Assembly (NCBI GenBank): GCA_020850945.1
Contig: JADZDR010000006.1
Coordinates: 1-45,948, forward strand
Length of the DNA: 45,948 nucleotides
Direction of reading: 5' to 3'
Origin: Acidimicrobiia bacterium
Lineage (GTDB): Bacteria; Actinomycetota; Acidimicrobiia; UBA2766
Position 1 is the stretch's first letter. Each line of letters starts with the position of its first letter. Made by a program: the position numbers and the translations under genes. The notes beneath the pieces are model-generated. The model saw only the letters and a program-made list of their open reading frames with translations. It searched no databases and had not been told where the DNA came from. Positions 1 to 45,948 of this stretch are shown here, piece after piece.

Positions 1-536
1 GAGGCGAGGTCGCGGCCGAACGGCTTCTCGACGACGACCCGGCACTTCTTCGCGAGTCCGTGCTTGGCGAGCTGCTCCACGACCTGGCCGAAGAAGTTGG
101 GCGGGATCGCGAGGTAGAAGAGCGGGAAGCTCGACTTGAGGTCGGCGAGCTTGGCGGCAAGCGCCTCGAACGTCTTGTCGTCGGCATAGTTGCCGCACAC
201 GAAGTGGAGGTGACGCCGCATGTTGCGCCACGTCTTGTCACCCTTCAGGTCGAGGCCGTGGTTGCGGAGGGAGTCCTCTGCATAGTCGCGCATGCCTTCG
301 TCGTCCCATTCCGTGAGGGCGACGCCTATCACCGGGATGTCGAGCCGGCCGTCCTCCACGAGGCGGTACAGGGAGGGTATTACGAGCTTCTTGGCGAGGT
401 CCCCCGACGCGCCGAAGAGGACGAGGGCGTCGCACGACTCGTGCACGTGCTGCTGCCCCACGGTTGCGACGGCTGCCGTCGCCGCGTCGACCACCTGTTC
501 GGCTCCCGATTGGGCCTGCGTGACCGTCTCCGTCAT
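1..536 (-). CDS. zwf: Glucose-6-phosphate dehydrogenase, N-terminal part (cut by left window edge)
   Basis: Catalyses NADP(+)-dependent oxidation of glucose 6-phosphate to 6-phosphogluconolactone, the entry to the oxidative pentose phosphate and Entner-Doudoroff routes in the cytoplasm. About 178 codons are visible and the frame is open to the left edge, so the catalytic and C-terminal dimer regions lie outside. The dinucleotide-binding motif LFGASGDLAKK sits near residue 41, and EKPFGRDL, conserved near the substrate site, ends the visible part. A 35-residue Ala/Val/Gln-rich lead precedes the fold. The start is the ATG at 536, with a GGGGGA purine run just upstream. It is divergent from the EEP-family gene at 634. 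Family assignment is very secure; full length cannot be seen. Confidence 0.95.
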   Translation of the reverse strand, partial: MTETVTQAQSGAEQVVDAATAAVATVGQQHVHESCDALVLFGASGDLAKKLVIPSLYRLVEDGRLDIPVIGVALTEWDDEGMRDYAEDSLRNHGLDLKGDKTWRNMRRHLHFVCGNYADDKTFEALAAKLADLKSSFPLFYLAIPPNFFGQVVEQLAKHGLAKKCRVVVEKPFGRDLA

Positions 537-633
537 GTCTTCCCCCGTGGGATCGTGCGTGTCCCGGCACGCGCACCCTACACCCGTCTCCCGCGGTCCC
601 GGACGGGAGCGGGACGTGGTAGACCCCGGGGTC

Positions 634-1446
634 ATGGAAGGCCTCACGCGTGTCATGACCCTGAACATGTGGAACGTCGGGGGTCCGCTCGACGAGCGCA
701 TCCGTGAGGCGAGGCTCTGGGTGGAGATGCTCGAGCCCGACGTCGTCTGCTTCCAGGAGCTCGTCGTGCGCGAAGGCGATCCCGCAACACACTGGGGTAT
801 CTGGGACGGCCTCGGCTACGAGCTCGTGTTCTGCCGCATGATCCCCTTCGGCGATGCCGGGGACTTCGGCAACGGCATCGTGACGCGTCTCCCCGTCATC
901 GCCTCGGCGGAGGTGAGGCTGCCCGGTCTCGACAGGGAGGAGAACCGGCACGTGCAACATGCCGCGGTGACGCTGCCCACAGGCCAGACGATGCACGTCT
1001 TCAACACGCATCTGAACTGGCGGCTCGACGAGGGCTACGTGCGCCAGCGCCAGGTGCAGGCAATCCAGGAGTTCGTGGACGTCACCGTCGGCGACGTGCC
1101 TGTCGGGGCGCAGCCCCCCGTCCTCTGCGGCGATTTCAACGCGACGCCCGAGTCGGCCGAGATCGCCTACCTGGCCGGGTTCCACACCCTCGATGGGCGC
1201 AGTGTCGCGTGGCAGGACGCGTGGCGGGCCGCAGGTTCGGGTGACGGGCTCACGTGGGACAACCGCAACCCCTTCGCGACCAAGGACCACGAGCCACGGC
1301 GCCGCCTCGACTACATCTGGGTCGGGTTACCGGACCAGACGAACGGGCGGGGACGTGTGCTCCATGCCCGCCTCGTCTGCGACGTGCCTCTCACCGGCAC
1401 GTACGCCTCAGACCACCTCGGGGTCATGGCCGAGATCACGGTCTGA
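634..1446 (+). CDS. Endonuclease/exonuclease/phosphatase (EEP) family hydrolase
   Basis: A metal-dependent phosphoesterase of the DNase I-like EEP superfamily, 270 aa, with no signal peptide. The family signatures occur in order: LNMWN near the start, CFQE with the metal-binding Glu, NTHLNW, CGDFNATPES (the GDFNA motif), RLDYIWV and SDHLGV with the catalytic His. All core catalytic residues are present, so the enzyme should be active. The superfamily covers nucleases, sphingomyelinases and inositol phosphatases, and the sequence does not tell which substrate applies. The ATG at 634 was chosen because it precedes the fold by only about 10 residues; a GTG at 616 and an ATG at 655 are in-frame alternatives. 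The gene ends 5 nt from the convergent acyl-CoA dehydrogenase, leaving no room for a conventional terminator. Confidence 0.9.
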   Translation: MEGLTRVMTLNMWNVGGPLDERIREARLWVEMLEPDVVCFQELVVREGDPATHWGIWDGLGYELVFCRMIPFGDAGDFGNGIVTRLPVIASAEVRLPGLDREENRHVQHAAVTLPTGQTMHVFNTHLNWRLDEGYVRQRQVQAIQEFVDVTVGDVPVGAQPPVLCGDFNATPESAEIAYLAGFHTLDGRSVAWQDAWRAAGSGDGLTWDNRNPFATKDHEPRRRLDYIWVGLPDQTNGRGRVLHARLVCDVPLTGTYASDHLGVMAEITV

Positions 1447-1451
1447 GCCAG

Positions 1452-2621
1452 TCAGGCGTGGGCTTCCGCCCAGGTCTTGCCGGCCTCGACGTCGATGTCC
1501 TTGGGCAGACCGAGGACACGTTCGCCGATGATGTTGCGCTGCACCTCGGCCGTACCACCGCCGATCGTGAGGGCGGGAGCGAACAGGTAGCCGTGGTTCC
1601 ACATGGCGTTGTTGAACAGGGCGGCGCGGGGAGTGGCGCCGACGGGGTCGTTGAGCATCGCGGCCGAGCCGGCGAGGTCCTTGGCGAGAGCGAAGACGTG
1701 CTTGCCGTGCTCGTCGGCGAGGGCCTTGCGGATCGAGGCCTCGGGGCCGGGCTCGCGCCCTGCGACAGCGGCCGACACGGTCCTGAGACGGATCAACCGC
1801 AGGACCTCGCTCTCCGCCCAGACGTGGGCGATCCGCTGGCGCAACATCGGATCGTCGACTCCGCCGGAGTCACGCGCGAGCGTGAGCAGATCCTGCGCAG
1901 TCGGGCCCTGACCCCACAGGGCACCTTCGCCGGAGAGGGACACACGCTCGTTGCCGAGCGTGACCTTGCCGAGTGACCAGCCCTTGTGAACCTCACCCAC
2001 GACGTTCGCGGCCGGGATGCGCACGTCGTCCATGAACACCTCGTTGAACGTGTGCGTGCCCGTCATCTCGATGATCGGTCGGATCTCGATACCGGGTGTG
2101 TCCATCGGGCAGACGAAGTACGTGATCCCCTCGTGCTTGGGCGCATCGGGGTTCGTGCGGGCGAGAAGGATGCCGAAGCGGGAGAACTGTGCCATCGACG
2201 TCCAGATCTTCTGGCCGTTCACCACCCACTCGTCGCCGTCCCTGACCGCACGCGTCGAGATGTTCGCGAGATCGCTGCCCGCCCCGGGTTCGCTGAAGAG
2301 CTGGCACCAGATGTCCTCGCCGGTGAGGATCTTGGGGAGGTAACGGGCTTTCTGCTCCTCCGTGCCGGCGTAGATCAACGTCGGCCCCGCCCAACCGACC
2401 CCGATCACGTTCTGGGGTTTGGGCACACTGGCCCGCTTCAACTCCTCGTCGATGACGATCTGCTGGATCGGCGTCGCGTCGAGACCGTACGGTTTCGGCC
2501 AATGCGGGGCGACGAGGCCGCGCTCTGCCAGCAGCTTGGGCGTCGGGTTCGGGTTCTCGTCGAGCCACGCGCGGATCTCGGCTCGGAACTCCTCGGCCTC
2601 GGGCGGCATGTCGAAGTCCAC
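1452..2621 (-). CDS. Acyl-CoA dehydrogenase (FadE-like)
   Basis: FAD-dependent alpha,beta-dehydrogenation of an acyl-CoA thioester, 389 aa, close to the usual length. The N-terminal helical domain is followed by the FAD/substrate stretch QLFSEPGAGSDLA (near residue 120) and the second signature GGGTAEVQRNIIGERVLGLP near the C-terminus. In medium-chain enzymes the catalytic Glu directly precedes the Gly-Thr of this last motif. Here that position is Gly (IGGGT), so the base must come from another position, as in isovaleryl-CoA-type enzymes, or the protein needs a partner. It lies downstream of a solute-binding lipoprotein and an MDR dehydrogenase on the same strand with a gap of about 110 nt, suggesting loose co-expression. 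Substrate unknown; family assignment secure. Confidence 0.93.
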   Translation of the reverse strand: MDFDMPPEAEEFRAEIRAWLDENPNPTPKLLAERGLVAPHWPKPYGLDATPIQQIVIDEELKRASVPKPQNVIGVGWAGPTLIYAGTEEQKARYLPKILTGEDIWCQLFSEPGAGSDLANISTRAVRDGDEWVVNGQKIWTSMAQFSRFGILLARTNPDAPKHEGITYFVCPMDTPGIEIRPIIEMTGTHTFNEVFMDDVRIPAANVVGEVHKGWSLGKVTLGNERVSLSGEGALWGQGPTAQDLLTLARDSGGVDDPMLRQRIAHVWAESEVLRLIRLRTVSAAVAGREPGPEASIRKALADEHGKHVFALAKDLAGSAAMLNDPVGATPRAALFNNAMWNHGYLFAPALTIGGGTAEVQRNIIGERVLGLPKDIDVEAGKTWAEAHA

Positions 2622-2731
2622 CGTCGTCCTCTCGTGTCGGCTGTGACTGCTCTCCTGTGCCCCCGATTCAAGAGGGCCCGGGGCTGTGAACGCCAGCTTG
2701 ATGCGCCACGCATCACGACAGGGTGAGACGG

Positions 2732-4258
2732 TCAGGCTCCGCAGAGCCCGTCCTTGGGCTCTGGTACGGACTCGTCGAGAGCCTCCAGATCCTCGGGACT
2801 GAGAGCCGAAGCGAGCGTCTTCGCGTCAGCGGACACCTTCTCGATGGCGGCGTAACGTTCGGGGCCGGCCTGGGCGACTATCGCGTCCTTGCGGGACGTG
2901 ACAGCCTGGTACCAATCGTCGGCGAGCTCGGGCAGGACGGCAGCGGACGGAGTCGGTGCACCGTCGGCGAAGAGCGATTTCTCTATCTCTACGCGCGCTT
3001 CCTCGAGGGCGGGGATCGAGCGCGGGTCGGGATCGTAGAGGACGTGTCCGTCCTGGAAGCGGGCAACCCACGTCTCGGCCGCCGGCTCCGTGGTCGCGAG
3101 GTGGTCGTCCACGTCCCACTTGATACCGCGGGCGACAGGCTTGAATCCCGTCTGCGTGCGTTCGAGCTCGGGGATCACGAGCCGGGGATCCGTGGAGTCG
3201 AGATCCCTCACGACGTCGAGCCAGATGGTGGTGAGCTCGAACGCAGGCAGTTCGAGGCCGGGGTAGTCAGGTGCGGCGTTCGCGCCGACCTTGACGGCGC
3301 GAACGCCGCAGTCCCTGAAGTAGCCGAAGAGCCAGCGCAGGAACTCGGGATCGACCTGGTCGGCGTCTCCGGTGTGGGGCAGCGTGAGCAACGTCCCGTT
3401 CGTGAGCTCCTGGCCGAGCTCGCGGTATGAGCGCATGTAGAGGGTCTCGACACCGGCCACCTGGGGATGCCAGCCGATCGAGTCGGCAGCCTGCACGGCC
3501 CGGGCTGCGTCGGCACCGAGGCCGAGCACGACCATCACCTGCGCGCCGGAACGCTGCAGGGCCTGGATCTGCGCCGAGACGTCCACCTGGCCGGTCGCGA
3601 AGTTCTCGATCGCGACCGGTTCCACACCCCGGGCCACCAGCGCCGCTTTGAACTCGCCGACAGCGGTCTCGGCGATGAGGTCGTCGGAGGCAAGGATTCC
3701 GATCGCCCTGTCGCCCCGTACGTTCACGAGGTGCTCGGCGAGGACCTCGACCGAGCTCTGGGCGGGAGGCTTGAAGCCGAATACGTTCGGGGCGACCATG
3801 GCGTCGAGGTCGACGGGCAAGGCGATGGGCAGGAACACGGGGACACCGAGATCGGCGAGGAAGCGGGGACTGAGACCGCCGAGGACCGGCGAGTCCAGGA
3901 CGATCGCATCCACATGATCACGATCCACGAGCTTGGAGAGGCAGGTCTTCTCCGTGGACGGCCGGAACTCGCCGTCGCACATGACCACTTCGACATCCTT
4001 GCCGAAGACACCGCCCTTCGCGTTCCGCACGTCCACGGCGTACAGGACTCCGTCCCGGACGGCGTTGCCGACGTACGAGAGGTCACCGCTGAACGCGCCC
4101 ACGATCCCGATGCGCACGGCACCGTCGTCCTCGAACGCCCGCGTCTCACCCGCCTGCTCCCCCGGTGGTGAGCAGGCCGCGATCAGGACCGCGATGAGGA
4201 CGCTGAGGAGCGTGATCCGGTGAATGAGCATCTGACGGCTTGAGGATCGGTCACTCAT
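2732..4258 (-). CDS. Type I periplasmic-binding lipoprotein (branched-chain amino acid ABC transporter family)
   Basis: A 508 aa extracellular solute-binding lipoprotein. The N-terminus has a hydrophobic stretch after MLIHRI and a lipobox ending LIAAC followed by SPPG, so the mature protein should start at a lipidated Cys. The remainder has the bilobed LivJ-like fold: VRIGIVGAFSGDLSYVG, then a substrate-transported-into-lobe pattern (AIGILASDD, VMVVLGLGADAARAVQAA). The C-terminal 100 residues extend beyond the usual 380-420 aa. The start is the ATG at 4258; the open frame continues upstream, but that part is an antisense shadow of the next gene. No permease or ATPase gene is adjacent, so it must work with components encoded elsewhere or act as a sensor. 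The ligand cannot be read from the sequence. Confidence 0.88.
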   Translation of the reverse strand: MSDRSSSRQMLIHRITLLSVLIAVLIAACSPPGEQAGETRAFEDDGAVRIGIVGAFSGDLSYVGNAVRDGVLYAVDVRNAKGGVFGKDVEVVMCDGEFRPSTEKTCLSKLVDRDHVDAIVLDSPVLGGLSPRFLADLGVPVFLPIALPVDLDAMVAPNVFGFKPPAQSSVEVLAEHLVNVRGDRAIGILASDDLIAETAVGEFKAALVARGVEPVAIENFATGQVDVSAQIQALQRSGAQVMVVLGLGADAARAVQAADSIGWHPQVAGVETLYMRSYRELGQELTNGTLLTLPHTGDADQVDPEFLRWLFGYFRDCGVRAVKVGANAAPDYPGLELPAFELTTIWLDVVRDLDSTDPRLVIPELERTQTGFKPVARGIKWDVDDHLATTEPAAETWVARFQDGHVLYDPDPRSIPALEEARVEIEKSLFADGAPTPSAAVLPELADDWYQAVTSRKDAIVAQAGPERYAAIEKVSADAKTLASALSPEDLEALDESVPEPKDGLCGA

Positions 4259-4296
4259 CGTATGCGATGACGCGAGGCGCGTTCCTGCCCACGCAT

Positions 4297-5295
4297 TCAG
4301 AGCTCGAGCACGATCTTGCCGAGGACGGAGCCGCGCAGGAGGTGGGCAAACGCCTCGGTGGCGGCGGCGACCGGGTACACGGCTGCAACGGCGGGATGAA
4401 TGTCCCGCACCTCCACGAAGCGAAGCAGATCCTGCAACTCGTGGAGTGAACCCATCGAGACACCGATGATGCGCAGGCGGCGCCAGAAGACGCGCCGCAG
4501 ATCGGCCGGGGGATCGGCGCCGGACGTGGCGCCTGCGACGACGACTGTGCCGCCGGGCCGCAGCGCGCGGAGGCTCTGCGCCCACGTCTCCTCTCCCACG
4601 CTCTCGAGGACGACGTCGAACTCGCCACCGTGGACCCTCTTCGCGTCGTCCTCGACAGTGACCACCTGTTCGGCACCGAGAGCCTCGAGCGCGTTCGCGA
4701 CATCTGGCCGGCGTACCTGCGCCACCATGCGGGCACCGAGGGCCGCGCCGAGCTGTAGGGCGGCGACCCCGACCCCACCGGTCGCTCCGGTCACCAGCAC
4801 AGTCGCGCCCGGGGAGACCTCGGCCTCACGCAACATCGACCACGCCGTGAGCCATGCAGACGGCAGGCACGACGCCTCGACGGGTGTGAGGTTCGCAGGG
4901 GCATCGAGGACATGCGCCGCCGGTACGGCCACCAGAGGGGCCATCGTGCCGTCGCGCCCCTCGCCGAGAAGCGTGAGGCGCCGGCAGAGCGATGCGTTGC
5001 CGACCCGGCAACCGTGGCAGCGCTCAGGATCACAACACGGGACCAGCGGGTACAGGACCTTGCCCCGTCCGGCTCCGTCCGAACCGAGTACCACCGGGAA
5101 GCGGTGCGCAACGGAGCCGACACCTTGCAGCGTCCAGAGATCGTGGTGGTTGAGGGCGGCTGCCTCGACCTCAACGACGACCTCGTCAGTGCCGGGTACC
5201 GGCATCGCGGCCTCCACGACGGCGAGCCCGGCGAGGGGGTCACCCTCGACCACCCCCGTTGCCACCACCGCCCTGTCCAAACCTGATTCGCTCAT
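4297..5295 (-). CDS. Zinc-type alcohol dehydrogenase / MDR-family oxidoreductase
   Basis: Medium-chain dehydrogenase/reductase of 332 aa. An N-terminal GroES-like domain contains AALNHHDLWTLQG and LGSDGAG. A cysteine cluster follows near residue 90 (C-x5-C-x2-C-x7-C), consistent with the structural zinc site. The Rossmann domain has LVTGATGGVGVAALQLG near residue 160 for NAD(P)H. The usual catalytic-zinc cysteine (GHE/CxD region) is not obvious, so it could be a zinc-poor quinone-oxidoreductase-like member. The ATG at 5295 fits the family N-terminus; the larger open frame to 5502 runs antisense into the next gene. Divergent from the split-barrel gene by 57 nt and 38 nt upstream of the solute-binding lipoprotein. 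Confidence 0.9.
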   Translation of the reverse strand: MSESGLDRAVVATGVVEGDPLAGLAVVEAAMPVPGTDEVVVEVEAAALNHHDLWTLQGVGSVAHRFPVVLGSDGAGRGKVLYPLVPCCDPERCHGCRVGNASLCRRLTLLGEGRDGTMAPLVAVPAAHVLDAPANLTPVEASCLPSAWLTAWSMLREAEVSPGATVLVTGATGGVGVAALQLGAALGARMVAQVRRPDVANALEALGAEQVVTVEDDAKRVHGGEFDVVLESVGEETWAQSLRALRPGGTVVVAGATSGADPPADLRRVFWRRLRIIGVSMGSLHELQDLLRFVEVRDIHPAVAAVYPVAAATEAFAHLLRGSVLGKIVLEL

Positions 5296-5352
5296 GCGAG
5301 GACTCTTGCACGACACAGCGGTCGCGTGGCGGCACCGTCTACGATCGGCAAC

Positions 5353-5823
5353 ATGTCGAGACGTGACCTCATCAGGATGACGCAAGAGGAGCAGGCAGCG
5401 TTCCTCGCCGCACCCCGCACTGCCGCACTCACCACCCACGGGTCGAACGGCTACCCGCACACGACGGCCATGTGGTACGCCGTCATCGACGGACTCGTCC
5501 ACTTCGCGACCTACGCGAAGTCGCAGAAGATCCGGAACCTCGAAGTCGACCCCCGCTTGTCCGTCCTCGTGGACGACGGCGACAGCTACGAGACGCTGCG
5601 CGGTGTGCTCATCCAGGGGGATGCCGACCTGGTGCGCGACCCCGCCCTCGCCGGCGACGTCATGGTGGCGATGTCAGGCCGATACTGGGGTCTCGACGTG
5701 GGGGCTGCGCCCGCCGACGCCCTCGCCGTCGTGCGCGAGCGGGGTGCGAAGCGCGTGGTCATTCGCGTGCGTCCCGTCCATATCGCCACATGGGACCACG
5801 CGAAACTCGCGGGCGTCTACTGA
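5353..5823 (+). CDS. PPOX-class split-barrel oxidoreductase, probably F420- or flavin-binding
   Basis: A 156 aa pyridoxamine-5'-phosphate-oxidase-like split barrel. Sequence marks are AALTTHGSNGYPHTTAMWYAV, with the typical strand-turn-strand start, and YAKSQKIRNLEVDPR near residue 57, where the Lys and Asn-Leu positions resemble the phosphate grip of actinobacterial F420H2-dependent reductases (FDOR-B). These proteins usually reduce or bind flavin, F420 or heme-related ligands; the true substrate is not visible. The ATG at 5353 fits the family start; an in-frame GTG at 5326 would add nine residues. It converges on the SMP-30 gene with only 10 nt between stops. Confidence 0.85.
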   Translation: MSRRDLIRMTQEEQAAFLAAPRTAALTTHGSNGYPHTTAMWYAVIDGLVHFATYAKSQKIRNLEVDPRLSVLVDDGDSYETLRGVLIQGDADLVRDPALAGDVMVAMSGRYWGLDVGAAPADALAVVRERGAKRVVIRVRPVHIATWDHAKLAGVY

Positions 5824-5833
5824 GCATCCCGGA

Positions 5834-6775
5834 TCAGATCACGTGGGCCAGAGGCGCGCCACCGCGTGGCCAGTCGGCTGCGACGAGCCGTCCCGTACCC
5901 GAGAGCGTGATGTAAGCCGTCGTCTCAGCCGGGGTTCCCGGCGCCCCGAAACAGATGTTCGTGACCAGCGGATCGGCGAACGGCACGTGCTCGAGGTCGC
6001 TCCCGTCCGCGGCGATGCGCGTGATCCCTCCCTCGACCAGGGTCGCGACCGCGACGGTGCCGTCCGCTTCGACGGCAAGCGAGTCGAACATGGCCCGGCC
6101 GCTCCCGGCGGCGACGAATGCGCCGAGTGTCGGCTGGTCCGGCATCAGCACCTCGACCACACCCGGTTCCGTGACGTTCCAGGCGAAGAGGCGGCACGTG
6201 CCGGTCTCGGCCACGTACACACGTCGTCCGCCCGGCGCGAGTCCGACCCCGTTCGGCCTGTCCAGGGGATAGACCACTTCGCGGATCTCGGATCCGTCGA
6301 CCCGCGCCCAGTACAGCCCACCCAGATCGCGATCGCGGGCGCGGGTCTTGCCGTGGTCGGTGAACCAGAACCCGCCTGCGCCGTCGAACACGATGTCGTT
6401 CGGGCCGCGCAGGGGATGCGCGTCGCACTCGGCATAGAGGATGTCCACGGATCCCGTCTCGATGTCGACGCGCTCGATGCGGCCGCCCGACCAGTCCGAC
6501 GGCTGGTTCCCCGGTACGAGCACACCCATGCGCTCGTGCCACTCGAAACCACCGTTGTTGCAGACGTAGGCCGCCCCGTCCGGCCCGATCGCCACACCGT
6601 TCGGGCCACCCCCGCACTCGGCCACCACGTCGACAGCCCCGTCCGACCCCACACGCACGAGAGTCCCGCGTGCGATCTCGACGAGGAGGATGGATCCGTC
6701 CCTACATGCCACCGGCCCCTCCGGAAAGGCGAGTCCGGAGGCGATGTCCCTCTGCTCCACTTCGGCGATCTCCAT
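5834..6775 (-). CDS. SMP-30/gluconolactonase family protein
   Basis: A six-bladed beta-propeller lactonase-like protein of 313 aa. The metal-site residues expected in the family can be placed: Glu in AFPEGPV near residue 18, Asn in DRPNGVGL, and Asp in AMFDSLAVEADG. Repeated blade motifs such as NDIVFDGAGGFWFTDHG and GVAIGPDGAAYVCNNGG are clear. Family members hydrolyse sugar lactones or organophosphates. It lies 22 nt downstream of the glycosidase-like gene, so it is probably the last gene of a three-gene unit and may act on a sugar acid released by the upstream enzymes; that link is inference. Confidence 0.9.
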   Translation of the reverse strand: MEIAEVEQRDIASGLAFPEGPVACRDGSILLVEIARGTLVRVGSDGAVDVVAECGGGPNGVAIGPDGAAYVCNNGGFEWHERMGVLVPGNQPSDWSGGRIERVDIETGSVDILYAECDAHPLRGPNDIVFDGAGGFWFTDHGKTRARDRDLGGLYWARVDGSEIREVVYPLDRPNGVGLAPGGRRVYVAETGTCRLFAWNVTEPGVVEVLMPDQPTLGAFVAAGSGRAMFDSLAVEADGTVAVATLVEGGITRIAADGSDLEHVPFADPLVTNICFGAPGTPAETTAYITLSGTGRLVAADWPRGGAPLAHVI

Positions 6776-6797
6776 TTCGTTTCGCTACGGCCAACCG

Positions 6798-8468
6798 TCA
6801 CCCGAGCCCGTAGGACGCGAGGAGGCCACGGGCGAGAAGACCCGAGCCACCCGCGAACGCCGCGCCTGCCTCGACTGTCCCTGCATCCGGGTCGAAGGCG
6901 ACACAGGCGAGGCCGCTGCCACCGTCGAAACCGGCCGCCTCCGCGAGATTGCGGGCGGCGACCGACCGCTCGTGCCCCGGCGGCCACGCGAGGAGGGAGT
7001 CGGCGAGTGCCACGGTGGACGTACCGGCCGTCCCCGGCATCCGCTGGCCCGGATACCTGCCGTCAGCATGCGCTGTGTTGCCACTCGACGTGAGCTCGTC
7101 CACGGTGCGGATCCACGCCGACTCGAGTTTCGGTTCGAGCACACCGAGGCGGGGTAGCGAGAGGATCCCGGCAACGGGATCATCCCACGTGAACGCCTGG
7201 CCTTCGTCACCGACCGCACCGACGAGCCATCCGTCCCGCACGAAGGTCTCGTGCCAGACCGACCGCAACATCTGGACTGCTCGTGTGTTCTCGATGATCT
7301 TGCGATCCTTCAGGATCTGGTAGGCGGCGACGGCCATCGCATTCGGCACGGAGAGAAAGCGGCCGGGCGGCTCCTCCCCCGCGGGCGCGAGCTCCGTCCG
7401 AAACAGCCCCGCACCCGGATCGTGCCACTGCGGCAGGACCTCACCGACCGCCATGAGAGCATCCTGCACGTCCGGCTCCGCGAGGATCTCTTCTCCGGCG
7501 AGCCGCACGTATGCGTGGATGCCGAGGGCTACGTCAGCCGCCTGGTCCAGCATGAAACCTGCCTCGACGACCCCTCCGACGAGATCGAGGGTGTGGGTGC
7601 CGATGTTGTCACGCACGAGGCGGCACGCCGCGAGCAGACCCACGCGGGCCAGCTCCGGCTCCGATATCGCCAGCGCCGGCAGAGCCCACCGGAACCAGTC
7701 ACGTGCACGGAACATCCCTCCCATGTCGTTGCGTGGCGACCGCGAGATCACCGGTAACCACTCGCCGGTGTCGACCGCCCGGCCGAGTGACGCGATGCGA
7801 CAGAACCAGAGGTTGTCTGCCGTGCGGCGGCTCGATCCCGCAGGCATGACCGGAGCCGAGTCGCTGCTTTCACGAACGGAGCGTCGCAGGGACGGCGCGG
7901 CTCCGATCGCAGCGTCGGCCGTCGCGCCCACCGTGACGTGCACCGGTCCTGCCGCCTCGAGCGTGACCCGCAGGGGTGCCCCCGTGTCGACGCGGACATC
8001 GGAGGCGGTGTCGTGATCCACGCCCTCCACGACGAGCCCGCTCACGTCGCCGTGCGGGGCAAGTGCGAACGCACCCACAGGCGTGGTTCCGACTGCCTCG
8101 AATGCCAGGATCCTGCGCCACGCGTCCCAGGATGCCGCTGGGGTGGACGCGATCCAGCGTGCCGTCAGCGCGTGCCGGATCGCACCCCCGAAGTTCACCG
8201 TGATGTGGAGCCTCGCGCCTTCGATCGTGAATCCACGATGGCGCCGGCGCATGGTGATCCCGACGCCCGCCCCCCGCACACCGATCAGCACGTCCCCGGC
8301 GCCGGCAAGGCGAAGGAGGCCACGCTGCGCCTCGGAGAGGAGGACGAGCTCGGGGATCTGGAGCGTTTCTCGGCTCCTGCTCGAACCGGGCAGGAACACC
8401 CAGTCGTTCCCGTCCGGTAGACCCCACCACGGCACGGGCTGGGCCGGTCGGGGCAGCTCGGCACTCAC
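6798..8468 (-). CDS. Six-hairpin (alpha/alpha) glycosidase-like protein, debranching-enzyme/GH125-like
   Basis: A 556 aa protein. Roughly residues 1-210 look beta-rich, with a glycosidase-like N-terminal sandwich. From about residue 235 a helical toroid begins, with NDMGGMFRARDWFRWALPAL, which resembles the substrate-loop region of glycogen debranching enzymes and GH125 exo-alpha-mannosidases, followed by repeated helical hairpins. No signal peptide is seen, so a cytoplasmic location is likely. Catalytic acids cannot be assigned with certainty. The start overlaps the stop of the class V PLP enzyme by 4 nt, implying translational coupling, and the SMP-30 gene follows. The glycoside hydrolase label is by pattern only; the protein could be a non-catalytic toroid or a lyase. 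Confidence 0.5.
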   Translation of the reverse strand: MSAELPRPAQPVPWWGLPDGNDWVFLPGSSRSRETLQIPELVLLSEAQRGLLRLAGAGDVLIGVRGAGVGITMRRRHRGFTIEGARLHITVNFGGAIRHALTARWIASTPAASWDAWRRILAFEAVGTTPVGAFALAPHGDVSGLVVEGVDHDTASDVRVDTGAPLRVTLEAAGPVHVTVGATADAAIGAAPSLRRSVRESSDSAPVMPAGSSRRTADNLWFCRIASLGRAVDTGEWLPVISRSPRNDMGGMFRARDWFRWALPALAISEPELARVGLLAACRLVRDNIGTHTLDLVGGVVEAGFMLDQAADVALGIHAYVRLAGEEILAEPDVQDALMAVGEVLPQWHDPGAGLFRTELAPAGEEPPGRFLSVPNAMAVAAYQILKDRKIIENTRAVQMLRSVWHETFVRDGWLVGAVGDEGQAFTWDDPVAGILSLPRLGVLEPKLESAWIRTVDELTSSGNTAHADGRYPGQRMPGTAGTSTVALADSLLAWPPGHERSVAARNLAEAAGFDGGSGLACVAFDPDAGTVEAGAAFAGGSGLLARGLLASYGLG

Positions 8469-9607
8469 GTGTCGATCACGGCGAAGAGCCTCTCCAAGTC
8501 CTCGGCGTCGTTCCAGGCATGCAGCGAGACCCTCACCCCTCCCGCCCGGGGGGCGGCCACGAAGACGTCTTGCTCACGCGCCCGCGCCGCGATGCTCTCG
8601 GGATCCTCGCCCGTGGCGAAGGTGACGATGCCGGACTCGACCTGTTCATCGGACGAGAGTAGATCGAACCCGCGTCGCCGCACCTCGTCCCGGCAGATGC
8701 CGGCAAGATCCACAACTCGTTCCCACACGGCATCGGACCCACATTCGGCGATGAAATCCAGGGCCGCCCCGTAGGCGGCGACCGCCACCACGTTCGGCGT
8801 CCCGCCCTCGAGCGCGCGGGCCGCGGTGTCCGGTGCCCAGGCGAGATCGGCGTAGTCACCCCGCTGCAGCACCGAGTTCCAGCCCGCCTCGACGGGGCGG
8901 AGCCGTCTCCTCGCGTGACGCGACACGTACAGGAAGCCGGCGCCCGCCGGTGAGCACACCCATTTGTGTGAACCGGCTGCGGCGAAATCGACCGGTAATG
9001 CCCCGAGGTCCAGCGGCTTCACGCCGAATCCCTGCACGATGTCGGCGCACAGGAGCGCCCCGCAGCCACGCGCAAGGGCGCCGAGCCCCTCGAGGTCGGC
9101 CTCGAACCCGGCCGCGTAGTCGATCCAGGACACCGCGACCACGCGCGGCTCGGGTCCAGTCCGAAGGATGTCCCCGAACAGCTCGACCGGCCACGTGGGA
9201 GCCCCACGCGTGCGTGTGGGCGCGACGACGTCCACCTGGACTCCCCTGTCCTCCAGAGCGAGCCACGGGTAGAGGACGCTCGGGAACGTGCCACCCTGGA
9301 CGACGACTCGGTCGCCCGGGCCGAGATCGAGGCCGGTGGCGACCCAGCCCAGTCCCTGAGTCGTGTTCGTGACGAGCGCGATCTCGTCATCGGCCACACG
9401 TGTGAGGTCCGCGACGCGCCGGCGGGCGCTCTGTGTGACCACCTCGTCCACGTCGCTCGCAAGACCACCCTCGTCACGCAACCGGTCGAGCTGGGCACAG
9501 GCTGCGTGCGAGGCGCGTGTCGACACGGCACCCACGCCGGCCCAGTTGAGATAGGCGAAACGGCCGAGCGCGGGGAACAGGTCACGCCAGGCTGCGAAGT
9601 CCGACAC
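8465..9607 (-). CDS. Aminotransferase class V-fold PLP enzyme (isopenicillin-N epimerase / cysteine desulfurase-like)
   Basis: A 380 aa fold-type I PLP protein. The Schiff-base lysine lies in AAGSHKWVCSPAGAGFLYV, near residue 215. Upstream is ALLCADIVQGFG, with the Asp that contacts the pyridine nitrogen, and the phosphate-side stretch LVTNTTQGLGW. The pattern matches the class V subgroup annotated as isopenicillin-N epimerase or selenocysteine lyase. No reactive desulfurase Cys loop is recognisable, so an epimerase, lyase or transaminase role is more likely than sulfur transfer. It is the first gene of the unit with the glycosidase-like and SMP-30 genes; the ATGA overlap at 8465-8468 shows coupling. 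Confidence 0.88.
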   Translation of the reverse strand: MSDFAAWRDLFPALGRFAYLNWAGVGAVSTRASHAACAQLDRLRDEGGLASDVDEVVTQSARRRVADLTRVADDEIALVTNTTQGLGWVATGLDLGPGDRVVVQGGTFPSVLYPWLALEDRGVQVDVVAPTRTRGAPTWPVELFGDILRTGPEPRVVAVSWIDYAAGFEADLEGLGALARGCGALLCADIVQGFGVKPLDLGALPVDFAAAGSHKWVCSPAGAGFLYVSRHARRRLRPVEAGWNSVLQRGDYADLAWAPDTAARALEGGTPNVVAVAAYGAALDFIAECGSDAVWERVVDLAGICRDEVRRRGFDLLSSDEQVESGIVTFATGEDPESIAARAREQDVFVAAPRAGGVRVSLHAWNDAEDLERLFAVIDT

Positions 9608-9670
9608 CGGAACGGACTCTATTCGACGTCACCGTGAGCGGTCGAGGTGGGCATCCGTCCACGTATGCGG

Positions 9671-10255
9671 TCACACGACCGTGCCGCACCAGCCGCAGAA
9701 CACGGCATCGGACCGGACGTGCCGCCCGCAGTGCCGGCACTGTGAGAGTTCCGCGACGGGAGGGTCGGGCCGGTCGACCCGCAGGAAGTAGCCGTCCGAC
9801 CCGTCGACCGAGACATGCGCGGCGGCTGCGCCGACGAGGATGCGTTCACGTGCCGGCATCTCCGGCTCCGGCGGCGCGACCTCCTCGGCGAGCTCGGCGG
9901 CGTGCCGGCAGAAGTCTGCCGCTGCCTCGCGGTCGGCGTCCGAAACCTCGAACCGCACGTATGCCCCGGTTGTGAGGCGAATGACCAGGTCCGTCGACTC
10001 CTCGAAGTCCTCGAGCCAGACCCGGAGGAGGTAGTCGAGGGGAATCGAGGCATCGAGACGGGGTTGGTGGGAGTCGGTGAGATCGACCACGAGGAGGCGG
10101 AGGGGCGTGAGTGCGAGGACGAACGCGGCCTCGACCCCTGTCGTCTCGGGATCGGAGAAGACGACTCTCGCCTCCACGGACGCGGTCAACGATTCGTCGT
10201 CACCCAACCACCGTCGGAACCGGCGGTCGCCATTCCAGGACGCGGCGGTGTCCAT
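9671..10255 (-). CDS. Conserved hypothetical protein with C-terminal zinc ribbon
   Basis: A 194 aa protein of unknown function. Residues 1-120 alternate beta strands (VFSDPETTGVEAAFVLALTP, LRLLVVDLTD, VIRLTTGAYVRFEV) in a manner suggesting a PH-like domain, followed by a helix. The last 25 residues hold two CxxC pairs (CRHCGRHVRSDAVFCGWCG), a typical single zinc ribbon. There is no membrane segment or signal peptide. It stands alone on the minus strand and is divergent from the sigma factor unit, with 166 nt between starts. Such PH plus ribbon proteins often act as adaptors, but nothing in the sequence proves that here. Confidence 0.7.
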   Translation of the reverse strand: MDTAASWNGDRRFRRWLGDDESLTASVEARVVFSDPETTGVEAAFVLALTPLRLLVVDLTDSHQPRLDASIPLDYLLRVWLEDFEESTDLVIRLTTGAYVRFEVSDADREAAADFCRHAAELAEEVAPPEPEMPARERILVGAAAAHVSVDGSDGYFLRVDRPDPPVAELSQCRHCGRHVRSDAVFCGWCGTVV

Positions 10256-10335
10256 ATCATCGATTCGGTAATCCTCGGCGGAAACTTGACGAAGTGGACA
10301 GCGTCGATGCGTCCGGTCCCGCTGTGCAGATGTGC

Positions 10336-10361
10336 GGAATGATCAGGGGACGCACGGCGTT
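10336..10361 (+). promoter_or_regulatory. SigR-type promoter GGAAT-N18-GTT upstream of the sigma factor
   Basis: GGAAT at 10336-10340 and GTT at 10359-10361 are separated by exactly 18 nt. This is the consensus used by the Streptomyces SigR / mycobacterial SigH group. Transcription would start near 10368, about 55 nt before the ATG chosen for the sigma gene. It implies positive autoregulation of the sigR/rsrA-like pair. Confidence 0.75.
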
Positions 10362-10421
10362 TGAGTGAGTCGTCCACCGGCTTGGCATGTGCCATCGCCG
10401 GGTCTCGTGTCTGGGGTTCCC

Positions 10422-10994
10422 ATGGGCGTCTGCAACGAGGTCACCGAAACCGGCCCGCACTCGGTCGAGGAGACTGCTTTCGGGACACATGTCCTGCCCG
10501 AGATCGACGTGTTGCACCGCGTCGCCCTTTCCATCACGCGTGACACGGGTGAAGCCGAGGACCTCGTGCAGGAAACCCTGCTCCGGGCGTACCGGGCGAT
10601 CTGTTCCTTCGACGGCCGTCATGCGCGGGCCTGGCTGCTCACGATCATGCGCAACACGCACGCGAGCCGGATGCGCAAGCGCCGTCCCGCTGTCGTACAC
10701 GATCCCGACGCGGCACTCGCGGTGCGCGACGACGCGTGGGGTGACCGCCCGGTGGAGGAGATCGTCGTGGACGTCACGTTCGACGCGGCCCTCACGGAGG
10801 CGCTCCTCGCCCTGCCCGTACCGTTCCGCGAGGCGGTCGAGCTCGTCGACGTGCAGGGGCTCTCCTACCGGGAGGCGGCGGAAGCCCTCGGTGTCCCGCT
10901 TGGTACGATCATGAGTCGGCTGCACAGGGCGCGCGGTCGCTTGCGTGACGCTCTGACGCAGGCCGGTGTGAGCCCCCTCGGAGGAACCGCATGA
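10422..10994 (+). CDS. sigR: ECF RNA polymerase sigma factor, SigR/SigH-like
   Basis: A 190 aa extracytoplasmic-function sigma factor. Region 2 spans about residues 25-85, with EAEDLVQETLLRAYRAICSF and the -10 recognition helix ARAWLLTIMRNTHASRMRKR. Region 4 spans about 125-180, with LPVPFREAVELVDVQGLSY and the helix-turn-helix LGVPLGTIMSRLHRARGRL. In the SigR group the protein directs transcription of thiol-stress genes (thioredoxin, mycothiol and protease genes) when its anti-sigma factor is oxidised. The assignment rests on the RsrA-like partner overlapping by 4 nt and on a consensus SigR promoter upstream. The ATG at 10422 is chosen as start. In-frame GTG codons at 10365 and 10389 could give an N-terminally extended isoform. 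Confidence 0.88.
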   Translation: MGVCNEVTETGPHSVEETAFGTHVLPEIDVLHRVALSITRDTGEAEDLVQETLLRAYRAICSFDGRHARAWLLTIMRNTHASRMRKRRPAVVHDPDAALAVRDDAWGDRPVEEIVVDVTFDAALTEALLALPVPFREAVELVDVQGLSYREAAEALGVPLGTIMSRLHRARGRLRDALTQAGVSPLGGTA

Positions 10995-11284
10995 ACGATG
11001 CGCACACGCACGGGCATCCCGTCATGCATTGCGAAGAGGTGCTCATCGTCCTCCAGACCTGGATCGACGAGCAGCTCGAGGAGGCGGTCTCGGGGCAGGT
11101 GACGAGCCACATCGAACGATGTACGCACTGCGACAGCGAGGCGAAGTCCTACATCCGCCTCAAGGCGGCCCTGCGCCGGCAGCGCTCAGTTTGTGACGAG
11201 GTCGTCGTCGAACGCCTCCAGATATTCGGACGTCGCCTCTGCGACGGCAGTCTGCCGGATCGGCACCCCGAACCACCCTGTTGA
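10991..11284 (+). CDS. rsrA: Zinc-containing redox-sensing anti-sigma factor, RsrA-like
   Basis: A 97 aa ZAS-type anti-sigma factor that should bind and silence the adjacent sigma factor when reduced and release it when oxidised. The zinc and redox residues are C14, H40, C44 and C47. Their spacing equals the C11-H37-C41-C44 set known for Streptomyces RsrA. Three further cysteines (68, 84 and 97) occupy an extended C-terminal tail. There is no membrane segment, so it acts in the cytoplasm. The start overlaps the sigma stop (ATGA at 10991), a layout that favours 1:1 production. It ends 6 nt from the convergent nadE. Confidence 0.88.
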   Translation: MNDAHTHGHPVMHCEEVLIVLQTWIDEQLEEAVSGQVTSHIERCTHCDSEAKSYIRLKAALRRQRSVCDEVVVERLQIFGRRLCDGSLPDRHPEPPC

Positions 11285-11290
11285 ATCAGC

Positions 11291-13135
11291 TCATGCGCCC
11301 GCGAACCCGTTCGTGACGGGTAGGCGCCTGTCCCGCCCGAACGCCTTGGGCGTGATCCTGACACCGGGCGCGTACTGGCGACGCTTGTACTCGCTGCGGT
11401 CGACGAGACGCACGATCCGGTTCACCGTCGCCTCGTCGGCGATGCCCGCCGCCACGATCTCGGAGGCAACCATGTCGTGTTCCACGTACGCCTCGAGGAT
11501 CGGGTCGAGAACCTCGTATGGGGGCAAGGAGTCGCTGTCGAGCTGATCCGGCCTGAGCTCGGCGGACGGCGGCTTGCCGAGGACGCTGTCGGGGATCAGA
11601 TCGGTACCGGCAAGCTTGTTCCGATGGCGGGCGAGATCGTAGACGAGTGTCTTGGGCACGTCCTTGAGAACAGCGAAGCCCCCCGCCATGTCCCCGTACA
11701 AGGTGCAGTAGCCGGTGGCGACCTCGCTCTTGTTCCCCGTCGAGAGGACGATGGCGCCGAACTTGTTGGAGAACGCCATGAGGAACATGCCGCGCAGACG
11801 CGCCTGCAGGTTCTCCTCGGCCACACCCGACTCCGTACCCTCGAAAAGTGGCTCGAGCGTGCCGAGTACGTGCTCGAAGGACTCCGTGACGGGAACGACG
11901 AGGAACTGCATGCCCAGGTTGTCGGCGAGCGCCCGTGCGTCCGAGATGGAGTGCTCCGACGAATAGGGGGACGGCATCGAGATCCCCGCGAGGTTGTCTG
12001 CCCCGATCGCGTCGGCAGCGATGACGGCAGTGAGGCTCGAGTCGATTCCGCCCGAGAGCCCGACAACCGCAGTCGTGAACCCGTTCTTGTGCAGATAGTC
12101 GTGCACCCCGAGCACGAGCGCGTCATAGGCCTCCTCGGCCCGCTCCGGCAGAGACGTCGGCGTCTGCCACGCGTCCGGCATCGGCGGCTGGGCGGCGACG
12201 GCGTGCAGGCGGGCTTGTCCGGCGCCCACCTGCGGGGCCGCCAGATCGGAGGGATGCACCTTGTCTATGGGAACGACCTCGCCGGACGCGTCACGCGCGG
12301 CAGCGTCGAGATCGATCACGTCGAGATCGAGAGGAGTCCACGCGCGTGGTCGCGGGTCGCGGAGGCGGCGCCGGAAGGCGGCCGCACAGTCCACATCCCA
12401 GACGGCGAGGGTCGCCTCGAACTGCGGAGCAGCCGCGACGAGGGCTCCCTCGGCGTCGAAGAGCATCGACCCGCCGTCGAACACGAGCTCGTCCTGACCA
12501 CCGACCATGTTCACGAACACGAGGGGACAGGCCGAGTCCGACGCCCGGGTCGCGAGCATCGAGCGCCGCCACCCCATCTTGCCCAGATGGAACGGCGACC
12601 CGTTCACGTTCAAGGCGAGCTCGGCACCTGCCCGGGCATGATCGAGCAGGGGCCCGTCCGGTACCCAGAGGTCCTCGCAGATCGTGATGCCGATCGTCAC
12701 ACCGTGCAGGGCGACAAGAGGCCCGGACTGGGCGCCCGCCGCGAAGTAGCGCTGCTCGTCGAAGACCCCGTAGTTCGGGAGGCGACGCTTGTGGTAGTGA
12801 CCGACCACTTGGCCGCGGGCGCAGACGGCCGCGGCATTGAACAGGTCGCCGTTGCGATGCACGGTTCCGACTACGAGCACGACGTCCCGCACACTCGACG
12901 CAACCTTGACGAGTGCCTCCTCCGCCTCTGCGATGAACGCCGGTTTCAGAAGCAGGTCCTCGGGGGGATAGCCGGTGAGCACGAGCTCGGGGAAGCAGAC
13001 GATGTCACAGCCGGCCTGCGCGGCACGCTCGGCATAGTCGACGATCAGGTCGGCGTTGCCGTCCAGATCGCCCACGGTCGGGTTCACCTGAGCTGCACCG
13101 ACCCTTATCCGCACGTCGCCTCTCGATCTCTCCAC
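11291..13135 (-). CDS. nadE: Glutamine-dependent NAD(+) synthetase
   Basis: Final step of NAD synthesis: ATP-dependent amidation of nicotinic acid adenine dinucleotide with ammonia from glutamine. The 614 aa product has the two expected domains. Residues 1-270 are a nitrilase-fold glutaminase with Glu in FPELVLTGYPPEDLL, Lys in KRRLPNYGVFDE and the nucleophile Cys in ITICEDLWVPDG. Residues 320-600 are the synthetase, with the ATP-PPase loop VVGLSGGIDSSLTAV. The ATG at 13135 is taken as start. The fold begins at VRIRVGAAQVNP, so a start eight codons later is possible. The gene is divergent from glnE, and both enzymes depend on the glutamine pool. Confidence 0.96.
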   Translation of the reverse strand: MERSRGDVRIRVGAAQVNPTVGDLDGNADLIVDYAERAAQAGCDIVCFPELVLTGYPPEDLLLKPAFIAEAEEALVKVASSVRDVVLVVGTVHRNGDLFNAAAVCARGQVVGHYHKRRLPNYGVFDEQRYFAAGAQSGPLVALHGVTIGITICEDLWVPDGPLLDHARAGAELALNVNGSPFHLGKMGWRRSMLATRASDSACPLVFVNMVGGQDELVFDGGSMLFDAEGALVAAAPQFEATLAVWDVDCAAAFRRRLRDPRPRAWTPLDLDVIDLDAAARDASGEVVPIDKVHPSDLAAPQVGAGQARLHAVAAQPPMPDAWQTPTSLPERAEEAYDALVLGVHDYLHKNGFTTAVVGLSGGIDSSLTAVIAADAIGADNLAGISMPSPYSSEHSISDARALADNLGMQFLVVPVTESFEHVLGTLEPLFEGTESGVAEENLQARLRGMFLMAFSNKFGAIVLSTGNKSEVATGYCTLYGDMAGGFAVLKDVPKTLVYDLARHRNKLAGTDLIPDSVLGKPPSAELRPDQLDSDSLPPYEVLDPILEAYVEHDMVASEIVAAGIADEATVNRIVRLVDRSEYKRRQYAPGVRITPKAFGRDRRLPVTNGFAGA

Positions 13136-13239
13136 ATGCCGAGTTGGTCACACCCTCGGAGAGGAGAAGGATAGGACCGCGGCGGCCACCGCGTTCCGGG
13201 GACTGGCTGCACCGGCTCCGTTCGTCCACACTTGCCCCG

Positions 13240-16131
13240 ATGGCGAAGCACCCCCACGTCGACCTGTCACCCCTCGCGCCGCACATCGGGGGACTGAGCG
13301 GCGAGGCCCGAGCCTCGCTCGGAGCCGAGCTGGCAGCCTGCGCAGATCCCGGTCGGGCGGTCCTGGCACTCGCGGGGATCCTCGAGGCCGACCGGGATGT
13401 GGCACCCACCGTCCTCGCCCAGGATGCCGGACGGCGCGCTCTGGTCACGCTGCTCGCCGCCTCACGGTCGATAGGGCAGTGGCTTCGCTCCCACCCGGAC
13501 GAGGCGGGGCCGCTCGCGTCTGCGACTGCGAGTGCGCCTCTGCCCGGCGTGGACACCCTGACCGAGATGGCGCGGTGCGAGGCCGAGGCGGCGGGTGACC
13601 CGATCGTGAACCTGCGCCGTTTCCGGCGCCGCTGGTTCATGCGGATCGCCCTCCGAGACCTTCTCATGCTCGCCCCGTTCGAGGAGGTCGGAACCGACCT
13701 CTCCGACCTCGCAGACGCCTGCCTCGAAGCTGCACTCCTCATCGCCACGGAGGGAGATGAGGCACAGCTCGCGATCGTGGCCATGGGCAAGCACGGTGGA
13801 CGGGAGCTCAACTACGCGTCCGATGTCGACGTCCTCTTCATCGGGGAGGACGACGCACCGGCGAAACGGCTCCTCTCGATCATGGCGCACCCCTCACCCG
13901 AGGGCATCGTGTGGAGGACGGACGCCGACCTCCGCCCCGAAGGCAGGGCGGGCCGCCTCGTGCGCTCGCTCGGTGCGTACGAGGCGTACTACCAGCGCTG
14001 GGCGGACGCGTGGGAGCTGCAGGCCCTGCTCAAGCGCAGGCCCGCGGCCGGTGATCTCACGCAGGGGCACGAGTTCTGCGCCATGTCGGGACGCTTCCTC
14101 TGGGACGAACCGCTGCCGGCAGATGCCCTCGAGGAGCTGCGCGGCATGAAGGCGCGCACGGAGGAGAAGGTGACGTCGGCGGGGCTGTCCGATCGCGAGG
14201 TCAAGCTCGGCCCGGGGGGGATCCGCGACGTCGAGTTCGCGGTCCAGCTCCTCCAGCTCGTCCATGGACGCGGTGATCCGGACATCAGGTCGAACAACAC
14301 TCTCGAGGCGCTCGAACAGCTCTCGGCGGCGGGGTACGTGTCCGTACGTGACGCCGAGGTCCTCTCCACCGCCTACCGGAAGCTGCGGTCCGTCGAGCAC
14401 ATGCTGCAGCTCGACTCCGAATCCCAGACCCACTCCCTGCCGACGGGGCAGGAGCACCTCGAACGGCTCGCGCGGCTCCTCGGGTTCCGGGCCGACGCGG
14501 CCGACTCCGCCACGGATCACTTCCTCGACGATTTCCGCGAGAACCTCGCGACTGTCCGCAGCGTGCACGAACGCCTCTTCTACCGACCGCTTCTCGAAGC
14601 CTTCGCGCATCAGGCAACGGCCGACAGTGACGGGCAGCTCACGGAGACGGCCGCCGAAGAACGGCTTGCCGCATTCGGCTTCGCAGACGCCCGTGCCACA
14701 CGACGTGCGCTCGAGACCCTGACGTCGGGCCTGTCGCGACGCTCGAATCTCATGGCAGCGACCCTGCCCCTCGTTCTCGACTGGCTGTCAGGCACTCCGG
14801 ATCCCGACCTCGGGCTCCTCATGCTCGAGCGCATCACGAGTGACCGCCACCGGGCCGAGACGCTGACGGCGATATTCCGCGAGTCACCACTCGCCGCGCA
14901 ACGCCTCTGCACTCTCATCGGCACGAGCCGGAGCATCGGCGAAGGGCTCGAGAGCTTCCCCGAGCTCCTTCTCATGCTGGAGGACGACTCGCAGCTCGCC
15001 CGGGTTCACACGCGGGACGAGCTCGTCGAGGGAGCCTCGCGCCAGCTCGCGTGGCGGGAGGACAGCGAAGGACACAAAGCAGGGCTGCGGCGGTTCGTGA
15101 GACGTGAGCGCACTCGGATCGGCATCCGCGACATCCTCGGCTTCACCGACCCCGACGGTGTGGCCGCAGAGCTCACCGCTCTCGCCGAGGCATGCCTCGA
15201 AGCGGGACTCCGGTCCGTCGCCGCCGACACAGCGGACCTCCCCCCCATCGCCGTCATCGGCATGGGGCGGCTCGGAGGCGGGGAGCTCGCCTACACCTCT
15301 GATGTCGACATCCTCCTCGTCTACGGAGATGGCACGCACACAGGTACGGGATCGGAGGCATGGGAGGAGTCCCGTACCGTCGAGAAGACCGCCAAGGCAC
15401 TCGTCGATCGCGTGGCGGCGCACACGGCCGATGGCCTCGCCTTCGACGTAGACCTCGACCTCCGCCCCGAGGGCAAGAGCGGCGTCATCGCGAGACGCCT
15501 GCCTGCCTACGTCCAGTACTGGGAGAGATGGGCGGAGACATGGGAGTTCCAGGCGCTGCTCCGGGCCCGACCCGTCGCGGGGGATCCCGATCTCGGAGCC
15601 GCCTTCATGGCTGCCGCGGAGCCGTTCGTGTACCGCGACCCCTTCCCTGAGCAGTGGCTCGCAGACGTGCGCCTCATGAAGGCACGCATCGACCGCGAAC
15701 GCCTGCCCAAGGGCACAGATCCGCACTTCCACCTCAAGCTGGGACGGGGTGGGCTCGTCGAGATCGAGTTCGCTGTCCAACTCCTCCAGCTCCGGTACGG
15801 CGCCACCGACCCGACAGTCCGTACCGCATCCACACACCTCGCGATCGAGGCCTTGGTCGAGAGCGGCCACGTGTCAGGCGACACGGGCGACCGGCTCGAC
15901 ACGGCGTACGCCTTCGTGAACCGGGTCCGCAACCGCATGGCTCTGCTCGACATCCGTGACACGTCCCGTCTTCCCGCCAGTGTCGAGGACTTGGACCGCC
16001 TCGCCCGCTCCCTCGGCTATGCGCACCATCCGGCCGGGTCTCTGCGCGAGGACTACCGGCGGGTCACGCGCCTCGCCCACAACGCCGCCGACGCCATCCT
16101 CTACCCGGAGGGACCGGCGTCGTGGCGCTGA
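13240..16131 (+). CDS. glnE: Bifunctional glutamine synthetase adenylyltransferase/adenylyl-removing enzyme
   Basis: Modifies and demodifies a tyrosine of adenylylatable glutamine synthetase, setting its activity to nitrogen status. The 963 aa length is typical. Two nucleotidyltransferase domains are clear, each with the metal-binding Asp pair: GKHGGRELNYASDVDVLFIG near residue 185 (adenylyl-removing half) and GMGRLGGGELAYTSDVDILLVY near residue 675 (adenylyltransferase half). Each is followed by a DLRPEG(K/R)-containing strand and a helical GlnD/UR-like segment. The ATG at 13240 is preferred to the in-frame GTG/ATG region at 13144, because the extra 32 residues are low-quality Arg-rich sequence. 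Its likely target GlnA1, with the modifiable Tyr, is 3 kb downstream. Confidence 0.97.
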   Translation: MAKHPHVDLSPLAPHIGGLSGEARASLGAELAACADPGRAVLALAGILEADRDVAPTVLAQDAGRRALVTLLAASRSIGQWLRSHPDEAGPLASATASAPLPGVDTLTEMARCEAEAAGDPIVNLRRFRRRWFMRIALRDLLMLAPFEEVGTDLSDLADACLEAALLIATEGDEAQLAIVAMGKHGGRELNYASDVDVLFIGEDDAPAKRLLSIMAHPSPEGIVWRTDADLRPEGRAGRLVRSLGAYEAYYQRWADAWELQALLKRRPAAGDLTQGHEFCAMSGRFLWDEPLPADALEELRGMKARTEEKVTSAGLSDREVKLGPGGIRDVEFAVQLLQLVHGRGDPDIRSNNTLEALEQLSAAGYVSVRDAEVLSTAYRKLRSVEHMLQLDSESQTHSLPTGQEHLERLARLLGFRADAADSATDHFLDDFRENLATVRSVHERLFYRPLLEAFAHQATADSDGQLTETAAEERLAAFGFADARATRRALETLTSGLSRRSNLMAATLPLVLDWLSGTPDPDLGLLMLERITSDRHRAETLTAIFRESPLAAQRLCTLIGTSRSIGEGLESFPELLLMLEDDSQLARVHTRDELVEGASRQLAWREDSEGHKAGLRRFVRRERTRIGIRDILGFTDPDGVAAELTALAEACLEAGLRSVAADTADLPPIAVIGMGRLGGGELAYTSDVDILLVYGDGTHTGTGSEAWEESRTVEKTAKALVDRVAAHTADGLAFDVDLDLRPEGKSGVIARRLPAYVQYWERWAETWEFQALLRARPVAGDPDLGAAFMAAAEPFVYRDPFPEQWLADVRLMKARIDRERLPKGTDPHFHLKLGRGGLVEIEFAVQLLQLRYGATDPTVRTASTHLAIEALVESGHVSGDTGDRLDTAYAFVNRVRNRMALLDIRDTSRLPASVEDLDRLARSLGYAHHPAGSLREDYRRVTRLAHNAADAILYPEGPASWR

Positions 16132-16150
16132 TACACCGCTCCCCCCCAAG

Positions 16151-16194
16151 ACTGGGTACCTGAGCGGCGATATATCGCCGCTCAGGTACCCAGT
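16151..16194. terminator. Perfect 44-nt palindrome between convergent glnE and CBS gene
   Basis: The two 22-nt arms are exact reverse complements around a TATA centre at 16171-16174. The element starts 19 nt after the glnE stop and overlaps the last four codons plus stop of the CBS gene. It can form a 20 bp hairpin in either transcript, but neither side has a U-tract. It is best read as a bidirectional U-less terminator or RNA-stabilising hairpin. Confidence 0.65.
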
Positions 16195-16673
16195 TGGTGT
16201 GTGGCGAGCCAGCGGACGAGGTCGCTGCGGGAGAGGAAGCCGACGACGACACCCTCGCCGTCGATGACGGCGAGGTGGTGCATCTTGTGGAACACCATGA
16301 GGGTGGCGGCGTCCTCGATCGACTCGTCGACGCCGATGGACGAGGGGTCGTCGTCCATCGCCTCACCTGCAGTCAGGGCGGCCATCTTCTTCATTCCCTT
16401 CCGGAACTTGCGGTAGGTCCCGGGGAACTCGATGTAGGCACCGAGAAGCTCGACGAACTGGGGCTCGGGCACACGGGCGATCTCGACGATGACGTCCTCG
16501 TTCCCGAGGAAACCGAGCAGATGGCCCTCCCCATCGACGACAGGCAGGCTGCTCACGTCGTGATTCGCCATGAGCGCGACGGCGTCCTCAATCGGGGTGT
16601 CGGGATGGACACACACGGGATCGGACGTCATGAGCTCTTGCACACCGATCTCGGCTGCGTTGGGCACGGTCAA
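16182..16673 (-). CDS. CBS-domain pair protein
   Basis: A 163 aa stand-alone Bateman module. The first CBS motif covers about residues 10-60 (LMTSDPVCVHPDTPIEDAV, SLPVVDGEGHLLGFL) and the second about 105-160 (AMDDDPSSIGVDESIEDAA, HLAVIDGEGVVVGFLSRSDL). The pair is separated by a 40-residue helical insert rich in Phe, Lys and Met. CBS pairs usually bind adenine nucleotides (AMP, ATP, SAM, c-di-AMP) and regulate a partner. No partner domain is fused. The last codons lie inside the perfect palindrome shared with glnE. It is divergent from the LuxR-type regulator, with 82 nt between starts. Confidence 0.9.
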   Translation of the reverse strand: MTVPNAAEIGVQELMTSDPVCVHPDTPIEDAVALMANHDVSSLPVVDGEGHLLGFLGNEDVIVEIARVPEPQFVELLGAYIEFPGTYRKFRKGMKKMAALTAGEAMDDDPSSIGVDESIEDAATLMVFHKMHHLAVIDGEGVVVGFLSRSDLVRWLATHQLGT

Positions 16674-16755
16674 TCTGGAACCTCCGGAGCCAGGCGGTCC
16701 CCGAGAGTGTAAGGGTTCTCCTCAATGCGAGCCGACGTCATGACGATTCGAGGAC

Positions 16756-17487
16756 ATGGGACTGATCCAGGACGATCGCATCCGCGTCTACGTCGTGACA
16801 GCCGACGAACACCTCGCCTCGTTGCTACGACAGGCCCTGCAGACCGACGGCGGGTTCTCGTGGTCGGGTTGGGCGCACCGGCGGGAGACGGCCGTGGACG
16901 AGATTCCGGACCGGCTGCCGCACGTGCTCCTGTCCGACCTGAGTGTGCCCGGGAGCAGTGACATCCCCGCCTGTGAGCTCCTCCTCGACAAGTTCCCCCA
17001 GATCCCCGTCGTCGTCGTCACGAAGAGGACGGACGGGGAACGGGCAGTCGACGCCATCCGTCTCGGTGTGGCCGGGTACGTGATCTTCGACGACGGCCTC
17101 GAGCTGGTACCCGAGGCGGCCCGCCGCGCAGTCACGGGCAAGCTCACGTTCTCCGACGGCGTCCTCGAGGCATTGACGCACGCCGTGGGACGAACGAGGC
17201 CCCACACCGGCCCCCGTGAGATCCACTCCCGATCCCTGGTCGACTCGGCAGCGTGGGAGGCGGCGGCAACGTTGACGGACAGTGCCTTCATGGACCTCAC
17301 GGCACGCGAGGCGCAGGTCATGAGTGAGCTCGCCCGCGGCCACGACAACCGCACGATCGGCCGGCACCTCGGCGTGACCGACGGCACCGTCGCCACGTAC
17401 ATCAAGCGCATCCGCCACAAGCTCGGTGCCGCCACGCGTACGGAGCTGACAGGGATCTCGGTGCGCATGGGCCTCGGGCGCCGCTGA
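16756..17487 (+). CDS. NarL/LuxR-family response regulator (orphan)
   Basis: A 243 aa two-domain regulator. The receiver spans about residues 9-125: an acidic residue at Asp17, the probable phospho-acceptor Asp61 in HVLLSDLSVPG, and TKRTD with the conserved Thr-Lys near 88. Residues 178-240 form a LuxR-type helix-turn-helix (LTAREAQVMSELARGHDNRTIGRHL, VTDGTVATYIKRIRHKL). The linker between them is long, about 50 residues. No histidine kinase is nearby, so it is an orphan with unknown input. It lies between the CBS protein and the wax ester synthase, converging on the latter with 9 nt between stops. Confidence 0.88.
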   Translation: MGLIQDDRIRVYVVTADEHLASLLRQALQTDGGFSWSGWAHRRETAVDEIPDRLPHVLLSDLSVPGSSDIPACELLLDKFPQIPVVVVTKRTDGERAVDAIRLGVAGYVIFDDGLELVPEAARRAVTGKLTFSDGVLEALTHAVGRTRPHTGPREIHSRSLVDSAAWEAAATLTDSAFMDLTAREAQVMSELARGHDNRTIGRHLGVTDGTVATYIKRIRHKLGAATRTELTGISVRMGLGRR

Positions 17488-17496
17488 GCCGGTCCT

Positions 17497-18861
17497 CTAC
17501 TCCAGCTCCGCCAGGGCCTTCTCGATCCCCTCGGCCATGATCCCGAGATCAGGGACGGCATCCCAATCGCCGGTGATGCCGAAGTTGAGCTGACCGTCGT
17601 AGCTGAGCACGGCGACACCGACGTCCGTCTTGTCGACAAGGGGGACGTAGGGAAAGGCCTCGAGCATCCGTGCCCCGCGGAAGTAGAGGGGGAACTGTGG
17701 TCCCGGCACGTTCGTCACGGTCAGGTTGATCGTCGACGTGCCGGCCATCGCCCGGCCGGCCAACGACAGCAGGGTCGGCGGCGCGAAGTCCGCCGCCCGC
17801 ATGATCGCATCGGCGCCGACGACGTCGTTGGAGTTCTTGAGCTCCGTCAGCTCCTCGTGGATCAGGCGGAGGCGCTCGCGGGGGTCGGGCTCACCGACCG
17901 GAAGGTGGGCGAACATGCCGCTCACCTTGTTCCCGAGTGTCATGCGCTCGCTGTCGGGGCGCACCGACATCGGCACGAGCGTGCGCATGTGCAGATCGGT
18001 CACGTCGTCCCCGCGGCTGGTCAGGATCGCCCGCAGCCCCGCCGTCACGATCGCGAGGACGACGTCGTTCACGGTGCACCCGTATCGGCGTTTGACCGCC
18101 TTCACGGCATCGAGGTCCGACCGCACGACCTCGAAGCGCCGGAACGCGCCGATGGGGACGTTGAGGGACGTGTGGGGGGCGGCCGCGAGACCCGACCGGC
18201 CGAAGGCAACGATGCTGCGGCCTGTCTCGATCGCGTTCTGCAGGGCTTGGCGGGGTCGCCGTGTCGCCGCCCGGAAGGTGCGCAGGATCTCGGCCGGCTC
18301 GGCGGCACGCTCGAGGAGCGTCTGGCGGAGGAGGTCGGTCTTCGTCGGAGCAGGCACTGGTTCCCACGCCGACTTCTCTGTCGGGGGGGCATCCGGCGTG
18401 AGGTCGAGGAGCACGGTGGCAACGTCCACTCCCGAGATGCCGTCGATGAGGGAGTGGTGCGTCTTCTGGAGCAGGGCCTTGCGGTTGTCGGGGAGGTCGA
18501 GGACCCAGATCTCCCAGAGCGGCCGCTTCCGGTCGAGGTGCGTGGACAGGATGCGGGCCGCTGTCGTGAGCAGCTCGCGCTCTCCTGCCGGATGCGGAAG
18601 GCCGGCGTGACGCACGTGATAGCGGACGTCGAAGTGCGCGTCGTCCACCCAGACGGGGCGGCCCTGGTGATAGGGCACCCACATGAGCTTGCGGCGGAAA
18701 CGGGGGACAAGGGCGAGTCTACGGTCGATGTGCTCGCAGATCTCCTCTAGATCCAGGCCGGGATCTTCGATTACCGCGACCGAGCCCACGTGCATGGGAA
18801 CCGTCGGCTGCTCCATGTAGAGAAAGGAGCAGTCCTGGGGTGAGAGCCGTTCGTATGCCAC
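17497..18861 (-). CDS. Wax ester synthase / diacylglycerol O-acyltransferase (WS/DGAT)
   Basis: Transfers an acyl group from acyl-CoA to diacylglycerol or a fatty alcohol, making storage triacylglycerol or wax ester at the membrane. The 454 aa protein has the condensing-type active-site motif HHSLIDG near residue 130, the N-terminal family start YERLSPQDCSFLYMEQ, and the C-terminal motif TNVPGPQFPLYF. The GTG at 18861 is chosen because AGGGAGG ends 5 nt before it and it brings the family motif to residue 3. The ATG at 18894 would add 11 residues and bypass this ribosome-binding site. The gene sits inside the nitrogen-assimilation block, which is notable because nitrogen limitation triggers lipid storage in actinobacteria. 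Confidence 0.93.
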   Translation of the reverse strand: MAYERLSPQDCSFLYMEQPTVPMHVGSVAVIEDPGLDLEEICEHIDRRLALVPRFRRKLMWVPYHQGRPVWVDDAHFDVRYHVRHAGLPHPAGERELLTTAARILSTHLDRKRPLWEIWVLDLPDNRKALLQKTHHSLIDGISGVDVATVLLDLTPDAPPTEKSAWEPVPAPTKTDLLRQTLLERAAEPAEILRTFRAATRRPRQALQNAIETGRSIVAFGRSGLAAAPHTSLNVPIGAFRRFEVVRSDLDAVKAVKRRYGCTVNDVVLAIVTAGLRAILTSRGDDVTDLHMRTLVPMSVRPDSERMTLGNKVSGMFAHLPVGEPDPRERLRLIHEELTELKNSNDVVGADAIMRAADFAPPTLLSLAGRAMAGTSTINLTVTNVPGPQFPLYFRGARMLEAFPYVPLVDKTDVGVAVLSYDGQLNFGITGDWDAVPDLGIMAEGIEKALAELE

Positions 18862-18895
18862 CACGTCCTCCCTACAACTTTCCACATCGGCCAAC

Positions 18896-18944
18896 CACGT
18901 GGGCGTATCCAGCCACCCCTACGGTATCTCAATACGCCCACGTG
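18896..18944. terminator. 13-bp perfect inverted repeat between glnA1 and the WS/DGAT gene
   Basis: CACGTGGGCGTAT at 18896-18908 is the exact reverse complement of 18932-18944, with a 23-nt loop. It lies 29 nt after the glnA1 stop and 34 nt before the WS/DGAT start, both on the minus strand. No U-tract follows. It may end glnA1 transcription, or be an operator for the storage-lipid gene. Confidence 0.5.
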
Positions 18945-18973
18945 TGTCGGCGGGAGGTGTCTGGCCTTGTGGC

Positions 18974-20410
18974 TCAGATGTCGTAGTAGAGGGAGAACTC
19001 GTAGGGGTGGGGCCGCAGGGCGATCTGCGCGACCTCGTTCTCACGCTTGTAGGTGCACCACGTCTCGATCACGTCGGTCGTGAAGACCCCGCCCTGGGTG
19101 AGGAAGTCGGAGTCGGCCTCGAGGGCGGCGAGAGCCTCGTCGAGCGATCCGGGCACCTGTGGCACCTGGGCGAGCTCGGCCGGCGGCAGGTCGTAGAGGT
19201 CCTTGTCCACCGGCGCCGGGGGTTCGATCTTGTTCTGGATCCCGTCGATCCCGGCACACACCATCGCCGCGAACGCGAGGTACGGGTTGCAGGACGGGTC
19301 GGGACAGCGGAACTCGATCCGCTTCGCCTTGGGCGAGTTCGAATAGAGCGGGATGCGGCACGCCGCCGAACGGTTGCGCTGGCTGTACACGAGGTTCACG
19401 GGTGCCTCGTATCCCGGGACGAGACGCTTGTACGAGTTCGTCGTCGGGTTCGTGAACGCGAGGATCGCAGACGCGTGCGAGAGGAGACCGCCGATGTAGT
19501 AGCGAGCCATGTCGGACAGGCCGGCGTAGCCCGCTTCGTCGAAGAACAGAGGCTCATCGCCGTTCCAGAGCGACTGGTGGACGTGCATGCCGGACCCGTT
19601 GTCCTGGAAGACGGGCTTGGGCATGAACGTCACCGACTTCCCGGCCTGACGCGCGACGTTCTTGACGACGTACTTGTAGAGCATCGTCTTGTCCGCCATG
19701 GCGAGCAGGGTGTCGAAACGCATGTCGATCTCGGCTTGGCCGGCCGTACCGACCTCGTGGTGCTGTACCTCGATCGGGATACCGACCGATTCGAGGACCG
19801 CCACCATCTCGTTGCGCAGGTCCTGGTAGTGGTCCATGGGCGGGACGGGAAAGTAGCCCTCCTTGTATCGGGGCTTGTACCCGAGGTTGGGGCTGCCGTC
19901 GAGCTCCGTGGCCGCGCCCGTGTTCCAAGCGCCCTCGAGCGAGTCGACCTCGTAGTAGCCCGAGTTGTAGGTCTGGTCGAACCGCACGTTGTCGAAGATG
20001 TAGAACTCCGCCTCGGGGCCGAAGTACGCGGTGTCGGCGATCCCCGTGCTCTTCACGTAGTCCTCGGCCTTCTGGGCGATCCAGCGCGGGTCACGCGTGT
20101 ACATCTCACCCGTGACCGGATCCTTCACGTTGCAGTTGATGTCGAGCTGCTTGCGGGCCGAGAAAGGATCGATGATCGCGGTCGAGGGATCGGGGATGAG
20201 CAACATGTCGGATTCCTGGATCTCCTGGAATCCACGGATGGAGCTCCCGTCGAAGCCGAGGCCCTCCTCGAAGACCGCCTCGTCGAACTCGTGAGCGGGA
20301 ATCGTGAAGTGCTGCATGAGCCCGGGTAGGTCACAGAAGCGCACATCGATGAACTCGATCTCTTCGCTCCTGACCTGTTCGACGATCTCGCTGGGCGTCC
20401 GCTCTGCCAT
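18974..20410 (-). CDS. glnA1: Glutamine synthetase type I-beta (adenylylatable)
   Basis: ATP-dependent condensation of ammonia and glutamate to glutamine, the main ammonium assimilation step; acts as a cytoplasmic dodecamer. At 478 aa it has the length of the I-beta class. Visible family marks are [17 protein letters not shown], the latch region, [23 protein letters not shown] and NRSAACRIP. Tyr406 in [11 protein letters not shown] corresponds to the adenylylation site Tyr397 of the enteric enzyme, making this the probable GlnE substrate. The ATG at 20410 is preceded by GGAGG eight nt upstream; the extra 12 codons to 20446 are not needed. It is divergent from glnA2 across 200 nt. Confidence 0.97.
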
Positions 20411-20610
20411 GTGATCAACCTCCGTCTGCGCGCAGGGTCGGCGCACGTGCGGGGATCCTACGTTGATGCAGTCAATTCACGCATGGCCGGTACGTAAACA
20501 TCCAGGTCACGGCATCCATGCCGCCAAGCGGGCGTCGCGTTGGAAACAATGCCGCAACACGGGGCATCTAGGCTCGCGAGATCCCAAGTCCCTACCGAGG
20601 AGCAGCGGCG
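20411..20610. promoter_or_regulatory. glnA1-glnA2 divergent control region
   Basis: 200 nt that must hold both promoters. A GAAAC at 20543-20547 is followed, after 6 nt, by GCAAC at 20554-20558. This resembles two half-sites of the actinobacterial GlnR box (GAAAC and GTNAC spaced by 6) with one mismatch. A TAGGAT that could serve as the glnA1 -10 lies on the minus strand near 20455-20460. No strong -35 is seen for either gene. Confidence 0.35.
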
Positions 20611-21936
20611 GTGGATCGCCAGCAGGAATACGTCCTGAGAACGGTCGAGGAGCGGGGGGTGAGGTTCATCCGCCTCTGGTTCACCGACGTCCTCGGCTTT
20701 CTCAAGTCGTTCGCAATCACCCCGCAGGAGCTCGAGAACGCGTTCAGCGAGGGCATGCACTTCGACGGCTCGGCCATCGAGGGCTTCGCCCGTGTGCAGG
20801 AATCGGACATGGTCGCGCGGCCCGACCCGAACACCTTCGCCCTCCTTCCCTGGCGACCGGATGACGAACCGACCGCCCGTATGTTCTGTGACATCGTCCT
20901 GCCCGACGGATCTCCGTTCGAGGGAGATCCGCGCTGGGTGCTGCGGCGCAACCTGCAACGCGCGACGGAAGCCGGATTCACGTTCTTCGTCGCACCCGAG
21001 ATGGAGTACTTCCTCTTCGCCGGCCCGCAGGATCCCACACCACTCGACACGGCGGGCTACTTCGACCTCACGCCGAGTGACGAGGCACGGGGCCTGAGAC
21101 GCCGCACGATCGAAGCCGTCGAGGCCATGGGGATCCCCGTCGAGTACAGCCATCACGAGGTCGGGCCGAGTCAGCACGAGATAGACCTCCGCTATGCCGA
21201 CGCCCTCATGATGGCGGACAGCATCATGACCTTCCGCCTCACCGTGAAGCAGGTTGCCGAGTCCGCGGGTGTCTACGCCACGTTCATGCCGAAGCCGCTC
21301 ACAGGCGAGGCCGGCTCGGCCATGCACACCCATCAGTCCCTCTTCGAGGGCGACCAGAACGCCTTCTTCGACCCGGCCGACGAGTACGGCCTCTCGAAGG
21401 TCGGCAAGGGCTACGTCGCCGGCCTCCTCACACATGCACGCGAGATGGCAGCGATCACGAACCAGTGGGTCAACTCCTACAAGCGACTCGCGACGGGGTA
21501 CGAGGCGCCGACTTTCGTGTGCTGGGGCCGACACAACAGATCCGCGCTGGTACGCGTACCCCGCGCGAAGCCCGGCAAGGAACAGGCCGCCCGCATCGAG
21601 TTCCGTGCACCGGACTCGGCCTGCAACCCGTATCTCGCATTCGCCGTCATGCTCGCCGCCGGCATGCGTGGAGTCGAGGAGGGCTACGAACTGCCACCGG
21701 AGGCCTCCGACAACATCTACGAGATGTCCCCGGAGGAGCGGCGCGCATCGGGCCTGCGGTCCCTGCCGTCATCCCTCATGTCGGCACTCGAGGAGATGGA
21801 ACGATCCGAGCTCATGGCGGAGGCTCTCGGCGAGCACGTCTTCGAGTGGTTCCTTCGCAACAAACGTGAGGAGTGGCAGTCGTTCCGGGCGAAGGTGACA
21901 CCTTACGAGATCGAGCGCTACCTGCCACAGCTCTGA
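20611..21936 (+). CDS. glnA2: Glutamine synthetase, type I short (alpha-like) form
   Basis: A second glutamine synthetase or GS-like ligase, 441 aa, 37 residues shorter than GlnA1 and lacking the I-beta insertion. GS motifs are intact: FDGSAIEGFARVQESDM, FVAPEMEYFLF, GSAMHTHQSLFEGD, NSYKRLATGYEAP and NRSALVRVP. Tyr370 in NIYEMSPEER occupies the adenylylation-site position, but short-form enzymes also keep a Tyr there without being modified, so GlnE control is uncertain. The start is a GTG at 20611 with GAGGAG nine to ten nt upstream. The GlnR-like regulator follows 17 nt after the stop, suggesting co-transcription. It is named for its position next to glnE and glnA1, as in mycobacteria; a gamma-glutamylpolyamine synthetase role is the main alternative. 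Confidence 0.9.
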   Translation: MDRQQEYVLRTVEERGVRFIRLWFTDVLGFLKSFAITPQELENAFSEGMHFDGSAIEGFARVQESDMVARPDPNTFALLPWRPDDEPTARMFCDIVLPDGSPFEGDPRWVLRRNLQRATEAGFTFFVAPEMEYFLFAGPQDPTPLDTAGYFDLTPSDEARGLRRRTIEAVEAMGIPVEYSHHEVGPSQHEIDLRYADALMMADSIMTFRLTVKQVAESAGVYATFMPKPLTGEAGSAMHTHQSLFEGDQNAFFDPADEYGLSKVGKGYVAGLLTHAREMAAITNQWVNSYKRLATGYEAPTFVCWGRHNRSALVRVPRAKPGKEQAARIEFRAPDSACNPYLAFAVMLAAGMRGVEEGYELPPEASDNIYEMSPEERRASGLRSLPSSLMSALEEMERSELMAEALGEHVFEWFLRNKREEWQSFRAKVTPYEIERYLPQL

Positions 21937-21953
21937 TCGGAGACGACCTGCAC

Positions 21954-22637
21954 GTGGATCCCCTACTTGTGTTTCCACCGGGTGACGAGGACCTCGCCGC
22001 TCTCCTCGAGGCGTCCGCATATCCGTTCGAGTTCGTCGACAGCCCGGAAACGGCCGACTCCAAGGAACCTGTGGACGGCTGGGCGGGCGCGATCGTGTCG
22101 ACCGCCGCCGATGCCGACTCTGCGTACGAGCTGTGCCGGCACCTCCGCCACCGGGAACCGGCGCCACCCCTACAACCGTTGGTCCTCATCGTGAGTGCAG
22201 ACTCGCTCGCCGACCTCGAGGTTCGCGACGATCTCTTCGACGAGTTCATCGTCGACTCCCAGGTCGGCACCGAGCTCACGGCACGCCTGCGGCACCGCTT
22301 CTACAGAACGGGCCGCGGCACACACCCGGACCTCGTCGAGTACGGGGCGCTCATCCTGAACCCCGAGACCTACCAGGCCGCGATCGGGGGCCGTCCCCTC
22401 GACTTGACGTTCATGGAGTACGAGCTCCTCAAGTTCTTCGCGACCCACCCCGGCAAGGTCTTCACGCGAGAGGTGCTTCTCAGTCGCGTCTGGGGCTACG
22501 ACTACTACGGGGGCGCCCGCACAGTGGATGTCCACGTGCGGCGTCTTCGTGCGAAGCTCGGCGAGGAGTACGCCCACTACATCGCCACCGTGCGCTCCGT
22601 CGGCTACCGCTTCGGTGCCGCCCGCCTCTCGGTCTGA
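21954..22637 (+). CDS. GlnR-like OmpR-family orphan response regulator with atypical receiver
   Basis: A 227 aa regulator. Residues 1-125 look like a degenerate receiver (LLVFPPGDEDLAALLEAS, GWAGAIVSTAADADS) lacking the acidic pair and a clear phospho-acceptor Asp. Residues 130-225 are an OmpR winged helix (PLDLTFMEYELLKFFATHPGKVFTREVL, then WGYDYYGGARTVDVHVRRLRAKL, then VRSVGYRFGA), which closely follows the actinobacterial GlnR pattern. GlnR controls nitrogen genes without phosphorylation at the usual Asp. The GTG at 21954, with GGAGA about 10 nt upstream, is chosen because the longer frame overlaps glnA2. Placement directly behind glnA2 supports the nitrogen role. A phosphate (RegX3-like) or other OmpR function is the alternative, but those have intact receivers. 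Confidence 0.82.
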   Translation: MDPLLVFPPGDEDLAALLEASAYPFEFVDSPETADSKEPVDGWAGAIVSTAADADSAYELCRHLRHREPAPPLQPLVLIVSADSLADLEVRDDLFDEFIVDSQVGTELTARLRHRFYRTGRGTHPDLVEYGALILNPETYQAAIGGRPLDLTFMEYELLKFFATHPGKVFTREVLLSRVWGYDYYGGARTVDVHVRRLRAKLGEEYAHYIATVRSVGYRFGAARLSV

Positions 22638-22672
22638 GGGGCGGCGGGTTGCAGCCACCGGCAGGTTGACCC

Positions 22673-23437
22673 TCAGGTCTGTGCGCGCCCGTGCTCGATG
22701 ACGCCGTCGCGGGCGGCTTCGATCGCCGCCGGATCCAGGCTCTGCGTGAGGTAGTCGACGAAGTTCGTACGCTCGTGGGCAGCGGCCTCGGCGCCCGCCA
22801 TCGTCGCGGTCTGCTTGTAGAGCTTGTTCAGTCGCTTCGTGACCGATCGGTCCGATGCGCAGATCTCGTGTGCCGTTCCCATCGCGGCCGGCATGAGATC
22901 GTGGTGGGAGACGACCTTGTTGACGAGACCCGCGGCATGCGCCTCCGCGGCCGTCATGTAGCGCCCTGTGAGTGAGAGCTCCTTGGCGAGGCGCAGGCCC
23001 ACGGCCTGGGGCAGCAGATAGCTCATCCCACCGCCCGGCATGACCCCGACACGGGCATGCGTGTCTGCGAACCTCGCATGATCCGAGGCGATGAGGAAGT
23101 CGCACGCGAGGGCGAGCTCGAGTCCACCTGTGACAGCGGCGCCGTTCACGGCACCGATCACGGGAGTGGACGTCTCCCAGAGCCGACCGACGAAATCGAG
23201 GGAGAGGTTCCCGGCCCCTGCCCCCATCTCACGCAGGTCCATCCCTGCGCAGAAGGCCGGGTCCGTCCCCGTGAGGATCACGCACGCCACGGCCTCGGTG
23301 TCGAGAACCTCGTCATAGGCACGGGCGAGCTCGGCGATGAGCGCCGAGCTGAGGGCGTTGCGAGCCTCGGGCCGATTCAGAGTGATCGTGGCCACACCCC
23401 GCGCGTCGACATCGAGGAGGACGAGGTCGTCCGCCAC
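22673..23437 (-). CDS. Crotonase-family protein (enoyl-CoA hydratase/isomerase-like)
   Basis: A 254 aa crotonase fold. The oxyanion-hole stretch is ILTGTDPAFCAGMDLREM near residue 60, and the first catalytic Glu is kept in AVTGGLELALACDF near residue 107. The second catalytic Glu of hydratases (the PE before the GxxPG loop) appears replaced by His in ADTHARVGVMPGGG, so classical hydration is doubtful. An isomerase, thioesterase or other crotonase reaction is possible. It is the last gene of the leftward SufR-like operon, 3 nt behind a small membrane protein, and converges on the GlnR-like gene with 35 nt between stops. Confidence 0.88.
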   Translation of the reverse strand: MADDLVLLDVDARGVATITLNRPEARNALSSALIAELARAYDEVLDTEAVACVILTGTDPAFCAGMDLREMGAGAGNLSLDFVGRLWETSTPVIGAVNGAAVTGGLELALACDFLIASDHARFADTHARVGVMPGGGMSYLLPQAVGLRLAKELSLTGRYMTAAEAHAAGLVNKVVSHHDLMPAAMGTAHEICASDRSVTKRLNKLYKQTATMAGAEAAAHERTNFVDYLTQSLDPAAIEAARDGVIEHGRAQT

Positions 23438-23440
23438 GCT

Positions 23441-23632
23441 TCAGCCCTCCGACTCGGCAGACTCCAACAGCTCTGTGTCGCGATCGCCGAACTGGGAGCA
23501 GAGGAGGCGCAGGACCTCGCTCGCAGCCAAAGCCATGATGGTGATCCCGACGCTCGCCGCCACGAGGATGAACACGACGAGTGCGAGGACGGCCCACGGA
23601 CTGTCGGCGGTGATGAAAGCCATGGGCGGCAC
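23441..23632 (-). CDS. Small single-span membrane protein
   Basis: A 63 aa protein with one hydrophobic helix (roughly residues 12-38, from SPWAVLALVVFILVAASVG onward), then an acidic tail ending in ESAESEG. There is no recognised family. The frame opens with a GTG at 23632 preceded by GAGG; an ATG three codons in (23623) is an alternative. It lies 1 nt after the RidA stop and 3 nt before the crotonase start, so it is part of the operon. Its small size makes it only moderately certain, but the position between two coupled genes and the clean membrane segment support it being real. Confidence 0.6.
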   Translation of the reverse strand: MPPMAFITADSPWAVLALVVFILVAASVGITIMALAASEVLRLLCSQFGDRDTELLESAESEG

Positions 23633-23633
23633 T

Positions 23634-24032
23634 CTACCTCTCGGCTGCCGTGACCTCTATCTCGACGCACGCCCCGGCTGGGAGCCCCGCGACTCCGACC
23701 GCTGACCGCGCGGGAGGGAGATGCGTGAAACAGGAGCCCCAGATCTCGTTCAGCTTCGGCCAGTCGGCCAGATCCGTGAGGTACACCACGCCGCGCACGA
23801 CATCCCCGAAACCGAGGCCGCAATCCTCGAGCACGCTCCCGACGTTGCCGAGGGCCTGGTGGGCCTCGGCCTCGACCCCACCGTCCACGAGCCGTTGGGA
23901 CTCGTAGTCCCAACCGACCTGGCCGGCGAGGAAGACGAAGCCGCCGCTGCGCACGGCAACCGAATACGGCCCGAGTGGCTGCACCACACTCGTCTGTACG
24001 GCTTCCTTCTTCGGCTCCTTGGGAGACGGCAC
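23634..24032 (-). CDS. RidA-family protein (enamine/imine deaminase)
   Basis: A 132 aa member of the YjgF/RidA family, which forms trimers and hydrolyses reactive enamines/imines or acts as a related amidase. Family marks are LGPYSVAVRSGGFVFLAGQVGWD near residue 17, the Arg in LPPARSAVGVAGLP that binds substrate carboxylate, and the Glu in CVEIEVTA. The start is the GTG at 24032 because AGGAGG lies 7 nt upstream; the larger open frame to 24374 is antisense to the molybdopterin gene. The start lies 4 nt beyond the stop of the Fe-S/molybdopterin fusion, indicating coupling. A role in disposing of a reactive product of that enzyme is inference. Confidence 0.9.
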   Translation of the reverse strand: MPSPKEPKKEAVQTSVVQPLGPYSVAVRSGGFVFLAGQVGWDYESQRLVDGGVEAEAHQALGNVGSVLEDCGLGFGDVVRGVVYLTDLADWPKLNEIWGSCFTHLPPARSAVGVAGLPAGACVEIEVTAAER

Positions 24033-24036
24033 CGGT

Positions 24037-25893
24037 TCACCTCCTGCGTGCGCGGGTCGCGGGTACCGAGTCGAGCATGGGGAGTTGCCGCACGGCCGCG
24101 TGGTCCCCGAAGCGTAGGCGCAGGGCGACCGCCACGGCAGCCGGCACCGCCGCCACCGCGAAGTCGGCGACCGGCTCGGAGACGGCATCCTCGCTGGCGG
24201 CCTCGACCTCCAGCACGCGCATCGGAGGTGTGTCCCCGCAGCGCAACAAGCCGAGTGACCGCATCGTGCCCGGCGTCGGGACTCCGGCCCGCATCGGCAC
24301 CGTCTCGGACAGAGCGAGGCCGAGGCCCATGTAGGCGCCTGACATGATGTCACGTTCACGGTGGGCTGGTTCACCCCCGCCCACGGCCAAGGTCAGGGCC
24401 GTGACGTCCCCTGAATCCGCGAGCATGACAGCGGCCGCGACGGCTGCCCGATGCGAACCTGCCACCGCCCAACCGTCGGCGGCGCCGAGCGCCGCGACAC
24501 ACCGACTCGGCATGCTCGCGAGTGAATCGGCACGCCCGACACCCGCGTCGAGCAGCGCGTGCTCGAGTCCGAAAGTCCAGTGCAGGAGCCCGTCGCCCCG
24601 GAGCGGCGCCGCGGGTCGGCCCGCCACGACCTCGACGTGCACGTCGATCGGAACGTCGTAGGGGCACGGTCCGATGTCGGCGCCTCCTCCGGCCAGGACG
24701 ACACGACCGTCGATGCGAACGAGGCGGCCTCCGTGCACGGCGAGGTCGACCTCCACCTTTGCCGGGTGGCGACGTGGATGCCAGAGGATCGACTCGCGTC
24801 GCCCGAACACGAAGCCGACGCGGCGGTCCGTCACCTCGGCCGCGGCGGCAGCGAGCAGCGCCGGCACCGGACTCGCCTTGCCCCCGTAGGACCCACCCTG
24901 CGTCACCACTTCGAGGTGCACGGACCGGTCCGGCCACGCGGATTCGAGGGCTGTGCGCGTGGCATGAGGCCGGTCGCTCTGTGTGCGCACATGGAGACCG
25001 GCCGGGTCGACAGCGGCGAACGCCGCCTCGGGCTCGAGGAAGCCGGGATCCTGCACGGGTGTGAGCCATTCCGCGGAGTCGAGCGGCCCCGGGGAGGGAT
25101 CGGGCACACCGTCTCGGGTGTGGATCCGGCATGCCTCTGCCGTCCTGCGTGCCGCCGCCACCGTCGTTCCCAGGGCGAGAGCCACGATGTCACCCGGGTC
25201 GCCGATCGTCTCACCGAGACCGAGCATCGTCCCCGGCGGCAGTCGCGACCCGAGGTCGGCACACGTGAGGATGCCCTCTCCGACGACATCGTCGAGGATC
25301 CCGACGCATGTGCCTGCACAGACGGGCATCGCCCAGATCTCCGCGTCCGTCGTGTCGGCGAGGTAGCGGTGCCTGCCGAGCACGATGTCGAACGCTTCGG
25401 CCCGGGCGTGCCCGTCCCCGTCCGCCACGGCATCCGGAACCGCAGCCGTTGTGGCGGCGTCGACCACGGACTGCCAGCCGGTGCAGCGGCACAGGTGCGC
25501 GGCCAGCGCCCGGTCGACGTGGCGACGGTCGGGAACGTCGCCCTCATTCAGGAGAGCGTGGAGGCGCACGGCGATCCCCGGGGTGCAGAAACCGCAGACG
25601 AACGCGTCGGATCTCCAGAATGCGTCGGCGATCCTGCTGCGAAGTGGCTCGGAGAGCCCTTCGACCGTGGTGACCTCCCTGTTCCGAACACGTGAGATCG
25701 GTGTCACGCACGCGAGTCGTGGTGCCCCGTCGACGAGGACGCAACATGCGCCACACTGACCCTGGGGCGCGCACCCGTCTTTCACGCACGTCTTGCCGAG
25801 GGTGTCACGCAGGACTTCGAGAAGGGACCCGTCGGCGCGGACCTCGACATCGTGACCGTCCACACGAAGGTGGATCGTCTCCTCAGGGCTCAC
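24037..25893 (-). CDS. Compact fusion of [2Fe-2S] subunit and molybdopterin-binding subunit, xanthine dehydrogenase/aldehyde oxidase family
   Basis: A 618 aa single-chain protein. Residues 1-165 equal a CoxS/XdhC-type iron-sulfur subunit: a plant-type [2Fe-2S] site with cysteines at 41, 47, 50 and 62, then a second site with CGFCTPG and CRCTG. Residues about 170-618 correspond to the molybdopterin subunit, with GGSYGGKASPVPALLAAAA (the GGxFGGK region) and a C-terminal SEPVADFAVAAVPAA segment resembling the catalytic Glu loop. The molybdopterin part is about 450 aa, against 750-800 usually, so parts are missing or shortened. No FAD subunit or cofactor-insertion gene is adjacent. The GTG start at 25893 has a weak ribosome-binding site and is 18 nt after the IscA-like stop. 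Substrate unknown. Confidence 0.85.
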   Translation of the reverse strand: MSPEETIHLRVDGHDVEVRADGSLLEVLRDTLGKTCVKDGCAPQGQCGACCVLVDGAPRLACVTPISRVRNREVTTVEGLSEPLRSRIADAFWRSDAFVCGFCTPGIAVRLHALLNEGDVPDRRHVDRALAAHLCRCTGWQSVVDAATTAAVPDAVADGDGHARAEAFDIVLGRHRYLADTTDAEIWAMPVCAGTCVGILDDVVGEGILTCADLGSRLPPGTMLGLGETIGDPGDIVALALGTTVAAARRTAEACRIHTRDGVPDPSPGPLDSAEWLTPVQDPGFLEPEAAFAAVDPAGLHVRTQSDRPHATRTALESAWPDRSVHLEVVTQGGSYGGKASPVPALLAAAAAEVTDRRVGFVFGRRESILWHPRRHPAKVEVDLAVHGGRLVRIDGRVVLAGGGADIGPCPYDVPIDVHVEVVAGRPAAPLRGDGLLHWTFGLEHALLDAGVGRADSLASMPSRCVAALGAADGWAVAGSHRAAVAAAVMLADSGDVTALTLAVGGGEPAHRERDIMSGAYMGLGLALSETVPMRAGVPTPGTMRSLGLLRCGDTPPMRVLEVEAASEDAVSEPVADFAVAAVPAAVAVALRLRFGDHAAVRQLPMLDSVPATRARRR

Positions 25894-25911
25894 GGCGTAC
25901 GGCCGCGTCGG

Positions 25912-26289
25912 TCAGCTGAAGCTGTTCCCGCACCCACAGGAACGCGAGGCATTGGGGTTCTCGATCGTGAAGCCGCTGTCCATCAACCCGTCCTTGAAAT
26001 CGAGGACGGCTCCGCCCAGCCAGGGAAGGGAGTCCGGATCGACGACGAGCCGCACTCCTCCGAGCTCGGTGACGACATCCTCCCGCGTCGTCTCCCCGTC
26101 GAAGAACATCTCGTAGCTGAAACCCGAGCAGCCACCGGGTCGTACTGCGACACGCAGGGCGAGGGTGTCGTCGCCCTCGGCCGCGAGCAGCTCCTTCACC
26201 TTGCGGGCCGCCCCGTCGGTCATCACCATCCCCTGCTGCTTCTTGGAACGCAGGTTCAACTTCACTTTGCTGGCTGTGGTCTCACTCAC
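25912..26289 (-). CDS. A-type iron-sulfur carrier (IscA/ErpA/HesB-like)
   Basis: A 125 aa iron-sulfur carrier or scaffold. The three conserved cysteines are in RPGGCSGFSYEMFF and the C-terminal RSCGCGNSFS. The fold core runs MTDGAARKVKELLAAEG to the end. The GTG at 26289 is chosen: AGGAG lies 9 nt upstream and it overlaps the regulator's stop by 4 nt. An internal ATG would remove about 20 basic residues. It is placed directly before a protein carrying two [2Fe-2S] clusters and after a cysteine-bearing regulator, so it may serve that enzyme specifically. Confidence 0.93.
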   Translation of the reverse strand: MSETTASKVKLNLRSKKQQGMVMTDGAARKVKELLAAEGDDTLALRVAVRPGGCSGFSYEMFFDGETTREDVVTELGGVRLVVDPDSLPWLGGAVLDFKDGLMDSGFTIENPNASRSCGCGNSFS

Positions 26290-26966
26290 GTCGAGTTGCT
26301 CCTCTCGTCGTCCTGTCCTGTGAACAACACCCTGCACGGACCCGAGCCCTCGAGGCTCCGGAAGTCCTCGACGTGACCGCCGTGGAATCCGATGAGGCCG
26401 TCGACGAGGCCGGCATGGAGCGTGCAGACGATCTCGGGATGTGCTTCGGCGACCCCGCGGACAGGGCAACTCGTGAAGACGACGCAGCCGTCCTCCGTTG
26501 CGGGCCCGAAGCCGAGCCTGTCCATGCCGGAGTCGAGCGCGCTCAGGAGGTCGGCGCCGCGACCGGCCGACGCGATCTCGAGACCGATGCCACGGCCCAC
26601 GGTCAGCAGGTCCTCGCTGCTGTGTTGGAGGTCGCCGCAGACGTCGGCGAGCATGCGGGCGAGCAGGGCGTAGACATCGTCGATGTCGTCGCGGCGGTGC
26701 AGCTCGATGTCGGTGGGGACCGCGACGTACCTGTGCTGGGGACGCCCCACCGAGCCCTGCGGTGTGGCGTCGAGCTCGACGAGCCCCACGCCACGGAGAC
26801 GTTCGAGGTGCGGACGGACGGTGTTGGGGTGGAGACCGAAGTTGTCTGCGATGTCGTTGATCGTGGCAGGCTCCGTGCGCGCGCGCAGCCAGTCGTAGAT
26901 GTCGTAGCGCGTCTCGTCTCCGAGCGCCTTCAGGATCGGCCTCACGGTCGACTGCACGGCGTGCAT
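26286..26966 (-). CDS. SufR-like winged-helix regulator with C-terminal cysteine cluster
   Basis: A 226 aa transcription factor. Residues 8-80 are an ArsR/DeoR-type winged helix (LKALGDETRYDIYDWL, LHPNTVRPHLERLRGVGLVEL, then a wing with GRPQHRYV). The C-terminal half carries CPVRGVAEAHPEIVC, giving C167-x13-C181 and a further Cys at 211, plus Cys161. This is the arrangement seen in iron-sulfur-binding SufR-type repressors. It likely senses iron-sulfur status and controls its own operon and perhaps the divergent mrp. The start is the ATG at 26966 with GGAGG two to three nt upstream, which is tight, so a GTG three codons in is possible. The open frame to 28091 is an antisense shadow of mrp. Confidence 0.88.
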   Translation of the reverse strand: MHAVQSTVRPILKALGDETRYDIYDWLRARTEPATINDIADNFGLHPNTVRPHLERLRGVGLVELDATPQGSVGRPQHRYVAVPTDIELHRRDDIDDVYALLARMLADVCGDLQHSSEDLLTVGRGIGLEIASAGRGADLLSALDSGMDRLGFGPATEDGCVVFTSCPVRGVAEAHPEIVCTLHAGLVDGLIGFHGGHVEDFRSLEGSGPCRVLFTGQDDERSNST

Positions 26967-27071
26967 GTCCTCCGAAACTCGCGTCGGATCGATCGACGAC
27001 CCGGCTCTGAGTGGTTTTTCAGTGGCGTCCTGTATTTTATCGGATAGGGCCCCCGAGGAGACCAGTGACAG
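26967..27071. promoter_or_regulatory. Divergent SufR-like / mrp control region
   Basis: 105 nt containing an unusually AT-rich core for this genome (TGTATTTTATCGGATAG near 27031-27047), which offers -10-like hexamers on both strands. Two AGTGG copies 11 nt apart (27016-27035) flank TTTTTC, one helical turn, and could be an operator. No canonical SufR box was recognised. Confidence 0.4.
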
Positions 27072-28229
27072 ATGCCAGATGCGACGACACGTGAAGACCT
27101 CATCTCGGCCCTGCGCGGCGTCATCGACCCCGAGCTCCACGCCAACATCGTCGACCTCGGCATGGTGCGGGATGTGGCGATCGCCGAAGACGGCGGCGTC
27201 GACGTGCGCATCGCCCTCACCGTGGCGAGTTGCCCCCTGCGTGGCCAGATCGAGAGCGATGTCTGCAATCGCATCCGCATGCTGCCGGGTGTCTCCGACG
27301 TGCGATTCCACATGGACGTCCTCAACCAGGAGGAGAAGGCACGCCTCATGGATCGGGCGCGACGCAGCGCGCGTGAGAACGCCGACCCGACGGAGGTCCC
27401 ACCCACGACACGGGCGATCGCGGTGTCGAGTGGCAAAGGGGGTGTCGGCAAGAGCACGACGACCGCGAACGTCGCTGTCGCACTCGCCGACCTCGGCTTC
27501 ACGGTAGGGGTCCTCGACGCCGACATCTGGGGTTTCTCGGTCGACCGCATGCTCGGAGTCGAGGGCCGCCTCTCCGGCCACGACGGCAAGATCGAGCCGA
27601 TCCGAGTCGACGGCCCCGGCACGGTCAAGGTCGTCTCCATGGGGCTCCTCGTGGACGACGAGGAGCAGGCCCTCATGTGGCGGGGTCTCGTCCTCACCAG
27701 AGCCGTGGAGCAGTTCCTTCGGGATGTGCGCTGGGGTGACCTCGACTACCTCGTGATCGACATGCCACCGGGAACAGGCGACATCCAGATGGGGCTCGCC
27801 CGCATGCTTCCCCAGGCCGCGATGCTGCTCGTGACGACCCCGCAGAAGGTCGCACAGAAAGTCGCCGTGCGGGCCGGGAACATGGCGCGGCGCTCTCACA
27901 TGCCTGTGCTCGGCGTGGTCGAGAACATGTCCGAGTTCGTGTGCGAACACGGCGCCGCGTACCACCTCTTCGGCTCGGGTGGGGGGACCGCCCTTTCCGC
28001 GCAGCTCGGCGTGCCCCTCCTCGCGTCCGTACCCCTCGATCCCCTCAGCATGGCGGCTGCCGACGGTGGCACCCCCGTCGTGCGTGCACATCCCGAGTCG
28101 CCGGCGGCTGTCGCGTACACGGACCTGGCGTCCCGCATCGCCCGCGATGTCCTTCCGCCCCTCGTCCTGACCGGCTGCACGGCCCGCATCGAGCAGATCT
28201 TCGACGACCTCGAGGCGGCGCCGGGCTGA
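27072..28229 (+). CDS. mrp: Mrp/NBP35-type P-loop ATPase, iron-sulfur carrier
   Basis: Binds and transfers iron-sulfur clusters in an ATP-dependent way. The 385 aa product has an N-terminal MIP18/DUF59 domain (residues 1-90, GVIDPELHANIVDLGMV, VASCPLRGQIE) and a P-loop domain with the deviant Walker A VSSGKGGVGKSTTTANVAVA near residue 118, LDADIWGFS and IDMPPGTGD. The cluster-binding CxxC usually following VENMS is reduced to one Cys (FVCEHGAAYH), so any bridging cluster needs another ligand. Actinobacterial Mrp proteins often lack this motif. The ATG at 27072 has GAGGAG upstream. It is divergent from the SufR-like operon. Confidence 0.94.
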   Translation: MPDATTREDLISALRGVIDPELHANIVDLGMVRDVAIAEDGGVDVRIALTVASCPLRGQIESDVCNRIRMLPGVSDVRFHMDVLNQEEKARLMDRARRSARENADPTEVPPTTRAIAVSSGKGGVGKSTTTANVAVALADLGFTVGVLDADIWGFSVDRMLGVEGRLSGHDGKIEPIRVDGPGTVKVVSMGLLVDDEEQALMWRGLVLTRAVEQFLRDVRWGDLDYLVIDMPPGTGDIQMGLARMLPQAAMLLVTTPQKVAQKVAVRAGNMARRSHMPVLGVVENMSEFVCEHGAAYHLFGSGGGTALSAQLGVPLLASVPLDPLSMAAADGGTPVVRAHPESPAAVAYTDLASRIARDVLPPLVLTGCTARIEQIFDDLEAAPG

Positions 28230-28231
28230 GC

Positions 28232-28273
28232 GGCGCCGAGGCGCAACGTTGCGTTGTGGGCTCCGGCGGCGCC
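28232..28273. terminator. Nested inverted repeats between convergent mrp and EAL gene
   Basis: GGCGCCG at 28232-28238 pairs with CGGCGCC at 28267-28273, enclosing the perfect 12-nt palindrome CGCAACGTTGCG at 28242-28253. The element fills the whole gap between the two stops. It is a plausible bidirectional hairpin terminator without a U-tract. Confidence 0.5.
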
Positions 28274-29134
28274 CTAGCCCGCCGTGACGGCCTCGGGATC
28301 ACGGCACACGACGTCGAGCCAGGCGGCCGACGCCGGAACCCGCGCGCGCCGCCGCCCGAGGCTCTCGTCGATCGCGGCGCAGACCTCCGCCGTGACACGC
28401 TCCTGGAGGAGCACCGGCGCGAGGGCGGGCTTGGGGCGACCGAGGAAGTGCCCTTGCATGAGGATGAACCCGGCGCGGCCGAGAGCCTCCCCCTGTCCCG
28501 CTGTCTCGACCCCCTCGGCGATCGGCACGGCACCGATCGACGCGCAGAAGGTCGTGATCTCGTCGAGAAGGCCCGACGGCTCCTCGCACTCCGTCTGGAT
28601 GACACGCCGATCGACCTTGACATACGTCGGTTTCACGGTGCCGGCAAGCGTGAAGGTGCCATGGCCCTCTCCGCAGTCGTCGAGGGCGACGGCTATCCCC
28701 GCCGCCTTCAGCTCGGCGATCGCACGGGCGAGCGCGTCGACGTCCTCCACGTATTCGTACTCGGTCACCTCGAGCACGACCCGGCCCGGCTCGGCGCCTT
28801 GGGCGACGAGCCAGCCGATCAGCTCGGCCGGGCGCACGTGGCGCGAGATGAGCGTCGACGGGAGGCAGTTGACGAAGAGCGTGCCCGAGCGCCGGAGCGG
28901 GGTCGTGCGGATCGCCGACTCGAGGCACGTACGGTCGAGCTGCGACTGGACACCGTCGGACATGGCGGCCTGGAAGAGCTCGAACGGTCCCGTGAACGGC
29001 CCCACGGTGCGGAGCAGGACCTCGTGACCGATGACATGACGGTGCGGCCATGCCACGACCGGCTGGTAGTGGTAGGCGAGACCAGTCGCGAAGTCGGCCC
29101 AGTCCCACGTCTCGATTCGGCCCTCGTCTTCCAT
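28274..29134 (-). CDS. EAL-domain cyclic di-GMP phosphodiesterase
   Basis: A 286 aa stand-alone EAL protein that should hydrolyse c-di-GMP to pGpG. The signature is EVLLR (Glu38) instead of EALLR. The other catalytic and metal residues are all recognisable: Asn in VNCLPSTL, Glu-Thr-Glu in LEVTEYEY, the Asp pair in LDDCGEGHG, Lys in PTYVKVD, Glu in AEGVET and Gln in MQGHFLGRP. Activity is therefore likely. There is no GGDEF, PAS or membrane segment. The extra C-terminal 40 residues are Arg-rich. No other c-di-GMP gene is in the window, so its signal is unknown. Confidence 0.93.
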   Translation of the reverse strand: MEDEGRIETWDWADFATGLAYHYQPVVAWPHRHVIGHEVLLRTVGPFTGPFELFQAAMSDGVQSQLDRTCLESAIRTTPLRRSGTLFVNCLPSTLISRHVRPAELIGWLVAQGAEPGRVVLEVTEYEYVEDVDALARAIAELKAAGIAVALDDCGEGHGTFTLAGTVKPTYVKVDRRVIQTECEEPSGLLDEITTFCASIGAVPIAEGVETAGQGEALGRAGFILMQGHFLGRPKPALAPVLLQERVTAEVCAAIDESLGRRRARVPASAAWLDVVCRDPEAVTAG

Positions 29135-29206
29135 GCGACTCTCTCTCGCAACCCCTTGGGAGAGATATCGGCAGGTGAGGGCCGACGTTGAGGGTCTCGG
29201 CCCGAT

Positions 29207-29797
29207 TCAGCGTGGTGTTCCGACACCCTTCTCGAAGCAGTCCAGGTAGTACCCGAGCTCGGCGATCGACTCCCTCACGTCGCCCAGGGCGCGGTGGCGC
29301 TGTTCCTTCTTGAACTCGAGACCGTAACGGCGGCGCAACATCTCCTTGAACGACGAGACGTCCACCATCCTGTAGTGGAGGCACGCCGCGAATCGGGGCA
29401 TGTAGAGATCCACGAACTTGCGGTCCTGGGAGATCGAGTTGCCGCAGAGCACGACGGGACGGGACATGTCGAAGTGCGCGCCCACGAGCTCGAGCAGGTC
29501 GGTCTCGACGTCGGCGAGACGCCTGCCGCCGGGAACGCGGGAAGCGAGACCGCTCGCGTTGTGCGTGCGTGTGTTCCATTCGTCCATCGCGGCGAGGGCC
29601 TCGGGCGGCTGGTTCACCACGGCCTCGAATGTGCCGAGCTCTTGCAGGGCGGGATCGGTGACGATCGCGGCAACCTCGAGGATCACACACGTCGCCGGAT
29701 CGAGACCGGTCATCTCCATGTCGAGCCAGAGCAGGTTCTCGGCCGCGCCGCCTTCAGTCGTGCCTTCTCGGGGCCCGGGAGCAACGGTCTCGGCCAT
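29207..29797 (-). CDS. orn: Oligoribonuclease
   Basis: 3'-5' exoribonuclease of the DEDDh group that degrades very short RNAs, including pGpG, the product of EAL phosphodiesterases. At 196 aa it is slightly longer than usual because of an N-terminal 20-residue lead. Motifs: Exo I LWLDMEMTGLDP, Exo II GNSISQDRKFVDLYMP, Exo III HRALGDVRESI. The ATG at 29797 overlaps the permease stop by one nt (TGATG), so translation is coupled to an ABC export system. The neighbouring EAL gene is a functional match. Confidence 0.95.
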   Translation of the reverse strand: MAETVAPGPREGTTEGGAAENLLWLDMEMTGLDPATCVILEVAAIVTDPALQELGTFEAVVNQPPEALAAMDEWNTRTHNASGLASRVPGGRRLADVETDLLELVGAHFDMSRPVVLCGNSISQDRKFVDLYMPRFAACLHYRMVDVSSFKEMLRRRYGLEFKKEQRHRALGDVRESIAELGYYLDCFEKGVGTPR

Positions 29798-32673
29798 CAG
29801 TCGGCAATCCTCAGGGCGACGGCTGGGCGGATCTTGGACGCCGACCGAGCCGGGAAGGCAGCGACGACGAGACTGAACACGAGTGAGATCGAGCCGAGGA
29901 TCAAGATCATGTTCCACGGCACGGCGAAGGGCACGTCGAAGTCCTCGGCGAACGAGGACGTGAGGACGTTGCGGGCGGTGATGACACCGAGGAACACACC
30001 CACCGCTATCCCCTCCACGGCGACGAGCCCCGCCTCTCCCATGAACGCCCTCCGCACCGTCCCCGATCCGAACCCGAGCGCACGGAGGACACCGATGGCA
30101 CGGCGTCGCTCCCGAACCGACCGGATCATCACCACACCGAGACCGACGATCCCGACGATGAGACCGAGGGCGAGATAGCCCTGCATGAGGCCGAAGAACT
30201 GCGTGTTGAGGCGGAGGATGTCGCGGATCATCTTCTCGTACCCGTCTGCCCGCAAGCCGAGCTCGGTGTTCGCCGCCTCGAGCGTCCCGGTCACAGTCGT
30301 GACTCCTGCGTCGTCGTTGGTCTGCACGAGCCAGGCGGTGAGACCGGACGCCGTGAACTGGTTCTGCAGGGCACGCCGCTGGATGACGGCGCCGCGAAAC
30401 GTGAGGACGGACTGGCCGAACGCGACCACACGACGCTCCGAGATCGCTCCCGACACAGGATCGGTCATCTCGATCGTCTGGCCCAGCGCCGCCTCGAAAT
30501 CACTCGGGGGGCCCTGCTGGCCTGCCTCCATGTCCTCGGACAGGATGACCAGCGAACCGTCGTTCATCACGGCGTCGAGCGCCGCATCCTCGGACGGGTA
30601 GGCCGGCTCCCACTCGCTCAGCGTGACTTTCACCGAGTCGCGGAGCTGCGCGTCGAGCCCGAACACGCTGGTGAAGTCCTCCGTGTCCGCCCCCGATTCG
30701 GAGAGCTTGACGGGGGCGGTCTCGATCCCGACCGCGGACTCCACGCCCGGTACGCCGGTCAGGTCGCGCTCGCGCGCCGGGGTCGCCTGGTTCGTGCGCA
30801 CGTAGATGTCGTAGCCGCTCGACTCACGGCGCAGGAACCCGTCGGTGTTCAACTGGTTCACGAAGCTGATCGTCGTGATCAGGACGAGCGTGAAGACGAT
30901 GAGCGAGTACATGATCATTGTCATCGCGGTGCGGAACCGCTTCGCGACGGGATACGTCGTGGCGAGACGTGCCGCGAGACCGCGGCGCGGGCTGCTCCGC
31001 GCGAGGAACCGCACGCCGTTCGAGAGGACCTCCTGGTTCTGGCTGAGGAGCACCACCGCCGCGAAGGTGGTGATGATCCCGTGGATCACGAACACGAACG
31101 GGCTCTCCACCCTCTCGAAGAGATCCGTGATCACAGTTGGCAGCAGCATCCCCCATGCGAGGAGTGCGCCGCTCAGGATCGACGCGAGCGGACGACGCGA
31201 GATGAAACGGGACAGGAGCGGGTAGAGGCCGACTGCGATCAGTGCCGGGCCGATGAGGGCTGAAGCCGCCTCGTGACTCAGGATGCCGCTCGCCGCGAGG
31301 AGCGCGCCCATCACGACCGACAGGGACCCGAGTACGAGACTGCGCATGCGGGCCTTGGCATCCCGCGTGACTTCGAGATCGCGGATCGCGGCGATGATGT
31401 TGATGCGGCTCACCCGCAGGCTCGTGAGGAAGATCGTGAGGATCGCGATCGCGAAACCGACGAGCATCCCCGCGAGCAGCGACTCGCCGCGCAGGACGAG
31501 GTCGACGGTGAGGTCACGTTCACCGAACGCCGAGCCTTGGGCGAAGATCCCCGCCGCCACGCGGATTATGGCGGCGCCGACCCCCACACCGGCAACGGTC
31601 CCGAGGATGGCGGCGGCGAAGGCGTAGTAGCCACCCTCGAGAGCGAAGCCGCGCACGAGGTCGGCGCGGCGCATGCCGACGGATCGCATCATGCCGAGCT
31701 GGGACCGCCGTTCGGTCGCGAGCATGACGAAGATGTTCACGAGGAGGAGGATCCCCGAGACGACCGCGAAGGAACCGATCACGAGGAAGAGCTGGCTTAT
31801 CGAATCGGCACCCCGCTCCGCCTGGTCCAAGCCCATGCGCTTGAGATCGAAGATGTCGACGCCGTCCGTGCCGAGCAGGTCTCTGATCTCGCCGTCCACG
31901 ATGTAGGTCCAGCGCACACCCGACTGCGCATCACCCGAGTTCGACACCCAGAGTTGTGTGGTGGGTCCGACCGGTGCCGAGCCTCCCTTCGCGAGCCGAC
32001 CGAGCGCGCCCTCGGCGAGGTACAGATTGCGGCCGTAGTTGTACTCGGCGAATCCGTCGCCGTCGATTATGCGCTCGACCGTGTACGTGGACGTCGTGCC
32101 GTAGACGAGGAGGTCGATCTGGTCGCCGGGTTGCAGCTCGAGCTCGTCGGCCAACTTGCGGCTCACGACGACTTCGTTGTCTGCGAGGGGTTGACCGGCG
32201 AGCGGCTGGGGTGTCTCGCCGAACTCCTCGAGCTGTGAGACGTCGAGGGCGTAGAGGGAGGTGTCGGGGATGGCGAAGCCGGGGTTGAGCGCAGAGCGTG
32301 TCGTGCCATCCGCCGCCTCGGTCATGACGGCACCGTCGACGTGATCGAGCCGGCGCAGTTCATCGAGTCGCGCCTCGGCCCGGTTCGCGGCGGTGGCCGT
32401 GGTCAGTTGGACCTGCTCGTCGACTTCGCCCAGGGTTTCGTAGACCATCGTCGTGAAGGACCCGGTCAAGGAGTCCGACGTGATGAAGCTCCCCGTGATG
32501 AGGGCGGTGCCGAGGATGGATCCGGCGATGATGAGGGCCGACTCCGCCGGACGACGCACGAACTGTCGTGTCGCCATGCGACGCAGGTAGGCGCGTCGTA
32601 CCGCCACCCAGGCAAGGGCGACTCCGGCGAGGACGGAGACGACCAGGCCGAAGGGGAGGAAGCCGCGTGACAT
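29797..32673 (-). CDS. FtsX/MacB-type ABC transporter permease, two-module
   Basis: A 958 aa membrane protein of the FtsX superfamily (LolC/MacB type), which does not move small solutes but drives lipid, peptide or lipoprotein extraction through large extracellular domains. The order is: an N-terminal hydrophobic segment; an extracellular domain (about residues 65-290); FtsX core 1 (about 295-430: LFLVIGSFAVVSGILLLVNIFVMLA and ERRSQLGMMRSVG); a central hydrophobic region; a second extracellular domain (about 610-815); and FtsX core 2 (about 815-950, with RERRRAIGVLRALG). The ATG at 32673 overlaps the ATPase stop by one nt, and its own stop overlaps orn by one nt. The substrate cannot be inferred. 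Confidence 0.92.
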   Translation of the reverse strand: MSRGFLPFGLVVSVLAGVALAWVAVRRAYLRRMATRQFVRRPAESALIIAGSILGTALITGSFITSDSLTGSFTTMVYETLGEVDEQVQLTTATAANRAEARLDELRRLDHVDGAVMTEAADGTTRSALNPGFAIPDTSLYALDVSQLEEFGETPQPLAGQPLADNEVVVSRKLADELELQPGDQIDLLVYGTTSTYTVERIIDGDGFAEYNYGRNLYLAEGALGRLAKGGSAPVGPTTQLWVSNSGDAQSGVRWTYIVDGEIRDLLGTDGVDIFDLKRMGLDQAERGADSISQLFLVIGSFAVVSGILLLVNIFVMLATERRSQLGMMRSVGMRRADLVRGFALEGGYYAFAAAILGTVAGVGVGAAIIRVAAGIFAQGSAFGERDLTVDLVLRGESLLAGMLVGFAIAILTIFLTSLRVSRINIIAAIRDLEVTRDAKARMRSLVLGSLSVVMGALLAASGILSHEAASALIGPALIAVGLYPLLSRFISRRPLASILSGALLAWGMLLPTVITDLFERVESPFVFVIHGIITTFAAVVLLSQNQEVLSNGVRFLARSSPRRGLAARLATTYPVAKRFRTAMTMIMYSLIVFTLVLITTISFVNQLNTDGFLRRESSGYDIYVRTNQATPARERDLTGVPGVESAVGIETAPVKLSESGADTEDFTSVFGLDAQLRDSVKVTLSEWEPAYPSEDAALDAVMNDGSLVILSEDMEAGQQGPPSDFEAALGQTIEMTDPVSGAISERRVVAFGQSVLTFRGAVIQRRALQNQFTASGLTAWLVQTNDDAGVTTVTGTLEAANTELGLRADGYEKMIRDILRLNTQFFGLMQGYLALGLIVGIVGLGVVMIRSVRERRRAIGVLRALGFGSGTVRRAFMGEAGLVAVEGIAVGVFLGVITARNVLTSSFAEDFDVPFAVPWNMILILGSISLVFSLVVAAFPARSASKIRPAVALRIAD

Positions 32674-33431
32674 CAGCGCGACGCCTGGACGCGGCGCTTC
32701 TCGCCGTAGTGATCCGAGACGACCACGCCATCTCGCATCTCGACGACTCGGGCCGCGGCGGCACCGATGGCGGGGTCATGCGTGACGACGATCAGCGTCT
32801 GGCCTGCGTCATTCAGCTCCCAGAGGAGATCGAGGACTGTCTGAGCCGTGTGGCTGTCGAGGTTCCCCGTCGGTTCGTCCGCCCACACGATCGCGGGATT
32901 GCCGACGAGCGCGCGGGCGACGGTCGTGCGCTGCTGCTCTCCCCCGGACATCTCGGGCGGCTTGTTGTGGAGCCTCGCGCCGAGTCCCACCCGCCCCAGC
33001 ATGTCGATCGCCCGCGCACGTGCCTCTTTCGCCGGTATGTCCGAGAGGAGGAGCGGGAGCTCGACGTTCTCCACCGCGGAGAACACGGGGATCAGGTTGA
33101 AGGCCTGGAAGACGAATCCCATCGACTTGGCCCGGTGCTCGGTGCGCCGCGCGTCGGGCAGGGTCTGGATGTCGATCCCCTCCACGTGGACGGTTCCGTC
33201 GTCGATGTCATCGAGCCCCGAGAGGCAGTTGAGGAGTGTCGTCTTCCCGCTGCCCGAGGCTCCCATGACCGCGACGAGCTCACCTCGCATCACGGTCAGG
33301 TCGACTCCACCGAGAGCCTCCACCTCGATCGAACCCGTGCGGTACACCTTGCGGACCCCGGAGGCGTCGAGCATCGGAATCGCAGGTTCGGCTTCGTAGA
33401 GGGGGAATGCTTCTGCGGTGGAGTACGTCAT
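32673..33431 (-). CDS. ABC transporter ATP-binding protein, MacB/LolD-like
   Basis: Energises the overlapping FtsX-type permease; 252 aa. Walker A is GASGSGKTTLLN (near residue 55), the signature is MSGGEQQRTTVARAL, Walker B is IVWADEPTGNLDS, and the switch His is in VVTHDPAIG. The EPTGNLD form is typical of LolD/MacB ATPases. A 20-residue lead precedes the nucleotide-binding domain. The ATG at 33431 lies 13 nt after the DUF3501 stop, so the transporter may be transcribed with the rubrerythrin-related genes. Confidence 0.96.
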   Translation of the reverse strand: MTYSTAEAFPLYEAEPAIPMLDASGVRKVYRTGSIEVEALGGVDLTVMRGELVAVMGASGSGKTTLLNCLSGLDDIDDGTVHVEGIDIQTLPDARRTEHRAKSMGFVFQAFNLIPVFSAVENVELPLLLSDIPAKEARARAIDMLGRVGLGARLHNKPPEMSGGEQQRTTVARALVGNPAIVWADEPTGNLDSHTAQTVLDLLWELNDAGQTLIVVTHDPAIGAAAARVVEMRDGVVVSDHYGEKRRVQASR

Positions 33432-33444
33432 GGATCGGCCTTCT

Positions 33445-34032
33445 TCAACCTGGAGGCCCGAGGTCGTCGAGCAGGGCTTCTACGCAGTCGGCGGGAACCA
33501 GCGCCGCGTGTACGTACTCGGCATGGTCCATGTGGAGCGTGCAGGTCGCACCACTGCGCATCGCTTCGATCTGATCGGGTTCGAAGGAGAACCGGAGATA
33601 GTGGACGGTGGACGTGAGGTCCTCCTTCGAACGGCCTTCCTCTCCCCGGGCCGGTACGCGGCCGGCGCCGTCGATCGCGAGCGAGACGGCCTGCTCGATG
33701 CCGACGAGCCGGGGGAGCACCTCGCGCAGACGAGGCGGATCGTCGATCTCGATGAACATCGTGGCGGCGAGGGAGGCGGGGCCGGGGAGGAGATCGGAGT
33801 AGATGTCGATCTCCGTCTGGATGTCTTTCGCCTCGACCATGCGCTCCGCCCGCATCATCTCCTGGATCTGGTAGCGCACGGTTTCGGCGTTCTCGAAACC
33901 AAGGCTGACCATGGGGCCGAGCGTGATCCGGCGGAGACGGCGCGCCGCCATCGCGGACTCGCGGATGTCGGACCGCTGCCGTTCGTACGCGACGAGATCG
34001 AGGAGGTCGGCTGGGCGCATGGTGGAGCTCAA
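33445..34032 (-). CDS. DUF3501 family protein
   Basis: A 195 aa cytoplasmic protein matching the DUF3501 pattern (MRPADLLDLVAYERQRSDIR, RRLRRITLGPMVSLGFENAETVRYQIQEMMRAERM, then a mixed alpha/beta C-terminal half). It has few cysteines (two, near the C-terminus) and no metal motif. In other bacteria it is found beside rubrerythrin and a CCG-domain iron-sulfur protein, and exactly that trio is seen here. Its start overlaps the CCG gene's stop by 4 nt. The function is unknown; a role as partner or regulator of the CCG oxidoreductase is inference. Confidence 0.85.
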   Translation of the reverse strand: MSSTMRPADLLDLVAYERQRSDIRESAMAARRLRRITLGPMVSLGFENAETVRYQIQEMMRAERMVEAKDIQTEIDIYSDLLPGPASLAATMFIEIDDPPRLREVLPRLVGIEQAVSLAIDGAGRVPARGEEGRSKEDLTSTVHYLRFSFEPDQIEAMRSGATCTLHMDHAEYVHAALVPADCVEALLDDLGPPG

Positions 34033-35486
34033 GGGGACTCCTCCAAACCGTACGCGCGGGCGAGCGCCTGCATCGAGTGGAGGGGCCGTTCCACTCCCTC
34101 CTCGACGAGGGCTTGATCGGCCAGTGTGCAGTCACCCACGTGCAGATCGGCCTCCACGGCACGCATCTTGTCGGCTGTGGGGCCCGCGACCGCTCGCGCC
34201 ATGTCGTAGTTGGCCTTGTGATACCCCCACGTGCCGTCGATCCCGGCGCAGCCTTCGATCATCTTCACCTGTGTGTCAGGGACGAGCTGGAGGACGTCAC
34301 GCCCCTTGTACCCCTGCTGCTGTGCCCGCAGGTGACACGCGGCGTGGTAGGCGACCTGGCCGAGAGGTGAGGTGAAGTCCTCCGCGATGCCCTCGGCACG
34401 TCTCAGCCTGAGAAGGTATTCGGCTGGATCGACGACGGCGGCGCCGACCTCGCGTGCCTCGTCCGTATCGAGGTAGTGGGGGTACTCCTTGCGCAACGTG
34501 TAGTTGCAGGTCGGTTCGGGCACGACGATGAGCCTGCCCGCACGCACCTCCGGCAGGAGATCGGCCACGTTGCGTTCCGCCTTCTCGCGGAAGGAGCGGA
34601 TGTCGCCGGCGTCGAGGTCAGGCATGCCGCAGCAGCGTGTGTAGGAGCAGCGTACGTCACACCCGTTGTGGCGCAGGACACGCGCGGTCGCGATCCCGAT
34701 CGCCGGGTCCATGTACTCGACCACGCACGTCGGGAAGATCGTGACCTCACGCGGCGGGGCCTCCGGCCTGCCCGACGGAACCGGGTCGGTCTCGGTCTCG
34801 GGCGCGGCCTCCTCGTTCTCCACGCGTGGCGACTCCACCCGTGCCGTCTCGGCTGCCAGCTCGTCCTCCGTCGGCTCGAGGAAGCTCGGCCGCGCCTTCT
34901 CCTCCGAGGCCTCCTCGGGGGGAGCCGTGGCGAAGGGGCGTACGGGTTCGTTCGCGCCGGTCTTCTTCCACCACGTCGTGAAGCGTTGCTTCGCATAGGG
35001 GTGGAGCTCACGCTGGGGAGCGATCCCGAGCACGCGGCCCATCGCCTTACGGGCGACGCTGTTCGCCCGCAGCGAGGCATTCGCGACGCCACTCGTCGCC
35101 GTCGCCGCCTTGCCCGCCATGTCGGTGGCAGCGAGGAGCTTCGCGCCAAGGCTCTTCGACTTGCCCCCGGTGCTCGCGGCGAGCGCCCGCATCATGAGTC
35201 GTGGGAAGTCGAGGTCCCACTCGTGAGGGGGGATGTAGGGGCACTTCACGTAGCACAGCTTGCACTGGTAGCACTCGTCGACGACGCGGTCCTGATCCTC
35301 CGCCGGCAGCCTCACGTCGAGGCCGTCGGTCTTGGTGTCGATCAGATCGAACAGCGACGCGAAGCTCGGGCACAGGTCCCAACACAGGCGACAGCCGTGG
35401 CACAGATCGAAGACCCGATCGAGCTCCTCACGGACGTCGGCAGTGTCGAGATACGCCGGATCGCCGAAATCGTATGTGGTGGTCAT
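34029..35486 (-). CDS. GlpC/HdrD-like iron-sulfur oxidoreductase with CCG domains
   Basis: A 485 aa electron-transfer protein. Near residues 29-42 and 71-84 there are two [4Fe-4S] ferredoxin motifs (CHGCRLCWDLCP and CYQCKLCYVKCP). Two CCG-type domains follow: CSYTRCCGMPDL around residue 285, and CHLRAQQQGYKG plus EGCAGIDGTWG around 390-430. The CCG cysteine pattern in the second is partly degenerate (CAG). Between the two parts lies an unusual 60-residue acidic, Pro/Glu-rich linker (EEASEEKARPSFLEPTEDE and onward) absent from typical GlpC. No flavin or membrane subunit is adjacent. It is the first gene of the unit with DUF3501 (4-nt overlap). Confidence 0.9.
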   Translation of the reverse strand: MTTTYDFGDPAYLDTADVREELDRVFDLCHGCRLCWDLCPSFASLFDLIDTKTDGLDVRLPAEDQDRVVDECYQCKLCYVKCPYIPPHEWDLDFPRLMMRALAASTGGKSKSLGAKLLAATDMAGKAATATSGVANASLRANSVARKAMGRVLGIAPQRELHPYAKQRFTTWWKKTGANEPVRPFATAPPEEASEEKARPSFLEPTEDELAAETARVESPRVENEEAAPETETDPVPSGRPEAPPREVTIFPTCVVEYMDPAIGIATARVLRHNGCDVRCSYTRCCGMPDLDAGDIRSFREKAERNVADLLPEVRAGRLIVVPEPTCNYTLRKEYPHYLDTDEAREVGAAVVDPAEYLLRLRRAEGIAEDFTSPLGQVAYHAACHLRAQQQGYKGRDVLQLVPDTQVKMIEGCAGIDGTWGYHKANYDMARAVAGPTADKMRAVEADLHVGDCTLADQALVEEGVERPLHSMQALARAYGLEESP

Positions 35487-35572
35487 CCCTCAAACCCCTG
35501 GAAAGTCTGGCCGTTGGACGGCTCCGTACACAACAAAGACAGTCGGATCTCCCGGCACGTGTTCCGGGAACG

Positions 35573-35608
35573 CGAAGGGGGACGGACCGATCGGTCCGTC
35601 CCCCTTCG
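35573..35608. terminator. Perfect 36-nt palindrome between rubrerythrin and the CCG gene
   Basis: Two exact 18-nt arms centred on GATC (35589-35592), forming a very stable GC-rich hairpin. It lies 50 nt downstream of the rubrerythrin stop and 86 nt upstream of the CCG start. No U-tract is seen on the minus strand. It may attenuate read-through from rubrerythrin, or be an operator. Confidence 0.6.
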
Positions 35609-35624
35609 ATTCCCCCGGCTCTTC

Positions 35625-35646
35625 CGTCACCGTGAAGCCGGTGACG
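35625..35646. terminator. Second hairpin directly after rubrerythrin
   Basis: CGTCACCG at 35625-35632 pairs with CGGTGACG at 35639-35646 around a 6-nt loop. It begins 11 nt after the rubrerythrin stop in the direction of transcription. Together with the larger palindrome it forms a tandem hairpin region. Confidence 0.45.
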
Positions 35647-35657
35647 GGCTCACCTGG

Positions 35658-36074
35658 CTAGCCGAGGCTTTCGAGTCCGGCTGTGAAGCGGCCCGCGTGC
35701 GACTTCTCGGCACGGGCGAGCGTCTCGAGCCAGTCGGCGATGGCGTCGAAGCCTTCGTCCCGCGCGGTCTTGGCGAACCCCGGGTACATCTCCGTGTACT
35801 CGTAGGTCTCGCCCTCGATCGCGGACTTCAGGTTGTCCTGTGTCGCCCCGACCGGGACGCCCGTCACGGGGTCGCCGACCTCGGCGAGGTAGTCGAAGTG
35901 CCCGAACGCGTGCCCTGTCTCACCTTCGGCCACGGACCGGAAGAGGGCGGCGACGTCCGGATAGCCCTCCACGTCCGCCTTCTGGGCGAAATAGAGGTAG
36001 CGACGGTTCGCCTGGCTCTCACCTGCGAAGGCTTCCTTCAGGTTGTCCTCGGTCTTGGAACCCTGCAGTCCCAT
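35658..36074 (-). CDS. Rubrerythrin without rubredoxin domain (erythrin type)
   Basis: A 138 aa ferritin-like four-helix di-iron protein, probably a peroxide reductase. The metal ligands are in [32 protein letters not shown] and [11 protein letters not shown]. The C-terminal rubredoxin (CxxC) domain of classical rubrerythrin is missing, so another protein must supply electrons; the CCG iron-sulfur protein downstream is a candidate. A ribosome-binding site AAGGAGAGG precedes the ATG at 36074. It follows the 1-Cys peroxiredoxin gene but has its own promoter. Confidence 0.93.
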
Positions 36075-36153
36075 ATGGCCTCTCCTTCCGGTTCGGATCT
36101 CCTACCGACACGTGTGCACGATGGCCCGTTCCCGGTGCCTGCGCGCGAGCCAA

Positions 36154-36182
36154 ATCGTATCTTCGGGTCGCGCCCGGGACAA
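36154..36182 (-). promoter_or_regulatory. Housekeeping-type promoter for rubrerythrin
   Basis: On the minus strand, TTGTCC (36177-36182) and TACGAT (36154-36159) are separated by 17 nt. Transcription would start near 36147, leaving a leader of about 70 nt that includes the AAGGAGAGG ribosome-binding site. Confidence 0.55.
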
Positions 36183-36220
36183 CCAATCGTTGCCATAGGC
36201 TGCCCTTATCGATCTCGAGT

Positions 36221-36853
36221 TCAACCGGGCGCGTCGACGTAGCGGAGATAGGGCTTGTGCTCCTCGAAGCCCGCCGGGAACGCGGCCTCGGCCTCGTAGC
36301 TCGGCATGTCGGGGGGCACGATGACCTTCTCGCCCGGCTGCCAGTTGACGGGGGTGGCCAGACCCGTGCGCGCCGTGACCTGCAGGGAGTCGATGACCCG
36401 CAGGATCTCCTCGAAGTTGCGCCCCGTGCTCTTGGGATAGGTGATCGTGAGCTTGACCCTGTTGTCCGGGCCGATCACGAACACCGAGCGCACCGTCGAC
36501 GTGTCGCCTTCGCCGGGGTGGATCATGTCGTAGAGCTCGGACACCTCACGATCGGGATCGGCGATGAGCGGATAGTCGGGTGCGGCCCCCTGGGTCTCGG
36601 CGATGTCCTTGGCCCAGCCGATGTGGTCGTCCACGGAGTCGACGCTGAGCCCGATGATCTTCACGTCACGCTTCTCGAACGCGGCCTTCTCCCGCGCGAG
36701 GTACCCGAGCTCGGTCGTGCACACGGGCGTGTAGTCCTTGGGGTGCGAGAAGAGGATCGCCCAACTGTCCCCCTTCCAGTCGTAGAAGTCGAGTGGACCC
36801 GCGGTCGTGTCGGCCTTGAAGTTCGGGGCGTAGTCCCCCAGACGGATGCTCAT
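36221..36853 (-). CDS. 1-Cys peroxiredoxin (Prx6 type)
   Basis: Reduces hydrogen peroxide and alkyl hydroperoxides. The 210 aa product has the peroxidatic Cys in HPKDYTPVCTTELG near residue 46. There is no second cysteine anywhere in the protein, so it is a genuine 1-Cys enzyme needing an external thiol. The Prx6-type C-terminal domain (FEEILRVIDSLQVT, TPVNWQPGEKVIVPP) is present. The ATG at 36853 is preferred over the open frame to 36883 because GAGGAGG lies upstream and the family N-terminus MSIRLGDYAPNF begins there. It lies upstream of rubrerythrin, forming a peroxide-defence pair. Confidence 0.95.
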   Translation of the reverse strand: MSIRLGDYAPNFKADTTAGPLDFYDWKGDSWAILFSHPKDYTPVCTTELGYLAREKAAFEKRDVKIIGLSVDSVDDHIGWAKDIAETQGAAPDYPLIADPDREVSELYDMIHPGEGDTSTVRSVFVIGPDNRVKLTITYPKSTGRNFEEILRVIDSLQVTARTGLATPVNWQPGEKVIVPPDMPSYEAEAAFPAGFEEHKPYLRYVDAPG

Positions 36854-36876
36854 GGCAGTTCCGCCTCCTCTGTGTC

Positions 36877-36901
36877 GTCTCACCTGATGTGTCTCACCTG
36901 A
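36877..36901. repeat. Tandem 11-bp direct repeat upstream of the peroxiredoxin gene
   Basis: GTCTCACCTGA occurs at 36877-36887 and again at 36891-36901, a 14-nt period. It starts 24 nt upstream of the peroxiredoxin ATG, around the expected position of a promoter or operator. No matching factor is known from the sequence. Confidence 0.6.
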
Positions 36902-36993
36902 CCGTACTGCGGAGGACCCGGACGGGACCCCCGCAGCACGGGAGCAGGGCCCACTCTATGGGCGTACGGGGGTCGCGTCGAGAGGAAAGGGTC

Positions 36994-37302
36994 TCAGCGC
37001 AGGATGAACCGGCAGCCGAACTCCGTCTCGACGGAGAAGCTGTCGGCATCCTCGGACTCGGCCACGTCGATCGTGAGCGTCTCGCCGTCGTACTTGTCGG
37101 CGAGCCAGGCCGGCGCCCAGACGGGCACACCTGCCGCGTCGCCGACGTGACGGGTGTCCGCGCCGATGATGTGGTTCTCGTAGAGGAAGGGTGCCGTCGA
37201 GTCACAGCAGCCCGTGCCGATCGTGAACGTGAGGTCGCCCGCCCGGACTTCCCGCACGCGTGCGACGACCGCGTCGACGGAGTCGGCCGCCTCGATCTTC
37301 AC
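36994..37302 (-). CDS. DUF779 protein, aldehyde dehydrogenase-associated
   Basis: A 102 aa protein of unknown function with the DUF779 core GTGCCDSTAPFLYE (near residue 31), whose Cys pair may bind metal, and a C-terminal ETEFGCRFILR. The start is a GTG at 37302 overlapping the aldehyde dehydrogenase stop by 4 nt (GTGA), so the two are translated together. The longer open frame to 37743 is a shadow. In many bacteria DUF779 follows an aldehyde dehydrogenase of this type, which supports the call. Confidence 0.9.
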   Translation of the reverse strand: MKIEAADSVDAVVARVREVRAGDLTFTIGTGCCDSTAPFLYENHIIGADTRHVGDAAGVPVWAPAWLADKYDGETLTIDVAESEDADSFSVETEFGCRFILR

Positions 37303-38810
37303 GAGCTGAAGAGCAGGCTGAACGTCATGTGGGCGTTCGGGTCGGTGTTCGAGTCGACGTGGATGCGCTTCTTGGACTGGTACGCGCGGTAGCCGTCGAT
37401 ACCCATCTCGTAGCCGACGCCGGACTGCTTGTACCCACCGAAGGGGTGTTCGGGGCCGAGGAGATGGTGTTCGTTGATCCAGATCGTGCCGGTGCGCATC
37501 TGCTCGGCGATCGCCTTGGCACGTTCGATGTCGTTGCTCCACACGGCGCCGGCGAGGCCGTACATCGAGTCGTTCGCGATGCCGACCGCCTCGGCGTCGT
37601 CCTTGGCCTTGATGACCGAGAGGACGGGACCGAAGATCTCCTCCTGGGCGATCTTGTCGCCGTTGTCGACGTCGGCGAAGATCGTCGGCTTGTAGAAGTA
37701 GCCGTTGTCGAGGCCGTCGCCCGTGGCGCGCTCGCCGCCGCACACGAGCTTCGCCTCCTTCTTGCCGATCTCGACGTACCGCTCGACCGTGTCGAGTTGG
37801 GCCTGGGACACGAGGGGACCTTCGTCCGTGGCGAAGTCGAGCGGGTCACCGATCTTGAGGGTCGCCGCCTTCTCCTGCATGAGCGACATGAGGTCGTCGT
37901 AGACCTTCTCGTTGACGACCGCACGCGTGCCCGACTCGCACACCTGCCCGTTGTGGAAGAAGGTCCCCCAGAGGACCCCCTTCGCGGCGAGCTCGAGGTT
38001 CACGTCCTCGGTCACGATCGCAGCCGACTTCCCGCCGAGCTCGAGCGTGACCTTCTTCACGGTCGGTGCGGCGAGGGCCATGATGCGCGACCCGACCTCG
38101 GTCGAGCCCGTGAAGGCGACCTTGTCGACCCCCGGATGGGAGGCGATCGCCTCACCCACTGTGCCGCCCGGCCCGGTGACCACGTTGACCACGCCCGGCG
38201 GTATTCCCACCTCGTCCGCGATCCGGGCGAGCTCGAGGGCCGTCAGCGACGTGATCGAGGCCGGCTTGAACACGATCGTGTTGCCCGCCGCGAGTGCCGG
38301 CGCCATCTTCCAGGACGCCATGATGAGGGGAAAGTTCCACGGCGTGATCTGACCGCAGACACCGATCGGTTCGTACTTGAGGTAGTTGGGTACGCCGGGC
38401 AGCCCGGGCATGAGTGAGTAGTCGGGCAGGTCCTCGACATCGGACAGGGTCTCGTTGTACTCGGCGTACTTGAGGAACACGCCCGCGCACATGTTCACGT
38501 CGCCCATCATCGCCTTGCGGATCGTGCCACCCCCGTCCTTCACCTCGAGTTGGGCGAGGGTGTCCATGTTCGCCTGGATCCTCTCGCCCATCTGACGGAC
38601 GAGGGCGGAGCGTTCCTTGACGTCCATGCGCGGCCACGGGCCGGTGTCGAACGCGCGGCGGGCGGCGGCTACGGCACGGTCGACATCCTCACGCCCCCCC
38701 TTGGCGACGTCGGCGAGCTTCTCACCGGTTGCCGGGTTGTACGTGGCGTAGGACTCGCCTGATTCCGCCTCTGTGAACTCGCCGTCGATGTACATCTGGT
38801 AGTCGGACAT
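37299..38810 (-). CDS. NAD(P)(+)-dependent aldehyde dehydrogenase
   Basis: Oxidises an aldehyde to its acid; 503 aa, the standard length. Visible marks: the nucleotide-site stretch ITPWNFPLIMASWKMAPALAAG near residue 155, FTGSTEVG near 235, the general base Glu in VTLELGGKSA near 258, the nucleophile Cys in NGQVCESGTRAVV near 291, and EEIFGPVLSV near 390. The last residues (FSLLFSS) lead straight into the coupled DUF779 gene. The ATG at 38810 has GGGGAG upstream. The aldehyde specificity is not evident; acetaldehyde or another short aldehyde is common for DUF779-linked enzymes. Confidence 0.96.
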   Translation of the reverse strand: MSDYQMYIDGEFTEAESGESYATYNPATGEKLADVAKGGREDVDRAVAAARRAFDTGPWPRMDVKERSALVRQMGERIQANMDTLAQLEVKDGGGTIRKAMMGDVNMCAGVFLKYAEYNETLSDVEDLPDYSLMPGLPGVPNYLKYEPIGVCGQITPWNFPLIMASWKMAPALAAGNTIVFKPASITSLTALELARIADEVGIPPGVVNVVTGPGGTVGEAIASHPGVDKVAFTGSTEVGSRIMALAAPTVKKVTLELGGKSAAIVTEDVNLELAAKGVLWGTFFHNGQVCESGTRAVVNEKVYDDLMSLMQEKAATLKIGDPLDFATDEGPLVSQAQLDTVERYVEIGKKEAKLVCGGERATGDGLDNGYFYKPTIFADVDNGDKIAQEEIFGPVLSVIKAKDDAEAVGIANDSMYGLAGAVWSNDIERAKAIAEQMRTGTIWINEHHLLGPEHPFGGYKQSGVGYEMGIDGYRAYQSKKRIHVDSNTDPNAHMTFSLLFSS

Positions 38811-38894
38811 CAGCTACTCCCCTGAGACCGCGACGCCTGCTTGGCTCCGCCAGTGTACGCAGGCGGTGTGCGGGTTTCTCAAGCCCGCCGGCAG

Positions 38895-39953
38895 TCACGT
38901 CTCGCCTCCGGCGGGGCGGAACTGCGCCTGCATGAGAGGTGGAATCCGCGCGGGCAGTTCGGGATTGTCAGGGGCCGCCTCCCAGTCCTCGGGGGGAGGT
39001 GGGATCGGCATCCATGCCCGCGGTGCCTCCTCTCCACCGGCAGCCTGTGGGAGCCGCTCCTCGGGTACGGAGGCGGTCGCGTCGACGAGGAGGCGGCCCG
39101 AGTCGTCGAACGCCTCGACGACTCCCCTGTCCCGCAGATCGAGGAGATGCGCGAGGACGGAGAAGTGGGCGACCAACTGGAGGGGTTGGGGTACATCCGC
39201 GTAGACGCGTTCCACGATCGCCTGCACCGTCGTGCGGCCCGCCGCGAGCGCCTCCAGCACCTCGTGCTCGCGCTCGTGACGGTGCTCGACGTAGTAGGAG
39301 AGCATGGCGCCGGGGTCCTCGATCACCCCACCGTGCGCCGGGTACATGCGTGTGAGCTCGAGCGTGCGGAGATGCTCGAGCGCGGCCATGTACCGGGCCA
39401 TGTCGCCGTCGGGTGGCGCGATCACGACCGTGGAGCCCCCCATGACGTGGTCGCCCGTGAAGAGCGCGTCCTCCTCCTCGAGGAGGAAGCACAGGTGGTC
39501 CGATGCGTGTCCGGGGGTGTGGACTGCGCGCAGCGTGGCATCGTCGACAGCGACGATCGCGGCATGGGGCAGCACCGACGTGGGTTCGAAGCCGCCCCGG
39601 CGCGCGCGCCCGTAGATGCGGACTCGCAGATCCTGGGTCTCGGCGAGCTGCGCGGCGAGGGGGAAGGCTGCCGGCCAGTGGTCCGCGTGGTGGTGTGTGA
39701 TGCAGATGGCCGAGACGGGCCGACCCGCGATCGCGTCCCGGATCGCCTGCACGTGACCTGCGTCGTCGGGGCCGGGATCGATGACGGCGACGCGGCCTCC
39801 GCTCGTGCCGCCGACGACGTAGGTATTCGTGCCGGGACCGGTCATGATGCTCGGATTCGGGGCGAGGATCCGCACGACCCGATCCGACAGCTCTTCGACG
39901 ACATCCGCCTGGGCGGGGGGGGCTGCGGTGTCGGGCATGTCGGGCACAGTCAC
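38895..39953 (-). CDS. Metallo-beta-lactamase fold hydrolase, LACTB2-like
   Basis: A 352 aa MBL-fold protein. The metal motif HHHADHWPAA (HxHxDH) is near residue 106, a further ligand His in HTPGHASDHLCF near 150, the Asp in LFTGDHVMGG, and His in YPAHGG. A winged-helix-like C-terminal segment (EVLEALAAGRTTVQAIVERVY, then AHFSVLAHLLDLRDRG) matches the LACTB2/PhnP-like group, which includes endoribonucleases and thioesterases. About 25 residues precede the fold. Same strand as the NUDIX gene, 29 nt behind it. Confidence 0.92.
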   Translation of the reverse strand: MTVPDMPDTAAPPAQADVVEELSDRVVRILAPNPSIMTGPGTNTYVVGGTSGGRVAVIDPGPDDAGHVQAIRDAIAGRPVSAICITHHHADHWPAAFPLAAQLAETQDLRVRIYGRARRGGFEPTSVLPHAAIVAVDDATLRAVHTPGHASDHLCFLLEEEDALFTGDHVMGGSTVVIAPPDGDMARYMAALEHLRTLELTRMYPAHGGVIEDPGAMLSYYVEHRHEREHEVLEALAAGRTTVQAIVERVYADVPQPLQLVAHFSVLAHLLDLRDRGVVEAFDDSGRLLVDATASVPEERLPQAAGGEEAPRAWMPIPPPPEDWEAAPDNPELPARIPPLMQAQFRPAGGET

Positions 39954-39982
39954 ACTCCGGTGCTCGTTGCCTGCGTGAGGTC

Positions 39983-40777
39983 TCAGGCCGGTCGGATCAC
40001 CACGTCGTCGATCTCGTCGGAATCGATGCGAAGGATGACGGATCCGTCGTCCCCGAGCACGATGACGGGACGGACCGGGGCGGGAACCTTGCGGGCGAAG
40101 GCTGCGTGTGTCACTGCCGCACAGTCGGCATGATGGGCGATACGGGTCAGGTTCACGACAGTGGGCGGCAGGAGGAAGACCTCACCCGCTCGGTGCCGTT
40201 CGAGCACGTCTGCCGGGCTTGCCCAGATCGCCTCGGCCGTCTCGGTCGCGTCGTGCAGGGGCTCTTGACCGGGCAGAGCGCGGGCGAGGAAGAACCGGGT
40301 GTCGAAGCGCCGCGTCTCACCGAGGGGTGTCACCCAGCGGTCCACATAGGCGATGGCCCCGGCATCGATCACGGCGTGCATGCCGTCGAGCACGGACGCG
40401 AAGGTCCGCTCCCCCGAGTTGACGGACCGCCGCAACTCGGCGAGGTCGCCCGCCGCACTCGATGCGTCGACACCGACGAGTAGGCCCGCCTCCTCGAAGG
40501 CCTCCCGCGCGGCCGCGAACCACATGCCGAGCCCACGCTCGGACCCCACGGCCGCCACGGCATCCTCCACCTCGCGACCCGCCGTGAGCCTGAGGGCGTC
40601 CGCAGCATCGCTGTCATCGACCGCGCCGCCCGGGAAGACCCATGCGCCGGCGGCGAACGCTGCGTTCGACGCCCGCCTCACCATCACGACTTCGACACCC
40701 GCCGTGCCGTCTCTCACGACGAGGACCGTCGCCGCGTCACGTGGAACGAGAGCCTTGTCGGCCTCCGCCTCACTCAC
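39983..40777 (-). CDS. NUDIX hydrolase with inserted Nudix box (NUDT19-like)
   Basis: A 264 aa pyrophosphohydrolase-like protein. AGAWVFPGGAVDD opens the Nudix region, but the AAREAFEEAGLLVG part follows only after an insertion of about 35 residues. This split is typical of NUDT19/RP2-like CoA- or nucleoside-diphosphate hydrolases. The REAFEEAG metal residues are intact. Its start overlaps the FxsA gene's stop by 4 nt, and the MBL hydrolase follows. The substrate is unknown; a coenzyme A-type thioester substrate would suit a LACTB2-like neighbour, but that is inference. Confidence 0.9.
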   Translation of the reverse strand: MSEAEADKALVPRDAATVLVVRDGTAGVEVVMVRRASNAAFAAGAWVFPGGAVDDSDAADALRLTAGREVEDAVAAVGSERGLGMWFAAAREAFEEAGLLVGVDASSAAGDLAELRRSVNSGERTFASVLDGMHAVIDAGAIAYVDRWVTPLGETRRFDTRFFLARALPGQEPLHDATETAEAIWASPADVLERHRAGEVFLLPPTVVNLTRIAHHADCAAVTHAAFARKVPAPVRPVIVLGDDGSVILRIDSDEIDDVVIRPA

Positions 40778-41541
40778 GGCGCCGCCTGTTCGTCACCGGG
40801 CCGCGAGCCGCGACGGCGGCGCCACCAACCCCCCTCGGCTTCGGCGTCGCTGTCATCCTGGCCCGCGAAGACCTCCCAACCCCCGAGCTCGTCGTCCGTC
40901 TCCTCGAAGGTCTCCTCGAAGAAGGACTGCTCCATCACGTTGCGATCGACGCCGTCGACTGTGCTGCCCGCCACGCTCGCAGACTGCCAGCCCAGGTCCG
41001 CGACCGCCGCATCGTCGAACGGCGTGGGTGCCGGGTCGAATTCGGAGGCGAGAGTCGCCCCGGACGTGACGGGGATCGGCGCGTGCGTGGGAAGGCTCGG
41101 GGGAAGGAGGGCTTCGGTGGCACCGGCACTCACCTTGCGGGTGCGTCGTACAGCGGCGCCATGTCGTGCACCGGCCGCCGCCGTGACGAGGGAAGCCGTC
41201 ACGTCGCGGACCACCCCGAGACGGAGGAGGAGCCCGATGGCTCCGGACACGAATCCCGGTAGGGCAACGAGAAGGGCTGCTGTGACCCGCAGGGCATCAC
41301 GGAGCTGTGCCCGGGGTGGGACGGTTCGGCGCCACATCGCCTCCCGCGCCCGTTGGAGAGGTACCCAGCTCTCGTGGCGCAGGAGATGGATACCGAGGAC
41401 GGAGAGCCCGACGAACGCAGCCAGGACGAGCACGTCGCCGGGCCAGCCGACGAGACCACGTGCCCAGTCGAGCATTCGCACGAGCACGGCGAGCTCGACG
41501 AATGGCAGGGCGACGCACACCACGACGAGGATGGGAAGCAC
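40774..41541 (-). CDS. FxsA family membrane protein
   Basis: A 255 aa integral membrane protein. Residues 1-130 carry the FxsA region: MLPILVVVCVALPFVELAVLV, GDVLVLAAFVGLSVLG, and AALLVALPGFVSGAIGLLL, giving about three to four spans. The remaining 120 residues are a soluble, acidic, poorly conserved tail ending in an Arg-rich patch. FxsA proteins have no firm biochemical role; they are linked to phage exclusion in E. coli. It is first of a three-gene run with the NUDIX and MBL genes. Confidence 0.88.
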   Translation of the reverse strand: MLPILVVVCVALPFVELAVLVRMLDWARGLVGWPGDVLVLAAFVGLSVLGIHLLRHESWVPLQRAREAMWRRTVPPRAQLRDALRVTAALLVALPGFVSGAIGLLLRLGVVRDVTASLVTAAAGARHGAAVRRTRKVSAGATEALLPPSLPTHAPIPVTSGATLASEFDPAPTPFDDAAVADLGWQSASVAGSTVDGVDRNVMEQSFFEETFEETDDELGGWEVFAGQDDSDAEAEGGWWRRRRGSRPGDEQAAP

Positions 41542-41592
41542 GAACCGAGGATAACCCCGCCCGCACGCCGCGTGACCACCGGGATCTCCGGA

Positions 41593-41856
41593 TCAGCTCA
41601 CCTGGGTGAGCTGGTTGCGACGCTCGCTCTCCGTCATGCCACCCCAGATGCCGTGTGGTTCACGTGTGTCGAGGGCAAAACGAAGGCACTCGTCCCTCAC
41701 CTCGCACGACGAACAGAGCGCCTTGGCCCGGCTCTCCCGGAACTCCCGCTCGTCTTTGCGTTCGGGTTGACTGGGTGGGAAGAAGAGATAGGCCTGTGGC
41801 CCTCTGCACGCCCCCCGCAACTGCCATGCTTCGTCTTGAATGATTTCCCGCTTCAT
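41593..41856 (-). CDS. WhiB-family iron-sulfur transcriptional regulator
   Basis: An 87 aa Wbl protein. Four cysteines for a [4Fe-4S] cluster are at 17, 48, 51 and 57 (CSSCEVRDEC), followed by the G-I-W-G-G turn (HGIWGGMTESERR) that contacts the sigma factor and a short basic tail. Wbl proteins respond to oxygen or nitric oxide and act with sigma A. The ATG at 41856 has no good ribosome-binding site, but a promoter places transcription at or just before it, so a leaderless mRNA is likely. The subclass (WhiB1, 2, 4) cannot be settled here. Confidence 0.94.
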   Translation of the reverse strand: MKREIIQDEAWQLRGACRGPQAYLFFPPSQPERKDEREFRESRAKALCSSCEVRDECLRFALDTREPHGIWGGMTESERRNQLTQVS

Positions 41857-42245
41857 AGGAACTCAAACATACGGGCGGATCTGAGGGTCGACAAGAGGTA
41901 ATTCCCGCATGTGGGGCACAAAGAAGTCCATGTCAGCTCATATGCGCGCGCACAGCGACATGAGTAACCGTGTTCGCGCTGAACGTGGTCAGGGGGCCGG
42001 TGTGCAGCTCTCCTGGATGAGTGCGCGCGGAGTCCTGCGCTGTGGGACGATCCGCCCGTCGCTGCCGCAGCGGGGGGAGTTCGCCGGAGTCCGCCGTGCC
42101 GGAGTCACCTGAATCTCCACCGACCCGCCCTCGCGAGCACCCCGGTGGCGAGCCCCCTCGGAGCCGGTCGACGGGCCGGCGAAGAGCGCGCGATGCCGCG
42201 GAATCGCCGCCCGTATCGCCTCGCGAGGATGGGGACGTCCGGGAT
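41857..42245. other. Intergenic region between whiB and the large surface protein gene
   Basis: 389 nt with the whiB promoter at its left end and the 3' end of the large repeat-protein gene at the right. Short palindromic pieces (CGCTGCCGCAGCG; CCTCGCGAGG) and a GCCGGAGTC direct repeat occur, but no convincing gene or RNA. A 67-codon frame on the plus strand (41909-42112) lacks any supportive features. Confidence 0.5.
41866..41894 (-). promoter_or_regulatory. Promoter for the WhiB gene, probably leaderless
   Basis: On the minus strand TTGTCG (41889-41894) and TATGTT (41866-41871) are separated by 17 nt. The -10 ends 9 nt before the whiB ATG, so the transcript would begin at or within a few nt of the start codon. 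Confidence 0.6.
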
Positions 42246-45200
42246 TCAGGCCGCGTCGACGACGGTCCAGGTGAGTGTGTAGGTCTTCCACGGCCAGCGG
42301 CCGAAGTCGACCCAGGCGTGTCTGGCCGACGCCGCGTCCGGAGCCGGGGACGAGACCCGCGTGAACAGGAGCGGTGTGCTCAGGTTCAGCCCCGCACCCG
42401 GATCACGCACGGTCACACGCCCCAGGAACACCGGCAGCACGAAGAACTGGCGCACATCGAAGGTGACGCTCGCCTCTCCCCCCGCCGCGCCCGGCAGGGT
42501 GCCCGAACCGGTCACGGCGCGCAGGCTCCCGTCCGTGTTGCGGGCGATCGTGACATCACCGGTGCTGAGCTGCCCGCTGTTCGTGTAGGAGGTGGCCCCG
42601 CTCACACCCAACGTGACCGTGTCACCGGCGCCGGCGGTGACCGTGACCGTGGTCTCGGCCGTGTCCACGCCGCCGTCGTCGTCGCTGACAGTCGCCGCCA
42701 CCGTGTACGTGCCGGGATCGGCATAGGTGTGCGAGCCCGCCACGCTGCCGCCACCCGCGCCCGGACCGGCCGCGGTGTCGGCAGGTGTGCCGTCACCCCA
42801 GTCGATCTCGACCGTGTGCGTGTCGACGACACCCGGGTCGTGGAAGGTCACCGTTGCTTCGACCGGTGTGCCAGCCTGCGTACTCGCCGGCGCGGCGGTC
42901 AGGGAGTCGATCACGGGGTCCGCGTTCGCGACGGTGATCTCGGCCTGGTCCGAACCGGTCTGCTCGGCCGCGACCGCCGACAGCAGGACGGTCTCGGTAC
43001 CGTCGTCCAGCGGTGTGTACACCGGCGCGAGCAGGGCCGGGTCGTCGAACTGCCCGCCCGGACTCCACTCGAGCGTCGCGGCACCTTCGGGCACGTTGGC
43101 GACCGAAGCGGACAGTTGCACCGGTGTGCCCTCCGTCGCCGCATACGGCCCGCCAGCGTCCACTACCGGCGCCGGCGCCGCGAACGTCCACGTCGAGAAG
43201 TGCGTCGTCGCGACCGTCAGGTCCGCGTTGCCCGTCGTCGCGTTGTAGACCCGCGACACCACGCACGGGTCATCCGAGTACGGCGGCGCGCCCTCGACAC
43301 AGTCGGGCACCTCGCCACCGTTGCGGAACACCTTGATCCGCTCCACGAACCCCCCGAACGTCGTCTGCGCAGCCCGCTGAGTCGGCGTCAAGTACAACGA
43401 GAACTTGACATGGAACGGCTCTGCCGCCGGGGCGACGGCGGACCCGGCAGCGAGGCTCACCATCTCACCCCAGGCCTGATAACCCGTCACATGCGCCGCG
43501 ACGGCCGGATCGAGAGGCCCTTCGGTGACATATGCGCCGACGTGCCCGACCTTCGGGGTGTCCAGGCGCGTCACAGTGGTCTCGAGCCTGTCAGTGGGAG
43601 TCGCGCCGTCGCCTTCGGTGTCCATACTGTCCGTCCCTCCCGGGAAGACGACCAGTCCTTTCGACTCGTAACGGCTCGCAGCGTCGACCGGTTCGCCTCT
43701 CACGAAACTGGCTCTTTCGCCTGCCTCCACGAGATCGGCAGCATTCATGCCGATGGGGATCGGGAAGACGACCTCTCCGGCGAACCCGCCGCTGTCCAGA
43801 GACCCCTGCCACGGGTTCCCCCAGCCCCACACTTGGCCCGACTCTCCCACGGCCAGAGTGTGTGTATCACTCACCGACAGACTGCGCACCTGTTCACCAA
43901 CGGCGGAGCGAACCAGGTCCAGAGGCTGGTTCAACGTGCCGTTTCCCGGCCCGCGGCCCCAGGAGTAGACCTCACCCAGGCCGTCCGCGTCGTCGTCTAC
44001 GAGGACGCTCACCCGTCCACCCTTACCGTCGACCTGTGCGACGTGTCCAGGAGCTGTGAAAACCGGGTTGAAACTGCGAACCGGGGTATTGATGCCCGTA
44101 CAATAGTCAACACCACCGTCGTTATAGGCGTAGCACAGCCCGCGGCCCATGTCGGTCACCACAGTCGTCTGGTAATACGACAAGAACACCCGCTCGACCC
44201 GTTCGCCCGGTTGCAGCGGGAGAAAGCCCGTGAGATCCAGTGGCGTCTGACCCGACTGGTTCCCCGGCACGGGCCCGAGACGGTCATTGACGTCCGATCC
44301 CCAAGACCACAGCCGGCCATCGGCCGTGAGCGCGAAAACCCGGTGCGAGTGAGCAGCGACGTCCACGACCTCGCGGCCGCCGGGCATGGGAACTGGCACA
44401 GCCCGATACTCGTTGCCGCCCGGGAACCCTGGCTTCACCTCGCCGTAACGGTTGTAGCCCCATCCGTAGAGGCTGCCGGCACCGTCCCCGTCGGGATCTA
44501 CGATCGCGAACCCGCTATGGTGGTTGTCACCAGCGAACACACGTGCATCGACCAGGCGGGAACCGTCCTGCTTCAAGACCGGGGCAGGAATCGGGGACTC
44601 CCATGACATGAACCCGGGCACAGGGGGCCCTGTACTCCTGCCGATGGACCCATTGAAGGCGCTGCCCCAACTGCAAACCGTGCCGTCGTCGAGCACCGCG
44701 AACGTCGACTCGGCACCGGCACTGATCTGGCGCACGTTGCGCAACAGGTTCACCGGAACCGGGCTGGAGATCACACCCGGCACCAACGAACCGAGGCTAC
44801 CCGCATCATTCCAACCGAACGCCCAGAGCTCGTTGCCGGGACCGGTCTGGCACGGGTTGGGCTGGGCGGGCAAGACACTCGTGGTCACGCCGGTCACGAC
44901 GTTGTTCGCCGGGTCGGGATCGGTCGAGCTCGTGCCCACACCGGCGTTGTTCACGACGACACCCGCCGCGCCGGCGAGGACCTCGATCGTGCGCGTCGCG
45001 ACCTCACCGGACTGGATCGGGCCGATGTCGCAGGTGACCTCGTCGGGCAGGGCCCCGTTGTGGGTGCAGCCGCCGCTCGCGTCGGCGAAGGTCACACCAC
45101 CGGGCAGGAAATCCGTCGCGACGACGTCGGTGGCGACACCGGGGCCATTGTTCGTGACGGTCAGGGTGTAGGTGAGCGTCCCCCCCGAAACCACCTGGGC

Positions 45201-45948
45201 CTGATCGACCGTCTTGGTGATCGACACGTCGGCGTCGGTGCGGCCCATCAGAATCACACACGTCACGTCCTCGCCGTCGACCGTCTCGAAGACGACCTCG
45301 CCGTCACCCGGCCCGGCGCCCGAGTCGGCGTCGTCGCAGACGACACCCGAAGCAGCCCAGCCCGCCGGTGCCGCCACCGACACCGTCGACGTACCCGGGC
45401 TCACCGTCGCGCTGATCTGCTCACCATGGGAAAGCGAACCCGTCAGGGCACCGCTCACCCCGAAAGCGGTCGGATCACCCGCCGGTTCCGTCGCCAACCC
45501 GAGCGTGATGTTCGCCTCGGGCACCGGTGCCGTAGACCACTTCGCCATGAACACGTCGTACGCGCCGGCGTTCTGTTCGGGCGACCCCGGCAACGTCCCC
45601 TCCGTACCGCCGGTGACATAGACGTTGCCACCGGAGTCGACAGCAACACCGTCGCCCCAGTCATCGGCGGGAGAGCCGAGCTGACGCACCCAGCGCAGCG
45701 TGCCACCGGGCGTGTAGCTCGCCACGAACACGTCGGACTCGCCGGCATTCGGTTCGGTCGACCCCGGCAACGTCCCATCTGTGTAGCCGGTCACATAGAC
45801 GTTGCCTGCGGGATCGACACCAACGCCGCCACCCCCGTCCCAGACCGCCGTACCGAGCTGGTGCACCCAGCGCAGTGTGCCAGCAGACGTGTAGCTCGCC
45901 ACGAACACGTCACCATCCCCGGCATTCGGTTCGATTGACCCCGGCAAC
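42246..45948 (-). CDS. Large secreted-type repeat protein (SBBP, DUF11, RCC1, PKD), C-terminal part
   Basis: 1233 residues are visible and the frame is open at the right edge, so the N-terminus is missing. Order: SBBP beta-propeller repeats of 59 aa (residues 1-135, VFVASYTPGGTLRWVRQLG and GNVYVTGYTDGT); a DUF11/CARDB-like adhesive domain (about 235-350, LTYTLTVTNNGPGVATDVVATD); RCC1-type propeller repeats (about 370-750, e.g. LWAFGWNDAGSLGS, VYSWGRGPGNG); a linker; PKD domains (about 935-1115, WGDGTP, SHTYADPGTYTVAATVSDDDGG); and a terminal beta domain. No LPXTG or C-terminal anchor is visible, so it is probably released or anchored at the missing end. Low-charge, Thr/Gly/Asp-rich composition supports export. 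Function unknown: adhesion or matrix role is inference. Confidence 0.85.
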   Translation of the reverse strand, partial: LPGSIEPNAGDGDVFVASYTSAGTLRWVHQLGTAVWDGGGGVGVDPAGNVYVTGYTDGTLPGSTEPNAGESDVFVASYTPGGTLRWVRQLGSPADDWGDGVAVDSGGNVYVTGGTEGTLPGSPEQNAGAYDVFMAKWSTAPVPEANITLGLATEPAGDPTAFGVSGALTGSLSHGEQISATVSPGTSTVSVAAPAGWAASGVVCDDADSGAGPGDGEVVFETVDGEDVTCVILMGRTDADVSITKTVDQAQVVSGGTLTYTLTVTNNGPGVATDVVATDFLPGGVTFADASGGCTHNGALPDEVTCDIGPIQSGEVATRTIEVLAGAAGVVVNNAGVGTSSTDPDPANNVVTGVTTSVLPAQPNPCQTGPGNELWAFGWNDAGSLGSLVPGVISSPVPVNLLRNVRQISAGAESTFAVLDDGTVCSWGSAFNGSIGRSTGPPVPGFMSWESPIPAPVLKQDGSRLVDARVFAGDNHHSGFAIVDPDGDGAGSLYGWGYNRYGEVKPGFPGGNEYRAVPVPMPGGREVVDVAAHSHRVFALTADGRLWSWGSDVNDRLGPVPGNQSGQTPLDLTGFLPLQPGERVERVFLSYYQTTVVTDMGRGLCYAYNDGGVDYCTGINTPVRSFNPVFTAPGHVAQVDGKGGRVSVLVDDDADGLGEVYSWGRGPGNGTLNQPLDLVRSAVGEQVRSLSVSDTHTLAVGESGQVWGWGNPWQGSLDSGGFAGEVVFPIPIGMNAADLVEAGERASFVRGEPVDAASRYESKGLVVFPGGTDSMDTEGDGATPTDRLETTVTRLDTPKVGHVGAYVTEGPLDPAVAAHVTGYQAWGEMVSLAAGSAVAPAAEPFHVKFSLYLTPTQRAAQTTFGGFVERIKVFRNGGEVPDCVEGAPPYSDDPCVVSRVYNATTGNADLTVATTHFSTWTFAAPAPVVDAGGPYAATEGTPVQLSASVANVPEGAATLEWSPGGQFDDPALLAPVYTPLDDGTETVLLSAVAAEQTGSDQAEITVANADPVIDSLTAAPASTQAGTPVEATVTFHDPGVVDTHTVEIDWGDGTPADTAAGPGAGGGSVAGSHTYADPGTYTVAATVSDDDGGVDTAETTVTVTAGAGDTVTLGVSGATSYTNSGQLSTGDVTIARNTDGSLRAVTGSGTLPGAAGGEASVTFDVRQFFVLPVFLGRVTVRDPGAGLNLSTPLLFTRVSSPAPDAASARHAWVDFGRWPWKTYTLTWTVVDAA
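45583..45948 (-). repeat. 177-bp tandem DNA repeats encoding SBBP propeller blades
   Basis: GACCCCGGCAAC recurs at 45583, 45760 and 45937, exactly 177 nt apart (59 codons), and the sequence between the copies is highly similar. At least two units are present and the array continues past the right edge. DNA-level similarity indicates recent duplication. Confidence 0.85.

Follow-up and report, generated by a model that had tools for sequence, protein, structure and literature searches.

A compact [2Fe-2S] protein of the Acidimicrobiia as a probable molybdenum-free descendant of single-chain xanthine dehydrogenases

The compact gene and its domains

The window, that is, the whole 45,948-nucleotide stretch of acidimicrobial DNA analyzed here, carries on its minus strand an uninterrupted reading frame with zero internal stops, whose product joins an N-terminal [2Fe-2S] domain to a remnant of a molybdopterin-binding part (Table 1). 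The frame lies within a tight run of minus-strand genes in the order regulator, ErpA, compact gene, and RidA.

Table 1. Features of the compact gene, its product, and its surroundings in the window.
Feature	Position	Strand	Basis or remark
Compact [2Fe-2S]/Moco-domain-remnant protein	24037..25893	-	618 aa, GTG start, TGA stop
N-terminal two-cluster [2Fe-2S] domain, residues 1-150	25444..25893	-	Pfam Fer2/Fer2_2
Remnant of molybdopterin-binding part, residues 156-618 (~460 aa)	24040..25428	-	partial MoCoBD_1; deletion map against full-size relatives
GGSYGGK loop, residues 333-339, sole Moco-type loop kept	24877..24897	-	alignment
SEP (residues 572-574), not conserved and distinct from the Glu position	24172..24180	-	alignment
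D577, aligned with catalytic Glu of full-size xanthine dehydrogenases	24163..24165	-	joint alignment
RidA-family (imine/enamine deaminase) gene	23634..24032	-	PF01042, 4.9e-32; starts 4 nt past the compact stop
A-type Fe-S carrier, ErpA-like	25912..26289	-	Pfam Fe-S_biosyn; upstream of the compact gene at a distance of 18 nt
Winged-helix (ArsR/SufR-like HTH) regulator with three C-terminal Cys	26286..26966	-	4-nt overlap with the start of ErpA
Divergently oriented Mrp/ApbC-type P-loop Fe-S carrier	27072..28229	+	Pfam scan
GlnE	13144-16131	+
Glutamine synthetase	18974-20446	-
Glutamine synthetase	20611-21936	+
GlnR-like regulator	21873-22637	+

The initial annotation had described a complete iron-sulfur domain followed by a molybdopterin part of about 450 residues, and both observations hold. 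The Fer2 and Fer2_2 domains are complete, and the eight cluster cysteines (Cys 41, 47, 50, 62, 100, 103, 135, and 137 in the window protein) are present and, in the alignment, invariant in 38/38 compact proteins: the protein thus has the eight conserved cysteines for two [2Fe-2S] clusters that are a trait of the xanthine oxidase family. The second part, at its measured length, matches only positions 33-167 of the 244 in the MoCoBD_1 profile, and the Pfam scan of the protein returned no match to MoCoBD_2, the hammerhead domain, or other Mo-domain families. A scan of about 30 window reading frames against Pfam revealed no FAD-domain gene, in keeping with the reported absence of an FAD subunit. 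The closest curated NCBIfam model is that of selenium-dependent xanthine dehydrogenase (TIGR03311), which the window protein matches with 193.5 bits, below the equivalog cut-off of 830 bits and with the Fe-S part as the best stretch; the score against the molybdopterin-dependent aldehyde oxidoreductase model NF045668 is 118.3 bits, with an equivalog cut-off of 1100.

The gene is real, intact, and under selection. For the closest pair of orthologues dN/dS amounts to 0.13, and the C-terminal part beyond the Fe-S domain is likewise under purifying selection (dS 0.157, dN 0.024). Intact frames and selection rule out a frameshift, an assembly artefact, or a pseudogene as the origin of the window frame.

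Lost and kept cofactor segments and the predicted fold

The full-size relatives are about 860 residues long and score 794-822 bits against TIGR03311. In these proteins the segments SGGQG, NGGAFGGKED, GAFRGFG, MGQGVHT, TTGSRGT, and KGVGE are invariant or nearly so, and we take them to hold or serve the cofactor. The deletion of MGQG and TTGSRGT extends to every one of the 38 aligned compact proteins, and none of them (0/38) has the SGGQG sequence: the aligned loop is deleted in 35 and consists of other residues in three, one of which is the window protein. According to the deletion map, at least 80% of the compact proteins have no equivalent of residues 555-602 and 616-731 of the full-size relatives; the window protein lacks residues 586-602 and 616-734, among others. 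From the complete set of Moco-binding segments characteristic of the xanthine oxidase family (SGGQG, GGxFGGK, MGQG, TTGSRGT), GGxFGGK alone remains. It was correctly recognized in the initial annotation and reads GGSYGGK in the window protein; the general form GGxxGxK is kept in nearly all compact proteins, with the second G, the fourth-position G, and the K found in 38/38. In the taxonomic family of the window, less of the old Mo domain has been lost than in the other compact proteins, and this family may therefore show the reduction at an earlier stage.

The catalytic glutamate, which in the xanthine oxidase family resides in the KGVGE loop, is replaced in the window protein by D577. Among the compact proteins this position is occupied by Asp in 33/38, by Glu in 2/38, and by Ala, Gly, or Met in 3/38, so that an acidic residue is found in 35/38. 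The suggestion that a C-terminal SEP segment may carry the catalytic glutamate is rejected on the basis of the alignment to the full-size relatives: the glutamate of SEP, E573, lies four residues from the aligned position, and SEP is missing in the three nearest relatives.

The compact proteins resemble both TIGR03311 and the full-size relatives of the class (L042-L051) in their single chain, their domain order, and their [2Fe-2S] domain, and share the NGGAFGGK, HMGLG, and TLRS segments with them. They differ from TIGR03311 in their scores of 144-194 bits (cut-off 830), in the three lost segments, and in having mostly Asp in place of Glu. The AF2 models of the window protein (pLDDT 86.3, pTM 0.88) and of a typical 514-residue member (pLDDT 94.8, pTM 0.93) both align over nearly their full length to structures of the xanthine oxidase family. 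Superposition on Desulfovibrio gigas aldehyde oxidoreductase (MOP, PDB 1SIJ) gives a Z score of 26.9 over 594/618 residues at 3.0 Å for the former and of 24.0 over 479 residues at 2.7 Å for the latter. The common fold of the Fe-S and Mo-binding domains of this family is thus predicted to be retained with about 300-400 fewer residues. The D. gigas enzyme, which the compact protein resembles in fold, domain order, and lack of an FAD domain, comprises 907 residues with bound MCD and the catalytic Glu869 (PMC10223205); the window protein is about 290 residues shorter.

Within the old cofactor domain, the polar residues K339, R365, R375, E530, T543, R545, and S546 are invariant. Because these residues and GGxxGxK have been preserved, some ligand may still bind to the compact protein. 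This is the basis of an alternative that we regard as unlikely yet worth weighing, namely that the protein is Moco-free and that its remodelled cavity accommodates a different small molecule (a nucleotide, pterin, or flavin, for instance) for catalysis or sensing, with electrons delivered or accepted by the [2Fe-2S] clusters. The polar residues conserved without exception beyond the Fe-S domain, the very confident model of the remnant in the 514-residue member, and the purifying selection on the C-terminal part all fit such a role. However, apart from the old GGxxGxK loop no known ligand-binding motif was recognized, and several of these residues do not vary in the full-size relatives either, so that their role may be structural.

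Class-wide distribution, origin, and Moco supply

Orthologues occur in all three of the other searched genomes of the window's taxonomic family (3/3), in one case split across two contigs. Matches below 1e-30 are found in 239/395 genomes of the class, many of them open frames of 500-650 residues, a count that also includes full-size relatives, since their Fe-S part matches. To tell compact from full-size proteins, a profile was built from 38 compact proteins. Its full-length matches, at 1e-145 or better, are confined to the class Acidimicrobiia, and the phylum sample contained no compact orthologue from outside the class; the matches that follow, at about 1e-67 and weaker, correspond to the Fe-S part of frames that mostly measure 820-1200 residues. 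The compact orthologues are about 510-710 residues long, with a median of about 530. Their presence across the class, together with the dN/dS of the closest pair, argues against a one-off truncation and for more than chance. No description of this family was found in the literature searched.

In a tree of the Fe-S domain, the compact proteins form one clade with a support of 100/100. With 99/99, this clade joins the full-size xanthine dehydrogenases of the single-chain type from its own class, and the separate small Fe-S subunits fall outside the group; one scan of genome contigs yielded such separate small subunits only. The compact clade has a single origin, and the loss probably occurred before the class diversified. 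One further compact frame, L060 (G208), breaks off early (374 aa) with unrelated sequence at its end, which looks like a frameshift or an assembly error.

Whether the host can make Moco differs among the holders of the gene. The window's own genome contains MoaA, MoeA, and MoaC as well as a full-size Mo subunit elsewhere; consequently, the argument for independence from Moco rests on seven relatives. These seven genomes (G105, G117, G393, G375, G325, G054, and G230) belong to four genera of one taxonomic family and are 91-97% complete. Neither MoeA_N nor the C-terminal domain of MoaA was found in any of them, and they contain no MoCoBD_1 protein at E<=0.001 and no other detectable xanthine-oxidase-type Mo subunit. 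The compact gene is nevertheless intact in all seven, with E values of 1e-184 or better: it is kept where, as judged from the undetected MoaA and MoeA, Moco cannot be made. Each of the seven genomes shows one weak match to Molydop_binding. The two such genes examined lie directly upstream of a gene that by eye encodes a NuoH-like membrane protein and are, likewise by eye, consistent with NuoG, which itself needs no Moco. Two further genomes without MoaA and MoeA, G027 and G302, were left out of the argument; as both carry full-size Mo subunits, the missing genes are probably assembly gaps. MoaC, which is present in most genomes of the class, was not used as a criterion on its own because some of the seven genomes retain a match to it: G325, G054, and G230 have kept this orphan MoaC, with MoaA and MoeA not found.

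Judging from these sequence comparisons, the compact protein is very probably Moco-free. The initial annotation had left the choice between a trimmed active enzyme and a repurposed protein. Because the Moco-contact segments are mostly deleted, the glutamate is replaced, and seven holders have no detectable MoaA or MoeA, repurposing is by far the likelier of the two, and the trimmed active enzyme loses ground. The latter would be an FAD-less Mo hydroxylase that passes electrons to an external acceptor in the manner of D. gigas aldehyde oxidoreductase, and it could point to the predicted fold shared with that enzyme, to the preserved GGxxGxK loop, to the predominantly acidic residue at the glutamate position, and to the Moco genes of the window's genome. 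We nonetheless consider it very unlikely: two Moco-binding segments are missing throughout and another has been either deleted or substituted, the acidic residue is Asp in most members, and the gene persists in seven genomes in which MoaA, MoeA, and any other MoCoBD_1 protein escape detection.

Still less probable is that the compact protein is one half of a split Mo enzyme whose other subunit supplies the missing subdomain, as in nicotinate dehydrogenase. Split Mo subunits do exist in the family, and chain A of PDB 3hrd, with 425 residues, is named a large molybdopterin subunit; but no such gene adjoins the conserved locus, the seven holder genomes offer no other MoCoBD_1 protein as a partner, and the deletion is internal, with retained sequence on both sides. 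Gene decay, to which the loss of catalytic features and the variable length (512-710 aa) might point, is refuted by the open frame and its conservation across the class, the low dN/dS, the invariant cysteines, and the conserved operon.

Conserved neighbours and a proposed role

The explanation we favor, and hold to be likely, is that the compact gene is a molybdenum-free descendant of a single-chain, FAD-less, TIGR03311-like xanthine dehydrogenase of about 860 residues, whose product would serve as a dual-[2Fe-2S] relay or sensor. The ancestor would have lost a contiguous subdomain and several cofactor-holding loops before the class diversified, and both [2Fe-2S] sites would have been retained along with a refolded part of the Mo domain. 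Taken by itself, the relay or sensor role is a tentative assignment. It is suggested by an analogy with NuoG and StnC, where a molybdoenzyme-derived domain is kept in an Fe-S electron path without Mo catalysis. NuoG is of the formate dehydrogenase/DMSO-reductase type, the other large molybdoenzyme family, and not of the xanthine-oxidase type, and the compact protein would be its xanthine-oxidase-type counterpart, an inactive molybdoenzyme put to use as a wire or platform. In both NuoG and StnC the Mo domain of the molybdoenzyme fold has no catalytic activity and lies in the Fe-S electron path (PMC10482914).

Across the class the order regulator, ErpA, compact gene, and RidA is conserved. Of 40 loci, 36 have ErpA upstream and 33 have RidA downstream, in each case on the strand of the compact gene; a divergent Mrp-type Fe-S carrier is found upstream in 33/40, and a convergent GlnR downstream in 35/40. 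In one additional locus (L065:6435-8564, G278) the compact protein and a C-terminal RidA domain are fused in frame to a protein of 710 residues, and a single holder (L071) is devoid of ErpA, RidA, Mrp, and GlnR neighbours. The two operon partners are recognizable as an ErpA-type Fe-S insertion protein, with 118.6 bits against the NCBIfam ErpA equivalog cut-off of 117, and a RidA-type deaminase; no link of either to a compact-like protein was found in the literature searched. RidA protects PLP enzymes, including the cysteine desulfurase IscS, from 2-aminoacrylate (PMC9239102), and this shielding of IscS offers one plausible explanation for the association of RidA with Fe-S genes.

Based on this setting, ErpA (or the Suf system) may load the two [2Fe-2S] clusters into the compact protein, which could then act as a redox relay or as a redox-sensing partner of RidA in imine detoxification and Fe-S maintenance, exchanging electrons with an external small carrier. 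That Moco was lost across the class in one ancient event and gave rise to a relay or sensor associated with ErpA and RidA is a scenario that we put forward with some reserve. If correct, it would provide a clear class-wide case in which a molybdoenzyme of the xanthine-oxidase type was converted to a protein without molybdenum while its Fe-S wiring stayed in place, and the compact protein would link Fe-S homeostasis to imine detoxification. The compact operon allows a direct test of the connection of RidA with Fe-S delivery by ErpA and Mrp. Moreover, such genes should not be annotated as xanthine dehydrogenases or counted as molybdenum demand.

Several minor features of the locus deserve mention. 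By eye, the three C-terminal cysteines of the regulator resemble those of SufR; its match to the SufR model TIGR02702 covers the HTH only, with 30 bits against an equivalog cut-off of 178.8. Its C-terminal CP...VC...PC pattern is kept in relatives, and the protein may be a divergent SufR-like Fe-S sensor. In some genomes (L066:5000-5950 and L072:5273-6238) ErpA and the compact gene are separated by an additional gene, whose product resembles, by eye, a lipoprotein that includes a thioredoxin-like segment; this gene was rejected as a partner on account of its opposite strand. Finally, a nitrogen-control cluster adjoins the locus (window 13144-22637), and the order of glutamine synthetase and GlnR beside the compact locus is conserved across the class.
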